This document shows positions 1-51,730 of a DNA stretch of 51,730 nucleotides, in pieces. This stretch comes from a bacterium (GTDB lineage Bacteria; Myxococcota_A; UBA9160; UBA6930). The first letter of the stretch is position 1; every line of letters begins with the position of its first letter. A program made the translations under genes and the position numbers. The DNA lies in contig JAAETT010000052.1 in the NCBI GenBank assembly GCA_024228115.1, positions 1 to 51,730 of the forward strand, given 5' to 3'. The notes beneath the pieces were generated by a model. It was given only the letters and a program-made list of their open reading frames with translations. It did no database searches and was not told the origin of the DNA.

Positions 1-31
1 GATGATCGGACTTCTTGGCATGCTTGGTCAT
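1..31 (-). CDS. Start of an unidentified gene running off the left edge
   Basis: An ATG at 31 reads leftward as MTKHAKKSDH with no stop before the edge. An AAGGA Shine-Dalgarno-like sequence lies about 8 bases upstream, which supports a real start. Only ten residues are visible, lysine- and histidine-rich, so no family can be assigned. It is transcribed in the same direction as the metY-metX genes, behind a hairpin. Confidence 0.4.
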   Translation of the reverse strand, partial: MTKHAKKSDH

Positions 32-60
32 GGTGGCGGTTCCTTCTTGGTGTAGTGACC

Positions 61-81
61 CCCTCCGTAATACACGGAGGG
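61..81 (-). terminator. Hairpin behind metX-metW
   Basis: CCCTCCGT (61-68) and ACGGAGGG (74-81) form a perfect 8-bp stem with a 5-base loop, 17 bases past the metX-metW stop. No clear U tract follows, so it may be a processing or pausing hairpin rather than a classical intrinsic terminator. Confidence 0.5.
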
Positions 82-98
82 TGAAGGAGCCGCCGCTC

Positions 99-1673
99 TC
101 AAACTCTCAGAAAATCAACCGGTTCTGGGACATCCCCACTCACGATGCCGCGGTGTGCCAAGCGAACGATCTCGTTGAGTACGCCCGTCACATCGACCAT
201 CGACTGCAGGGTTTGCGAGAGCAACGCCACTTCGAAGCTCTTGTCGGGGATCGCCGCGACACCCTTGTCGAGGTTCGCATGAATCACGTCGAGCCCGCGC
301 GACACACATTCGACGACTTCGTGCTGGTCGCGTTCGACACCCAGCACCGGCTCGTGACCGCGATCGCGTAGGATCGCGAGGAGGTCTCCGTTGCCGCAGC
401 CGAGATCGACGATACTCGCCTGTTTGGGGATCAGGCGAAGGATCATCTCGTAGTCGAGCCGGCGCGCGAAGAAGATACCGGTCGGCTCGTCGATCCGGGG
501 TTCATCGGGGACCCGGATGCTGGCTTCGGATCCGGCCTCCGTGGAAAGCGCCGCGGCGATCATCCGCGCGCCGTCGCGCATGCTGTCTTCGAGGAGGAAT
601 GAATCGTGTCCAGCCGGGCTCTCGATCTCGCAGCTGCTCACGGATCGCCCCTGTGCGAGCAGCGCATCCACGATTCGCCGTGACGCCGCCGGCGGGTACA
701 ACCAATCACTCGAGAAGCTGAGAAACAGCCAGCGACAGTGGGAGGGTTCGAGAGCCGCCCGCAACGCGGCATCGGTCTCACCCAGATCGAAGAGATCCAT
801 CGCAGTCGAAAGCGTGATGTAGCTATTCGCGTCGAAGCGCTCGACGAAGCGGTCCCCCTGGTGCGCGAGATAGGTCCCCACTGAAAACGTGCTTTCGAAC
901 CCGGTCTCGATCGCACGTGGCTGCAGGCGTGTCGGATCGAATTTCGAGCGCATCGATTCGTCCGACAGGTAGGTGATGTGAGCCAGCATGCGCGCGAGCG
1001 CGAGCCCTGCTTCTGGCCCCGGCCCTCCGTAGTACTGCCCATCCGCGAAGCGCGGATCATGACGGATCGCGTTGCGACCCACGACATCGAACGCGATACC
1101 CTGACTGCTGAGACGAGGGGCTGCCGCGACGACGATTGCCGTCGCGACGGCATCGGGATGACGCGTCGCCCATTCGAGCACTTGAAGGCCACCGAGTGAC
1201 CCCCCGACCACCGCCCGCAGGGTTTCGATCCCGAGATGGTCGACCAACCGCTTCTGGACTTCCACCATGTCCGCGACCGTCACGACAGGAAAGTCCGCCC
1301 CGTACGGCCGCCCGCTCGCGGGGTCGATGAAGTTCGGCCCCGTCGTGCCCCGGCAGCCACCGAGAAGGTTGCTGCAGATGACGAAGTAGCGATTCGTGTC
1401 GATCGCGCTTCCGGGCCCGACGATCACGTCCCACCAGCCGAGATCGTCGTCTTCTGCGTGGCGTGCGACGTGGGAATCACCGCTCAACGCGTGACAGATC
1501 AACACTGCGTTGCTGCGGTCGGCGTCGAGTTCGCCGTAGGTTTCGTAGCAGATCGTCACTTCGGGTAGTTCGGCACCGCTCGCCAGGGCGAGCGGCATGC
1601 TCGACACGAAGGTCTGCGCGTGGCGCAGCCGAGCGGCACTCCGCAGATCGTCGCTGCTGGTCGGATCGCTCAC
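99..1673 (-). CDS. metX: Homoserine O-acetyltransferase fused to a shortened MetW domain
   Basis: MetX acetylates (or succinylates) homoserine in the cytoplasm, making the substrate for the sulfhydrylase encoded just upstream. With the GTG start at 1673 the protein has 524 residues. The alpha/beta-hydrolase triad is visible: Ser159 in GGSLGG, Asp323 in SSDWLYPP and His356 in AGHDSF. From about residue 397 it continues into a MetW-like methyltransferase fold, with VDLGCGNGDL at 422-431 and the MetW signature LLSQTLQ near 485. MetW proteins are about 190-200 residues; this copy stops after about 128, just after HRGIVS where FPN normally follows, so the last third is missing. GTG 1673 was chosen because it begins just before the conserved MetX N-terminus; no strong ribosome site is seen. 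It lies 52 bases after metY. Bifunctional MetX activity is likely; function of the clipped MetW part is uncertain. Confidence 0.9.
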   Translation of the reverse strand: MSDPTSSDDLRSAARLRHAQTFVSSMPLALASGAELPEVTICYETYGELDADRSNAVLICHALSGDSHVARHAEDDDLGWWDVIVGPGSAIDTNRYFVICSNLLGGCRGTTGPNFIDPASGRPYGADFPVVTVADMVEVQKRLVDHLGIETLRAVVGGSLGGLQVLEWATRHPDAVATAIVVAAAPRLSSQGIAFDVVGRNAIRHDPRFADGQYYGGPGPEAGLALARMLAHITYLSDESMRSKFDPTRLQPRAIETGFESTFSVGTYLAHQGDRFVERFDANSYITLSTAMDLFDLGETDAALRAALEPSHCRWLFLSFSSDWLYPPAASRRIVDALLAQGRSVSSCEIESPAGHDSFLLEDSMRDGARMIAAALSTEAGSEASIRVPDEPRIDEPTGIFFARRLDYEMILRLIPKQASIVDLGCGNGDLLAILRDRGHEPVLGVERDQHEVVECVSRGLDVIHANLDKGVAAIPDKSFEVALLSQTLQSMVDVTGVLNEIVRLAHRGIVSGDVPEPVDFLRV

Positions 1674-1725
1674 GGGGCCATCACGAAACGGTCTCTGAAC
1701 TACGTCTTTGCGAAGTGGACACCGC

Positions 1726-3030
1726 CTACTGGCTTGCGCGCAACGCCTGATCGAGGTCCGCGATGATGTCGGCCGCGTCTTCGATCCCCACGGACACCCG
1801 AACGTATTCGGGCGAGACGCCGGTCGAGGCCTGCTCCTCGACGGTGAGCTGCGAATGGGTCGTCGAAGCCGGATGGATGACGAGCGTCTTCGCATCACCG
1901 ATGTTCGCGAGGTGGCTCGCAAGCTTCACGCTCTCGATGAACTTCTTGCCCGCTGCTTCGCCGCCCCGAATTCCGAAGCCGAGAAGTGCACCCGAGCCGT
2001 TCGGCAGGTAGCGGTTCGCCGCTTCGTGATGCGCGTGGCTCGAGAGCCCCGGATAATTCACCCACTCGACCGCGTCGTGGCTTTCGAGGAACTCCGCCAC
2101 CTTCTGCGCGTTGCCACAATGCTGCGGCATGCGCAGGTGCAGCGTTTCGAGACCCAGCAAGGTGAGGAAAGCCGCGAATGGACTCATCGCCGCACCGGTA
2201 TCGCGCAACCAATGGGTCCGGATGTGCATGATGTACGCGATGTTTCCGACCGGGCGAAGCGCCTCTTCGAAGACCGCACCGTGATAGGACGGCGAAGGTC
2301 CGCAGAACTCGGGCCAGCGCTCCGGATCGTCGGCCCACTGGAAGTTTCCGCTGTCGATCACGACGCCACCGATGTGAACACCGTGGCCACCGATGAACTT
2401 GGTGGTGGAGTAGATCACGATATCGATGCCGTGTTCGATCGGGCGCAATAGCGAAGGGGTCATTACCGTGTTGTCACACAGCAAAGGCAACTTGTGAGCA
2501 TGGGCGATCTCGGAGATCGCCCGAAAGTCGGGCACATCGTTCTTGGGGTTTCCGATGCTCTCAAAATAGACGCAGCGCGTGTTTTCGTCGACGAGTTCGT
2601 GGATCGACTCGGGCTTGTTCGGATCGAAGAAACGCACCTCGATCCCGAGGTTCTTGAACGTCTGCGTGAAGAGCGTCCAGGTGCCGCCGTACAGGCTCGT
2701 CGACGAAACGAAATTCTGACCTGAGTGGCAGATCGTCAAGATCGCGGCCGTGATCGCCGACTGTCCCGACGCGAAACTGAGAGCCGCGGCGCCGCCATCC
2801 ATCGCCGCGAGCCGCTTTTCGAGCACATCGTTCGTGGGGTTCATCAAGCGGCTGTAGATGTTGCCGAACTCGGTCAGGCCAAAGAGGTTCGCGGCATGTT
2901 CGGTGTCGTTGAATACGTACGACGTCGTGGCGTAGATCGGAACCGCGCGCGCGTTGGTCGTGGGATCGGGTTCCTGGCCAGCGTGGACCGCCATCGTTCC
3001 GAGGCCTTGGGGCGTGGGTTCGTCGCTCAT
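1726..3030 (-). CDS. metY: O-acetylhomoserine sulfhydrylase
   Basis: PLP enzyme that joins sulfide (or methanethiol) to O-acetylhomoserine, giving homocysteine (or methionine). It has 434 residues, the usual size. It shows the Cys/Met-metabolism family landmarks: YATTSYVF near the N-terminus, YSRLMNPT at 59-66, the PLP lysine Lys211 in YSTTKFIGGHG, and a C-terminal HPASTTHSQL segment followed by VRVSVGIED. The ATG at 3030 is preceded by AAAGGA at a good distance; an open frame extends further upstream but lacks family similarity. metX-metW follows in the same direction, so the pair supplies two consecutive steps of direct sulfhydrylation. Confidence 0.95.
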   Translation of the reverse strand: MSDEPTPQGLGTMAVHAGQEPDPTTNARAVPIYATTSYVFNDTEHAANLFGLTEFGNIYSRLMNPTNDVLEKRLAAMDGGAAALSFASGQSAITAAILTICHSGQNFVSSTSLYGGTWTLFTQTFKNLGIEVRFFDPNKPESIHELVDENTRCVYFESIGNPKNDVPDFRAISEIAHAHKLPLLCDNTVMTPSLLRPIEHGIDIVIYSTTKFIGGHGVHIGGVVIDSGNFQWADDPERWPEFCGPSPSYHGAVFEEALRPVGNIAYIMHIRTHWLRDTGAAMSPFAAFLTLLGLETLHLRMPQHCGNAQKVAEFLESHDAVEWVNYPGLSSHAHHEAANRYLPNGSGALLGFGIRGGEAAGKKFIESVKLASHLANIGDAKTLVIHPASTTHSQLTVEEQASTGVSPEYVRVSVGIEDAADIIADLDQALRASQ

Positions 3031-3291
3031 TTCGGAGAATCCTTTCGGGGGGTCCGGGCGGAGGGTTCGAGGCGCGGGAGCGCGCTCGCGCGGGCAGGCA
3101 AGCCTAGTCGAAGCGAGGCACGCAAGCTCTTCGACGCGGTCGGCGGCGGGGATCACCCCTTCGCTGAGGGTGTACCGGGTTGGAGAGGCATTCGTGCGAG
3201 ATCGATCCGGAGGCTTCGGATCTTCTGGCACCGAGAGCATCCAGGGGAAGCTGAAGAGGCTGGGGATCGAGTGAGCGGCAGGGCGGCTCCC
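3031..3291 (-). other. Leader/spacer upstream of metY
   Basis: 261 bases between the DUF385-like gene and metY. No supported gene. Because metY often carries a SAM- or SAH-sensing leader, this stretch was inspected for SAM-I, SAM-II and SAH core motifs; none was recognised by eye. A promoter or an unrecognised leader RNA could lie here. Confidence 0.3.
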
Positions 3292-3897
3292 CTACCCGGC
3301 CGGGCACGGATCGAGTCGCAGGGAGCTCGCGGCTTCGGGGGCTTCGCGGGGGTAGAGACCGATCGCAGCTGCGGCGCGGGCCACGGCGTACTTCTCGACC
3401 TTGAGGGTGTGGATCGCCTTGACTGTCGCGCGGTCCTCGTGAAGGGCCGGTACCACGCAGCGGGTCTCCCCACCTCTGAGCAGTTCGAGGCGTGCGCCAT
3501 CCAGGGAATGCTCGAGCGCCTTCGTGCGCGGCATACCCACCCACTCGCCGTCTTCCCGGTCCACGATCCAGAGCCGCAGCTCGGCGGGCCGGCCGGCGCT
3601 ATCGGTCGCGTAGAGCGACACCACTTCCTCGAGCTCCGCCATCGCGGCGTAGAGCCCGAAGAAGAGCACTACCGGGCTGGCTGCCAACGCCAGCCACCCG
3701 AGCCAGCGCGGCCCGGCGGACGACACGAGCACGCCGCCTAGCACCAGCGCGCCCAGACCACCGAACAGGTTCCCGCCGCGGGGCACCGCGTAGGCGCCCT
3801 CGTGAAGGAAGCGGACGGCGAAGACGGCGATGCCGAGGGCGAGCAACCCCCAGCCAACGACGGTCTGGAGTTTCGAAGGCGATCTGGATTCACTCAC
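3292..3897 (-). CDS. Membrane protein with a DUF385/flavin-reductase-like C-terminal domain
   Basis: 201 residues from a GTG at 3897 with GAGGAGAA just upstream. The first half has three likely membrane spans (about 10-30, 42-60 and 66-88). The second half (RPAELRLWIVDREDGEWV onward) resembles the split-barrel DUF385 nitroreductase/quinone-reductase family, whose members bind flavin or F420: it has the RLWIVD start, an LELLRGGETR strand and the closing EKYAVAR helix. No catalytic residue can be named, and the fusion to membrane helices is less usual than the soluble form. Role unknown; a membrane-associated redox or cofactor-binding protein is the best inference. It precedes metY in the same direction but is separated by about 260 bases. 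Confidence 0.6.
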   Translation of the reverse strand: MSESRSPSKLQTVVGWGLLALGIAVFAVRFLHEGAYAVPRGGNLFGGLGALVLGGVLVSSAGPRWLGWLALAASPVVLFFGLYAAMAELEEVVSLYATDSAGRPAELRLWIVDREDGEWVGMPRTKALEHSLDGARLELLRGGETRCVVPALHEDRATVKAIHTLKVEKYAVARAAAAIGLYPREAPEAASSLRLDPCPAG

Positions 3898-4209
3898 GGC
3901 ATTCTCCTCATGCGGCGAGGCTACCCCACCGCGGACGCCTGCGTTGGCTGGATACTTGGGCAAGCACGGCACCGCATGCGGAGAGTGAGGCCTCGCGAAG
4001 GTTGGGGATCCGATCGTGGACCACTCGTTCCCCGAGCCAGGACATGGCCGCACACCGAGGGGATCCGAAGGGCATTCGCGCGATCGACGAATGAGGCATG
4101 GTCGAGGATGGCTTGCTCGTGACCCCTGGGGGCATATTGCGGATGTCAGCGATACCGCGGTTGAAATTGACCGTCCGGAAGTTCGCGCAACTCCGAGGCG
4201 TTCGGTGGA
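3898..4209. other. Gene-free spacer
   Basis: About 310 bases between the TetR gene and the DUF385-like gene, both on the minus strand. No coding frame with family similarity, no strong hairpin and no RNA gene was recognised. It presumably holds the promoter of the DUF385-like gene. Confidence 0.4.
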
Positions 4210-4893
4210 TCAGGCGGGATTCGAATGCCCGTCGGCCAGGTAGCGGCAGATCATCTCGACCATCGCCTCCTTGACTCCGCGCGCATCGTCCGGGTGGAGC
4301 GCAGTCCAGATCCCGACCGTTGGGACGATGATGTCGAGCAGACGTGCAGCCGCCAGCGGCGATCGCACGCGTTCTCGCGACGTGAGCTTCCCAAGCACCC
4401 GCGCGAATGCCTGACGTTCGTAGCGGTCGTACTGATCGCTCAGTTCTGCGAACGCGGTATGCGTGTACGCCATGGCCGCGAACGTACGCAGCAGATCGGG
4501 TGGCACCGGATGCAGTGCCTTCCACGTCCAATCGACAATATGCTCGATGACACGCCGCAGATCGACTTCGCCGGCCGCCAGCGCCACCTCGACCGCTGCG
4601 ACCATTCGATCCTGCTCCTGGCGATTGTGCTCGAGAGCCCGGTGCACCACCTCCAGGAAGATCTGATGCTTGTCGCGGAAATAGCGATAGAGGCCGCCGA
4701 CGCTCATGCCGGCGCGCGCAGCAATATCGGGTGTCTGTGTGGCCTGGAAACCTCGCTCCCCGTAGAGCTGAACCGCCGCAACCAGGATGCGCTCGTAGGA
4801 CGCGCGAGCCCGCGTCTGTTTGAACTCCCGGGGGGCCGGCGGTGCAGGAGCCGTTCGCGAACCACGCCCTGCACGCTTCGGGGACACGACCAT
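4210..4893 (-). CDS. TetR/AcrR-family regulator, divergent from the alpha-hydroxy-acid oxidase
   Basis: 227 residues. After a basic, proline-rich N-terminal tail, the TetR DNA-binding domain runs from about 25 to 75: ASYERILVAAVQLYGERGF, then the helix-turn-helix TPDIAARAGMSVGGLYRYFRDK. The remaining helical region would form the ligand pocket and dimer face, with no recognisable ligand signature. ATG 4893 has AGGAT upstream. The gene is divergent from the oxidase, and the shared 85-base spacer holds two operator-like palindromes, so it most likely represses the oxidase and itself. Inducer unknown; a hydroxy-acid or related compound would be a guess. Confidence 0.9.
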   Translation of the reverse strand: MVVSPKRAGRGSRTAPAPPAPREFKQTRARASYERILVAAVQLYGERGFQATQTPDIAARAGMSVGGLYRYFRDKHQIFLEVVHRALEHNRQEQDRMVAAVEVALAAGEVDLRRVIEHIVDWTWKALHPVPPDLLRTFAAMAYTHTAFAELSDQYDRYERQAFARVLGKLTSRERVRSPLAAARLLDIIVPTVGIWTALHPDDARGVKEAMVEMICRYLADGHSNPA

Positions 4894-4918
4894 AAGGGGA
4901 TCCTAGCTTGAGCGCAGA

Positions 4919-4938
4919 AAAGCGAAAGTTCTTTCGTT
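4919..4938 (+). promoter_or_regulatory. Operator-like palindrome 1
   Basis: Pattern AAAGCGAAnnnnnnTTCGTT, with a perfect inner palindrome CGAAAGTTCTTTCG. It lies between the divergent TetR and oxidase genes and matches a second copy at 4959-4978 in reverse orientation. A typical TetR site by size and location; binding is inferred. Confidence 0.6.
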
Positions 4939-4943
4939 TTTTC

Positions 4944-4949
4944 TTGACA
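4944..4949 (+). promoter_or_regulatory. Candidate -35 box of the oxidase promoter
   Basis: A consensus TTGACA sits between the two palindromes. A weak -10 (GACATT, 4967-4972) follows with 17-base spacing and lies inside palindrome 2. If used, transcription would begin around 4979, making the oxidase mRNA nearly leaderless, and a repressor on palindrome 2 would cover the -10. Confidence 0.4.
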
Positions 4950-4958
4950 TGACCCAAA

Positions 4959-4978
4959 AACGAAGGGACATTCGCTTT
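4959..4978 (-). promoter_or_regulatory. Operator-like palindrome 2
   Basis: Read on the minus strand it has the same AAAGCGAAnnnnnnTTCGTT pattern as palindrome 1, with a different 6-base centre. Identical arms with different centres suggest a selected protein-binding site rather than chance. It ends directly at the proposed oxidase start codon. Confidence 0.6.
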
Positions 4979-6244
4979 ATGCTCTCCCGCGAATCCCCCC
5001 GCGCGAGCCGCCGCGCCCTCCTCCGCTTCCTGCTGAGCAGCCCTCTGCTCCTTGCGCCGCGCCCCAGCGCCGCCCTCGGGGAGCTCGTAGAATCCCTCGC
5101 GCGCTGCGAACCCGATCTGTCTCCTGCCGGCGAGCTCATCGCGTCGCCCGCGGACGCGATCAACGTCTTCGACTTCCGTGCCGTTGCGAAGCAAACGCTC
5201 TCGCCGGGCCACTACGCCTATCTGGCCACCGGCGTCGACCATGAGCGAGGGCTTCACGCAAACCGGGCGGGGTTCGGACGTTTCGGGCTTCGTCCTCGGC
5301 GCATGGTCGATGTGCGCGAACTGGACACGACCACTGAGATCCTGGGTACCCGAGCCTCCTGTCCGATCGTGCTCGCCCCGGCTGGAATGCAGACCGCCTT
5401 CCACCCCGAGGGCGAGCTGGCCGTCGCACGCGCGGCGAAGGGCACAGATCAGCTCCAGATTCTCTCGACGCTGTCCGCGAAGTCGCTCGACGATGTGCTC
5501 GAGGCGCGCGGAGCCCCTGTCTGGTTCATGCTGGTGACGCCTCGTCTCTGGCCGGTGACCCGGCTGCAGCTCAAGAAGGCGGAAGAGGCTGGCTGCTCGG
5601 TGGTCGTACTGACGGTGGACTACGTCGGATTCGGCAGTCAGGATCGCCTGCGCCGCTTCCGTGGGCCTGGTGACCCGTTCCCGAGCACGGAGAGCCGCGA
5701 ATGCCAGAGCTGCCATGGCCCCAGCACGGTGGGACGAATCGGGCGCATCCTCACGGCGTTCGGACAGGATCCTCTCGAGTTCGCGTCCGATGCGGTCAAT
5801 CTCGACTGGGAATACGTTGACCGAATCCGCGACGCGACTTCGATGAAGCTGGTCCTGAAAGGAATCCTCACCCACGAAGACGCCAGCCTCGCTGTCGAAC
5901 ATGGCGTCGACGGCATCATCGTCTCCAACCACGGTGCCAGACAGATGGACAATTCGCTCTCCACGATCGAGGTGCTGCCGGAGATCGTGCACGCGGTCGC
6001 CGGGCGCATCCCGGTGATGATCGATAGCGGCTTCCGCCGCGGCACCGATGTCTTCACCGCCCTCGCCCTGGGTGCCTCCGCGATTTGCATCGGCCGCCCC
6101 TACCTCTGGGGCCTGGCGGCATTCGGCGAGCCTGGTGTCGACGGCGTTCTGCGCCTCCTGCGCCGTGAATTCGAAACCGTGATGCGCCACATGGGTACCC
6201 CGGACATCGCGTCGATCACACGAGACTTCGTAGAAACGGGCTGA
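4979..6244 (+). CDS. Exported FMN-dependent alpha-hydroxy-acid oxidase/dehydrogenase with a CxxCH motif
   Basis: Family members oxidise lactate, glycolate, mandelate or similar acids to 2-oxo acids using FMN. From ATG 4979 (AAGGGA upstream) it has 421 residues; an in-frame ATG at 4949 lacks a ribosome site. The N-terminus has a twin-arginine-like signal, SRRALLRFLLSSPLLLAP. The barrel shows LAPAGMQ, LTVDY, LVLKGI, the active-site SNHGARQ with His318, and the DSGFRRGTD/IGRPYLWG phosphate-site motifs. Unusually, the Gln and Tyr normally in the FQLY strand are replaced (WFMLVTP), and the Arg after LTVD is absent. In the mobile loop after LTVD lies CQSCH (Cys242, Cys245, His246), a c-type haem attachment motif. 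A periplasmic dehydrogenase passing electrons to a haem is therefore possible; substrate unknown. Regulated probably by the divergent TetR. Confidence 0.88.
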   Translation: MLSRESPRASRRALLRFLLSSPLLLAPRPSAALGELVESLARCEPDLSPAGELIASPADAINVFDFRAVAKQTLSPGHYAYLATGVDHERGLHANRAGFGRFGLRPRRMVDVRELDTTTEILGTRASCPIVLAPAGMQTAFHPEGELAVARAAKGTDQLQILSTLSAKSLDDVLEARGAPVWFMLVTPRLWPVTRLQLKKAEEAGCSVVVLTVDYVGFGSQDRLRRFRGPGDPFPSTESRECQSCHGPSTVGRIGRILTAFGQDPLEFASDAVNLDWEYVDRIRDATSMKLVLKGILTHEDASLAVEHGVDGIIVSNHGARQMDNSLSTIEVLPEIVHAVAGRIPVMIDSGFRRGTDVFTALALGASAICIGRPYLWGLAAFGEPGVDGVLRLLRREFETVMRHMGTPDIASITRDFVETG

Positions 6245-6331
6245 GCCGGCCAACCTCCCACAGCGGAAGGCCGTTCCGGCATGCAGGGACTCCCTCGAGC
6301 CGGATCCCGTGGAACTCGGATTCCAGAATCA

Positions 6332-6350
6332 CGACCATGGCGCATGGTCG
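6332..6350. terminator. Hairpin between convergent oxidase and RND genes
   Basis: CGACCATG (6332-6339) and CATGGTCG (6343-6350) form a perfect 8-bp stem with a 3-base loop in the 109-base gap between two convergent genes. Position suits a shared terminator; no strong U tract on either side. Confidence 0.5.
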
Positions 6351-6353
6351 GGG

Positions 6354-9300
6354 CTACACAGCGAGGCCAACCTCACTCTCGTGCGACGGGGGCGTTTCGA
6401 GGCGCTCGACGTTCGTTTCGTCGGCGGTCGGATGAAGTCGCTCGTCGCGCCGATCCTGGCGGCGCACGAAGCTCACGTAGAGTGACGGCACCAGGTAGAG
6501 CGCGAGGATCGCGGAGCCTCCGACACCGCCGGCGATTCCAGTTGCGAGCGGGCCCCAGAAGCGGCCGCCGAACACGATCAGCGGGATGAAGCCACCCACG
6601 GTCGTGAGCGTCGTCGATACGATGTGACGCGTGGCGCCCACGACCACCTTTCGCACCTCTTCCGGTTCGGCGTGCTCGCAGCTCGGTGAAGCTCGTAGCG
6701 CGGAGAGCACCACGATCGCCCCGTTGATCGCCAGGCCGACGAGTCCCATCGTGCCCAGGATTGCATTGAAGCCCATGGGGTAGCCGAAGGCCCAGACCCC
6801 CACGAACGCCAGGCCGATGGAGAGGAATGCGACGATCCCGATGATGCCCGCCATGCGGAATGAGTTGAACGAGAGGATGATGGTGCCTGCCATCATGACG
6901 AAGAGCGGCACCACGAAGCGCATCAGATTCGCCATGGCGTCGTCGCTCTGCTCGCTCTCGCCACCCAGCTCCAGGCGGTAGCCCGGCGGGAGTTCGAAGC
7001 CGCTCTGTTCGAGCCGGCGCTCGAAGTCCTCGAGAGAGGAAGAAATGATGGTAAACGGCAGCAGGAACGCCTGCACCGTGTTCACACGTTCGCCCTGCCG
7101 CCTGGGAACCCCCGCCAACTCGGGTACCAGGGTGACTTTCGAAACCGCCGATAGTGGAACTCCGCCAATCACGCCGCCCGTCGCCCTGGCGCCATCGCGC
7201 ACCACGTAGTCGCTGGCCAGTCTCGCTAGTTCACTACGGTCGTCGTCTGCCACGCGAACCCGTACCGGGAGTTCCTGATTGGCCTCGAGGATCGAGCCGC
7301 CGACCACGCCTTCGATGCGGCCAGAGAGCTGATCGGCCACATCCACCAGCCGCAAGCCAGCCATGCGCAGCGCTTCCTCGTCAGCCTCGAACAGGAGCTT
7401 GGGCTCACCCGATCGAAGCTGCGCCAGCGTGTAGGTGACGTTCTCGGATTGGGCGAGCACGACGCGCAATTCCTCACCCAGGCGGCGCAGTTCGCCGATG
7501 TCCGGCCCCACAACGCGGATCTCGATCGGCGCGTCGAACGGTGGGCCCTGCTCGAAGGCGGATGCGAGGATTCGCGCATCGGGGAAGGCATCGGACAGTT
7601 CTTGCTGGAGTTCACGGAGCAGGCGGCCGGTTGCCGCCGCGCTGGTGGTGTTCACGAAGCCACCGGCAAAAGCGGAGTTGCGGTCCTGGCCTGGCATCAC
7701 GTTGTAGTAGACCCGCGGTGTTCCTTCGCCGGCAATCCAGTGGCTCTCGACCACCTCTTCCTTGCCGTTCACGATCGAACGCGCACGCTTCACCGCAACA
7801 AGGGTGGCCGCGAGCGAAGTTTGACTCGGGAGCACGATCTGGACCTGGAACTGGTTGCGGTCGTTCGAGGGGAAGAACTGGCTCGGCAGGGTCGTGACGA
7901 CGTAGAAGCCGAGCAGGGGCAGCGCAACCGAGACGGCGACGCCGCGCCACGGGCGCGCGAGCACGAAATCGAGGCTGCGCTCGTACCACGCGAGAATGCG
8001 CGCATTCGAGTAGCCGTCTCGCCAGAAACGCGAACCGGGTTCACCGCGTTCAGCCGTGAAGTGCCCCGCGATCGACGGGATCACGGTCATGGAAAGGAAG
8101 AACGAGCTGCCGACCGCGAGGGCGACACCGATCGAGATGGGCCCGACGAACTCGCTCATCGGCCCCGGCGAGAGCACGATGGGCAGGAACGCCAGGATGG
8201 TAGTGACCGAAGAAGCGAGCAGCGGAACGAACAGATGGCGCACGGCTTCCGAAACGGCGTCGCCCGGCGCGCTGCCTTCCTGCACGAGCGAGTTGTACTC
8301 GTCCACCACGACGATCGCGTTGTCGATCAGCAGGCCCAGGGCGATGATGAGGCCGGTGATCGACATCTGGTGGAGTGGCATGTCGATCCAGTTGTACTGG
8401 GTGAGGACCATCGCGACCGTGAGAGGAAGAGCACTTCCGACAATCAGGGCCGATCGGGCGCCCATCATCACGAGCAGCACCAGCCAGACGATGGCCGAAG
8501 CGAGAAGCAGGTTTCCCGCAAGGTTCGCCAGCCGCGCCTGCGTGTAGATGCTCTGATCGAAGACGAGTTCGAGAGAGATCCCGGGTGGCATCTCCGCCCG
8601 GTACGCCTCGACGATGGCACGGGCTTTCTCGGCCCAGACGTCGACGCGGTAGGACGGCTCCATGGTGGTCGCCACCATTACGCCCGGACGGCCGCGGACC
8701 AGCGCGACCGACTCGACGGGCTCGCGCACGGTCTTCTCCACCTGCGCCACGTCGCCCACGCGCAATACCCGGCCGTCGGCTTCCTGCCGCAAGGGAATCC
8801 GCCGAATCCGTTCGACCGAAGTCAGCTCGCCGGCGACTTCGATGACGAGCTGGCTCAACTCGGCGCGCAGCTGACCGGCCGGCACCTTCGAATCTGCGCG
8901 AGCGATCGCCGCCGAGACATCGCTGGGGCGCAACCCGAGTGATGCGATTTCGAACGGATCGATGCTGACCCGAACCTCCTCTTCAGCCTCGCCGAGGAGC
9001 TCGACCTCCTTGGTGCCGGGCACGTTGCGCAGACGGTTCTGGAGTTCCTCGCCGAAGCGGGTGAGGATTCCGAGCGGTGCATCGCCGGCACCGTCCCAGA
9101 CGAAGGCCGGGAGCAAGGTCAGCGCAGTCGATGTCCGGTCCTCGACGACGGGAACACCGGCACCTGCGGGAAGGCCGCCAGCAGCGTCACTCACCCGGTC
9201 GCGCACCTTGGACCAGATTTCGTCCACTTCGTCGAAGCCGTAGTCGTCTCCGAACTGGATTGCGATCGTCGAAACCCCGGTGCGGGAAGTCGAATTGATA

Positions 9301-9530
9301 TCCTCAATCTCGTGGAGCTGGCGAAGCTCGGCCTCGATGGGTTCGGTGACGAGCGACTCGACTCGCAGAGCGCTCGCACCCGGGAAGAAGGTCGTGACCA
9401 TTCCGAAGCGGCCCGCCATCGCCGGATCCTCGGAGCGTGCGAGGCTCCCAAGGGCCGCGATGCCCGCGATGGTCGCGAGCATGACCGCGAGGATGGTGAG
9501 ACGCGGATTGCGGTAGAAGAGGTTCGCCAC
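6354..9530 (-). CDS. RND-family efflux transporter permease
   Basis: Inner-membrane proton/drug antiporter of the AcrB-like (HAE1) superfamily, 1058 residues as usual. Visible landmarks: N-terminal span (LTILAVMLATIAGIAALG), the large periplasmic loop starting with FFPGASALRVESLVTEPIE, TM4 motif GLLIDNAIVVVDEYN (an Asp-Asn pair where AcrB has Asp-Asp), a second periplasmic loop, and the final helices with GLVGLAINGAIVV and GGFIPLIVFGGRFWGPLA. The GTG start at 9530 lies 3 bases after the adaptor stop and has GGAGGGG just before it, so it is co-translated with the adaptor. No outer-membrane channel gene is nearby; a TolC from elsewhere would be needed. Substrates cannot be read from sequence. 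Confidence 0.93.
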   Translation of the reverse strand: MANLFYRNPRLTILAVMLATIAGIAALGSLARSEDPAMAGRFGMVTTFFPGASALRVESLVTEPIEAELRQLHEIEDINSTSRTGVSTIAIQFGDDYGFDEVDEIWSKVRDRVSDAAGGLPAGAGVPVVEDRTSTALTLLPAFVWDGAGDAPLGILTRFGEELQNRLRNVPGTKEVELLGEAEEEVRVSIDPFEIASLGLRPSDVSAAIARADSKVPAGQLRAELSQLVIEVAGELTSVERIRRIPLRQEADGRVLRVGDVAQVEKTVREPVESVALVRGRPGVMVATTMEPSYRVDVWAEKARAIVEAYRAEMPPGISLELVFDQSIYTQARLANLAGNLLLASAIVWLVLLVMMGARSALIVGSALPLTVAMVLTQYNWIDMPLHQMSITGLIIALGLLIDNAIVVVDEYNSLVQEGSAPGDAVSEAVRHLFVPLLASSVTTILAFLPIVLSPGPMSEFVGPISIGVALAVGSSFFLSMTVIPSIAGHFTAERGEPGSRFWRDGYSNARILAWYERSLDFVLARPWRGVAVSVALPLLGFYVVTTLPSQFFPSNDRNQFQVQIVLPSQTSLAATLVAVKRARSIVNGKEEVVESHWIAGEGTPRVYYNVMPGQDRNSAFAGGFVNTTSAAATGRLLRELQQELSDAFPDARILASAFEQGPPFDAPIEIRVVGPDIGELRRLGEELRVVLAQSENVTYTLAQLRSGEPKLLFEADEEALRMAGLRLVDVADQLSGRIEGVVGGSILEANQELPVRVRVADDDRSELARLASDYVVRDGARATGGVIGGVPLSAVSKVTLVPELAGVPRRQGERVNTVQAFLLPFTIISSSLEDFERRLEQSGFELPPGYRLELGGESEQSDDAMANLMRFVVPLFVMMAGTIILSFNSFRMAGIIGIVAFLSIGLAFVGVWAFGYPMGFNAILGTMGLVGLAINGAIVVLSALRASPSCEHAEPEEVRKVVVGATRHIVSTTLTTVGGFIPLIVFGGRFWGPLATGIAGGVGGSAILALYLVPSLYVSFVRRQDRRDERLHPTADETNVERLETPPSHESEVGLAV

Positions 9531-9533
9531 GCC

Positions 9534-10708
9534 CTACCCCTCCGCTCCGTCGGCGCCTGGGCCCGGGTCGGAGGGTTGGGATTTCGCGGTCTCTTCCGTG
9601 GCTCGTACGAGCTGCCCCTCTACGATGCGGTGGACGCCGCTCGTCACGATCCGGTCACCGTCGTTCAACGTACCCGTGACATACACCCGGTCGGTCTCGA
9701 CGTGGACGACCTGCAGATCGCGGCGCTCCACCCGGAAGAAACCGGGATCCTCGGCCGCCGCGATGGCATAGGCGCTCCAGAGCCCGCGTCGTCCCTCGGT
9801 GAGTGCGGTCATCGGCAACCAGTAGCCTTCGCCGGGCCGCGCCGTTTCGAGAACGAGCCGCCCGAGGGTTCCGTCCGCGATCGCACCGCCCTCCTCGGCG
9901 TCGATGTGGAAGATTGCCGTGAGGGTCCGGGCTGCGGATCGACCTCGGGCAGCCGCGCGTGAAGGCGCGCAGTCCGTTCGGCTCCTTCCACCTCGACGAC
10001 GTAGCTCGCGTCGGGATCGAGAGCGTCGGCCGTGGCAAGAGGCAGTCCCACCCGAAGTTCGAGGGGACCGACCTCGATGATGCGCAGGATGGCCTGCCCG
10101 GGTGTAGCGACGGTGCCTTCGTCCACAGAGCGCATGACCACGATGCCCGCGAAAGGTGCCCGCAACTCCGAGAGCTCGAGCATGACCTTCACTCGCGCAA
10201 TTCCGGCCTTCGATGCCTCGAGCTCGGCGCTCAGGGCTTGCTGGTCGAAGCGCGCCTCATCGAACGCCTGCTGTGAAATGCTCTCGCGGTTCACCAGCTT
10301 CTCGCGTCGGGCCGCCGTCCGCTGCGCCAGCTCGAGTCGGGCCGCGGTCGCCTGGCGCCGCGCCTGGAGTTCGCGCAGTTGGGCCCGCAGGTCGCGCGTC
10401 TCGAGTGAGGCGAGGAGGTCTCCCTGTTCGACGCGGTCTCCCTCATCGACGCCGAGGTTCACCACCCGGCCGGCGTGGTCGAAGCCCAGATCACTGCTGC
10501 GACGGCTCTCCACGCGACCTGCAAACGTCTCGCGCACGCGGTAGCTCGTCGCCAGCCGCACCGGTGCGGTTCGCACGAGCAACGTCGATGCGGCCTGAGG
10601 TTCGATGTCGTTGCTCGCGCCGTTTCCCACTTCGCAGCCCAGGCACAGCAGGACTGCCATGGAAACAGCGGCGGCTGTCAGGGATCGAGCTCGGTTTTCG
10701 GTTCGCAT
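9534..10708 (-). pseudogene. RND membrane-fusion (adaptor) lipoprotein, frameshifted
   Basis: Periplasmic adaptor of the HlyD/AcrA type that would join the pump to an outer channel. ATG 10708 begins MRTENRARS, followed by a signal ending in lipobox LCLGC. The order is barrel (VRETFAGRVESRRSSDLGF), lipoyl half (GRVVNLGVDEGDRVEQGDLLASLE), a coiled-coil hairpin (RDLRAQLRELQARRQ to DQQALSAELEASKAG), second lipoyl half (LRAPFAGIVVMRSVDEGTV) and barrel. Near 9930-9938 the frame breaks after ARLPEVD; the matching continuation ARTLTAIFHIDAEE to YWLPMTALTEG is in another frame, consistent with one missing base. If real, the adaptor lacks its C-terminal membrane-proximal domain; if a sequencing error, the operon is intact. 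It overlaps the 3' end of the TetR gene by 31 bases. Confidence 0.85.
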
Positions 10709-11319
10709 GGTTGGATTCCCCGTATCAGGACGCGCACGAGGTCTTCCAGGAACGCAGAGTCGGTCGGGAGCGCATCTCCCATCCTCCGCTGGAGGCTGGG
10801 CCGCGCCTGGAACCAGTGTTCGACGAGATTGAATAGAGCGATGAGAGCCGATGCAGGGTCGATGTCGTCCCGCATGAGGCCCTGCTTCTGCATCTCGCGG
10901 AATCTTTCGGTGCCGCGCAGGGCCAGTTCGCGGGCCGGCTGCTGCACCGCGTTGGATGCGTTCGCCCACGCGTGCAATCGGACGAAGTTGGGCTTCTCCT
11001 GGAGGAACGCGAAGAGCGCGCGTGCCGACTCCTCGAAGCCCGCGATGTCGAGGGAGGGGCGGGCCAGGATTTCGCTCTGCCGTTCGCCGTAGTCAGCGAA
11101 GAGATGGTCCGCGACCGCCAGCCACAAGTCTTCCTTCGATCCGAAGTGGTGGTGGATCAGGCTTCGGGTCACCCCGGCGGCGTCGGCGAGATCCCGCAGG
11201 CTGGCACCGGCGAATCCGCGTTCGGCGAATACCTGCTCGGCCGCCTCGAGGATGGCCAGGCGCGTCTGTTCGCCGTCTCGCGGGCTCTGGCCGGCGCTGG
11301 TGGTCGAAGGGAGGGCCAT
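10678..11319 (-). CDS. TetR-family regulator of the RND pump operon
   Basis: 213 residues from ATG 11319 (MALPSTTSAG); ATG 11334 is an alternative. DNA-binding domain: TRLAILEAAEQVFAERGFAGASLRDLADAAGVTRSLIHHHFGSKEDLW. The C-terminal region resembles the TetR_C subgroup that has a FLQEKPNFVRLHAWANA segment and a hydrophobic ligand pocket. It is the first gene of an operon with the adaptor and pump, overlapping the adaptor start, as is common for local pump repressors. A near-perfect 16-bp palindrome lies just upstream. Inducers unknown; pump substrates are likely. Confidence 0.9.
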   Translation of the reverse strand: MALPSTTSAGQSPRDGEQTRLAILEAAEQVFAERGFAGASLRDLADAAGVTRSLIHHHFGSKEDLWLAVADHLFADYGERQSEILARPSLDIAGFEESARALFAFLQEKPNFVRLHAWANASNAVQQPARELALRGTERFREMQKQGLMRDDIDPASALIALFNLVEHWFQARPSLQRRMGDALPTDSAFLEDLVRVLIRGIQPCEPKTELDP

Positions 11320-11342
11320 GACCACAGGGAACATGGAGTGAA

Positions 11343-11358
11343 TTGGCCGGCCGGTCAA
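11343..11358. promoter_or_regulatory. Operator-like palindrome upstream of the pump TetR
   Basis: TTGGCCGGCCGGTCAA differs from its reverse complement at only one pair of positions. Its size, centre and place 24 bases before the regulator start match an autoregulatory TetR site. Confidence 0.55.
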
Positions 11359-11437
11359 CTCCCCTCGGGGGATCCAATTCTCTTCTTCCTGGTCAGATCC
11401 GGCCTCCGATGGAGGCTGAAGGCGGATTCGGTCGCCG

Positions 11438-12859
<1,422 letters not shown>

Positions 12860-12914
12860 CGCTCATCCTCCAACGTTCGAACGGATGCAGCCGCCAGATC
12901 GGCAGTCGGTTCAA

Positions 12915-13559
12915 TCAGCTCGACCCCTCGCGCCGGTTCTCCGAAGCGGCATCGAGCGTCACCATGGCGATACCGATCATCGACTCCCGCGTCACGATGT
13001 CAGCCAGTTGTTCCTCGGTCCAATCTTCCGTCCCTGCCGGGCGCAGCGGAAGGACGATGAAGCGGGATTCGGCGGTCGTATCCCACACCCGGATCTCGAT
13101 CGTCTCGGGCAGGTCGAGACCCATCTGGTGCAGGACCTTGCGAGGCTCACGCGCCACCCGAGCCCGGTACTCGGGGCTCTTGTACCAGTCCGGAGGCAGG
13201 CCGAGGACCGGCCAGGCCGTGCACGAGCACTGGGTGCACACGATCACATGATGAAGCTCGGGCTCATCCTCGAGTGCGACGATGTACTCGCCTTGCGGGC
13301 CTTCGAAGCCAAGCTCGGCGCAGGCGGCCGTCCCGTCCGCGAGCAGACGCGCATGATAGGCGGGGTCGGTCCAGGCCCGAGCGACGACCTTTGCGCCGTT
13401 GCGCCAGTTCATGACCTCCTCGAGCTGGCCCAGCGTGGCATCGAGAAGTGTGTCGAACTGGCCCTCGGGCAGATGGCCTTTTTCCTCGAGGGCGGTTCGC
13501 ACGGCGGAGGCCCGTTCGGCGATCCCCGCCGGCGGCATGGCGTCCCGTTCACGACTCAT
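12915..13559 (-). CDS. nthA: Nitrile hydratase alpha subunit (metal-binding)
   Basis: Hydrates nitriles to amides with a low-spin Co(III) or Fe(III) centre. 214 residues. The claw motif is CTQCSC at 108-113; known cobalt types have CTLCSC and iron types CSLCSC, so the Thr points to cobalt but the Leu-to-Gln change is unusual. Flanks (TAWPVLGLPPDWYKSPEYRARV and VWDTTAESRF) follow the family. The ATG at 13559 overlaps the beta stop as ATGA, so the two subunits are translated in a fixed ratio. The beta-alpha order resembles many cobalt-type operons. No activator/metallochaperone gene (P14K or P47K type) is found nearby. Confidence 0.95.
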   Translation of the reverse strand: MSRERDAMPPAGIAERASAVRTALEEKGHLPEGQFDTLLDATLGQLEEVMNWRNGAKVVARAWTDPAYHARLLADGTAACAELGFEGPQGEYIVALEDEPELHHVIVCTQCSCTAWPVLGLPPDWYKSPEYRARVAREPRKVLHQMGLDLPETIEIRVWDTTAESRFIVLPLRPAGTEDWTEEQLADIVTRESMIGIAMVTLDAASENRREGSS

Positions 13560-14188
13560 CCTGTTTCCTCCAGATAGGTCTCCCAGAGCTGGACGACGAC
13601 AGACTCGCGAGCGCCCGCTGCGTCGCCCCACAGATCTTCCGCCTGGAAGAGCACGTGGTAGGTCGGCTCGCTGCGCGGCGGGAGACCATGGGCCGCCGCA
13701 TCCGGATACGAGAAGGGAGGCGTCACGTGAAGCACTTCGCCCTGGACTCCGCGTACATAACGAGGGGCGCGCGTGTGGCCAGCCGGGTGCATCTCGCGGA
13801 CCCGCACCCGATCACCGACCTGATACCGCGGGGATTCGCTGCTTGCCTTGCCATCGGCCTCGACCAATGCGGCGGGCTGAGCCAGCGGGAAAGGGCCTCC
13901 GGCCCGGTCCTCGAGTTCTTCGTGGGTAAGGATGCCCTTCTCGACCAGCAGAGTGGCCACGCCCGTGAGTGTTCGCTCGTAGTAGGACGCGCTCAGGTAG
14001 TGCGCAGGCAACATGCGTTCGATCGAATGCCGATACTCATCCACGTTGTAGGTGCGTAGAACGCCGACGCAAAGCACGTTGAGCCCGAAGGCAAGTGCCT
14101 CCCAGGGCTCGTGAAAAGTCGGCTCGTCCGTCTCCACTTCGACGGGCCCGAAGCCAGCCATTCCTGCCAGATCATGAATTCCGTCCAT
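13556..14188 (-). CDS. nthB: Nitrile hydratase beta subunit
   Basis: 210 residues. It begins with the canonical MDGIHDLAGMAGFGPV; ATG 14188 has GGAGGTGG upstream, so longer frames are rejected. Helical N-terminal region (EPWEALAFGLNVL, RHSIERMLPAHYLSASYYERTL) is followed by the SH3-like barrel (YQVGDRVRVREMHPAGHTRAPRYVRGVQGEVLH, YHVLFQAEDLWG). The beta subunit helps bury the metal site and forms the substrate channel. First gene of the nthB-nthA-amidase operon; divergent from a NylB-like hydrolase. Confidence 0.95.
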   Translation of the reverse strand: MDGIHDLAGMAGFGPVEVETDEPTFHEPWEALAFGLNVLCVGVLRTYNVDEYRHSIERMLPAHYLSASYYERTLTGVATLLVEKGILTHEELEDRAGGPFPLAQPAALVEADGKASSESPRYQVGDRVRVREMHPAGHTRAPRYVRGVQGEVLHVTPPFSYPDAAAHGLPPRSEPTYHVLFQAEDLWGDAAGARESVVVQLWETYLEETG

Positions 14189-14328
14189 TCCACCTCCGGC
14201 TTCCAGCTGGCACGGTAGACCGGGCGGGGCCCGATTCGCAAAGAGAAGCGTGTCGGATCTCCCGTGAGCCATGGAGAATCCGCATCTCGGGTATCCTCGC
14301 GCGGCCCCTGCGAACGCGAGGAACGATC

Positions 14329-15405
14329 ATGTCGGCCGAACCCAACTTGCTTTCCCTCCCGCCCCAGCCTCACGGCTTGAGCTGGCCGACCCGAGCCTGG
14401 CCCGAAGGGGACCTCGACACGCGCGTCGACCGGCCTGCCCTCGAAAAGCTGCTGGATCATGCCTTCTCCACTCCCGAGCCCGACGATCTGGAGCGCACCC
14501 ACGCAGTCGTTGCCGTTCAACGTGGAAGGATCGTCGCCGAACGCTATGCAGCCGACGTCGCCCCTGACGACACATTCCTCTCCTGGTCGATGGCGAAGAG
14601 CATCACGAACGCACTCATCGCGATCCTGGTCCGCCAGGGCCGCCTCGACATTGCGCAGCCAATCCCCGTACCCGAATGGCCCGAAGAGGATCCGCGACGT
14701 CGCATCACCATCGACCAACTGCTTCGCATGGTCGATGGGCTGCGCTTCCGCGAAGCCGAGCACCTCGGCGGGGGCGCTGTTCGGTACTACCCGGAAGAGG
14801 AATCGGATGTGGTACCGATGCTCTTCGGCAAAGGGAAACACGATGTCGCCGGCTTCGCCGCCAGCCTGCCCTATCAGGTCGAGCCCGAGACGCTCTGGAA
14901 CTACAACAGCGGCGCCAGCAACCTGCTCGCGCGCCTCGTGGGCGAGACCGTGGGCGGCGGCGAAGAAGGCATGCGCACCTTCATGCAGCAGGAACTCTTC
15001 GAGCCAATCGGAATGAAGACCGCAAAGCCGCGCTTCGACGAGGCGGGACACTTCATCGGGTCGAGCCACTGCTATTGCAGCGCACGAGACTTTGCCCGCT
15101 TCGGCTATCTCTACCTTCGGGACGGCCTCTGGGAGAACGAACGCATCCTCCCGGAGGGCTGGGTCGACTACAGCCGAACGCCTTCCTCTCTTTCCCCTTC
15201 CGGCACCTATGGAGCCCATTTCTGGGTGATTCCCGGCAGCCTGGGCCTCTTCAACTGCAGTGGCGCGTGGGGCCAGCGCATCCTCATCAGCCCGAAGCTC
15301 GACCTGGTCGTGGTACGCCTCGGCAATACCTCGCCGCATAAGGTCGATGTAGCGGTTCGCTGGTGCAAGGATCTCGTGGACGCATTTCGGCCCACAGCCG
15401 GCTGA
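14329..15405 (+). CDS. Beta-lactamase-fold serine hydrolase (NylB/6-aminohexanoate-dimer hydrolase-like)
   Basis: 358 residues from ATG 14329 with GAGGA upstream. Motifs of penicillin-recognising hydrolases: SxxK as Ser87-Met-Ala-Lys90 (SWSMAK) and the Tyr192 motif in LWNYNSGASN. The CYCSARDFARFGYLYLRDG segment and long internal insert are typical of the 6-aminohexanoate-dimer hydrolase/esterase branch. No signal peptide, so cytoplasmic. It probably cleaves an ester or amide; true beta-lactamase activity is unlikely. Divergent from nitrile hydratase with about 140 bases between, so a shared amide/nitrile catabolic role is possible but not shown. Confidence 0.85.
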   Translation: MSAEPNLLSLPPQPHGLSWPTRAWPEGDLDTRVDRPALEKLLDHAFSTPEPDDLERTHAVVAVQRGRIVAERYAADVAPDDTFLSWSMAKSITNALIAILVRQGRLDIAQPIPVPEWPEEDPRRRITIDQLLRMVDGLRFREAEHLGGGAVRYYPEEESDVVPMLFGKGKHDVAGFAASLPYQVEPETLWNYNSGASNLLARLVGETVGGGEEGMRTFMQQELFEPIGMKTAKPRFDEAGHFIGSSHCYCSARDFARFGYLYLRDGLWENERILPEGWVDYSRTPSSLSPSGTYGAHFWVIPGSLGLFNCSGAWGQRILISPKLDLVVVRLGNTSPHKVDVAVRWCKDLVDAFRPTAG

Positions 15406-15519
15406 AACCAAGCCCGCGATGGATCGCGAGCCTCGCCACTCGCGTTTCGAGCGGGGCGGGGAGCTGGAGAGCGCCCTCGACATCGACGCCAGGCGCGGGC
15501 CTGCTAGGTTCCGCCGCCC

Positions 15520-17340
15520 ATGAGCCCCGCGGAAACCCATCCGACCCCGCGCAAAGACCTGCGCAATCTGGCCATCATCGCCCACGTCGATCACGGCAAG
15601 ACGACGCTCGTGGATGGCCTGTTCCGCTATACCGGCGCGGTCGCGAGCCATCGCGATGTGGAAGAGCGTGCGCTCGACAGCAACGACCTGGAGCGTGAGC
15701 GCGGCATCACGATCGTCGCCAAGAACACGGCGATCGATTTCGAGGGCATCCGCATCCAGTTGGTCGATACGCCGGGACACGCGGATTTCGGTGGCGAAGT
15801 CGAACGCGTCCTCGGCATGGTGGATAGCGTGCTGTTGCTGGTGGACGCCGTGGAAGGCGTGATGCCCCAGACCCGCTTCGTGCTCGGCAAAGCACTGGAG
15901 CACGGCTTACGCCCCATCCTGGTCGTGAACAAGATCGACCGGCCCGAGCAGCGTGCCGAGGCGGTGGTCGACGAGGTCTTCGACCTGCTGGTCGAACTCG
16001 GCGCCAACGACACGCAACTGGATTTCACGACGGTCTACTGCTCGGCCAAGGCGGGCATCGCCGGGACGAGCCCCGACGGCCCGATGAACGACCTGCGTCC
16101 CCTGCTGGACGCCATCGTCGAGAATGCTCCGGCGCCCATGGTGGACGGCGAGGGCCCCCTGCAATTCCAGGCCGTGACCCTCGGCTACGACGAATTCCTG
16201 GGCCGTCTCGTGATCGGACGGGTCGATCGCGGCTGCATGAAGCGGGGCAGCACGGTCATCCGGATCGGCGAGAACGACAAGGCCGAGCCCTTCCGAATCA
16301 CCAAGCTCTTCGGAACCCGCGGGCTCGACCGTGTCGACATCGAGGCGGGCGATGCGGGTGACATCGTCATCCTGGCGGGTGTGGACACGATCGAGATCGG
16401 CGACACCATCTGCGAGCAGGGCCAACCGGACCCCCTGCCTCGAATCGCCATCGATCCGCCGACGATCCGGGTTCGCTTCTCCGTCAATACCTCACCCTTC
16501 GCGGGGCAGGACGGTCGCTTCCTGACGAGCCGGCAGATTGGCGATCGTCTCGCACGAGAAGCGCTCTCGAATGTCTCCATCCGCATCGAAGAAACGGAGT
16601 CGCCGGAGATCTTCGAGGTCGCCGGTCGCGGTGAGCTGCAAATCGCCGTGCTGATCGAAACGATGCGCCGTGAGGGCTACGAGTTCAACGTCTCGCGGCC
16701 GGAGATCATCCCCCGCGAGGTGGACGGGAAGCTCTGCGAACCCGTCGAGGATGTCTTTGTCGAGGTGCCGGAAGCCTCCTCCGGGGTCGTCGTCGAGAAG
16801 CTGTCTTCCCGCCGCGGCCGGGTCGTCTCCATGGAGCCCCGCGCCGACCGTATGCACGTCCATTTCATCGTGCCGTCGCGCTCGCTCTTCGGCTACCGAA
16901 GCGAATTCCTCACCGACACCCGCGGCGAGGGCATCCTGCATCACGCGGTCTGCGGCTATGAGCCGCATGCCGGGCCTCTGGCCGGGCGCCCGGTGGGCGC
17001 AATCGTCTCGAGCGAGACAGGGAAGACCACCCCGTACTCGCTGTTCAACATCCAGGAGCGTGCCACTCTCTTCGTGCTTCCGGGAATCCCGGTGTACGAA
17101 GGCCAGGTGGTGGGTGAGAACCGGCGCCTCGGCGACATGAACGTGAACGTGTGTCGGCCGAAGAAGCTCACCAACGTCCGCGCGGCGGGCCGCGATGAAG
17201 CAACCGTGGTCACTCCCCCGCGCCAGATCACGATCGAGAGCGCTCTGGAGTGGATCGAGGAGGACGAGCTTCTGGAGGTGACGCCCAAGTCCCTGCGCCT
17301 TCGAAAGCGCGTCCTCCCGGCCAATCTGCGCAAGCGCTGA
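15520..17340 (+). CDS. typA: Ribosome-binding GTPase TypA/BipA
   Basis: Translational GTPase that binds the ribosome and assists 50S assembly and stress adaptation. 606 residues, as expected. G1 AHVDHGKTT at 21-29, switch I RERGITI, G3 [17 protein letters not shown]4 NKIDRP and G5 CSAKAG are all present. The EF-G-like domains follow, and the BipA-specific C-terminal domain ends with [38 protein letters not shown] 15520 matches the family N-terminus, though no strong ribosome site is seen. A hairpin follows the stop. Confidence 0.97.
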
Positions 17341-17349
17341 ACCCGGCGC

Positions 17350-17367
17350 CCGGGAGGAATCTCCCGG
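17350..17367 (+). terminator. Hairpin after typA
   Basis: CCGGGAG (17350-17356) and CTCCCGG (17361-17367) form a 7-bp perfect stem with a GAAT loop, 10 bases past the typA stop. No U tract; a moderate candidate terminator. Confidence 0.45.
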
Positions 17368-17438
17368 CAAGAGCAGAATTCTCTCAAGAAGCGGCAACTC
17401 GGACCGACAAGTCCCCTAGAAACCAGGGGGACACCGAA

Positions 17439-17828
17439 TTGCTGGATCTCGTGAAACCGCTCGACGCCGACACCCTGGAGCGGATGCTTCAATACGCGAC
17501 GGCCACCGCGGCCGAGCGCGTGCACCTTCGTCCGGGAAGCCGTCCGATGGTCGTGGGCTTGGGAGGGCCGCGCGAGATCGGATTCCGTCAGCTCTGCGCC
17601 GAAGACACCGTGGAGGTAGCAGGACACTTCCTGGCTGCCGCACGGGTTTCCGAACGGGCTCGAGATTCCGCTTGCGACGCTGCACGGGAAATCTTCCTGT
17701 TCATGAAGCTCGAGAATGGGGCCCTTGCCGAAGCCGTACTCAAGCCTTGCCGCACGGGCGTGGCCGTCACGATCGAATTGATTCCGCCGCTCCCGTCGGG
17801 TGCCGACATCGAGTTGATCGAGGCCTGA
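17439..17828 (+). CDS. Stand-alone PilT/GspE N-terminal-like domain protein
   Basis: 129 residues from a TTG at 17439 preceded by AGGGGGA; GTG 17451 is an alternative. LERMLQYATATAAERVHLRPGSRPMVVGLGG looks like the PAS-like N-terminal domain of PilT-type ATPases (normally ASDLHLSAGLPPMIRVDG), and the closing strand with IELIPPLPSG resembles the RxIPxxIP region that joins it to the motor domain. The Walker A and B ATPase portion is absent and no sequence for it follows. It might modulate a type IV pilus motor or bind a ligand; function is not established. It ends 5 bases from the convergent dienelactone hydrolase. Confidence 0.5.
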   Translation: MLDLVKPLDADTLERMLQYATATAAERVHLRPGSRPMVVGLGGPREIGFRQLCAEDTVEVAGHFLAAARVSERARDSACDAAREIFLFMKLENGALAEAVLKPCRTGVAVTIELIPPLPSGADIELIEA

Positions 17829-17833
17829 AGCGC

Positions 17834-18517
17834 CTAGATCTCTGCCCGGAAGAAAGCCAGCACCTGGCTCCACGCTTTCGCAGTGAGTTCAGCGTCGTGA
17901 ACGTCTGGCCGGCTGTCGTTCATGAACGCGTGCCCGGCGCCGCTGAAGATCGTGAAGTCCGCCCGCTTCCCCGCAGCCGCGAGATCTGCTTCCAGCTTGC
18001 GTGCGGACTCCATGGGGACGAACTCATCGTGTTCGGCGAAGATGCCGAGCACGGGAGCCTTCAGCCCCGAAAGATCCAGCTGAACATTGGGGTGGATGCC
18101 GTAGCAATCCACGACGGCGCCGATCCTGTCGTTGCGCGTCGCGGCATCGAGGGCCAACTGGCCCCCCATGCAGAAACCGATCACTCCGACCTTGCTGCCT
18201 ATCACACCGTCGTGGCCGAGCAGCACCTGAACCGCCCCATCCAGATCGCGGGTCGCCCGCGGCAGTTCCAGATCCATCATCAACCGACCTGCTGCATCCG
18301 GATCCGTAGTCGCCTCTCCGCGGTAGAGATCCGGTGCCAATGCGACCATGCCGTCCCGGGCCAACCGGTCACATACATCTCGGATATGATCGACGAGGCC
18401 CCACCACTCCTGGATGACGACCACCCCAGGGCCCTTGCCTCCGGCCGGTACGGCCAGGTACCCCCGCCCCGGATCCCCATTGCTCACGCAGTCGAGTTCG
18501 GTCCCTAGCCGAGCCAT
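17834..18517 (-). CDS. Dienelactone hydrolase family protein
   Basis: 227 residues from ATG 18517, which has AAGGAGAGGG before it. Alpha/beta-hydrolase with the dienelactone hydrolase triad: Cys116 in GFCMGG, Asp164 in AEHDEFVP and His196 in GAGHAFMN; Glu37 in QEWWG matches the residue that controls the cysteine. Hydrolysis of dienelactone in chloroaromatic degradation is the type activity, but many relatives act on other lactones or esters. No catechol-pathway genes are nearby, so the substrate is unknown. Cytoplasmic; no signal peptide. Confidence 0.92.
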   Translation of the reverse strand: MARLGTELDCVSNGDPGRGYLAVPAGGKGPGVVVIQEWWGLVDHIRDVCDRLARDGMVALAPDLYRGEATTDPDAAGRLMMDLELPRATRDLDGAVQVLLGHDGVIGSKVGVIGFCMGGQLALDAATRNDRIGAVVDCYGIHPNVQLDLSGLKAPVLGIFAEHDEFVPMESARKLEADLAAAGKRADFTIFSGAGHAFMNDSRPDVHDAELTAKAWSQVLAFFRAEI

Positions 18518-18548
18518 GCCCTCTCCTTGTTCGGGTCCAGAACGCAAG

Positions 18549-18581
18549 AGCGGGGAAGTCGGCTGAGCCGGCTCCCCCGCT
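18549..18581 (-). terminator. Terminator-like hairpin behind the PEP-CTERM/barrel/FecR operon
   Basis: Two 16-base arms (18549-18564 and 18566-18581) pair with only two wobble-type mismatches around a tight turn. It lies 24 bases beyond the FecR-domain stop on the minus strand and is followed by CTTGCGTT. Good operon-end candidate. Confidence 0.65.
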
Positions 18582-18604
18582 GTCTCCAAACGCCAGGTTG
18601 ACGC

Positions 18605-19477
18605 CTAGGGGTTACCACCGCAACCGAAGCCGTTCCCGCCGCAGCCGGTGCCCACCGGGGGGTCGACGACACGGAACTGGTTCGGGCGCCGCGGCCGCCG
18701 GGGCGTCACAGGCGGTGTCGGCGTCACGCGGTTGGGGCAGTTGCTGGCCTCACACGCATCGCGCCGGAACTTGTCCGGAGCACCCACATCCGGGAAGACC
18801 GAGCCGCCAAACTGGGGCGCCGCTACATCCGTGGGTGTGAACAGACCCGCGATCTCCACCTCGCAGCTCGGTGTGTTTTCCACGCTGATGCTCGGCTCGG
18901 CGTGGTCCGTGGCCGAAACGCCCTGCCCTCCGCCCACGGCACAGCCCGTCGCCACGCCCAGGGGGTCCGCAGCGCCGTGTCCGGTAACCTGCACGGATTC
19001 GCTGTGGTTGCAGAGCCGTGTGCTCCCGGCACCGCTCACCCAGAATTCGGTATCCGAACGCAGGGTCTGGGCCGCGAGGTGAGGGGTCGTCACCTGCAAG
19101 GCGGCGGCATCTTCTCCGCGCGCGTCGATGACGCGCAGGCCACCTTCGTGCAAGATCAAGCCACGGGAGTCGCCGTCCGCGCCAATCTGGAGACGGCTGC
19201 CCGTGTCAACCTGGGCATAGACATTGTCCGTTAGAACGCCGACCCGAGAGGCCGGCGAGGTGAGAATGGTCTCACAGGCGTGAACGACGTCGTTGCAGGA
19301 GAGTGCGCGGGGATCCTCGCCGGCGCGCTGGGCGTGAACCGATCCGGACTTCGCCACGACCTGGGCCACGACCTCGGAAGGATCGCCGTCACAGGCGAGC
19401 TCGACGCTGGTGGCCGGAAGGGCCTGCATCGCCAGCCCAGCGACCAGCAGGAGAGTGGAAATACGTGTGCAGATCAT
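18605..19477 (-). CDS. Secreted FecR-domain protein
   Basis: 290 residues from ATG 19477, with GAGGAGGTC upstream. Signal peptide: TRISTLLLVAGLAMQALPATSVELA. A FecR-like beta-helix domain spans about 35-180 (VVAQVVAKSGSVHAQR, LTSPASRVGVLTDN, LHEGGLRVIDAR, LQVTTPHLAAQTLRSDTEFWV). FecR domains in exported proteins sense or bind at the envelope; here no sigma-factor partner is seen. The tail is proline/arginine-rich (TPTPPVTPRRPRRPNQF) and ends with a doubled GCGGN motif. Several cysteines suggest disulfides. It is the third gene of an operon behind a TPR/barrel protein and a PEP-CTERM protein, so it may be cargo of, or partner to, that barrel; this is inference. Confidence 0.75.
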   Translation of the reverse strand: MICTRISTLLLVAGLAMQALPATSVELACDGDPSEVVAQVVAKSGSVHAQRAGEDPRALSCNDVVHACETILTSPASRVGVLTDNVYAQVDTGSRLQIGADGDSRGLILHEGGLRVIDARGEDAAALQVTTPHLAAQTLRSDTEFWVSGAGSTRLCNHSESVQVTGHGAADPLGVATGCAVGGGQGVSATDHAEPSISVENTPSCEVEIAGLFTPTDVAAPQFGGSVFPDVGAPDKFRRDACEASNCPNRVTPTPPVTPRRPRRPNQFRVVDPPVGTGCGGNGFGCGGNP

Positions 19478-19503
19478 TTGGAGAGACCTCCTCTCACAGT
19501 GAG

Positions 19504-21132
19504 TCACTCTTCGAGGCGATAGGTGACGTACAAGCCCAGGATTTCCCGGTCGTAGTCGAATACAGCCACATTCGAGTGATTCTTGATGTACCGGTAGGCG
19601 ATTTCAGCGGAGAACTCCTTGGTCAGCTTCTTTTCGAGTGCGACCGAGTAGTACCAGGCGTCGTCGCGGCGGTTCTCGTTCTGGAGCGGGTATTCCAGGT
19701 TGAAGAACACGTCCTGCGGATCGGGGAACGACGAGTTGTTCCTGTAGGGGCGCAGGGTGTAGCTCACGAGCGTTCGCAGCTGGAACTCCATCGGGAGCCG
19801 GGTATCGGTCTCGACCCGGAACTCGTGCCCCTGGTAGGAATACTCACTGCCTCGGGCGCTGTACCGGTCATAGCGGTAGCCGAACGTCAACTCGGTCTCG
19901 AAGAATCCCACCGGAATGGAGTGATCGGCACCGATGGTGAAGCCCCAACCATCCTGGTTCCGGTCCTGGCCTTCTTGGACTCCCGGCGGTGAGCAGAAAG
20001 TGGTTCCCGGGTTGAAGCAGCTGGAGAAGGGCTGCCCCCTTCCGTCGATGGTCTCGCCGGAAGAGCTGTACATGTAGTTGTAGTCGTAGATCGAGCCATA
20101 CAGCTTGGAGCGGCCCGGCGTGCCCCACTCGTGGAACAGGGTGGGCGTCAGCGTATCGGAGTGCAGGAAGGGCTTGCCGTCGATCCAGGAGTGACTCGAG
20201 TCGAAGCGAAGCCGCAGCGTCGTAGCCTCGGCGAGGCGCCGATCGACCCAGAGACTCAGCACCGGATTGTGCTGGTTGAACTCTTCGAGGTCGTAGTGGG
20301 CCGACCCGTAGTAGGTCATCGCCACGCCCGCCGACCAGTCCTTCTCGCGCAGGAACTCGTAGCCACCGTGCAGCGTCCAGACGCTGCGCATGTCGTGGCT
20401 GCCGCTGATTCCACGGGGCAGGAGGGTTCCCTGGGATCGGAGGACCACGTTGTCGTCGTACTCGACGCCGACGGTGGCCCAGGCCCACCAGGAACCACCA
20501 TCCGTGGCTTCGATTCGCTCCTTCGCCTTGCGCGCCTCTTCTGCCCAGACGCTCCCCTGGGGCTCCATCGCGATCACGCGATCGAGGGCCTCGATGGCCT
20601 GCGCTTCGTCTTCCGCGCCCGCGAAGGCGAGCCCGGCATAGTACGAGGCGGTCGGCTCGACGGTCGTGGACGTGGCCCGCGCACGATCGAGCGAGGCCGC
20701 CGCCGCAGCGTTTTCCTGGCGGCGCAGAGCCAGCAGCCCTTCGTAGAGATGCAACTCGGCGCGATCACTGGAATCGGCCTTCGCCTCGGCAATGGCGGCT
20801 TCCGCAGCCTGGATGTCGCCCAGGTGGAACGCGGCCATCGCGTAGTAGAGATCCACATGCTGAAGGCTGGAGTCGGCCTCCCGTGCAGCGCGCAGCTCGT
20901 TTTCGGCGGCGGGATACTGGGCCAACTGCACGTGGCAACGACCACGGAGGAAGTGTTCGGCGGCGGAGGGTTCACCGACACCGGCCAATAAATCGAGCGC
21001 CTCCGAACAACGTCCGGAGCGCTCGAGGGCCGTGGCACGGGAGTCCTCGACACTTCCTTCGGCGAAGGCAGCAAGCGGCAGGTAGACGAGCAGTGCCGCA
21101 ACGCACGCGGCACTTCGAAGCTGGGTGCTCAC
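19504..21132 (-). CDS. TPR plus outer-membrane beta-barrel protein
   Basis: 542 residues with a signal peptide (AACVAALLVYLPLAAFAEG). About 28-215 is a helical TPR-like solenoid (RSGRCSEALDLLAG, RCHVQLAQYPAAENELRAAREAD, GLAFAGAEDEAQAIEALDRVIAMEP). About 220-542 alternates in amphipathic strands with aromatic girdles (WWAWATVGVEYDDNVVL, AGVAMTYYGSAHYDL, ETELTFGYRYDRYSARG) and ends YVTYRLEE, typical of outer-membrane barrels. The architecture recalls Slam-type surface assembly modifiers and DUF560-like porins. The GTG start overlaps the upstream PEP-CTERM stop as GTGTGA, so both are translationally coupled. Likely role: export or surface display of a partner; inference. Confidence 0.75.
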   Translation of the reverse strand: MSTQLRSAACVAALLVYLPLAAFAEGSVEDSRATALERSGRCSEALDLLAGVGEPSAAEHFLRGRCHVQLAQYPAAENELRAAREADSSLQHVDLYYAMAAFHLGDIQAAEAAIAEAKADSSDRAELHLYEGLLALRRQENAAAAASLDRARATSTTVEPTASYYAGLAFAGAEDEAQAIEALDRVIAMEPQGSVWAEEARKAKERIEATDGGSWWAWATVGVEYDDNVVLRSQGTLLPRGISGSHDMRSVWTLHGGYEFLREKDWSAGVAMTYYGSAHYDLEEFNQHNPVLSLWVDRRLAEATTLRLRFDSSHSWIDGKPFLHSDTLTPTLFHEWGTPGRSKLYGSIYDYNYMYSSSGETIDGRGQPFSSCFNPGTTFCSPPGVQEGQDRNQDGWGFTIGADHSIPVGFFETELTFGYRYDRYSARGSEYSYQGHEFRVETDTRLPMEFQLRTLVSYTLRPYRNNSSFPDPQDVFFNLEYPLQNENRRDDAWYYSVALEKKLTKEFSAEIAYRYIKNHSNVAVFDYDREILGLYVTYRLEE

Positions 21133-21866
21133 ACCAACCGGCGACGCAGCGCCAGCCCGAGACCGGTCGTGACCAGGAGCACCACGATTCCCGGCTCGGG
21201 AACGGGCGCGAACATCAAACCAACGAGGTGTTTCGGAAATTGGAGATCTCCCGATGTGTTCGTGAGGATATCTTGCGTGACGCGATACTGAAGTGATTTA
21301 GTCACGCTTTGGCCTGAGGTCAAATCGCCCAGGTAGAGTGCAAGATACGACGTCGCGGGTTCTCCGCCTCCGGCCGGCAAGTTGATCATGCGCCAGATGT
21401 CGGTGGTGCTCATCGGATCGAGATTCAATCCAACGTTCTGGGGCTGATAGCCCCCAGCGATGTTATTTGCACCCAGAACATCCGTGGGATCATGACCGCG
21501 GAAGACGATCCAGACGTCAGTCAATGGCTGGTTCGCAGTGAACTGCCAATCGTTCTGATTCTGCGCGGGGTTCGCGATAAAGTCCGGACCACCCGGGATG
21601 TAGTTCGAAGTGATGTCCACCGGGTTGGTAATCGTGAGCGTCGAACCGACCAGCCCCAGCGAGTTGGGGACAATGACCTGCCCTCCATTGGCAAGGAAAT
21701 CGGCCTGGGCCTGGGCGGACAATCCATACGGATTCCCGTCGCTGGCCAGCACGCTGCCGTCGAAGAACAGGTCGATCGGCGAGGCCTGAGCCGCAGCCGC
21801 CGCGAATGCAAATACGAGTGCGACACCAAGGATGCGTGCCTCGCGCGTGAACGAATTGGAAAACAT
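21129..21866 (-). CDS. PEP-CTERM sorting-signal protein
   Basis: 245 residues from ATG 21866 (AGGAG at good spacing; another ATG nine bases upstream is too close to it). N-terminal signal ARILGVALVFAFAAAAAQA. The C-terminus is a textbook PEP-CTERM tripartite tail: VPEP, a hydrophobic stretch IVVLLVTTGLGLAL, then RRRLV. Exosortase would cleave and transfer such proteins to the envelope; no exosortase gene lies in this window. The middle region (DLFFDGSVLASDGNPYGL, QWQ/PLTDVWIVFRGHDP) resembles beta-sandwich extracellular proteins without a known activity. First gene of a three-gene operon. Confidence 0.88.
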   Translation of the reverse strand: MFSNSFTREARILGVALVFAFAAAAAQASPIDLFFDGSVLASDGNPYGLSAQAQADFLANGGQVIVPNSLGLVGSTLTITNPVDITSNYIPGGPDFIANPAQNQNDWQFTANQPLTDVWIVFRGHDPTDVLGANNIAGGYQPQNVGLNLDPMSTTDIWRMINLPAGGGEPATSYLALYLGDLTSGQSVTKSLQYRVTQDILTNTSGDLQFPKHLVGLMFAPVPEPGIVVLLVTTGLGLALRRRLV

Positions 21867-22018
21867 CGAGCTCATCTCCTCTCACCCTCCCTGGTCGCAG
21901 CCGCGAAACCGGATGCAGCGGGTCAACTGGTGAGTGGCCTGTGAGGCTCAAAAATGTCGCAAGAAAATGCCCTTCGGGACGCTCGCTTTCCCTTCGGGGT
22001 CGTTCTCGGGGGCTTCGG

Positions 22019-23782
22019 TCAGGAGTTGCGTAGGAGTTGCCCCTCGAAGGGGTCGCCTTCGGGAAAGCCCCGGAGCCGGGGGAAGTCCGGACCGGGTCGC
22101 GCCTCTTCGATCGTCGCGAGGCCACCTCCAGCGCGTTCGGCTGCTTGTTGGGCGAGGCGCGCCAACGGGGTACGAGAGCCCCGGTCGTTGCGCGTGACCA
22201 ACAGCCATCCACCTGGGGAGAGCCGCGACCATGCCCGCTCGAGCAGGGGCCCGAGATCCTTCCGCACGCTCCAGAACCGTCGACCTGCGGCCGCCGCCGT
22301 CGGCGGATCGATGACGATCCCGTCGAACGCGGTGTTGCCCTCTTCTTCCAGGAAGCGTCGTGCATCGCTGCGCCGGGCCCGATGCCGGGCCGGGTCGAGC
22401 CCGGAAAGCATGAGGTTCGCCTCGGCCTGGCGCAGGTAGGCGGCCGAGAGATCGACGCTCCATACCTCCTCCGCCCCGCCTGCGAGAAGCGCCAGGCTGA
22501 ATGCCCCGGTATGGGCGAACAAGTTGGCGAAGCGTCCGCCTTGCACCTCGGCCCTCAGACGAATGCGATTTGCGCGTTGATCCAGGAACAATCCGGTTCC
22601 GGGCCGGGGACGTGACCTTTCGTTCATGCCGGGTTCCACCCAGAAGCGCAGGCCCGCTTCCCGGACCACCAACCCGCCTTTCTCATCGAGGGGAAGCGGC
22701 TGGTGGGGATGGACCGAAAGCAGCCGGCACGGATCGGGACGTCGCAGGTTCACGATCTCGAGCACGGGCGGGGGGCCATCCATGCAATCGGCCATGATCT
22801 CCCGCAGTACAGGAATCGCTTCCGCGACGAAAGCAAGTGCAGAGCGCCCTTGCACGATCACCCGCAGAAGAGGGCCCAGCCGATCGACGGCCAGGCCGGG
22901 CAGACCATCGGCCTCTCCGTGAATCAGCCGATAGGCGTCCGTCTCACCGGATTCGGCGTGAAATCCTGCGCGGCGGACGAGCGCATCCTCGACCCGTGTC
23001 GCGACACTCCGCTCTCGCTCGCCTGGCAACGACCATCGGCGAGCCACGAGATCTCCTTCGCCGTCGGTTCGCGCGAGCCCCAGATCCCGACGGCCCGGCC
23101 CCGACAACCTCACGCGGCCACCCACCCGCACCATGCCGACATCCCCGGTTTCCCGATCGGCGCGCACCCACGGGTTCCCCGCGACCAACGCCGCCGCTGT
23201 GGCCGCGGAAACCCGCAGCTCGGGCAGCACGTCGTCCGGGGGATGGATCGGCTCGTCCGGCCACCATCCGTCCGGGGCATCCTCGTCCGCAGGCCGGACC
23301 CGCAGGCCCTGACGAAGCAGCGCTCCCCCGCGACGCACATCACCAAGGGCCGGTGCGCCCACCGCGGCCAGCCAATCGAGCGCGCATCGGGCGAGCCAGG
23401 CGGGCGACTCTGCTTCGGGCGGGCTCGTGGCATCCACTTCCAACTCGCGGAGATCTCCTCGCACCTCGACGGTGTGGAAGCGGAAGCCAGACGCTTCTCC
23501 TTCGGGCCACGCCAACGGGCCGCACAGAAGACGCAAGCGGGTTGCTTCGGGTGGGCGCAGCCATCGCACCGGCCGCAGCTCGGCGCAGAGCGCGCTGCCC
23601 GCTGGCAGAATCGGACTGCCCACCGGATCGCCGGGCATCCAGCCGCCGGGGCCGAACCGCACGCCGCAGAGCGGTTGTTTCTTGGCTCCCGGGCGCCCGA
23701 GCCGTCGCCACACCTCCTCCTGAGGCAGGGCCACGCCAGGGATACGAAAGTAGAGCCAGCTCACGCGGTGGTTATCGCTCAT
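22019..23782 (-). CDS. RlmI-like class I SAM-dependent rRNA methyltransferase with an extra N-terminal region
   Basis: About 587 residues from ATG 23782 (start uncertain; no clear ribosome site, and an in-frame start at 23827 also exists). The C-terminal ~400 residues match the RlmI/RlmK type: a PUA-like stretch (GNPWVRADRETGDVGMVRVGG), GLPGLAVDRLG, GTGLFLDQRANR, FANLFAHTGAFSLALLAGGAEEV (SAM site), and FDGIVIDPPTAAAAG (catalytic-loop DPP). Such enzymes methylate a cytosine in 23S rRNA. The first ~200 residues are not part of standard RlmI; WLAAVGAPALGDVRRGG faintly resembles the end of RluA-type pseudouridine synthases, but no catalytic Asp motif is seen. rRNA methylation is likely; exact site unknown. 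Confidence 0.78.
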   Translation of the reverse strand: MSDNHRVSWLYFRIPGVALPQEEVWRRLGRPGAKKQPLCGVRFGPGGWMPGDPVGSPILPAGSALCAELRPVRWLRPPEATRLRLLCGPLAWPEGEASGFRFHTVEVRGDLRELEVDATSPPEAESPAWLARCALDWLAAVGAPALGDVRRGGALLRQGLRVRPADEDAPDGWWPDEPIHPPDDVLPELRVSAATAAALVAGNPWVRADRETGDVGMVRVGGRVRLSGPGRRDLGLARTDGEGDLVARRWSLPGERERSVATRVEDALVRRAGFHAESGETDAYRLIHGEADGLPGLAVDRLGPLLRVIVQGRSALAFVAEAIPVLREIMADCMDGPPPVLEIVNLRRPDPCRLLSVHPHQPLPLDEKGGLVVREAGLRFWVEPGMNERSRPRPGTGLFLDQRANRIRLRAEVQGGRFANLFAHTGAFSLALLAGGAEEVWSVDLSAAYLRQAEANLMLSGLDPARHRARRSDARRFLEEEGNTAFDGIVIDPPTAAAAGRRFWSVRKDLGPLLERAWSRLSPGGWLLVTRNDRGSRTPLARLAQQAAERAGGGLATIEEARPGPDFPRLRGFPEGDPFEGQLLRNS

Positions 23783-23886
23783 CACGATGCCGGAGTCTCG
23801 TTCGACCAAAACCGACCCTCGCGCCATCGCCCAGGCCCGCGGCTCAGGGGCCGATCCGTTTCACCTGCGTTTCGTACACTCCAGGC

Positions 23887-25074
23887 GTGGATGCTCCCCT
23901 TCCCCAACCGGTGCTGACGATCGCGGAACGCCTTCGCGACCAGGGAATCGCGTCTGCGATCGTCGGCCGCGCCGCCCGCGAGCTCTGCGAGGGCCGCGTT
24001 CCCCTGGATGTCCAGCTGCTGTGCGAGGCGCGCGTCGAAGCCCTGACCCGCCTTTCCCACACCATCGCGCCAGCGCCGGGAGGTGCCGTGCGCGTCGGCC
24101 TTCCGGGGCTCGTCGTCGAACTCATGCCGACAGCATCCTCGCTCGAAGCCGCACTTCGAAAGACGACACTCGCTGTGACGGCCATCGGCTTCGACGCCCT
24201 TGCCGACCGCTGGCTCGATCCGCTGGGTGGACGGGCGGATCTGGCGGCGCGGATCGCGCGCCCGGCCGGCGGAAGCCGACGCCTTGCGGAGCCCTTGAAT
24301 GCGCTTGCCGCGATCCGCCTGGTCGCCGAGCTCGACCTGGAGCCGACATCGGAGCTGACGACGGCGCTCGCCTCAGCGGCCGGCGCGCTACCGGATGCGC
24401 TCGGTGCCCGCTTGCGCCGCGAGCTCGACGGGCTGCTGTCGGCTGCGTCGCCTTCACGGGGGTTGGCGTTGCTCCGAGAGGCGGGCCTCGAACCGGCGCT
24501 CGCCCCTCGCGCCCGTCCGGAAGCCGCCGCCCTCGTGGGCCGTCTTCCCGAGGATCTGGCGCTGCGTTGGACGGCCTGGTTGCGCGGTGGCCAGGCGGGG
24601 CGGGTATTGGCGCGTCTGCGCGTCCCCCGCGAACGCAGCCGTCAGATCGAGCGAGGCCTCGCACTGCATCCCTTGGATCGCGTGGTCTCACCGCGCCCGA
24701 GTAGTGTGGGGAAGGCCTTGCGACGCCTCGGCTCCCGCCAGGCGTTCGACGGTTTGCAGGAGCTCCGAAAGATCGAACTCGAACTCACGGGCGAGCCCGG
24801 CGCTGGCCCCAGAGCCCGGCTGGCCGAGCTGCAACACATCGCCGACGAGTTGGCCGCTTCCGACCCTCCCGAACTCGTCTGGTCGGGTCGGGACATCATG
24901 GAGGCGCTCGGCGAACCTGCGGGCCCGCGCATTGGCCGCGCGCTCTCGTACCTTGCCGACAGGGTGCTCGAAGATTCCTCCCAGAACACGGAGGAGAAGC
25001 TCGCAGCCTGGCTGGGCCTTTGGAAGGCAGCGGATGCGCAACAAGGCCGCGGGGCCGGGCCTTCGCAGACGTAG
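23887..25074 (+). CDS. CCA-adding enzyme/poly(A) polymerase homologue with degraded active site
   Basis: 395 residues from GTG 23887. The layout follows class II tRNA nucleotidyltransferases: head domain (SAIVGRAARELCEGRVPLDVQLL), neck with the ALRKTTLAVTAIGFDALADRWLDPLGGRADL arrangement, RRLAEPLNALAAIRLVAEL, and the helical body (LDGLLSAASPSRGLALLREAGLEPALAP). However, the catalytic GGxVRD is GRAARE (Gly27-Arg28, Arg31-Glu32) and the metal-binding DxD is Asp41-Val-Gln43. At least one metal ligand is therefore missing, so nucleotide transfer is doubtful. A late helical segment (VWSGRDIMEALGEPAGPRIGRAL) matches the C-terminal tRNA-binding part of longer CCA enzymes. Perhaps an RNA-binding paralogue; a true CCA enzyme should exist elsewhere. 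Confidence 0.75.
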   Translation: MDAPLPQPVLTIAERLRDQGIASAIVGRAARELCEGRVPLDVQLLCEARVEALTRLSHTIAPAPGGAVRVGLPGLVVELMPTASSLEAALRKTTLAVTAIGFDALADRWLDPLGGRADLAARIARPAGGSRRLAEPLNALAAIRLVAELDLEPTSELTTALASAAGALPDALGARLRRELDGLLSAASPSRGLALLREAGLEPALAPRARPEAAALVGRLPEDLALRWTAWLRGGQAGRVLARLRVPRERSRQIERGLALHPLDRVVSPRPSSVGKALRRLGSRQAFDGLQELRKIELELTGEPGAGPRARLAELQHIADELAASDPPELVWSGRDIMEALGEPAGPRIGRALSYLADRVLEDSSQNTEEKLAAWLGLWKAADAQQGRGAGPSQT

Positions 25075-25142
25075 CCACGCCCGCTCGCCCCGCGAACAGC
25101 CGGGGACCTCCTCGGCCGGGACCTCGGCTACGATCCCCTGCC

Positions 25143-25769
25143 ATGACTCCGACCGTTCTCTCCATCGTGCGCCACGGTGAGACGCCCGCCAACGCCGGCG
25201 GCGTCTGGCACGGCTCGACCGATACGCCGCTCAGCGAGCGGGGCCACGGCCAGGCGGGTCGCGTGGCCAGCCACCTGGCTCTCACCCGCGCGGATGCGGT
25301 TGCCCTCTATTCGAGCCCCCTCACCCGGGCCCGTCACACGGCGGACCCCATCTCGGCGGCTCTCGGGCTACCCATCCTGATCCACGACGACCTCCAGGAA
25401 TATCACCTTGGAACCTGGGAAGGCCGGACCTACCAAGAGCTGTTGGTCGAGCACCGCCTCTTCGAGCGCATGAACGAAGACCCGGACTGGCAGCCCGGCG
25501 GCGGCGAATCCCCGCGGCAGGTGGCCGAGCGGCTGGGCGGCGCGTTGCAGACCATCACCGAGGCGCACCCAGGCGAACGGGTCATCGTGGTCAGCCACGC
25601 TGGAGCGCTCACCCTGGCCTTCGGTCTGCTGGTGGATGACGATCCGCGCTCGTGGCGACGCACCATGGACAACGCCGCTGTCACCGATCTGCGCATGTCG
25701 ACTCCGCCGGAACTCATCGCGTTCAACGAGACGGCGCATCTGTCGACAGGAGATGGGCTTCCGGCGTGA
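25143..25769 (+). CDS. Histidine phosphatase family protein (phosphoglycerate-mutase-like)
   Basis: 208 residues from ATG 25143. Catalytic VRHGETPAN sits at about 8-16, followed by SSPLTRARHTADPI, the acid motif LQEYHLGTWEGRT and VVSHAGALTLAFG with the second histidine. This set marks the cofactor-independent phosphatase branch (alpha-ribazole phosphatase, SixA/PhoE-like), rather than glycolytic mutase. Substrate unknown. Its TGA overlaps the next gene's GTG start (GTGA), and it lies 68 bases after the CCA-like gene in the same direction. Confidence 0.9.
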   Translation: MTPTVLSIVRHGETPANAGGVWHGSTDTPLSERGHGQAGRVASHLALTRADAVALYSSPLTRARHTADPISAALGLPILIHDDLQEYHLGTWEGRTYQELLVEHRLFERMNEDPDWQPGGGESPRQVAERLGGALQTITEAHPGERVIVVSHAGALTLAFGLLVDDDPRSWRRTMDNAAVTDLRMSTPPELIAFNETAHLSTGDGLPA

Positions 25770-26134
25770 GCGAGGCCGTGCCCGAAACCCTCGAGCAACA
25801 AGTGCTCAGCTACGTACGCGAGCACGACTACGTGACGTTCGCCGCCCTGCATCGCCACTTTGCTGGCGATACCCGCGAGCAGACCCAGATCGAGCTTCCG
25901 GGCAACCGGGTAATCTGGGCCGGCGCGCCGCGGGAACTCTTCGACGCGGTGCTGGCTCTCCTCGAACACGGCAAGCTGGCATCGATCCCGGGCCACCAGG
26001 CGGCCTACAAGCGCGATGGCCGTGTGCTGGATCTACCGGTCGAGAAAGCCCCGCCCCGCGAACCCCATTCGGAGCCCCATTGGTTCCCCGTGCTACTGCG
26101 CCCGATGGAGGCCGTGCTCGCGGAGAAGAGTTGA
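25766..26134 (+). CDS. Small conserved protein of unknown function
   Basis: 122 residues from GTG 25766, overlapping the stop of the histidine phosphatase. LEQQVLSYVREHDYVTFAALHRHFAGDTR looks like a winged-helix start, followed by IELPGNRVIWAGAPRELFDAVLALLEHGKLASIP, a second helix-turn-strand unit, and a PHWFPVLLRP end. No DNA-contact residues can be named. Probably a small winged-helix-like protein; function unknown. The coupling with the phosphatase suggests joint expression. Confidence 0.65.
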   Translation: MSEAVPETLEQQVLSYVREHDYVTFAALHRHFAGDTREQTQIELPGNRVIWAGAPRELFDAVLALLEHGKLASIPGHQAAYKRDGRVLDLPVEKAPPREPHSEPHWFPVLLRPMEAVLAEKS

Positions 26135-26179
26135 ACTGTCGCTTTCGCAAATCGGCGCAAGTAGCTGAATTTGCGCAAT

Positions 26180-27766
26180 CTACAGAGCCGCCCCCAGAGC
26201 CAGTACAGCCACCGCCAAGGCCCCCACCAGGTAACTGATGGGATCCCGGGTTGCGAACAGCACCGGGTCATCGTCCATCTCGCCCCGGTGGGCAATCAAC
26301 CAGACACGGCTGATCCAGTAGGCCACGAGTGGAATCAGGGCCCACAACAATTCGGGGCGTGAGTAGAGGATCGTCACGTTCTCGCTTTGCAGGTAGAGGG
26401 CGAGAACCACGACACCCATGTAGCCGGCCGCCGGCCCGAGGGAGAGCAGCAGAGGCGCATCCTCGACCGAGTAGTCCCGGCCGGGCGAGCCGCTGCCTTT
26501 CGCCGCGGCCACCAGTTGGAGATCCGCATAGCGTTTCAAGAACGCGAGATTCAGGAAGAAGAATAGCGAGAACCCGATCAGCCAGGGGGAAACCAGAATG
26601 CCCATGGCCAGGCCGCCCGCCAGGACCCGCAAGCTGTAGAGACACGCGAGAAAGGTCACATCGGCGATGGCAACCCGCTTCAAACCGAAGGTGTAGATCC
26701 CGTTGAGGCCGAGGTAGGCACCGAGGCAGCCGGTGAAGACCGGCGGCAGGAACGCGATGGAGAGCCCGAGCCCCACGCCCAGCAGTATCGGAATTGCGGC
26801 CAGCCCCTGAGGAATCGATAGGCGGCCGGAGGCGAACGGCCGGCGAGACTTCGTCGGGTGCCGCCGATCCGCTTCCAGATCCATCAGATCGTTGAAGACG
26901 TAGACCGTGGAGGCACAAAGTGAGAGGCAGAGAAAGGCCAGAACCGCGGTGGCCCAGAGCGCCGGCTCAGCAAGGCGGTGAGAGGCGAGGATGGGGAGGA
27001 AGATCAGGACGTTCTTCACCCACTGGTGGACGCGCAGCCCCTTCAGCCATGCACCCAGGCCGACCCGCGGGACGCAGAAGGTTCGCGCCAAAGGTGCACC
27101 TTCCGTCGCCTTCTCGGCCTCACGTTGATCGCGACCCACCCAAGACGCTGCGCCGGCGCGAGCGAACACCGGACGGTCGGCCGAAGCGTCGCCGATGTAC
27201 TCGAAGCCCTTCTCTCCAAACGCCGCAGCCAGTGCATCTGCCTTGTGCGGGCCCTTCAGGTTGACGCCACCCTCGCTGGCCATGACCGCATGAAAGATGC
27301 CAAGGTGATCGGCCACCGCCTGGGCAGTGCGCTGGTGGCTCGCGGTGGCGAGAATGACCGGGCGGCCCTCGTCCCGCGCTTCGTGCAGATAGGCCAGCAC
27401 GTCTTCGCGGTACGGAAGGGCTGCCGCATCCGGGCACACCCGCGCCGCGAGCTCGCTCTTGAAGCGAGCTCGGCCACCGAGAACCCAGAGCGGCAGTGCA
27501 AAGGCGCTACCGGGGCGTTGCCTGACGAGGGCGAGGGCACTCTCCCACAAGGTATCCGTCGCCACCAATGTGCCGTCCAGATCGACGGCCAGCGGCAGGC
27601 CCGAGGCCTCGCGATCGGCCTTGGAACGAGCAGGATCGGGCCCGGAAGCGGCGGGATCGGAGCCGGAGCCAACGGGATCGGAGCCGGAGCCAGCGGGATC
27701 GGGCTTCCCAGGCCCGGCGTCCCCGAGTTCCGAGTCCCCGAACAATCTGGTCTGGGGATCGCTCAA
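26180..27766 (-). CDS. HAD phosphatase-UbiA prenyltransferase fusion (decaprenyl-phosphate phosphoribosyltransferase-like)
   Basis: 528 residues from a TTG at 27766 that overlaps the upstream GT2 stop (TTGA). Residues 20-50 are a Gly-Ser-Asp-Pro linker coded by 21-bp repeats. HAD domain at about 57-215: DLDGT with Asp62/Asp64, ATASHQRT, and GDASAD at 192-197. UbiA domain from about 235 with eight to nine spans; prenyl-diphosphate/metal motif NDLMDLEADRRHPTKSRRP from Asn292, and a second motif SLRVLAGG. NDxxDxxxDRxHPxKxxRP is typical of enzymes that put phosphoribose on decaprenyl phosphate (Rv3806c-like); the next step there is a phosphatase, so the HAD part may do it. It suggests a polyprenyl-phosphate pentose donor for the neighbouring glycosyltransferases. 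Substrate is inferred. Confidence 0.85.
   Translation of the reverse strand: MSDPQTRLFGDSELGDAGPGKPDPAGSGSDPVGSGSDPAASGPDPARSKADREASGLPLAVDLDGTLVATDTLWESALALVRQRPGSAFALPLWVLGGRARFKSELAARVCPDAAALPYREDVLAYLHEARDEGRPVILATASHQRTAQAVADHLGIFHAVMASEGGVNLKGPHKADALAAAFGEKGFEYIGDASADRPVFARAGAASWVGRDQREAEKATEGAPLARTFCVPRVGLGAWLKGLRVHQWVKNVLIFLPILASHRLAEPALWATAVLAFLCLSLCASTVYVFNDLMDLEADRRHPTKSRRPFASGRLSIPQGLAAIPILLGVGLGLSIAFLPPVFTGCLGAYLGLNGIYTFGLKRVAIADVTFLACLYSLRVLAGGLAMGILVSPWLIGFSLFFFLNLAFLKRYADLQLVAAAKGSGSPGRDYSVEDAPLLLSLGPAAGYMGVVVLALYLQSENVTILYSRPELLWALIPLVAYWISRVWLIAHRGEMDDDPVLFATRDPISYLVGALAVAVLALGAAL
27631..27703. repeat. 21-bp tandem repeat in the HAD-UbiA linker
   Basis: Two nearly identical 21-bp units (27652-27672 and 27673-27693, differing at the last base) are flanked by a degenerate unit (27631-27651) and a partial one. 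They encode Gly-Ser-Asp-Pro-rich heptapeptides, so copy-number change would only lengthen or shorten the linker. Confidence 0.75.
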
Positions 27767-28857
27767 CCCGACCTCTCGCTACGCGGAGGGTGCGGCCGTT
27801 CCAGCGCCCCGTCCGTGTGATTTCCTGGAGTGGGCGCCGGCGCGGATCCCCCCGGCTCGTCGCCCATGCCCAGTTGAAACTCCAACCAGCAGAGCACGAA
27901 GGCTGCTCCGCTGTAGAGGTAGTAGAGCTGATGAAACGCCAGTGCGCCCACCGCGAGCGCCAGCCCGCGCCGCCGCCGGAACACACCGAACAAGCCGCGG
28001 TTCACCAGGACGGCAGCGCCAAAAAGCCCGAGGGGAAGCAGCAGCCATAGGCCCCCCAGGAGCCCGGCCGGAATCGAGAGCAGGAGGAGCCCGGCGAGCA
28101 GGGCCTTGATCCGTTCGGCGGCGCCGGAATTCAAATCCGAGACGGCTTCGGGCTCGCGAAGCAACATGCGCGACCACGGCAATGCGCGGCAGACCACATC
28201 GGTGTGAATCACGCTCCAGACCGTCCACTGTTTGAGGTGCGTACCCTGCATTTCCGGCATCAGACGGATCCGACCGCCGGCCCGGCGCAGGCGATAGCCG
28301 AGTTCGATGTCTTCCACGCTGGGCCGACCAGAGCGCTCGGCGTCGTAGCCGCCGCAGGCCAGGAACGCTTCCTTGCGAACTGCGCCGCAGCCAGCCCAGA
28401 AGGTGCTCGCCTCTCCGGCGGCTTCGTGATGAACGTGGTGATGGCGCAGGTTCATGTACTGGCTCGCGAAGGCCGGATCGGGCGGAGCGTCGTCGTAGGA
28501 TCCGAACACCGCGACCACGTCGGGGCTCTCCAATGCCTTGCGCAGATGGTCGACCGCATCGGGATGGATCACCACGTCTGCATCGACGAACAACACCACA
28601 TCACCGCGCGCTTCGCGAGCGGCTTGATTGCGCGCCGCTCCCGGTCCGACACGGCCGGCACTCTTCAGAACCCGTGCCCCGCGCCCCGCGGCCCAGGTGC
28701 CCGAGCCATCGGTGGATCCATCATCGACCACCAACACCTCACACAGCCGTCCCTCCTCGACGAGAGCGAGCAGCGGCGGAAGACTCTCCGTCAGGTAGCC
28801 GAGCCCGTTGTAGACGGGCATGATCGCCGTCACGCTGGTGGGAGTCGCCTCGCTCAC
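27763..28857 (-). CDS. Family 2 glycosyltransferase with C-terminal membrane spans
   Basis: 364 residues from GTG 28857, which overlaps the deacetylase stop (GTGA). GT-A fold: VTAIMPVYNGLGYL, VLVVDDGSTDGS, GAARNQAAREARGDVVLFVDADVV (DxD-like), and acceptor-side CGGYDAERSGRPSVEDIELGYRLRRAG. Two or three hydrophobic helices follow (AGLLLLSIPAGLLGGLWLLLPLGLFG and ALAVGALAFHQLYYLYSGAAFVL), anchoring it in the inner membrane. It likely moves a sugar from a nucleotide- or lipid-linked donor onto a lipid acceptor in the same pathway as the UbiA fusion and deacetylase. Confidence 0.9.
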   Translation of the reverse strand: MSEATPTSVTAIMPVYNGLGYLTESLPPLLALVEEGRLCEVLVVDDGSTDGSGTWAAGRGARVLKSAGRVGPGAARNQAAREARGDVVLFVDADVVIHPDAVDHLRKALESPDVVAVFGSYDDAPPDPAFASQYMNLRHHHVHHEAAGEASTFWAGCGAVRKEAFLACGGYDAERSGRPSVEDIELGYRLRRAGGRIRLMPEMQGTHLKQWTVWSVIHTDVVCRALPWSRMLLREPEAVSDLNSGAAERIKALLAGLLLLSIPAGLLGGLWLLLPLGLFGAAVLVNRGLFGVFRRRRGLALAVGALAFHQLYYLYSGAAFVLCWLEFQLGMGDEPGGSAPAPTPGNHTDGALERPHPPRSERSG

Positions 28858-29576
28858 GAGCCCCGTACCTCCCGGAGGAAGCGACGCAGGGCCGGATAGA
28901 GCGAGAACCCGCTGCCACCAAAGCGGTCGTACACATGGGGCGAGCGCAGGTAGAATGCATCCAGACGCGGGAGCATCGTCGTAGCTTCTCCACCGCTGAG
29001 CGCGGCCAGGCGGGTCGTCCACGACCAGCGATAGCGGCGGGAAGCACGCTCTCGCACTCGCTCGTCGTGGTAACCGTAAGGGTAGGCAAAAGCCTCGGGA
29101 CGCCGACCCAGCCGGGCCTCGATGGCTTCATCCGCAACCGCCAGCTCGGCATCGAGCTCATCCGCGCCAAGCGTTCTCAAATCCAGGTGGCGCCCAGTGT
29201 GGGCCTCGATGGCCCAGCCCGAACCATGCAGCGCCTCCACATACTCCCAATCGAGCATCGAAAAACGCGGCGCACAGCCCGGCTGTCCGGGCCAATGATT
29301 GTCGCTACCCAGAAATCCCGTCGTCAAGAAGAGCGTGGCTGGTGCGTCGGCATCGCGCAGCACGGGAAACGCCGCATCGTGGACCGAGCGAAAGCCATCA
29401 TCGAAAGTAAGCGCCACGCGGTCCGGAATCTCCGGTTTCTCCATCAACTCAGCCTGGGGAACGATCTCGTGATTTGCCGCCCGGACTCCAGCGACCAATC
29501 CCGCCAGCGCATCGGACGACACGGACAGCACCGAGCCGCTGTCATCGACACCGTGAAACGTCAGGACTGCGCGCAC
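28854..29576 (-). CDS. NodB-type polysaccharide deacetylase
   Basis: 240 residues; GTG 29576 has GGAGG close by. Carbohydrate esterase 4 motifs: TFDDG at 57-61, the zinc pair His126 and His130 in EAHTGRH, and AYPYGYHDE. It removes N- or O-acetyl groups from a glycan or lipid-linked sugar. No signal peptide is evident, so it may act in the cytoplasm on a precursor, as for lipid-linked sugar deacetylases. Coupled to the GT2 gene. Confidence 0.88.
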   Translation of the reverse strand: MRAVLTFHGVDDSGSVLSVSSDALAGLVAGVRAANHEIVPQAELMEKPEIPDRVALTFDDGFRSVHDAAFPVLRDADAPATLFLTTGFLGSDNHWPGQPGCAPRFSMLDWEYVEALHGSGWAIEAHTGRHLDLRTLGADELDAELAVADEAIEARLGRRPEAFAYPYGYHDERVRERASRRYRWSWTTRLAALSGGEATTMLPRLDAFYLRSPHVYDRFGGSGFSLYPALRRFLREVRGS

Positions 29577-29650
29577 GGATCCTCCGGCATCAGGCCGGGC
29601 TCTGACGGCTCGCCATCGCTAGCGGCAGGGTTTCCCGACCAGCTGCCAAC

Positions 29651-29989
29651 TCAGCCAAGTCCCGGATCGCGGCTATCGGCCACCCGGTTGTAGACCCAGG
29701 CAACCGCCCAGCCCAGGACGGCCCCGACGAGGGCCCCGTAGATGAGCCCCAGGAACGCGCCGGGCCAGCTCACTTCATAGCCCGGGAAGTAGTTGTTCAA
29801 GAGATTCAGGGTCTTGCCCACCTGCTTCCCGCCGCGCAGCAGCAGCCAGACCGTGGCTCCGAACAAGCCGACGCCCCCGACCATGCCGAAGACCACAGCC
29901 ATGATGCGCGCTCGCATACGAACCACTACCGCCTGGATCAATGCACGCTCGTCGATCGGTCCTCCGCTCGCTGCGGCCTGACTCGTCAT
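29651..29989 (-). CDS. Small two-span membrane protein, homologous to the tail of its neighbour
   Basis: 112 residues; ATG 29989 overlaps the stop of the FAD enzyme (ATGA). It has two hydrophobic spans, MAVVFGMVGGVGLFGATVWLLL and GAFLGLIYGALVGAVLGWAVAW, separated by a conserved loop with NNYFPGYEVSW. The C-terminal 110 residues of the FAD enzyme show the same pattern: GLFFATAALLVQGG, SVLGSYLPGFAVSW, GWLLAKLTNGV. The two modules are thus paralogues in tandem, perhaps forming a heteromeric membrane anchor. Function unknown. Confidence 0.75.
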   Translation of the reverse strand: MTSQAAASGGPIDERALIQAVVVRMRARIMAVVFGMVGGVGLFGATVWLLLRGGKQVGKTLNLLNNYFPGYEVSWPGAFLGLIYGALVGAVLGWAVAWVYNRVADSRDPGLG

Positions 29990-31808
29990 CCGTCATCCCC
30001 CTCGAAAGGATCCAGGGCCCGGCTCTCGACCTGACCCAGCAGATCGCGTTCTTCGAGCGCAATCACACCGTTGGTGAGCTTCGCGAGCAGCCAACCGAAG
30101 CCGAAGCCCGCGGCGCCCATTTCGACACTGCCCAAGGCCGCGCCCATCCAGCTTACGGCGAAGCCGGGCAGGTAGCTGCCGAGCACAGAAAGATTGGCGC
30201 CCATGTTGGGGCCCCCTTGCACCAGCAAGGCCGCGGTGGCGAAGAACAACCCGAGCGCCGAAACGACGCCCAGGGAGACGCCCAGTGCCGCAGCGTCGTA
30301 GCGCGCGAAGGCCTCGCGGACGAGCTCCAGCAGATCCTGATCGGATACCCGGCCCGGCACGGCACGCTCGCCGCTCGTGCTGACGCTCTCCCCGCCCGTC
30401 ACTTCCTCGTGGTACTCGTCTTCGACATTGACGTCCCAGACGTCGTAGTTCGTCGCGCCCGCCGCAATGTTTCCCGCCGCATAGACAGCCGTCACCATCG
30501 AATGTTCCTGTTTGTTGTAGCGATGCTGGCCAACGCGTCCGACCAGATGCAGATTCGGAATCTCGTCGAGCCAGCCACGGATTTCCTTGAGCGCGTCCTG
30601 GTAGTTGTCGTCGTAGATCGGGTACGCCTTCGGAACCCGAATGACCGTCCCATCGATCACCTTGTCCGCCGGTGCCAGGCCGAGCAGATCGCATTCCTTC
30701 TTGCCGAGCTCGATCAACTCCTCATCCGTCGACGTCCAAAGCTCGTCGCCTTCGTTCACGAAGTACTCGAGACCGAGCGAGGTCTTGCTCGTATCGGGCA
30801 CCATGTGGGGGCTCCAGTTCTTGAAGTTCTGGATGCGCCCGAGCTTCACGTCCGGCGAATGGATGTAGATCCAGTTGTCGGGGAAGGACTCCTCCTGGTC
30901 GACGATCAAGCCCACGGTCAGGAAATCCCGATAGCGCAGCGAATTCGCCGCAGCGAGAATGTTCTCCGGCGGCGCCGGATCCATGCAATTCAGCAGCGTG
31001 CGAACGGGCATCGAAGACAGGAAATGCTCGCCTTCGACCTCGCGGCGGCCAACCGGCCCATTCACCACCAGGGAAGCGATGCGGCCGTTCTCGTGACGCA
31101 CGCTCTCGACCCGGGTCTCGGTGATCGTCTCGACGCCCTTGTCGGCCAGCCGCTTGACGCAGCTCTCCCACATCTGGCCGGGACCGTGGCGCGGGTAGTG
31201 GAATTCCTCGGTCAGGGTGGTGACGACTTCACCGCCCTCACCGCGTTCGCCCAGGAAGGCATTCCGCACGGCTGTCAGAAGATCGAGATTCTTGATGCGC
31301 TGGGCTGCGAAATCAGCGGTCATCTCGTTGCACGGCATTCCCCACACCTTCTCGGTGTAGGTCTTGAAGAAGATCTCGAACAACCGCTTGCCGAAGCGGT
31401 TGGAAACCCATTGATCGAATGTCCGCTCATCCTCGTTCGGGAAGAGCATCGATTTCAGGTAGCTGGTGCCGACGCGCACGGCCTCGATCGGCCCGAGGCC
31501 CAGCAGTGCGTTGACCGGCTTGAGCGGATAGTGGAAGAACTTCCCACCGTAGAAGATGCGCGAGAGGCGGGGCCGCACCAGGAACTCCTCGTGAAGGATC
31601 TCCTCCCAAAGCTCCTGGACCATTTCCACCTTGGTGAAGAAACGGTGGGGGCCGATATCGAAGCGGTAGCCCTTGTAGTTGACGGTCCGAGAATGCCACC
31701 GACCAGCTCGTCCTGTTCGAAGACGATCGAGTGACGATCGAGCTTGGCGAGCTCATAGGCTGCGGTCAGGCCCGCGGGGCCACCGCCGATGACGACGCAG
31801 TGATACAA
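29986..31808 (-). pseudogene. UDP-galactopyranose-mutase-like FAD enzyme with membrane tail, frameshifted
   Basis: ATG 31808 begins MYHCVVIGGGPAGLTAAYELA, a Rossmann FAD-binding start. Near 31690 the frame breaks after DELVGGI; RTVNYKGYRFDIGPHRFFTK continues in another frame, consistent with one missing base (family sequence reads VGGISRTVNYKGYRFDIG). The rest contains FHYPLKP, TYTEKVWGMPC, the long FAD/UGM-like core and AVYAAGNIAAG. From about residue 470 of the combined product an acidic linker leads to a two-span membrane domain. Neighbours (UbiA, GT2, deacetylase, GT4) suggest a role in modifying a lipid-linked sugar or polyprenoid. Mutase versus desaturase activity cannot be told. The shift may be a sequencing error because everything downstream is well preserved. 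Confidence 0.85.
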
Positions 31809-32126
31809 GGAGGCTCCTGGAGTGTGAGTCAGGCGGGGTTCTCGGAGTGAGTCGTCGCTACAGCCAAAAGCGTGTCATCCGAAGAAGCTTCAGAACCATC
31901 GGCCGACCTGTGGGCCGGCCAAAGCCCATTTGGAACCGAGACGGTGGCTCTTTGGAGCCCTCGAATTGGCCCACCGGGGCTTGGAGTGCACCGTTAGCGG
32001 GACGCCCCGGGGGGGAAGGCAGACTACCTGCCCACGATTTGCGTCTTCTTCAACACCGATGGCCTGTCCACGGCTACTCACAGCGACCGGCCAGGGCAAA
32101 CCACAACATCGAGGATCCATCCCCCC
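31809..32126. other. Divergent spacer between the FAD enzyme and GT4
   Basis: About 318 bases with no supported gene. It must hold promoters for both directions. A GC-rich imperfect hairpin (31901-31920, arms GGCCGACC and GGCCGGCC with a TGTG loop) is the only structure seen. No regulatory motif was recognised. Confidence 0.4.
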
Positions 32127-33323
32127 TTGGGTGAGAGACTGCGCATCGGCATCGACGGAACCTGCCTCGGCTCGGGGCGGGGTTACGGTCGCTTCCTGCG
32201 GGAGCTGCTGCCGCCCCTCATCGCGGAAGGCGCCCACGACTATCTGCTCTTCGTCGATCATGAGACCGCCGAGGCCGCTCCTCTTCCGGAGTCCGTCGCC
32301 AACATGCCCACGTGCCGTCTCGCCACCCGGGAAAGCCAGGCGGCAGCGGCGTCCGCTCGGGGTAACCGTGGCGTAGGCGATCTGCTTCGCATGGGCCGCG
32401 GTGTCGCAGCAGAAGAACTCGATGTCTTCTACTTCCCATCGGTCTACAGCTATTTTCCCATCCCCTCGCGGTTGAAAGTGGCTGTCGCCATCCACGACAC
32501 CATCCCCGAACGGCATGGCCGTGTCGTTCTTCCCGATTGGCGCACGCGGTTGCTATGGAATCTGAAATCGCGCCTTGCCCGTTGGCAGGCGACCAGCATC
32601 GTGACCGTTTCCGAATACGCGCGCGGCCGCATCGCGAGCGAGATGCGGATCCCGGAGGAGCGGATCTTCGTGACGCCCGAGGGCCCGTCGCCTGCCTTCT
32701 CGCAACGGGCGGACCGGAGCCCGCTCACACGTTGGCTCGCAGACCATGACGTCCCGACCGATGCGCCCTACCTGCTCTACGTAGGCGGCTTCAACCCACA
32801 CAAGAATGTGATCGGCTTCGTGCGGGCCCTTGGAAGAACGACTCCGCCCAAGGATCTGCACGTGATCCTCGTGGGCGACTACCAGGGCGATGTGTTCCAC
32901 GGCAACGTCACGGCGATCCGCCGGGAGGTCGCACTCGCGGGTCTCACCGATCGGGTGCTGTGGGCCGGTTTCGTGCCGGACGATTCGCTCTGCGATCTCT
33001 ACAACGGCGCGACCGCCCTGGTGCTTCCGTCCCTCGAAGAAGGCTTTGGATTGCCCGCGGTCGAAGCGGCGGCCTGTGGCACGCCGTGCCTCGCCACTGT
33101 CGAGAGCCCTCTTCCCGACGTGCTCCGCGGCGGCGGCCTGTTCTTCGACCCGAAGGACTCCGGTGGCTTCGAGGGCTGCCCCGAAGCCTTCTGGAGCGAC
33201 CCGGCACGCCGGGACGCGCTGGGGCAGGTGGCTCTCGAGCGGGCAAACGCACTCTCCTGGGACATCACCGCCCGCGAAACACGACGTGCCCTCGAGGCCA
33301 CCGCCGGCATGCCACCTTCATGA
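32127..33323 (+). CDS. Family 4 glycosyltransferase
   Basis: 398 residues from TTG 32127 (GAGGA about 12 bases upstream); no in-frame ATG precedes the conserved start GERLRIGIDGTCLGSGRGYGRFLRELLPPL. GT-B fold: FYFPSVYSYFP and VAIHDTIPERHG in the N-domain; VTVSEYARGRI, LLYVGGFNPHKN, HVILVGDY, LWAGFVPDDSLCDLYNGATALVLPSLEEGFGLPAVEAAACGTP in the nucleotide-sugar-binding domain, with the EEGFGLPAVE motif. It retains the donor-binding residues, so it should be active in glycan assembly. Its stop overlaps the next start (ATGA). Confidence 0.93.
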   Translation: MGERLRIGIDGTCLGSGRGYGRFLRELLPPLIAEGAHDYLLFVDHETAEAAPLPESVANMPTCRLATRESQAAAASARGNRGVGDLLRMGRGVAAEELDVFYFPSVYSYFPIPSRLKVAVAIHDTIPERHGRVVLPDWRTRLLWNLKSRLARWQATSIVTVSEYARGRIASEMRIPEERIFVTPEGPSPAFSQRADRSPLTRWLADHDVPTDAPYLLYVGGFNPHKNVIGFVRALGRTTPPKDLHVILVGDYQGDVFHGNVTAIRREVALAGLTDRVLWAGFVPDDSLCDLYNGATALVLPSLEEGFGLPAVEAAACGTPCLATVESPLPDVLRGGGLFFDPKDSGGFEGCPEAFWSDPARRDALGQVALERANALSWDITARETRRALEATAGMPPS

Positions 33324-33547
33324 AGATCGCGATGGTCACCACCTTCTATCCCCCCTACCACTTCGGGGGCGACGCGATCTTCATACGTCGGCTCACCCAT
33401 GCGCTGGCCATCGCCCAGGGTCTGTTGTGGCGAAGTGGCCTGATGGCCCTCGGGCTCATCGGGGGCGTCGTGGCGATGTTCGTTCCAAAGCCCACCGAAT
33501 CCGGCGACCCCGACGGGGCATCCCGCCCGGGACGCTCCGCAGACTAG
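33320..33547 (+). pseudogene. Chimeric remnant: GT4 N-terminus joined to the tail of a membrane protein
   Basis: 75 codons. MKIAMVTTFYPPYHFGGD followed by IFIRRLTHALA is the classic N-terminus of a second GT4 enzyme (about 30 residues). From about 33410 the reading continues in frame as LLWRSGLMALGLIGGVVAMFVPKP plus a hydrophilic tail, which looks like the last membrane helix of an unrelated transporter or polymerase. At least one GT4 body and most of a membrane protein appear to have been deleted between. The ATG overlaps the upstream GT4 stop (ATGA), which shows two glycosyltransferases were once coupled. Could be a genomic deletion or an assembly collapse. Confidence 0.65.
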
Positions 33548-33553
33548 AAGGCC

Positions 33554-34669
33554 TCAGGAGCCGCGGCGGCTGGCCGACACGCCTGCCGCTGCGAGGACCA
33601 GGCAGCAGCCGACCAGGATCACCCAGGTGCCCGGGAGTCCGGCGCGATCCCCGACCACGCCACCGAACCACGGAACGAGCGCGCCTCCGACTGCACCTGC
33701 CCCCGCAACGAGACCCACGGCGGTCGCGCGCCTCGTCGGAAAGCGACGCGCCGTTACGGCAATCAGGATGGGGAAGACCGTGCCGAGTACGAAGCCCAGC
33801 GCACCGAACCCGAGCACGAGAGAACGTAGCTCCAAAGCCAGGCCAACACCGAGCAGCAAGGTCGCCAGGAGGCCGGCACCCGCCAGCCAACTCGCCCCGG
33901 CCGACCGACCGGAGAGGAGGAAGGCGAGCCGGCCGAGGAGGAGCCCCAGCCACAAGGCGCTGATCGCCGCTACGCCCTGGTCCGTCGGAAGTGCCTGGGC
34001 TTTCGCCAACGCGGGAGCAAAGGCCGTCAGTGCCGTCTCGAAGCCGACATAGGCAGCGCTGGCGACCAGCAACGGGAGCAGGCCCAGCCAGGACCTCGTG
34101 TCAGCTCCCAACGCCGGATTCGTCGTCGGGGACGACGGACCGGGCAGCGGCACCGCCAAACCGAAGAGCCCCACGAATCCGAAACCCACCGCGCACGCAA
34201 GGAAGGCACCGCCGAAACCGTCGCCCTCGGCGAGCATCGCCAGGAACGGCGGCGCCGCCACCGCACCGGCCGTCGCTGCAGCGTGCACCGAGGCCAGCCT
34301 GCGTTCCGCCCGTTCCGGGTCGGTCTCCGCGACCACCGTGTTCAGGATCGTCTCGAAGAAACCCGCACCCGCTCCGGCGAGGCCGAGCCTCACTCCAACC
34401 CACCAGACGCTGGCGCCCGCCGCCGCAAAGGCGAGCCCCAGGCTCGCGACCAGCGCGGCCATCACGAAGAGCGGGCGCCGGGGCCAACGATCCGTCAGCG
34501 GCCCCGCCATGACGACGCCGATGCCAAGGCCCAAGGAAACGGCCGCTGCCAACCCACCCGTTCCCTCGAGCCCGATGCCGAGCCCTTCGGCCAGAGCCGA
34601 TTGCGTCGAGCCCACGACCACCAGGATCGTTCCGAAGATCAGGAAGCCCAGATGGGCCAACAGCAGCAT
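33554..34669 (-). CDS. Major facilitator superfamily transporter
   Basis: 371 residues, about twelve hydrophobic spans. MFS landmarks: GLGIGVVMAGPLTDRWPRRPLFVMAALVAS (loop 2-3 motif, GxLaDrxGrkxx type), AGAGAGFFETILNTVVAE, and loop 8-9 GLLLGRLAFLLSGR. Slightly shorter than typical 400-residue members. Substrate unknown; FucP/sugar-like or drug/metabolite export cannot be separated. Ends 6 bases from the convergent chimeric remnant, and follows the MltF gene by about 80 bases in the same direction. Confidence 0.85.
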   Translation of the reverse strand: MLLLAHLGFLIFGTILVVVGSTQSALAEGLGIGLEGTGGLAAAVSLGLGIGVVMAGPLTDRWPRRPLFVMAALVASLGLAFAAAGASVWWVGVRLGLAGAGAGFFETILNTVVAETDPERAERRLASVHAAATAGAVAAPPFLAMLAEGDGFGGAFLACAVGFGFVGLFGLAVPLPGPSSPTTNPALGADTRSWLGLLPLLVASAAYVGFETALTAFAPALAKAQALPTDQGVAAISALWLGLLLGRLAFLLSGRSAGASWLAGAGLLATLLLGVGLALELRSLVLGFGALGFVLGTVFPILIAVTARRFPTRRATAVGLVAGAGAVGGALVPWFGGVVGDRAGLPGTWVILVGCCLVLAAAGVSASRRGS

Positions 34670-34748
34670 CGCCCGGAGAGGATAGGCAGTCGCCGGCTCC
34701 TGGCGCGGGTCGAGGGCAACTCGGGCCGGGCCGCCCGGTACGTCGGGT

Positions 34749-36230
34749 TCAGTGCTCCGTGCGAGGCTCCAACTGCGCCTCCATCGAACGAAGCGCCACG
34801 TAGTATTTGTTCACGTTGCCTACGTAGACGACGGTCTCCCGGCCGATTCGCCTCCGGGCCACGTGCTCGACGTTGCCGAACCAACGGTTCGGGTCGAGCC
34901 CCTCCCGGGCCGCAGCCGCTCGCAGCCTGCGGATGCGGGCGGGGCCCGCGTTGTAGGCGGCGACCATGAAATCGAATCGTGTGGCGGGCGAGATCTCCGG
35001 GGCAGAGAAATAGTGGTCCCGAAGAAAGGCCAGGTAGCGTGCGCCGGCGCGGATGTTCGCCTCATCATCCTGGGCAACGTCCCGGACGTCCACATTCGGA
35101 TCTGCTGCCGTGGCGAGCTTGACCTGCATCACACCAACCGCTCCGTGGCGGCTCACCGCGGTGGAATCGAGCCGTGACTCCTGGAAGGCGATCGCGACCA
35201 GTTCCAACCAATCGAAGCCGTACTCCTCCGCGGAGCGCTCGAGGTAGGGCCGCAATCTTGCGATCCGTCCGCGGGTGGCCGGATTGACGGGATTGCGAAT
35301 CCAACGGGTCGTCTCGTAGTACCGACGAAACAGCAGATTGCCCGCGAATGTGCCTTCGCGCCGCGTTCGAACGTAGGCGTCCAGAGCCGCGCGAAGCTGG
35401 GGATTGTCCTTGCGAACCGCCCAGGCAAGCTCGCCGCCCTCGTTCACGCTGGCGCTTTCGACGACCAGGCCTTCCAGCAATTCCGACCAGACATCTGCGA
35501 GATGGTCGTCCGCAACCGTGTACGCATAGACGCCCGCGTGAACCATCTCGAGCAAGTCCTCGGTTTGAAGGGAGGGATCGGCGAGTTCGATGGTGACGGG
35601 CTCCAACCCCGCGGCGCGCAGCTCGTCATTCAGCCGCTCCAGATGGGAGACGTAGCTCGTGCCACTGGCAAGATGCACCTTCCGGCCCGCCAGATCCCAC
35701 GCAGTCGTGATGGGATCGGCATCCCGATGGCGGACGACCGCCTCCCGGACACCCCGACGATACGGACTGCTGAAGCTGATCAGCGCCTCACGCTCTGAGG
35801 TGATCGTGATGCCGGCCGCGGCAATATCTCCCCGACCATTGGCGATCGCTGGGATCAAGCGTTCGAAAGGCATCGCCACGAAGACCACGCGTGGCGGAAC
35901 CGGATCCGCCGTCCGCTCGGCGAGGAAGGCTTCGAAGCCCGTCATCAACTCGTACTCGAAGCCCCGCGGTCGCCCTTTGTCGACGAAATAGTTGGAGAGG
36001 TCGTAGCTCACCAGGACACGGACCATCGGAACGTCGCGCTCGAGCGGCTCGTCCTTGCGAACCTGAAGCATGCGAGCGAGCCGGGGATCCGGATCATCCC
36101 AGAGCGCGGGGATCGATTCCGGCTGGAGCCCCGAAAGTCGCCCCTCCGATTCCCCGCAAGCCACCAGGCAACCGATGGCCATTGCCGATGCGAGCCACGT
36201 CCGAGCCGCCCTATGCCGTTTCCGGGTCAC
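34749..36230 (-). CDS. MltF-like membrane-bound lytic murein transglycosylase
   Basis: 493 residues from GTG 36230. A lipoprotein signal ends in lipobox LVAC (Cys25). Residues 65-310 form a solute-binding-protein domain (VRVLVSYDLSNYFVD, GFEYELMTGFEAFLAE, GDIAAAGITITSEREALISFSSPY). About 325-480 is a family 1 SLT domain: catalytic Glu351 in AFQESRLD, GAVGVMQV, ARYLAFLRDHYF and AAYNAGPARI. MltF cleaves peptidoglycan glycan strands with anhydro-MurNAc ends; the binding domain regulates it in response to muropeptides. Outer-membrane anchored in the periplasm. Start is not backed by a strong ribosome site. Confidence 0.92.
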   Translation of the reverse strand: MTRKRHRAARTWLASAMAIGCLVACGESEGRLSGLQPESIPALWDDPDPRLARMLQVRKDEPLERDVPMVRVLVSYDLSNYFVDKGRPRGFEYELMTGFEAFLAERTADPVPPRVVFVAMPFERLIPAIANGRGDIAAAGITITSEREALISFSSPYRRGVREAVVRHRDADPITTAWDLAGRKVHLASGTSYVSHLERLNDELRAAGLEPVTIELADPSLQTEDLLEMVHAGVYAYTVADDHLADVWSELLEGLVVESASVNEGGELAWAVRKDNPQLRAALDAYVRTRREGTFAGNLLFRRYYETTRWIRNPVNPATRGRIARLRPYLERSAEEYGFDWLELVAIAFQESRLDSTAVSRHGAVGVMQVKLATAADPNVDVRDVAQDDEANIRAGARYLAFLRDHYFSAPEISPATRFDFMVAAYNAGPARIRRLRAAAAREGLDPNRWFGNVEHVARRRIGRETVVYVGNVNKYYVALRSMEAQLEPRTEH

Positions 36231-36289
36231 AGGTGGAGGATACGTCAGCCGGGGCCGCTCAACCCGATGAGCCTGGAATGCCGGTGGGA

Positions 36290-37860
36290 TCAGCCCGCGT
36301 CGATGGACCTGCGATCGGCGTCATCCCGCTTCACATAGGCCTTGGTCGGTTCCGACGGGCACTGGGAGTACTTCTGGGCTTCCTCGTTCACCTTCCCGCC
36401 CTTGCCGAGGAACGGGATCCGAAGTTTGCCAATCGGAAGGAGTTCGAGTGCCAAGGTGACCGCATGGCGAAGGAAGTAGGGGTTCTTTGCAATGAAGACG
36501 AGCGTGTCCCAGATGAATTGCGGACGGAAGTAGAACTCCCGCGTGCAGCGCTTCTGCCAGCCCTCGGAGTCGAAACCCGGGATCGTGAGCGCGCCGGCAT
36601 CGGCGCTCCAGCCCCAACGTTTCTCGAAGGCCGTGCTCGTGCCTTCGTCCCAGCCCTGGGTATGCCACCAGCGCGGCTCGACCAGGCCTTCCTTCACCGC
36701 CTCGGTGTACATCTCCGTCCCGGGATAGCCGATCGTCACGAAGAACATCGCCATGCTGGGGCGGATCTTCTTCGCGAACTCGAGGCTGGTGCGAATCGTC
36801 TCGTCGGTCTCGCCGGGGCATCCGACCAGGAACGTCGTGTACGTCCGGATACCGAGCTTGTTGGTCCACTCGTGGGCGCGCTCGACCTGGCCTTCCGGCA
36901 CGTCCTTGTGGATCCGCTTCGGGATGTCCGGGTGGCCGGATTCGACACCGAAGTTGATCGCATGACAGCCGGCCTTCTTCATGAGGGTCAGCAGCTCTTC
37001 GGTCACGCAATCGACCCGCGTATTGCAACGCCAGGCGACGTCCACACCGCTCTCGATCAGCTTCTCACAGAATTCGACGACCCTACTTCTTCTTGGCCGT
37101 GAACGTACTGTCCCGGAAGGAATACCCGCGCACACCGAATTCCTTGTGGAGCCGTACGATGTCCGAAACAGCGCGTTCGGGTGAATGGAAACGGATCTTC
37201 TTTCCGGTGGTGGTCGGTGCGTCGCAATAGGTGCACTTGAACGGGCAACCGCGCGTGATCATCAGTCCGACCACCGGCGGCCCGGGGAGCGTCGGAATCT
37301 TGTACTTCATCACGTCGACCATGCCGTAGTCGATCGGTGCGAAGTCATCGAGTTCCTTGTAGATGGAGCGCGGCGGATTCGTGACGACCAGCCCGAGCGG
37401 ATCCCGGTAGATGACACCCTTGATGTCCTTCAGGCAATCGGGCAGCGTGCCCTGCTCCATCGCCTTGCAGACTTCGATCATGGTCAGCTCGCCCTCACCG
37501 GAAATGGCGAAGTCGAAATGTTCACTGAGCATGAAGATATCGGTGTGGGTCGAGCTGATGTGCGCCCCCCCCCGATCACGATCGGAATCTCGGGCGCCAG
37601 TTCTTTCAGCCAGAAACACGCCTCGAGCGTGGCCGGCAACTGCGGCGTCATCACCGGGAAACCCACCAGGTCCGGCTCCATCGCGATGGTGCGATCGGCG
37701 GTCTCCTTGACGGTCAGACCCTCGATGTCCGCATCGATCACACCCGCTTCGACACCCGCGCGCCTCAGTTCGGCGGCGATGTAGAGGATGCCCATCGGCG
37801 GAAGCCGTACTCGGGCTTTTCACCCGGCAGGGTCGAGGGATAGACGAGGGTGACCTTCAT
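36290..37860 (-). pseudogene. B12-binding-domain radical SAM protein, broken by three frameshifts
   Basis: ATG 37860 begins MKVTLVYPSTLPGEKPEYGF. Then one base is missing near 37799 and PMGILYIAAELRRAGVEAGVIDAD continues in a second frame (cobalamin-binding Rossmann-like domain). A second break sits in a run of nine C (37565-37573); a tenth would restore IGGGGAHISSTHTDIF. The SAM domain follows with the 4Fe-4S motif CPFKCTYC in TRGCPFKCTYCDAP. A third break near 37083-37088 separates RDSTFTAKKK from VVEFCEKLIESGVDVAWRCN; the rest (NFGVESGHPDIPKRI, FLVGCPGETDETI) is intact to the stop. Relatives methylate or rearrange unactivated carbons, as in hopanoid or bacteriochlorophyll pathways; substrate unknown. 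Homopolymer and repeated AAG context suggest possible sequence error. Confidence 0.85.
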
Positions 37861-37949
37861 CAGGAGGGGGGCCTTTCGCTCAAACCGCGTTTGGCAGCAC
37901 GGGCAAAATAGGACAGAACCGACGAACGGGATCCGTGGGGCGGAAACCT

Positions 37950-37978
37950 ATTCTCTCATCGGTTGGGTGAGTGATCAA
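37950..37978 (-). promoter_or_regulatory. Candidate promoter of the radical SAM gene
   Basis: On the minus strand TTGATC (37978-37973) and GAGAAT (37955-37950) are separated by 17 bases, matching a sigma-70-like layout with four of six bases in each box. The leader would be about 80 bases. It overlaps the 37946-37993 hairpin. Confidence 0.35.
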
Positions 37979-38113
37979 CCACACGAGATAGGTAACTCAT
38001 TTCGTTGTGGAAACAGCGTTCATCCCCGCTGGGATGCTGTTCTACCGCTGACCCCTGCAGGCGATCAACGGCGCACGCGGGCACCGCGATCCAGCAGGAA
38101 GCACCGAGAAAAC

Positions 38114-38134
38114 GCCGGAGATCGATGCTCCGGC
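38114..38134 (-). terminator. Hairpin with T-run
   Basis: GCCGGAG (38114-38120) and CTCCGGC (38128-38134) form a 7-bp stem. Read on the minus strand it is followed by GTTTTC, the best intrinsic-terminator candidate behind the cytochrome c fragment. Confidence 0.5.
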
Positions 38135-38137
38135 TTT

Positions 38138-38159
38138 GGGCTCGTAAGAGTTCGAGCCC
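38138..38159 (-). terminator. Second hairpin in the same spacer
   Basis: GGGCTCG (38138-38144) and CGAGCCC (38153-38159), 7-bp perfect stem with an 8-base loop, 3 bases from the neighbouring hairpin at 38114-38134. Confidence 0.4.
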
Positions 38160-38169
38160 TCCGAACGGT

Positions 38170-38217
38170 AGACGGCCCGGCCCGCGTCGGAGGACACAGA
38201 AGCGGGCCGGGCCGTCT
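38170..38217 (-). terminator. Long GC-rich inverted repeat behind the cytochrome fragment
   Basis: AGACGGCCCGGCCCGC (38170-38185) and its exact complement (38202-38217) give a 16-bp perfect stem with a 16-base loop, beginning 8 bases past the cytochrome stop. No U tract follows it directly. Confidence 0.6.
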
Positions 38218-38225
38218 GTTGGGAC

Positions 38226-38600
38226 TCACGGGCAGGGCGGTAGGTTCATCTCCGATACCCATTGGGTGATGAGGGCCAGGCCGTCCTCGTAGATCAGGTT
38301 CTTCTCGATTTCTGGCATCTTGACCGCCGGGCGAAGGTGATCGAATCGCCTCACCAGGATCGATCTCGAGGCGTCGCCCGGCTCGATGTCGTAGGTGAGG
38401 CCGAGCTTGCCCGGACCCGCTGCGACCGGCTGGTTGCAGATGCCGGCGTTCACGCCAGTGGGCCGGTTGTAGTCCAGCCAGAGACCGGTTGGTCCTGCGC
38501 GGCCCGCCGGGTTGTGGCAGTGGGCGCAGTTCTCTTCCAGGTAGGCACGGGCTCTTTCCGCAACCGTGCCCGTGCTCGGATCGTCCCAGACCGGCAACAA
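38226..38600 (-). pseudogene. C-terminal fragment of an SO_2930-type c-type cytochrome
   Basis: 124 codons with recognisable similarity, from LLPVWDDPSTGTVAERARAYLEENCAHCHN to the stop. CAHCH is a haem-c attachment site; NPAGRAGPTGLWLDYN and KMPEIEKNLIYEDGLALITQWVSEM match the C-terminal part of the diheme SO_2930/HNE_0200-type cytochrome family. The full family is 350 residues or more with a signal peptide; here no start codon with a signal precedes, and the similarity ends near 38600, where the upstream leader of the divergent carboxylesterase begins. So it is a 5'-truncated remnant, with its terminator hairpins still in place. Confidence 0.75.
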
Positions 38601-38709
38601 CGGGGCCTGGGCCGATTGGGACGATCTCGACCGGCTGCCCCATTCTGAGGGTGGCCAGAATGCCGCGAAATCGGCCGCTGGGTCAATAGCCAATCGGCCC
38701 GGGCGCTTC

Positions 38710-38769
38710 CGGCACCCCCCGCCCTGCGTGGTTATCCTCCGGCGCTCCCCGCCCTTGGTGGGGATATCG
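38710..38769. repeat. Imperfect 30-bp tandem duplication upstream of the carboxylesterase
   Basis: Two 30-base units (38710-38739, 38740-38769) each begin CGGC and share CCCCGCCCT and GGT blocks, with roughly a quarter of positions differing. They lie directly before the ribosome site of the esterase. Possibly duplicated regulatory DNA; possibly chance in GC-rich sequence. Confidence 0.35.
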
Positions 38770-38780
38770 GAGGAGAGAAG

Positions 38781-40592
38781 ATGGGATTCCTCAAGTGGAT
38801 GTGGGCAGTGCCGGCATTGTTGCTTGCCTGCAGCTCGGGCCCGAAACCGGAGGCTGGAGCCGATTTCACTTCGATCCGGCAGACCCCGAGCGGGCCCGTG
38901 GTCGGTTTCACGAACACCTACGGCTCCCACGCCTGGTTGGGGCTCCCTTTCGCCCAGGCCCCCGTCGGCAACCTGCGTTGGCGAGCGCCCAGGGCCCACC
39001 CGACGTGGAACGAACCCCGCGAAGCACTCTCTTTCGGCTCGTCTTGCGTGCAGTTCGCGAGCGAAATGGGAGGAGACCTCTCGGCGGATCCGGGCGAGCC
39101 GGTGGGTGACGAGGACTGCCTCTTCTTGAACGTGTATGCGCCGCGAAGCGAGGATGCGAAAGCAGCGGCGGCCGCCAACCGCCCCGTGCTCTTCTGGATC
39201 CACGGCGGTGGCAACACCATCGGAACGTCTGCCTTCTACGACGGCGGGCGGCTGGCCGCCGAAGAGGACGTGGTCGTCGTCACCGTGAACTACCGGCTCG
39301 GCGCGTTCGGGTGGTTTCGAAACCCGGCGCTCCGCGAGGGTGCGAGCCCCGAAGAAAGCTCCGGTAACTTCGCGCTTCTCGACCTCGCAGCGGCCCTCGG
39401 CTGGGTGCGCGAACACATCGGCAGCTTCGGCGGCGATCCGGGCAATATCACGATCTTCGGCGAATCGGCCGGCGGCCATAACGTGTTGATGCTCTACACC
39501 TCGCCGATCGCTCGCGGGCTCTTCCACCGCGCAATCGTCCAGAGCGGTGGCACCTGGGCCGAGCAGCCGGCCCGGGGTGAGAACCCGATGGATGCGGACG
39601 AACCGGGGCACGAGAAGAGCAGTGCCGAGATCGTCTTCACGCGCCTCATCGCGGAAGGAATCGCCGAGGATCGTGAAGCCGCGAAGAAGCGACTGGCGGA
39701 GATGACCCACCGAGAACTCGCCGCGTTCCTCCGCGAACAGGATGCCTTCGCCTTGCTCGGCAGCTACGACGACAGCGGCATCGGCATGTACGCGATGCCG
39801 AAACCGTTCACCGATGGTGTCGTGCTCCCGGCGGACGGAATCCGCGGCGGCCTCGAACGACCAGATGGCCATGCCGACGTGCCGATCCTGCTCGGATCGA
39901 ACCGGGATGAGAACAAGCTCTTCCTCTTCTTCGATCCGGAATATGTGGATCGCTGGTTCGGGATCTGGCCCCAGGTCCACGACGAGGCGCGCTACCTCAC
40001 GACGGCCGAGTACATGACGCGCCATTGGAAGGCCACGGGTGTCGACGAACTGGCCGAGATTCTTGCGCCCCAGCAGCCGGGCCATGTGTTCGGCTACCGC
40101 TTCGATTGGGACGACGAGCCGACCCTTCTCGGGAAGGACCTCGGGCAGCTTCTCGGTGCGGCCCACGGCTTCGAGATCCCCTTCGTATTCGGGCATTGGA
40201 ACATCGGGCCTCAGACCAGCCTGCTCTTCACCGAGGAGAACCTCCCCGGCCGCGAAGCACTCTCCACGGCCATGCGTTCGTACTGGGCACAATTCGCGGC
40301 CAGCGGGAATCCGGGCCGTGGCCGCCGAGGGGATCTTCCGGCCTGGAAGGCCTGGGATCCAGATGAGGCAGCTGAAAAATGGCTGCGACTCGACGCCGCA
40401 GCCGAGGGCGGACTGCGCATGGCGCGTGAAATCGAAACCAGCGCCGGGATCATTGCCGCCCTATCCGACGATGCGCGCCTGACCGACCCGGCCAACCGCT
40501 GCGCCGTTGCCAGGGCGATGCTCGATTGGGATCGCCTGGAGCCCGAAACGCTCGAGGCCCTGGATTGCGGCAACGAACTGGTCCATCCGTAG
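38781..40592 (+). CDS. Type B carboxylesterase lipoprotein
   Basis: 603 residues; ATG 38781 has GGAGGAGA upstream. Signal with lipobox LLAC (Cys17), so probably anchored in the periplasm or outer membrane. Carboxylesterase/cholinesterase family: EDCLFLNVYAP, oxyanion HGGG at 141-144, nucleophile Ser229 in GESAGG, acid in SNRDENKLF and histidine in AAHGFEIPFVFG. Hydrolyses carboxylic esters; substrate unknown. Its TAG stop shares one base with the glnS GTG start (TAGTG), an unusual pairing of a secreted esterase with a tRNA synthetase. Confidence 0.92.
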   Translation: MGFLKWMWAVPALLLACSSGPKPEAGADFTSIRQTPSGPVVGFTNTYGSHAWLGLPFAQAPVGNLRWRAPRAHPTWNEPREALSFGSSCVQFASEMGGDLSADPGEPVGDEDCLFLNVYAPRSEDAKAAAAANRPVLFWIHGGGNTIGTSAFYDGGRLAAEEDVVVVTVNYRLGAFGWFRNPALREGASPEESSGNFALLDLAAALGWVREHIGSFGGDPGNITIFGESAGGHNVLMLYTSPIARGLFHRAIVQSGGTWAEQPARGENPMDADEPGHEKSSAEIVFTRLIAEGIAEDREAAKKRLAEMTHRELAAFLREQDAFALLGSYDDSGIGMYAMPKPFTDGVVLPADGIRGGLERPDGHADVPILLGSNRDENKLFLFFDPEYVDRWFGIWPQVHDEARYLTTAEYMTRHWKATGVDELAEILAPQQPGHVFGYRFDWDDEPTLLGKDLGQLLGAAHGFEIPFVFGHWNIGPQTSLLFTEENLPGREALSTAMRSYWAQFAASGNPGRGRRGDLPAWKAWDPDEAAEKWLRLDAAAEGGLRMAREIETSAGIIAALSDDARLTDPANRCAVARAMLDWDRLEPETLEALDCGNELVHP

Positions 40593-42277
40593 TGGCCGAC
40601 GAAACGGCACCGCCGGAGGACTTCATCCGCCAGATCATTCGCGAGGAACTCGCGGCTGGAAAGGTCGGTGGGGTCGTGACGCGATTCCCGCCGGAACCGA
40701 ATGGGCACCTTCACATCGGACATGCGGCGGCGATCTGCCAGAACTTCCTCGTGGCCGAGGAGTTCGGCGGGCGCTGCCATCTGCGTTTCGACGATACGAA
40801 CCCGGCGGCCGAGGAAGCGCGTTACGCCGAGTTGATGATGGAGGACATTCGTTGGCTCGGCTTCGATTGGGGCGACCATCTCCACCACACCTCCGATTAC
40901 TTCGAGCAGATCTTCGAGTTCGCATGCGTCCTGCTCCGCGAAGGCACCGCCTTCGTCTGCGACCTCAGCTCCGAAGAGATCGCCGCGCACCGAGGCACGC
41001 TGAAAGAACCGGGAACCGCGAGCCCTTACAGGGAGCGAAGCCCGGAAGAGAACCTCGACCTCTTCCAACGCATGCGCGCCGGAGAGTTCAAACCCGGCGA
41101 ACGAGTCCTTCGCGCCAAGATCGACATGGGCTCATCGGTGCTGCCCATGCGCGATCCGATTCTCTACCGGATCCAGGCCACTTCCCATCCGCGCACGGGA
41201 ACGACCTGGCCCATCTACCCCATGTACGACTTCGCCCACAGCCTCTCGGACGCGATCGAGGGCATCACACACTCGCTCTGCAGCCACGAATTCGTGGATC
41301 GCAGGCCTCTCTACGATTGGATCCTCGAGCACGTCGGCATTCCGGCCCCGCGGCCTCGGCAGATCGAATTCGGACGTGTCGGCCTCACCCATACGGTGAT
41401 GAGCAAGCGGCATCTGGCCCGACTGATCGATGCGGGCATCATCCGCGATTGGGACGATCCTCGCATGCCGACGCTCTCGGGCATGCGCCGGCGCGGCTAC
41501 ACCCCGGAATCGATCCGCAGATTCTGTACAGGCGTCGGCCTCACCCGCCAGCCGAAGACCGTCGACCTTGCGCGGCTCGAGTTCGAGATCCGCGAGCATC
41601 TGAACGAGGTGGCACCCCGCTTCATGGGAGTCCAGCGTCCCCTCAAGCTCATCGTCGAGAACTACCCCGAGGACGGGAGCGAAGAGCTTTCGGCGGTCAA
41701 CAATCCTCAAGATCCGACGGCCGGGAGCCGGGAGGTGCCCTTCTCCCGGGAACTCTGGATCGAACAGGATGATTTCGCGGAAGACCCTCCGAAGAAATTC
41801 CACCGGCTCACACCAGGCAAGGAGGTACGGCTCCGTTACGCCTACCTCGTCACCTGCACCGACGTCGTGAAGGATGCCGACGGCCAGGTCATCGAGGTGC
41901 ATTGCCGCTACGACCCGGAAACCCGGGGTGGCGATGCACCGGATGGGCGCAAGGTTCGCGGCACGATCCACTGGGTCTCGGCCCGCCATGCGAAGCCGGC
42001 GGAACTGCGTCTCTACGAGGTGCTCTTCCGGGATGAAGAACCGGATCCCCGGGACGAGGGCTTCGAGGACGCACTCAACCCGGATTCGCTGGAAACGCTG
42101 GATCCCGCTTGGCTGGAACCTTCGTTGGCAGATGCGCCTGCGGGCACCCGCCTGCAACTCGAGCGGCTCGGCTACTTCTGCATCGATCCGGACTCGACCG
42201 CGGACAAGCCCGTCCTGAACCGGATCGTCGGCCTTCGCGATACCTGGGGAAAGCTCGCGAAGCGCGGAAAAGCGTAG
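40592..42277 (+). CDS. glnS: Glutaminyl-tRNA synthetase
   Basis: 561 residues from GTG 40592. Charges tRNA-Gln in the cytoplasm. Class I motifs: PPEPNGHLHIGHA (HIGH at 41-44) and VMSKR around Met270 (KMSKS equivalent). RFDDTNPAAEEARYAELMMEDIRWLGFDWGD, PIYPMYDFAHSLSDAIEGITHSLCSHEF and the C-terminal anticodon-binding barrels (YPEDGSEELSAVNNP, GKEVRLRYAYLVTC, GYFCIDPDS) define GlnRS rather than GluRS. The stop codon straddles the left end of the insertion sequence: T and A belong to the target site, G to the element, and the pre-insertion sequence also reads TAG, so the protein is unchanged. Confidence 0.97.
   Translation: MADETAPPEDFIRQIIREELAAGKVGGVVTRFPPEPNGHLHIGHAAAICQNFLVAEEFGGRCHLRFDDTNPAAEEARYAELMMEDIRWLGFDWGDHLHHTSDYFEQIFEFACVLLREGTAFVCDLSSEEIAAHRGTLKEPGTASPYRERSPEENLDLFQRMRAGEFKPGERVLRAKIDMGSSVLPMRDPILYRIQATSHPRTGTTWPIYPMYDFAHSLSDAIEGITHSLCSHEFVDRRPLYDWILEHVGIPAPRPRQIEFGRVGLTHTVMSKRHLARLIDAGIIRDWDDPRMPTLSGMRRRGYTPESIRRFCTGVGLTRQPKTVDLARLEFEIREHLNEVAPRFMGVQRPLKLIVENYPEDGSEELSAVNNPQDPTAGSREVPFSRELWIEQDDFAEDPPKKFHRLTPGKEVRLRYAYLVTCTDVVKDADGQVIEVHCRYDPETRGGDAPDGRKVRGTIHWVSARHAKPAELRLYEVLFRDEEPDPRDEGFEDALNPDSLETLDPAWLEPSLADAPAGTRLQLERLGYFCIDPDSTADKPVLNRIVGLRDTWGKLAKRGKA
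42268..42276. repeat. Target-site duplication, left copy
   Basis: AAAAGCGTA directly abuts the left inverted repeat and is repeated exactly at 43512-43520. Nine bases is the usual IS1 duplication length. Confidence 0.9.
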
Positions 42278-42301
42278 GTTGTGCCCGCGAGAATCCTGCT
42301 G
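42277..42301 (+). repeat. Left terminal inverted repeat of the insertion sequence
   Basis: Starts GGTTGTGCCCGCGAGA, then one mismatched base, then TCCTGCTG. It matches the right end (43487-43511) at 24 of 25 positions. The GGT...TG start recalls IS1 ends. Confidence 0.92.
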
Positions 42302-42362
42302 ATGTGAGGATTGGACGCCAGGAAGGCGTATCCGGCGATTCACGTCAGCTCGGGGTTCCAAG

Positions 42363-43460
42363 CTAGGCGGCGTAGCGGAGCAAGTGAGCCCGGGCACAAG
42401 GGAGCTGGCGCGTCGGGATCCGCCCGAAATAGGCCTTGCGGAGAGGTTCTGGGAGTTCGATCCGAGACGGAAAGACGCGTTGCCCCAGGACCTTCTCCCA
42501 GCTGAGCGGCACGCGGTCCAGGCCCAAGACCATTCCGGGTGTCCCCCCACCCCTTCGCTCGGAGAGCTGCTTCACGTGGTTCCTCCACACCCGGTGGATC
42601 ACCTCTCTCCACACCATCGCCTGGTTCCGCTTCGAGAAGGCGATCGTCTCGCGCTTGTGATTGCCCCCGCCGTGGCGAAGCAACAAGTGGTAGAGGTTCA
42701 CGGGGAAGAGTGGGTTCTGGGGGACCCGAGGCACCTTCGACGATGTGATCTCGTGCTGGAACACTCGGCCCTGGAGCTTGCGCAGCGCTGGCGGGTACTG
42801 GTGGTGATCGTCGGAGCGGAGAAAACCTGTTGAGCCCTCGGGAAGCACCAGAGCGAGGGCCTCGGAAACGCCCTGCTCGATGGAGCGAGGATGGGGTCTC
42901 CCGTAGCGAGCCTCGAGTTCCTTCCGCCTCTCCTTCTGGCGGCGCGTCATGCGGCCCTTGCGGCGCAGCTCGGAGACGGTCGTGGCGTAGACGTAGTGAC
43001 TCTCGGCGCCGACCACCGTGTTCAGATGCGTGACCCAGTACTGGCTGAACTCGAAAGTCTCGAAACCGTCGAGGACGAGGGGCTCCACGGGTGGAGTACG
43101 AGGACGCCTGAGTTCGTGGTAGGCCAGGCAGTGGCGGCCGGCGCGGCCGAGTTGGAGTGCCACGGTGGAAGGCGAGACGTCGTGGATGCGGGCCATCTGG
43201 CGAAGGCCCGCGCAGGCCAGGCTGGTCTTGACCAGAGGGAGAAGGAGGTCGGGGCGCTTCAGCCAATAGGTGGTGGAGAACGTCTGAGTACTGAAAGACC
43301 GGCCGCAGTGTGAACAGAGGTAGCGCTGGATGCGGCGCCTATCGCTTTGGCGGAAGTGGAATCCGTCGCGCTTGTACGGCCAACCCGTTGGATTCTGGTG
43401 GTATTCACACCTAGGGTTCGGGCAGTGCGGAGGCTGAAAGGCTTGATCGGACGCGGACAT
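42363..43460 (-). CDS. IS1-like transposase with N-terminal zinc finger
   Basis: 365 residues. Cysteines 13, 18, 49 and 52 (CPNPRC ... CSHC) form a zinc ribbon followed by GRSFSTQTFSTTYWLKRPDLL, as in InsA-type IS1 N-termini. A helix-turn-helix (GLRQMARIHDVSPSTVALQLGR) follows. The catalytic region has VLDGFETFEFSQYW, FLRSDDHHQYPPAL and the late KRETIAFSKRNQAM...WRNHVK block, similar to the ETI-FSKS part of IS1 InsB. A DDE-type transposase in one reading frame, longer than classical IS1 but like single-frame members. Enclosed by inverted repeats and target duplication, which confirms mobility. Confidence 0.85.
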   Translation of the reverse strand: MSASDQAFQPPHCPNPRCEYHQNPTGWPYKRDGFHFRQSDRRRIQRYLCSHCGRSFSTQTFSTTYWLKRPDLLLPLVKTSLACAGLRQMARIHDVSPSTVALQLGRAGRHCLAYHELRRPRTPPVEPLVLDGFETFEFSQYWVTHLNTVVGAESHYVYATTVSELRRKGRMTRRQKERRKELEARYGRPHPRSIEQGVSEALALVLPEGSTGFLRSDDHHQYPPALRKLQGRVFQHEITSSKVPRVPQNPLFPVNLYHLLLRHGGGNHKRETIAFSKRNQAMVWREVIHRVWRNHVKQLSERRGGGTPGMVLGLDRVPLSWEKVLGQRVFPSRIELPEPLRKAYFGRIPTRQLPCARAHLLRYAA

Positions 43461-43486
43461 GCGCCTTCACGCTGCCAGTACCATGC

Positions 43487-43511
43487 CAGCAGGAATCTCG
43501 CGGGCACAACC
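43487..43511 (-). repeat. Right terminal inverted repeat of the insertion sequence
   Basis: Reverse complement of the left end with a single mismatch in 25 bases. It sits 26 bases upstream of the transposase start, so may include its promoter. Confidence 0.92.
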
Positions 43512-43520
43512 AAAAGCGTA
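43512..43520. repeat. Target-site duplication, right copy
   Basis: AAAAGCGTA, identical to 42268-42276, immediately outside the right inverted repeat; the following G would complete the original glnS TAG stop. Confidence 0.9.
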
Positions 43521-43690
43521 GACGCTGGGCCGATCGCGAAGCGAAAAGGGAACGGGTAGACTGGCGGCGGTTTCGGGGGTGCGTCGCGAGGCGGCCCCCC
43601 AGCGCGCCCCCGCGCCTTCTGCCCCGAGCGTCCTGCCCGAGGCTTGCATGGATCTGGCTCCGGGGGCCAACAGCCCTCGCGAGGAGAGCC

Positions 43691-44635
43691 ATGAGCGGCG
43701 AGATCAAAGTCATCGGCGGTTCTGCCCACCCCCAGCTGGCGTCGGACATCTGCAAGCATCTGGGGATCGACGTCTGTCCGTCGAGTGTGGTGCGGTTCTC
43801 GAACGAGAACCTGATGGTGCATATCGAGGAGAACGTCCGCGGCGCCGATGTCTTCGTCATCCAGCCCTCCTGCACACCGGTCTCCGATGGTCTGGTCGAG
43901 CTGTTGATCACGATCGACGCCTTGAAGCATTCGTCCGCCGATCGGATCACCGCCGTGCTCCCGTACTTTCCCTACGCACGCTCCGACAAGAAGGACCGAC
44001 CCAGGATCTCGATCACCGCGCGGCTGATGGCCGATCTGCTCCAAACCGCGGGAGCCGACCGCGTACTGACGATGGATCTTCACTCACCCCAGGTACAGGG
44101 CTTCTTCCGCATCCCTGCCGACCAACTGCTGGCCGCTCCGATCCTATGCGACTACCTGCGGGACAATCGGGACCTGACCAACTACGTGCTCGTCGCCGGG
44201 GACGTCGGTGAATCCAAGGAAGTTGGCAACTACGCCAACCGGCTGAACCTGCCCATCGCCATCGTCGACAAGCGCCGCTACGGCGACGACGAGAAGGCCC
44301 AGGCCACGAACCTGATCGGCGATGTCGAAGGCAAGACCGCCCTGATCATCGATGACGAGATCGCGAGCGGCGGCACGATGATGGAGGCGACGCGCTTCGT
44401 CCTGGATCGCGGAGCTGTTGCCGTCGAAGCCGCATGCGTCCACCCGGTGCTTTCGGGCAAAGCGGTGGAGCGGATCGAGGCTTCGCCCCTGACCTCGCTG
44501 GTCGTGACCGACACGATTCCGATCCCGCCGGAAAAGCGCTCGAACAAGATCGAGGTTCGATCCGTGGCACCGCTGTTCGCGAATGCCATCCGGGCCATCC
44601 ACGACGGATCCAGCGTCTCTCGCCTGTTCCGCTAG
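43691..44635 (+). CDS. prs: Ribose-phosphate pyrophosphokinase
   Basis: 314 residues; ATG 43691 with GAGGAGAG upstream. Makes PRPP from ribose 5-phosphate and ATP for nucleotide, His and Trp synthesis. Landmarks: FSNENLMVHIEENVRGADVFVIQ, PYFPYARSDKKDRPRISITARLMADLL, TMDLHSPQVQGFF, the flexible loop KRRYGDDEKA and the PRPP loop IIDDEIASGGTMMEA (usually DDMIDTAGT), which marks a divergent subgroup. Cytoplasmic. Its stop TAG shares the four bases CTAG with the convergent PilZ gene's stop. Confidence 0.95.
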   Translation: MSGEIKVIGGSAHPQLASDICKHLGIDVCPSSVVRFSNENLMVHIEENVRGADVFVIQPSCTPVSDGLVELLITIDALKHSSADRITAVLPYFPYARSDKKDRPRISITARLMADLLQTAGADRVLTMDLHSPQVQGFFRIPADQLLAAPILCDYLRDNRDLTNYVLVAGDVGESKEVGNYANRLNLPIAIVDKRRYGDDEKAQATNLIGDVEGKTALIIDDEIASGGTMMEATRFVLDRGAVAVEAACVHPVLSGKAVERIEASPLTSLVVTDTIPIPPEKRSNKIEVRSVAPLFANAIRAIHDGSSVSRLFR

Positions 44636-45714
44636 CCGTCAGCCGGGAGCGGTTGCGTATCTTGCGTTCCGTCGGCCGGGAGCAACTCCGTGCCTGCCTG
44701 ACCTGCCTCTGGTAGATCGCGGAGCATCTTGGCCAGGCGGTCGCGCTGGCGAACGTCGACACCTTCGAACTGCATGACCACTCCTGCAGGACCATCATCC
44801 CGCATGACGCGAGCGTCGAGCACGAGCGGCGTAGTGCCCGACTTCACCTGGATGGCGAGGCTCAGCGCGCTCCCCAGGCGGAGCCCCGCGGCGGGCTCGA
44901 TGCGCAGGCCTGCCACCGAGAGATCGCGGGCCCTGAGCACGACAGGCCCGTCCGACCGCTGAGCGATCACCCGACGATCGTAGGGGCGGCGTTCGTAGCG
45001 ACGCCGTTCCGTGGGCTCGGCGGACCTCATCGGCAAGCCATCCGATGGACGCGGCCAGGCGGCAGCCAGGCGTGCTCCAGCATGATGGATCAACAATGCC
45101 TGGAGGCGGCGACGTGAACCAAGAGGCAAAGAGGTGAAGCCAAGCCCTACGGCATGGGGGGTGGGACGCTCCCAGGCGTTGGGCTCGCAGCGGAGCACCC
45201 GGCCACCGACCCGCCGGGGCCAGCGAAAACCTGGAGCCGGAGGCAACCACACCACCATACGTGAGCCGACCTCGACGGGGGTCTCGCAAAGGAATCGACC
45301 GCCGGAGGCGGAGAGATCCACCAGCGTGGCACGGCGGAAACCGTGGCGCGTCCAGGCGCGAGTCGCGGCCCCCACGGCGACCCGCGGCGCCCAGCGGCGA
45401 TCCGCTCCCGAATGGGAGAGGGCTTCCAGCAATGTGGCAAGGGCGAAAGGATGCAGCGGCCGACGAATCCAACCATCGAGGGGAATGCTCGGGGCCCGGG
45501 CGTCACCGGGGATCACCGCCACGCTGAGGGCGCCGGGGTACTGCTCGCGGAGGTCCGCGACCCGGGCGAGTGAACCCAGGAGGACGGGCTGTCCTGAGCC
45601 CTTCCAGCCTGGATCGACCGGTCTGCGCTGGACGGAAAAGCCAGCCGCTTCCAACGTGACGCGAACATCCTCGAGCTCGCCGTCATCCACGAGCCAGATC
45701 CATCGATCCTGCAT
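44632..45714 (-). CDS. Pseudoreceiver plus two PilZ domains (c-di-GMP receptor)
   Basis: 360 residues from ATG 45714. Residues 1-100 (WIWLVDDGELEDVRVTLEAAGF, SVAVIPGDARAPSIPLDGWIRRP, FALATLLEAL) look like a receiver fold without the phospho-acceptor Asp context. PilZ domain 1: RRWAPRV...LVDLSASGGRF. PilZ domain 2: RRRYERRPYDRR...ARDLSVAGLRI, with the arginine patch and D-x-S-x-x-G motif needed for c-di-GMP. Domain 1 has a weaker arginine motif, so perhaps only domain 2 binds. Third gene of an operon with a GGDEF-EAL enzyme, so it is a probable read-out of that signal. The end repeats LPADG twice. Confidence 0.85.
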   Translation of the reverse strand: MQDRWIWLVDDGELEDVRVTLEAAGFSVQRRPVDPGWKGSGQPVLLGSLARVADLREQYPGALSVAVIPGDARAPSIPLDGWIRRPLHPFALATLLEALSHSGADRRWAPRVAVGAATRAWTRHGFRRATLVDLSASGGRFLCETPVEVGSRMVVWLPPAPGFRWPRRVGGRVLRCEPNAWERPTPHAVGLGFTSLPLGSRRRLQALLIHHAGARLAAAWPRPSDGLPMRSAEPTERRRYERRPYDRRVIAQRSDGPVVLRARDLSVAGLRIEPAAGLRLGSALSLAIQVKSGTTPLVLDARVMRDDGPAGVVMQFEGVDVRQRDRLAKMLRDLPEAGQAGTELLPADGTQDTQPLPADG

Positions 45715-45760
45715 GGAGGGTCTATCGGCCGGGAGACCCTGCGAATTGACCCACCGGAAC

Positions 45761-46453
45761 CTAGGAGGCGTCTTCGGGGGGAATCTCCGGCGTCGCCTCG
45801 AAGCGATACCGCGTATTGGCCGTGGAAGCCTCGAGGGCATCGGCCCCGCTCTGTTCCACCGCCAGGACCGCCGAGGTGGTCACGACCTGGCCTTCGGCAT
45901 CCTGGAAGCGCAGCGCCAGGCCCGGCTCCGGCTCGGCCAACAATCTCCCCGTGCCGAGGAGCTCGGGCTTCGCGTCCGGGTCATCGATCCGAGTTCGCTC
46001 GATGCGCGCGCTGCGGCCGGCAAAGGCGCTTCCGCCGGGGCGCACCAACGGCTCGCCGATCCGGACGTATTGCGTGACCTCCCCCTGGGCATCCGCGCCA
46101 GCCTCTTGTCCGGCAAACATCTCGTCCACGTGCGCCCTGAGTTCCGAAACGTCCAGCGAAGGGAGCGTCGCGTCGAGTAGGCTCAGGACGTAGACGCGAC
46201 AATGAGTCGCCACCGCAAGGCATCGTTCGTTGAGGAGACGAAGTTCACGGATCGGGCTCGAAGCGAGGCCGCGCTCTGCTCGGATGCGCAGCTCGAGACG
46301 TGCGCCAACCCGCGGGCACACCAGGATCTCACCCACCCCCAGCTCCCGCCGAGACAGGCTTCCCCCCTCAGGTGCGTACTGGGAGAGCGCCACGCGTACG
46401 CCAGGTACGAAAGGTGCAGTCTCACGATCGGTTGCCGATGTCACGGGATCCAT
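45761..46453 (-). CDS. Unknown protein in the c-di-GMP operon
   Basis: 230 residues from ATG 46453, whose first base is the last base of the GGDEF-EAL stop (TGATG). PFVPGVRVALSQYAPEGGSLSRRELGVGEILVCPRVGARLELRIR forms a predicted beta-rich start; a helix follows (DVSELRAHVDEMFAGQEAGAD) and later strands VTQYVRIGEPLVRPGG and LALRFQDAEGQVVTTSAVL. No signal peptide or membrane span. Strand pattern and neighbours allow a PilZ-like fold, but the RxxxR and DxSxxG motifs are absent. Function not assigned; coupling implies work with the enzyme upstream. Confidence 0.65.
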   Translation of the reverse strand: MDPVTSATDRETAPFVPGVRVALSQYAPEGGSLSRRELGVGEILVCPRVGARLELRIRAERGLASSPIRELRLLNERCLAVATHCRVYVLSLLDATLPSLDVSELRAHVDEMFAGQEAGADAQGEVTQYVRIGEPLVRPGGSAFAGRSARIERTRIDDPDAKPELLGTGRLLAEPEPGLALRFQDAEGQVVTTSAVLAVEQSGADALEASTANTRYRFEATPEIPPEDAS

Positions 46454-48561
46454 CACAGCGTCCGGGGCTGGCGGACGAAGTCGATCAGTTTCGCGGCGCC
46501 CAGAGCCTCCGAGAACAGGAAGCCCTGGACCTCGTCGCAATCGAGCTCGCGGAGGATTTGCACCTGGGAGGGTTCGGTCACGCCCTCGGCCACCACCGAG
46601 AGTCCAAGGCTATGGGCCATGACGATCATCGCGCGGACGACGCTGGCCGCATCCGGATTGGTGTGGAGATCCCGGATCACGGATTGGTCGAGCTTCAAAC
46701 AATCGAGGGGAAGGTCCAGGAGGACGCCCAACGAAGAGTAGCCCGTGCCGAAATCATCGAGCGCGACGTGCACGCCAGTCGTGCGAACCTCTCGTAGGAG
46801 CTGAGCCACCCGGTCGAGCCCGAGAAGCGCGACACTCTCGGTCACCTCGAGTTCCACCCTCGAGGGATCGACTCCTGATTCCTGCAGGGTGCAGAACAGC
46901 TTCTCACCGTAGCCCGGCTCCATGAGCTGAGCCCCGGAGACATTCACCGAGATCCGGATCGGCTCGATGCCCGCATCATCGAAGCGGCGAAGATCCTGAC
47001 AGGCATGATCCAGGGCGAATTGTCCGAGGGCACCGATCAGGCCAGCCTCCTCGGCCAGAGGGATGAACTCCGCGGGAGAGACCCTCCCAAGCTCCGGGCT
47101 GTTCCAGCGCATCAGCGCTTCCGCGCTGGCGACGTGACCATTGCGCAGACGAATCCGGGGCTGGTAGTGCACCTCCAGCTCGCCTGCTTCCAGGGCAGCG
47201 CGCAACCGATCTCGCACGTCCCGACGGCGATCCCGACTCTCCGCAAGGCTGGGTCGATAGGCATGCCAGCGATCACCGCCCTGCCCCTTCGCTTCATACA
47301 TCGCGGCATCCGCGTACCGCACCAGTTCATCCGGGATGATGCTATCCAGCGGCGCCCCCGCAATCCCGACGCTCGCCGTCGCAGTCAGCCGGACGCCCAT
47401 GACTTCGAAGGGTTCGCGAAACGCGTCCACGACCTGGGCGGCCAGGCGTTCCGCACTCGCACGATCGATGGTCGGCAGGATCACCGAAAACTCATCGCCA
47501 CCGAGCCGGCCCAGGACCGGGCGTTCGCTCTCGCATACACGCGAGGGTATTTCGGGGGTATCGCGGATGGCATTCCGCAGACGCCCAGCTGCGTAGCGCA
47601 GGAGGAGATCACCCCCGCGGTGGCCCATGCGGTCGTTGACGGCTTTGAGTCCGTCCAGATCGATGTACAAGAGCGAGACCGGATTCTCGGAACTCGACGA
47701 GCCCACAGCTTCGCCCAGCTTGGAAAGGAAGTGGTGGCGAGTGACCAGCCCGGTAAGCCCATCGAAATGCGCGAGCTTCTGGAGCTTGCGAAACGATTCC
47801 CGCTCTTCGGTCACGTCGAACATTGCGCCGACGACCTTGCGCGATCCATATTCGAGCCTGCGGATCCGGTGCAGCAGGATGCGTTCCTCGCCCGAAGCGC
47901 CGCGCACCGAATGCTCGACGGTCCCCGTGCCTCCTCGCCTGGCGATCGCTTCGACCGCTTGGGTCAGCTGCCGGGTCGCACTGGATGAAATACTCGAGAG
48001 CAACGTGGGCCAATCATTTCTCTCCCATTGCCTCTGCTCTTCGCCGAGTTCCGCCGCGATCTCGCTGGAGCACTCGACCAGGCCGCGGTCCGGATCCAAA
48101 GTCCAGATTGCGGTGCCGGAGAGTTCTCTGGCACACACCGCCAGGTCGTGCTCGGAACGGAGCGTGCTGAGCTCAGCAGATAGAGCCATCATTCGTTTCG
48201 AGCGCGCAATCACTCGATGCCACGGAACAGCGCCATCGACGGCTGCGATGGCTTCGTGGTGGTCGTCGCCGGCCAACACCGTGTCGACAAGCGCCTCGTC
48301 CTCGCATAGCAAGAGGCGCGGAACCCGTTCTCGGCTGGGACCTCGAAGCGGCCGGGGCTCCTTTTCCGGATCGAGACCCCCGCGGATGTCGAGGAGCAGC
48401 AAGTCGGGCCGGGCCCCAAGATCTTCCGCCATCTCGTCCCAATGCATGGCGACAATGGAGGCGCCGATCGGCTTCAGCGCCTCGGCGGCCTCACGCCACA
48501 CCCCCTCCTGAGCCGTGACGACCCAGACGATCATGGGTGGTTTGCAGGAGGGCTCGGTCAC
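46453..48561 (-). CDS. Receiver-like/PAS GGDEF-EAL bifunctional c-di-GMP protein
   Basis: 702 residues from GTG 48561. Residues 10-115 resemble a receiver (IVWVVTAQEGVWREAAEALK, PDLLLLDIRGG). A PAS-like region (about 140-255) ends in FDVTEERESFRKLQKLAHFDGLTGL. GGDEF domain: GGDEF at 354-358 intact, with no RxxD inhibitory site in the usual place. EAL domain: EAL at 481-483, ISVNVSG, ELEVTES, ALDDFGTGYSSL, CLKLDQS and VAEGV, all metal or catalytic residues present. So both cyclase and phosphodiesterase could be active; direction is set by the N-terminal sensor. First gene of an operon ending in a PilZ receptor. Confidence 0.93.
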   Translation of the reverse strand: MTEPSCKPPMIVWVVTAQEGVWREAAEALKPIGASIVAMHWDEMAEDLGARPDLLLLDIRGGLDPEKEPRPLRGPSRERVPRLLLCEDEALVDTVLAGDDHHEAIAAVDGAVPWHRVIARSKRMMALSAELSTLRSEHDLAVCARELSGTAIWTLDPDRGLVECSSEIAAELGEEQRQWERNDWPTLLSSISSSATRQLTQAVEAIARRGGTGTVEHSVRGASGEERILLHRIRRLEYGSRKVVGAMFDVTEERESFRKLQKLAHFDGLTGLVTRHHFLSKLGEAVGSSSSENPVSLLYIDLDGLKAVNDRMGHRGGDLLLRYAAGRLRNAIRDTPEIPSRVCESERPVLGRLGGDEFSVILPTIDRASAERLAAQVVDAFREPFEVMGVRLTATASVGIAGAPLDSIIPDELVRYADAAMYEAKGQGGDRWHAYRPSLAESRDRRRDVRDRLRAALEAGELEVHYQPRIRLRNGHVASAEALMRWNSPELGRVSPAEFIPLAEEAGLIGALGQFALDHACQDLRRFDDAGIEPIRISVNVSGAQLMEPGYGEKLFCTLQESGVDPSRVELEVTESVALLGLDRVAQLLREVRTTGVHVALDDFGTGYSSLGVLLDLPLDCLKLDQSVIRDLHTNPDAASVVRAMIVMAHSLGLSVVAEGVTEPSQVQILRELDCDEVQGFLFSEALGAAKLIDFVRQPRTL

Positions 48562-48673
48562 CGACGCTCCAGCGGACGGGAAGTCGTCCGTACGTCAACG
48601 ATCGGCAGATCGAGCACATGCATTGAGATGACAGGAGCAGACCGAAGCTGTAAATGGGGGCTTTTGACCCAAT

Positions 48674-49024
48674 TTAGCGGTATCTGAGCGCTTTCTGAAC
48701 AGCTTCGGAGGCCTCCGTGACCGCATCACCGGCCCCCTGGGCGAGCATCCCCATGGCGAAGAAGCCGTGAATCATCCCGTCATATCGAGTCGACGTGACC
48801 GCGACTCCGGCCTTCCCGAGCCGTTGTGCGTATCCAGGCTATCGATGCCCCAAGCGGCCCCGGCACCACCCGATCCTCCACCGAGGCAAGCGGAATCTCC
48901 TCTGCGGGGAGCTTCATCTGCTCGAAGGAAACTCGCGCTGCGGCGGACTCGAGCTCGTGGAGCTTCAGGCCCGGGATCCGGGCGAGTGGGTCGAGAACGA
49001 TCTGGAGGCCGGATCCAGGGGCAC
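48674..49024 (-). pseudogene. Decayed HSL-family esterase with internal deletion
   Basis: GTG 49024 has AAGGAGG upstream and begins PLDPASRSF; one missing base near 48995 shifts it to LDPLARIPGLKLHELESAAARVSFEQMKLP and SVEDRVVPGP, the usual N-terminus of hormone-sensitive-lipase-type esterases. Then, around 48840-48860, the reading jumps to GYAQRLGKAGVAVTSTRYDGMIHGFFAMG, the C-terminal segment with the catalytic histidine, and ends with TAA at 48674-48676. About 200 central residues, including the HGGG and GxSxG motifs, are gone. Divergent from the beta-lactamase-fold gene at 49091. Non-functional as it stands. Confidence 0.7.
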
Positions 49025-49090
49025 GCTTCCCTCCTTGCGGACGGAACACTGTACGCTCCCTGGGCCTCCAATACCGAGCAGGAGAACAAG

Positions 49091-50314
49091 GTGATTACAG
49101 CCCGGCCCGAAGATGTGGGACTCGATGGTACGCGCCTCGGCCGCATCGACCGGCACCTGCAGGAGCAATACATCGACCGGGACAAGATTCCCGGCGCATT
49201 GACGGTCGTCGCGCGACGCGGCGAGGTGGTTTACGCCTCCGCACTTGGCCAGCGAGATCGGGAGCGTCAGCTCCCCATGGAGCTCTCCACCCTCTTCCGC
49301 ATCTACTCGATGACCAAGCCGATCACTTCGGTCGCGCTCATGCAGCTTCACGAGGAAGCTCGCGTCCGCCTGTCCGACCCGGTCCATCGTTTCATTCCGG
49401 AATGGAAGGACCTCTCGGTCTATGTGCAGGGCAATCATCCCCACTTCCTGACGCGCCCCTGCGACCGGCCGATGACCGTCCGCGACCTGCTCACCCATAC
49501 CTCCGGCTTGACGTACGGGTTCATGGAACGCACCAACGTGGATGCGGCCTACCGGAAGCTCCGGGTCGGGGATCGCAAGGCTGGCACCACCCTACGCGAC
49601 ATGATCGGCCAGTTGGCAACGCTGCCGTTGGAATTCTCCCCGGGGAGCGCATGGAACTACTCCGTGGCCTCCGACGTTTGCGGCTATCTGGTCGAGGTGA
49701 TCTCGGGCCAACCCCTGGATCGCTACCTCCAGGAGCATGTCTTCGCCCCACTCGGCATGAATGAAACCGGTTTTCAGGTCCCCGAGGCGCTTCGGGATCG
49801 ATTCTCCGCTTGTTATGCACGTGGCCCACGGAAGGTTTTGCGCCTGGAGGACGATCCGGAAGACAGCCCCTTTGCGCGCGATGTCACATTCTTCTCCGGT
49901 GGGGGAGGATTGGTCTCGACCGCCGCCGACTACCTGCGTTTCTGCCGGGCACTACTCGGAGGCGGCCTTCTCGACGGCCAACGCATCATCGGCCCGCGTA
50001 CGCTCGACCTGATGACTCGCAATCACCTGCCGGAGGGGCAGGATCTTTCCGAATTTGCGGTAGGGACGTTCTCGGAGACACCCTACGAGGGCACGGGTTT
50101 CGGCCTGGGTTTTTCGGTCATCGATGACCTCGTCCGCGCCCAGAACGTGGGCTCGGTTGGAGAATTCGCCTGGGGGGGCGCAGCCAGCACGATCTTCTGG
50201 GTCGATCCTGCCGAAGAGCTGATCGTGCTCTTCTTCACTCAGCTCATGCCTTCTGGGACTTTCGATTTCCGCGGGCAACTCAAGGCCCTGGTCTACGGAG
50301 CGATCGTCGATTGA
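49091..50314 (+). CDS. Beta-lactamase-fold serine hydrolase (class C/EstB-like)
   Basis: 407 residues from GTG 49091, with AGGAG at 49079-49083; an open frame extends upstream but that DNA belongs to the decayed esterase on the other strand. SxxK is Ser73-Met-Thr-Lys76 (YSMTKPITS); the tyrosine motif is YSV in AWNYSVASDVCGYLVE; the third motif is WGG in EFAWGGAAST, as in EstB-type esterases rather than true beta-lactamases. No signal peptide. Likely esterase or transesterase with unknown substrate. Its TGA overlaps the lipase start (TTGA). Confidence 0.9.
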   Translation: MITARPEDVGLDGTRLGRIDRHLQEQYIDRDKIPGALTVVARRGEVVYASALGQRDRERQLPMELSTLFRIYSMTKPITSVALMQLHEEARVRLSDPVHRFIPEWKDLSVYVQGNHPHFLTRPCDRPMTVRDLLTHTSGLTYGFMERTNVDAAYRKLRVGDRKAGTTLRDMIGQLATLPLEFSPGSAWNYSVASDVCGYLVEVISGQPLDRYLQEHVFAPLGMNETGFQVPEALRDRFSACYARGPRKVLRLEDDPEDSPFARDVTFFSGGGGLVSTAADYLRFCRALLGGGLLDGQRIIGPRTLDLMTRNHLPEGQDLSEFAVGTFSETPYEGTGFGLGFSVIDDLVRAQNVGSVGEFAWGGAASTIFWVDPAEELIVLFFTQLMPSGTFDFRGQLKALVYGAIVD

Positions 50315-51063
50315 GGGCTTGCCTTCTTGCATTCCTGTTGATCGCTCCCGTGCAGGGCGCCTCTGCGGCCCCCGAGGAGCCCATTCCGGAGCAGGTCGTG
50401 CTGCTACACGGCCTGGCCCGTTCTCCCCGGGCGATGCGGCCCCTCGAAAAGCGCCTCGCCCGGGAGGGCTATGCCGTCCACAACCTCGGCTACCCGTCCC
50501 GCAGCGAGCCGCCGGAAGCGTTGGTGGACCACCTTCAGGGTTCCCTGGACCAATGCTGCGTGGAAAGCGGAGAGAGGCTGCATTTCGTCACCCATTCCTT
50601 GGGAGGCGTGTTGGCCCGTGCCGTCCTGGCTGAAAAACGACCCGAAGCCCTCGGCCGGGTCGTGATGATTGCGCCGCCCAACAAGGGAAGCGAGCTGGTC
50701 GATACCTTTGGCAACGACTGGTGGTTCCGGCTCTTTCTCGGCCCGACCGCCGAGACCCTGGGAACGGGCAGGACGAGTTTTCCGAGGAGCATCGGGCCGC
50801 CGGACTACGAACTGGGCATCATCGCGGGCGCCCATCCTCTTTCGAGCAACGTGGGCGCCTGGATCGTCACCGGCGAAAATGACGGTGTCGTCTCCATCGA
50901 AAGCGCACGCGTCGAAGGCATGACCGATTTCCTGGCCGTTCCGGCCGGGCACGTGCGTATCCGAAACAACGACGGCGTTGTCGACGAAGTCATCCACTTC
51001 CTACGCGCGGGGCGCTTCGAACACGGAGAACAGAGTCAGATGTCGAATGGTCAGCGACCCTAG
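50311..51063 (+). CDS. Exported alpha/beta-hydrolase lipase
   Basis: 250 residues from TTG 50311. Signal peptide ACLLAFLLIAPVQGASA. LLHGLARSPRAM contributes the oxyanion region; nucleophile Ser96 in VTHSLGGV; acid in GENDGVVS and histidine in PAGHVRIRNN. This is the layout of small periplasmic lipases/PGAP1-like hydrolases (VVMIAPPNKGSELVD is typical). Translationally coupled to the beta-lactamase-fold gene, so both may act on the same ester, one before and one after export. Confidence 0.88.
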   Translation: MRACLLAFLLIAPVQGASAAPEEPIPEQVVLLHGLARSPRAMRPLEKRLAREGYAVHNLGYPSRSEPPEALVDHLQGSLDQCCVESGERLHFVTHSLGGVLARAVLAEKRPEALGRVVMIAPPNKGSELVDTFGNDWWFRLFLGPTAETLGTGRTSFPRSIGPPDYELGIIAGAHPLSSNVGAWIVTGENDGVVSIESARVEGMTDFLAVPAGHVRIRNNDGVVDEVIHFLRAGRFEHGEQSQMSNGQRP

Positions 51064-51130
51064 CCGACCTCTCGTAGACGGACGTGGCGAGCGGACCTGA
51101 CAGGGCCACTCGCGCCCACGCTGGAGCAGG

Positions 51131-51604
51131 CTACGCCCGATCCGTCTGGCTCAGCTCGCTGCGGTAGGCAAACAGGGCCGGAGCGCCGCCGGTATGCCAG
51201 AAGAGCACGGGGCCGTCGCCGGCGATCCCATTCCTCACGTCGCTCACCAGTGCAGCCATCGCCTTGCTCGTGTACACCGGATCGAGCAGGAGGCCCTCGT
51301 TCCGGGCGCAGAGAGAGATCGCCTCGAGGCCCTCCTGGGTCGGAACACCATACGCCTCACCCAGGAACGCGTCCGTCAATTCGACGACATCATTCGGCAA
51401 CTCCGGTTGGCCTAGCAGCTTGCAGACCTCGCCTGCCAGGGCGATAACGGCCGGCTGATCTTCCTGGGCCTGATGGGCGACGCAGATGCCGCGAATGGAC
51501 GCCTCGCGCCCAGCAAGCTGAAAACCGCAGAGCAAGCCGGCCAGCGTGCCGCCCGTCCCGGCCGCCACGTAGATGCGCTCGAAGGCCGGTGTGTAGACGC
51601 TCAC
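51131..51604 (-). pseudogene. C-terminal part of an ACC deaminase/D-cysteine desulfhydrase-family protein
   Basis: 157 residues from GTG 51604, directly after a TGA (TGAGTG). FERIYVAAGTGGTLAGLLCGFQL holds the phosphate-binding loop, followed by LDPVYTSKAMAALVSDVRNG and FWHTGGAPALFAY, typical of the last half of these PLP enzymes. Family length is about 320-340; the N-terminal half with the PLP lysine (GGNK motif) is absent, and upstream DNA to the window edge shows no similarity. So a truncated, probably inactive copy. Whether the gene was cut by deletion or misassembly is unknown. Confidence 0.75.
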
Positions 51605-51605
51605 T

Positions 51606-51730
51606 CAGAAGCGTAGAAATCTGATCATTTGGCCGGGGGGCGACGCAGCCCGCCGTTCCGGATTCCGATTCAGATCTTCCGGGTCGAAAGGTCCTTGACC
51701 CAGGGCGAACGCCCTCCCGGCTCGACCGGA
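51606..51730 (-). other. Right window edge, no assignable gene
   Basis: One minus-strand frame is open from the edge and ends with a TGA just before the ACC-deaminase-like fragment (ending QMIRFLRF); another reads SPWVKDLSTRKI and stops. Neither can be assigned. A gene from beyond the window may end here. Confidence 0.25.

Follow-up and report, generated by a model that had tools for sequence, protein, structure and literature searches.

A conserved CxxCH motif in loop 4 of predicted exported FMN-dependent 2-hydroxyacid dehydrogenases: a proposed single-domain flavocytochrome c

RESULTS AND DISCUSSION

The gene described here lies in a 51,730-nucleotide stretch of DNA (the whole stretch analyzed, hereafter the window) and probably encodes an FMN-dependent 2-hydroxyacid dehydrogenase that is exported by a Tat-type route and bears a covalently bound c-type haem on loop 4 of its barrel, that is, a single-domain flavocytochrome c. 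The proposed haem attachment is the best reading of a CQSCH sequence that an earlier note on this DNA had placed in the loop after LTVD. The motif does lie there, between LTVD (residues 211 to 214) and W277, and the observation is confirmed and stronger than that note could know. A lone CxxCH is by itself weak evidence for a cytochrome c; in archaeal proteomes, 4,410 proteins had a single motif and 64 of them were considered cytochrome c candidates, and 157 had a signal or N-terminal helix (PMC4429474). In the present case, a conserved CxxCH occurs together with a twin-arginine (RR) signal in 28 of 28 relatives, and export is predicted.

Family assignment and predicted export

The plus-strand open reading frame (4949/4979 to 6244) is intact. 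The start at 4979 is favored over an alternative ATG upstream at 4949 because the first Met of homologues aligns at 4979, and the residue numbering used in the earlier note (Cys242, Cys245, and His246) therefore holds (Table 1). The match to Pfam FMN_dh (PF01070) spans profile positions 1 to 349 of 350 (E value, 2.5e-109), and by its sequence the product is a member of the FMN-dependent 2-hydroxyacid dehydrogenase family. Among solved structures, it is closest in sequence to lactate and glycolate oxidases and closest in fold to glycolate oxidase/HAO1. Because its score is far under the cut-off of every NCBIfam model matched (LldD, 197.9 versus 550 bits; L-lactate oxidase, 179.9 versus 645.5 bits; and pre-mycofactocin synthase MftD of the same superfamily, TIGR03966, model name actino_HemFlav, 203.3 versus 470.85 bits), the protein has no curated name, and the branch to which it belongs is now annotated, if at all, merely as generic alpha-hydroxy-acid oxidase. 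No match to the cytochrome b5 domain (PF00173) was found in the protein at an E value of ≤1, and the Pfam search found no cytochrome domain and no cytochrome c fold in it. Against a 90% identical orthologue, dN was 0.05 and dS was 0.45, and dN/dS was approximately 0.11 against the nearest orthologues.

The twin-arginine-like signal suggested in the earlier note was borne out, with RR at residues 11 and 12 followed by a hydrophobic stretch. TatC is encoded in the window's own genome, and on these features the protein is predicted to be exported as a Tat substrate.

Table 1. Coordinates of the dehydrogenase gene, its features, and the divergent regulator gene in the window
Feature	Position	Strand	Basis
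CDS, exported (predicted) FMN-dependent 2-hydroxyacid dehydrogenase with CxxCH, 421 aa	4979..6244	+	PF01070 match and homologue starts
Twin-arginine-type signal region, residues 1-35 (SRRALLRFLLSSPLLLAPRPSAA)	4979..5083	+	RR in 28/28 relatives, hydrophobic stretch, TatC in genome
Arg11-Arg12, twin arginine	5009..5014	+	Alignment and sequence
His78, branch-specific invariant, candidate distal haem ligand	5210..5212	+	28/28 versus 0/17; helix 76-84 in model
Trp191, specific to the branch and nearly invariant; may contact haem or lie on an electron path	5549..5551	+	26/28 versus 0/17
Span with retained catalytic Asp214, Lys294, His318, and Arg321 (glycolate oxidase D157, K230, H254, and R257)	5618..5941	+	Conserved in 27-28/28
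Loop 4 of barrel, residues 215-276	5621..5806	+	pLDDT < 50 at 216-249; alignment with glycolate oxidase
CQSCH, residues 242-246, predicted haem c attachment motif	5702..5716	+	C242, C245, and H246 invariant in 28/28
Divergent TetR-family regulator gene, possible regulator	4210..4893	-	PF00440, E 1.1e-17; homologues in L001, L078, and L081

Conservation of the motif across the branch

A first search gave six relatives, all six with CxxCH; these loci were partly retrieved with a motif-bearing pattern and are biased if taken alone. The surveys were whole-genome searches with a profile or a single full-length protein, and they covered three bacterial groups and well over 1,000 genomes in total, with sampled genomes overlapping between surveys: the window's class (91 genomes, 16 with a branch member), its phylum (379 genomes, with no carriers beyond those 16), the phylum to which the gammaproteobacterial carrier belongs (398 genomes, 6 with a member), and one alphaproteobacterial order (249 genomes, 10 with a member). 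After removal of copies, 28 sequences were left, from Myxococcota, Alphaproteobacteria, and Gammaproteobacteria and with identity down to approximately 45%, every one of which carries CxxCH at the same position. Since the surveys rank by whole protein, a relative lacking the motif should have surfaced, and no close one was found in the class, two phyla, and one order surveyed. In the class survey, a gap in E value from 1e-143 to 1e-85 separates the branch, and the best matches beyond the gap have neither CxxCH nor RR. The haem c reading of the earlier note depended on the cysteines and the signal peptide going together; they do so throughout the branch, and neither is present in 17 ordinary family members used for comparison (eight from plasmid records, and some from the same genomes as the branch). 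A second copy in the window's own genome (contig C77, 60% identity) also has CxxCH, one branch member was found on plasmids (Methylobacterium bullatum), and no relative was found on viral contigs.

A maximum-likelihood tree was built with nine ordinary family members as the outgroup, namely spinach glycolate oxidase and eight sequences from the genome surveys. In this tree, the CxxCH sequences form one side of a single branch (support, 100/100; length, 1.38), with some outgroup joins unsure owing to long branches. The CxxCH label requires one change on this tree, versus a mean of 8.2 for shuffled labels, and on these sequences the CxxCH branch is one clade.

Among the 62 positions of loop 4, C242, C245, and H246 are the only zero-entropy columns in the 28 sequences, and the next best kept positions include R226 (26/28) and R256 (25/28), two arginines that might form pairs with the haem propionates. 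The pair of residues separating the cysteines ranks with the more variable positions of the loop (QS, RS, EG, VA, QG, QP, YA, QA, QT, QV, TT, SG, TD, KD, KM, KG, and AG were seen), a variability that resembles that of c-type cytochromes, and G directly follows CxxCH in 10 of the 28. In addition, the codons of the second Cys and the His differ synonymously among orthologues. Taken with the conserved C-C-H and the low dN/dS, these synonymous changes point to selection to keep exactly C-x-x-C-H. The fold and catalytic residues are ordinary, as they would be in an ordinary 2-hydroxyacid oxidase with an accidental CxxCH; however, chance produces CxxCH in only 0.18% of shuffled proteins of the same composition, for even one protein, and complete conservation over a divergent clade under such a dN/dS refutes this explanation, to which we give a negligible probability.

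Loop structure and active site

The AlphaFold2 model of the window protein has its barrel at good confidence and residues 216 to 249 at a pLDDT below 50, and that of an alphaproteobacterial homologue has a good barrel and is uncertain at 232 to 240 and 246 to 254. The loop is thus predicted to be flexible and not buried, in line with the earlier note. The low confidence fits a flexible loop, and a haem site is neither shown nor excluded by the models. Loop 4 has been described as flexible and as contributing to catalysis across the family (PMC10153336). In a fold comparison, the best 50 structural matches were all from the same family and are uninformative on a haem fold in the loop.

The catalytic residues H318, D214, and K294 are present in all 28 sequences, R321 is present in 27, and Y81, the equivalent of glycolate oxidase Tyr24, is present in 25 (the remainder have Phe). 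Because the catalytic His, Asp, and Lys and the substrate Arg are kept, 2-hydroxyacid oxidation is the likely chemistry of the protein. The earlier note had also suggested that replaced active-site residues might mean different chemistry, and this stands only in part. The Arg after LTVD (Arg164), described as invariant in the family (PMC10153336), is Q in the window protein and varies in the branch (R in 8 of 28, T in 10, Q in 7, and K in 3, versus R in 17/17 ordinary members; loop-length differences allow alignment shifts of 1 to 3 residues here), and the Gln127 equivalent is Met in half of the branch. Against this, the equivalents of the catalytic His, Asp, and Lys, Tyr24, and Arg257 are retained, and although FQLY reads FMLV in the window protein (Q to M and Y to V), Tyr129 of FQLY is kept in 24 of 28 sequences, the exceptions being the window protein and the three relatives closest to it (L002, L003, and L013). 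The suggestion of changed chemistry is therefore minor and weaker than the motif claim. Within the branch, pocket changes are greatest in the window's own subclade (M184, V186, and Q221) and may reflect a bulkier substrate.

Proposed haem attachment and ligation, and alternatives

In its full form, our proposal is a one-domain flavocytochrome c that is exported by Tat, receives its haem after folding, ligates it by H246 and H78, and transfers electrons directly from FMN to haem without a cytochrome domain; this detailed version is put forward tentatively. FMN would be inserted and the barrel would fold in the cytoplasm, the folded protein would be exported by Tat, and the cytochrome c maturation machinery would join haem to the segment C242-Q-S-C245-H246, which is flexible and exposed; H246 would serve as one ligand, and the branch-specific H78 may be the other. 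At FMN, the usual His318/Asp214 machinery would convert a 2-hydroxy acid to the 2-oxo acid, and reduced FMN would then hand over single electrons in turn to the haem on the loop, from which they would go to a soluble periplasmic cytochrome c.

The bacterial cytochrome c synthase CcsBA loads haem onto CXXCH peptides 9 to 20 residues long, and neither of the thiols nor the His can be spared (PMC8112865); since such short peptides suffice, a flexible loop is a plausible substrate for haem attachment. Matches to PF01578 (CcmF/CcmC/CcsA family) occur in the window's own genome, where one frame of 662 aa suggests CcmF and hence System I rather than CcsBA. PF01578 is found in 91/91 class genomes, and the maturation genes are therefore uninformative as a co-occurrence test. 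A tension for the proposal is that Tat exports folded proteins, whereas in published accounts of bacterial haem attachment the chain is secreted and unfolded (PMC8112865). The tension would be resolved if the haem-accepting loop stayed disordered while the rest of the protein was folded, and split-Soret cytochromes c with predicted Tat signals offer a precedent for combining Tat and haem c (PMC4429474).

In the 28 sequences, loop 4 has no further conserved Cys and, after CxxCH, no conserved Met or His as the usual distal ligand. H78 lies three residues, or one helix turn, before the active-site Tyr81, whose equivalent in flavocytochrome b2 we take to be Tyr143, which contacts a haem propionate there. 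Because H78 is invariant only in the CxxCH branch and adjoins this spot, it is the leading candidate for the other ligand of the haem. Further branch-enriched residues are W377 (28/28 versus 3/17), F382 (28/28 versus 1/17), and R282 (28/28 versus 3/17).

Three other readings of the triad were weighed. (i) The haem could be attached and yet be structural, sensory, or reactive with oxygen or peroxide, with no relay and with FMN reoxidized by oxygen or quinone. A loop without a typical distal ligand makes five-coordinate haem possible, and parts of a study of EC 1.1.3.15 document family members reoxidized by O2 or quinone (PMC8491902); however, loop 4 takes part in catalysis in family enzymes (PMC10153336), and H78, near the active-site Tyr in sequence, could be the second ligand. 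We consider this reading unlikely. (ii) The CxxC could be a redox-active disulfide/dithiol that passes FMN electrons to a periplasmic thiol-disulfide partner, with the His tuning the pKa. Two invariant cysteines stand two apart near the flavin site, and the periplasm has thiol-disulfide systems, but the invariant His after the second Cys is a haem c feature that CxxC dithiols do not need, the intervening residues are free to vary, and no thiol-disulfide partner gene is common among recurrent neighbors, which makes a dithiol quite unlikely. (iii) The C-C-H triad, with or without H78, could bind a metal such as zinc or iron and merely order the loop. Three invariant potential ligands with a fourth elsewhere would allow this, yet the adjacent C245 and H246 are poorly placed to bind one metal jointly, no other Cys of the loop is conserved, and the pattern is exactly CxxCH; a metal site is thus very unlikely. 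A haem that relays electrons remains the reading that we prefer.

Gene neighborhood

Neighbors of 17 loci were clustered for clues to a partner or substrate. They are mostly unshared, only the divergent TetR gene recurring, in the window's subclade (4/17 loci), and genome context was therefore dropped as a guide to either. No conserved cytochrome partner gene was found among these neighbors; two small cytochromes c near the L068 and L072 loci are not common to other loci. In Myxococcota, cytochrome P450 genes adjoin the CxxCH dehydrogenase gene or lie a few genes away from it at L076, L077, L079, L081, and L082, which may merely reflect P450-rich genomes. The second copy in the window's own genome (L073; G000 contig C77, 7990-9270) lies directly downstream of a GMC oxidoreductase gene (5995-7806) on the same strand.

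Within the window, an RND (AcrB-type) transporter gene (6354-9530, minus strand) is convergent with the dehydrogenase gene, with a TetR gene beyond it at 10678-11493. Genes for the alpha and beta subunits of nitrile hydratase are followed downstream by an amidase gene (11438-14272, minus strand, by Pfam), and the metal motif of the alpha subunit is VCTQCSCTAWP, in which Gln takes the place of the usual Leu. Formation of 2-hydroxy acids from cyanohydrins by these enzymes, 5 to 8 kb away, was set aside because none were seen beside other branch members. At 99-1922 (minus strand), the reading frame of a MetX-like alpha/beta-hydrolase continues into MetW, covering the first 108 of its 193 positions, either a fusion or a frameshift cutting MetW, and a Cys/Met metabolism PLP enzyme gene is at 1726-3240.

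Comparison with known systems

Spinach and human glycolate oxidases (1GOX and 2RDT) have the same FMN-binding barrel (VIA Z 41-43, 38-40% identity) and the same catalytic equivalents (Tyr24, Asp157, Lys230, His254, and Arg257) as the window protein, but they lack an export signal, CxxCH, and a His78 equivalent, use oxygen, and have an invariant Arg164, unlike the branch. In (S)-mandelate dehydrogenase (6BFG and 1HUV), of the same family, the elongated loop 4 binds the membrane and electrons go to quinone; it is not known to have CxxCH or an export signal. p-Cresol methylhydroxylase and gluconate 2-dehydrogenase combine flavin with covalent haem c, as proposed here, and their flavin domains are not known to be related to the FMN barrel. 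Their haem, however, is in a cytochrome of the enzyme complex (PMC6472588), whereas here it would sit on a loop of the catalytic domain itself. Yeast flavocytochrome b2 (L-lactate:cytochrome c oxidoreductase; 1FCB/1KBI) has a related FMN barrel (Z 40.4) and shares the wiring proposed here, from FMN to haem to cytochrome c outside the cytoplasm, but its haem is b-type, non-covalent, and in a separate domain (PMC6472588) of a kind that the window protein does not have.

The literature searched, with subscription papers mostly outside reach, held no description of CxxCH in the FMN-dependent 2-hydroxyacid family or of this branch. A review of flavoenzyme-cytochrome systems covers flavocytochrome b2, with its b-type domain, and complexes with c-type cytochromes (PMC6472588). 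Parts of the EC 1.1.3.15 study report members that use cytochrome c or quinone in place of oxygen, a b5 domain, and an elongated loop 4, the quinone acceptor and the long loop being features also given above for mandelate dehydrogenase, and these parts do not mention CxxCH (PMC8491902).

Implications

If the proposal is true, a much-studied flavoenzyme family would have a further electron hand-off, through a haem on the catalytic loop and not through oxygen, quinone, or a fused cytochrome b5 domain, and five residues would be enough to equip an enzyme with haem c in the absence of a cytochrome fold. The protein would also test whether a folded Tat substrate accepts covalent haem, and it would provide a compact blueprint for wiring enzymes directly to electrodes. 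For the CxxCH branch itself, a testable activity is now offered.
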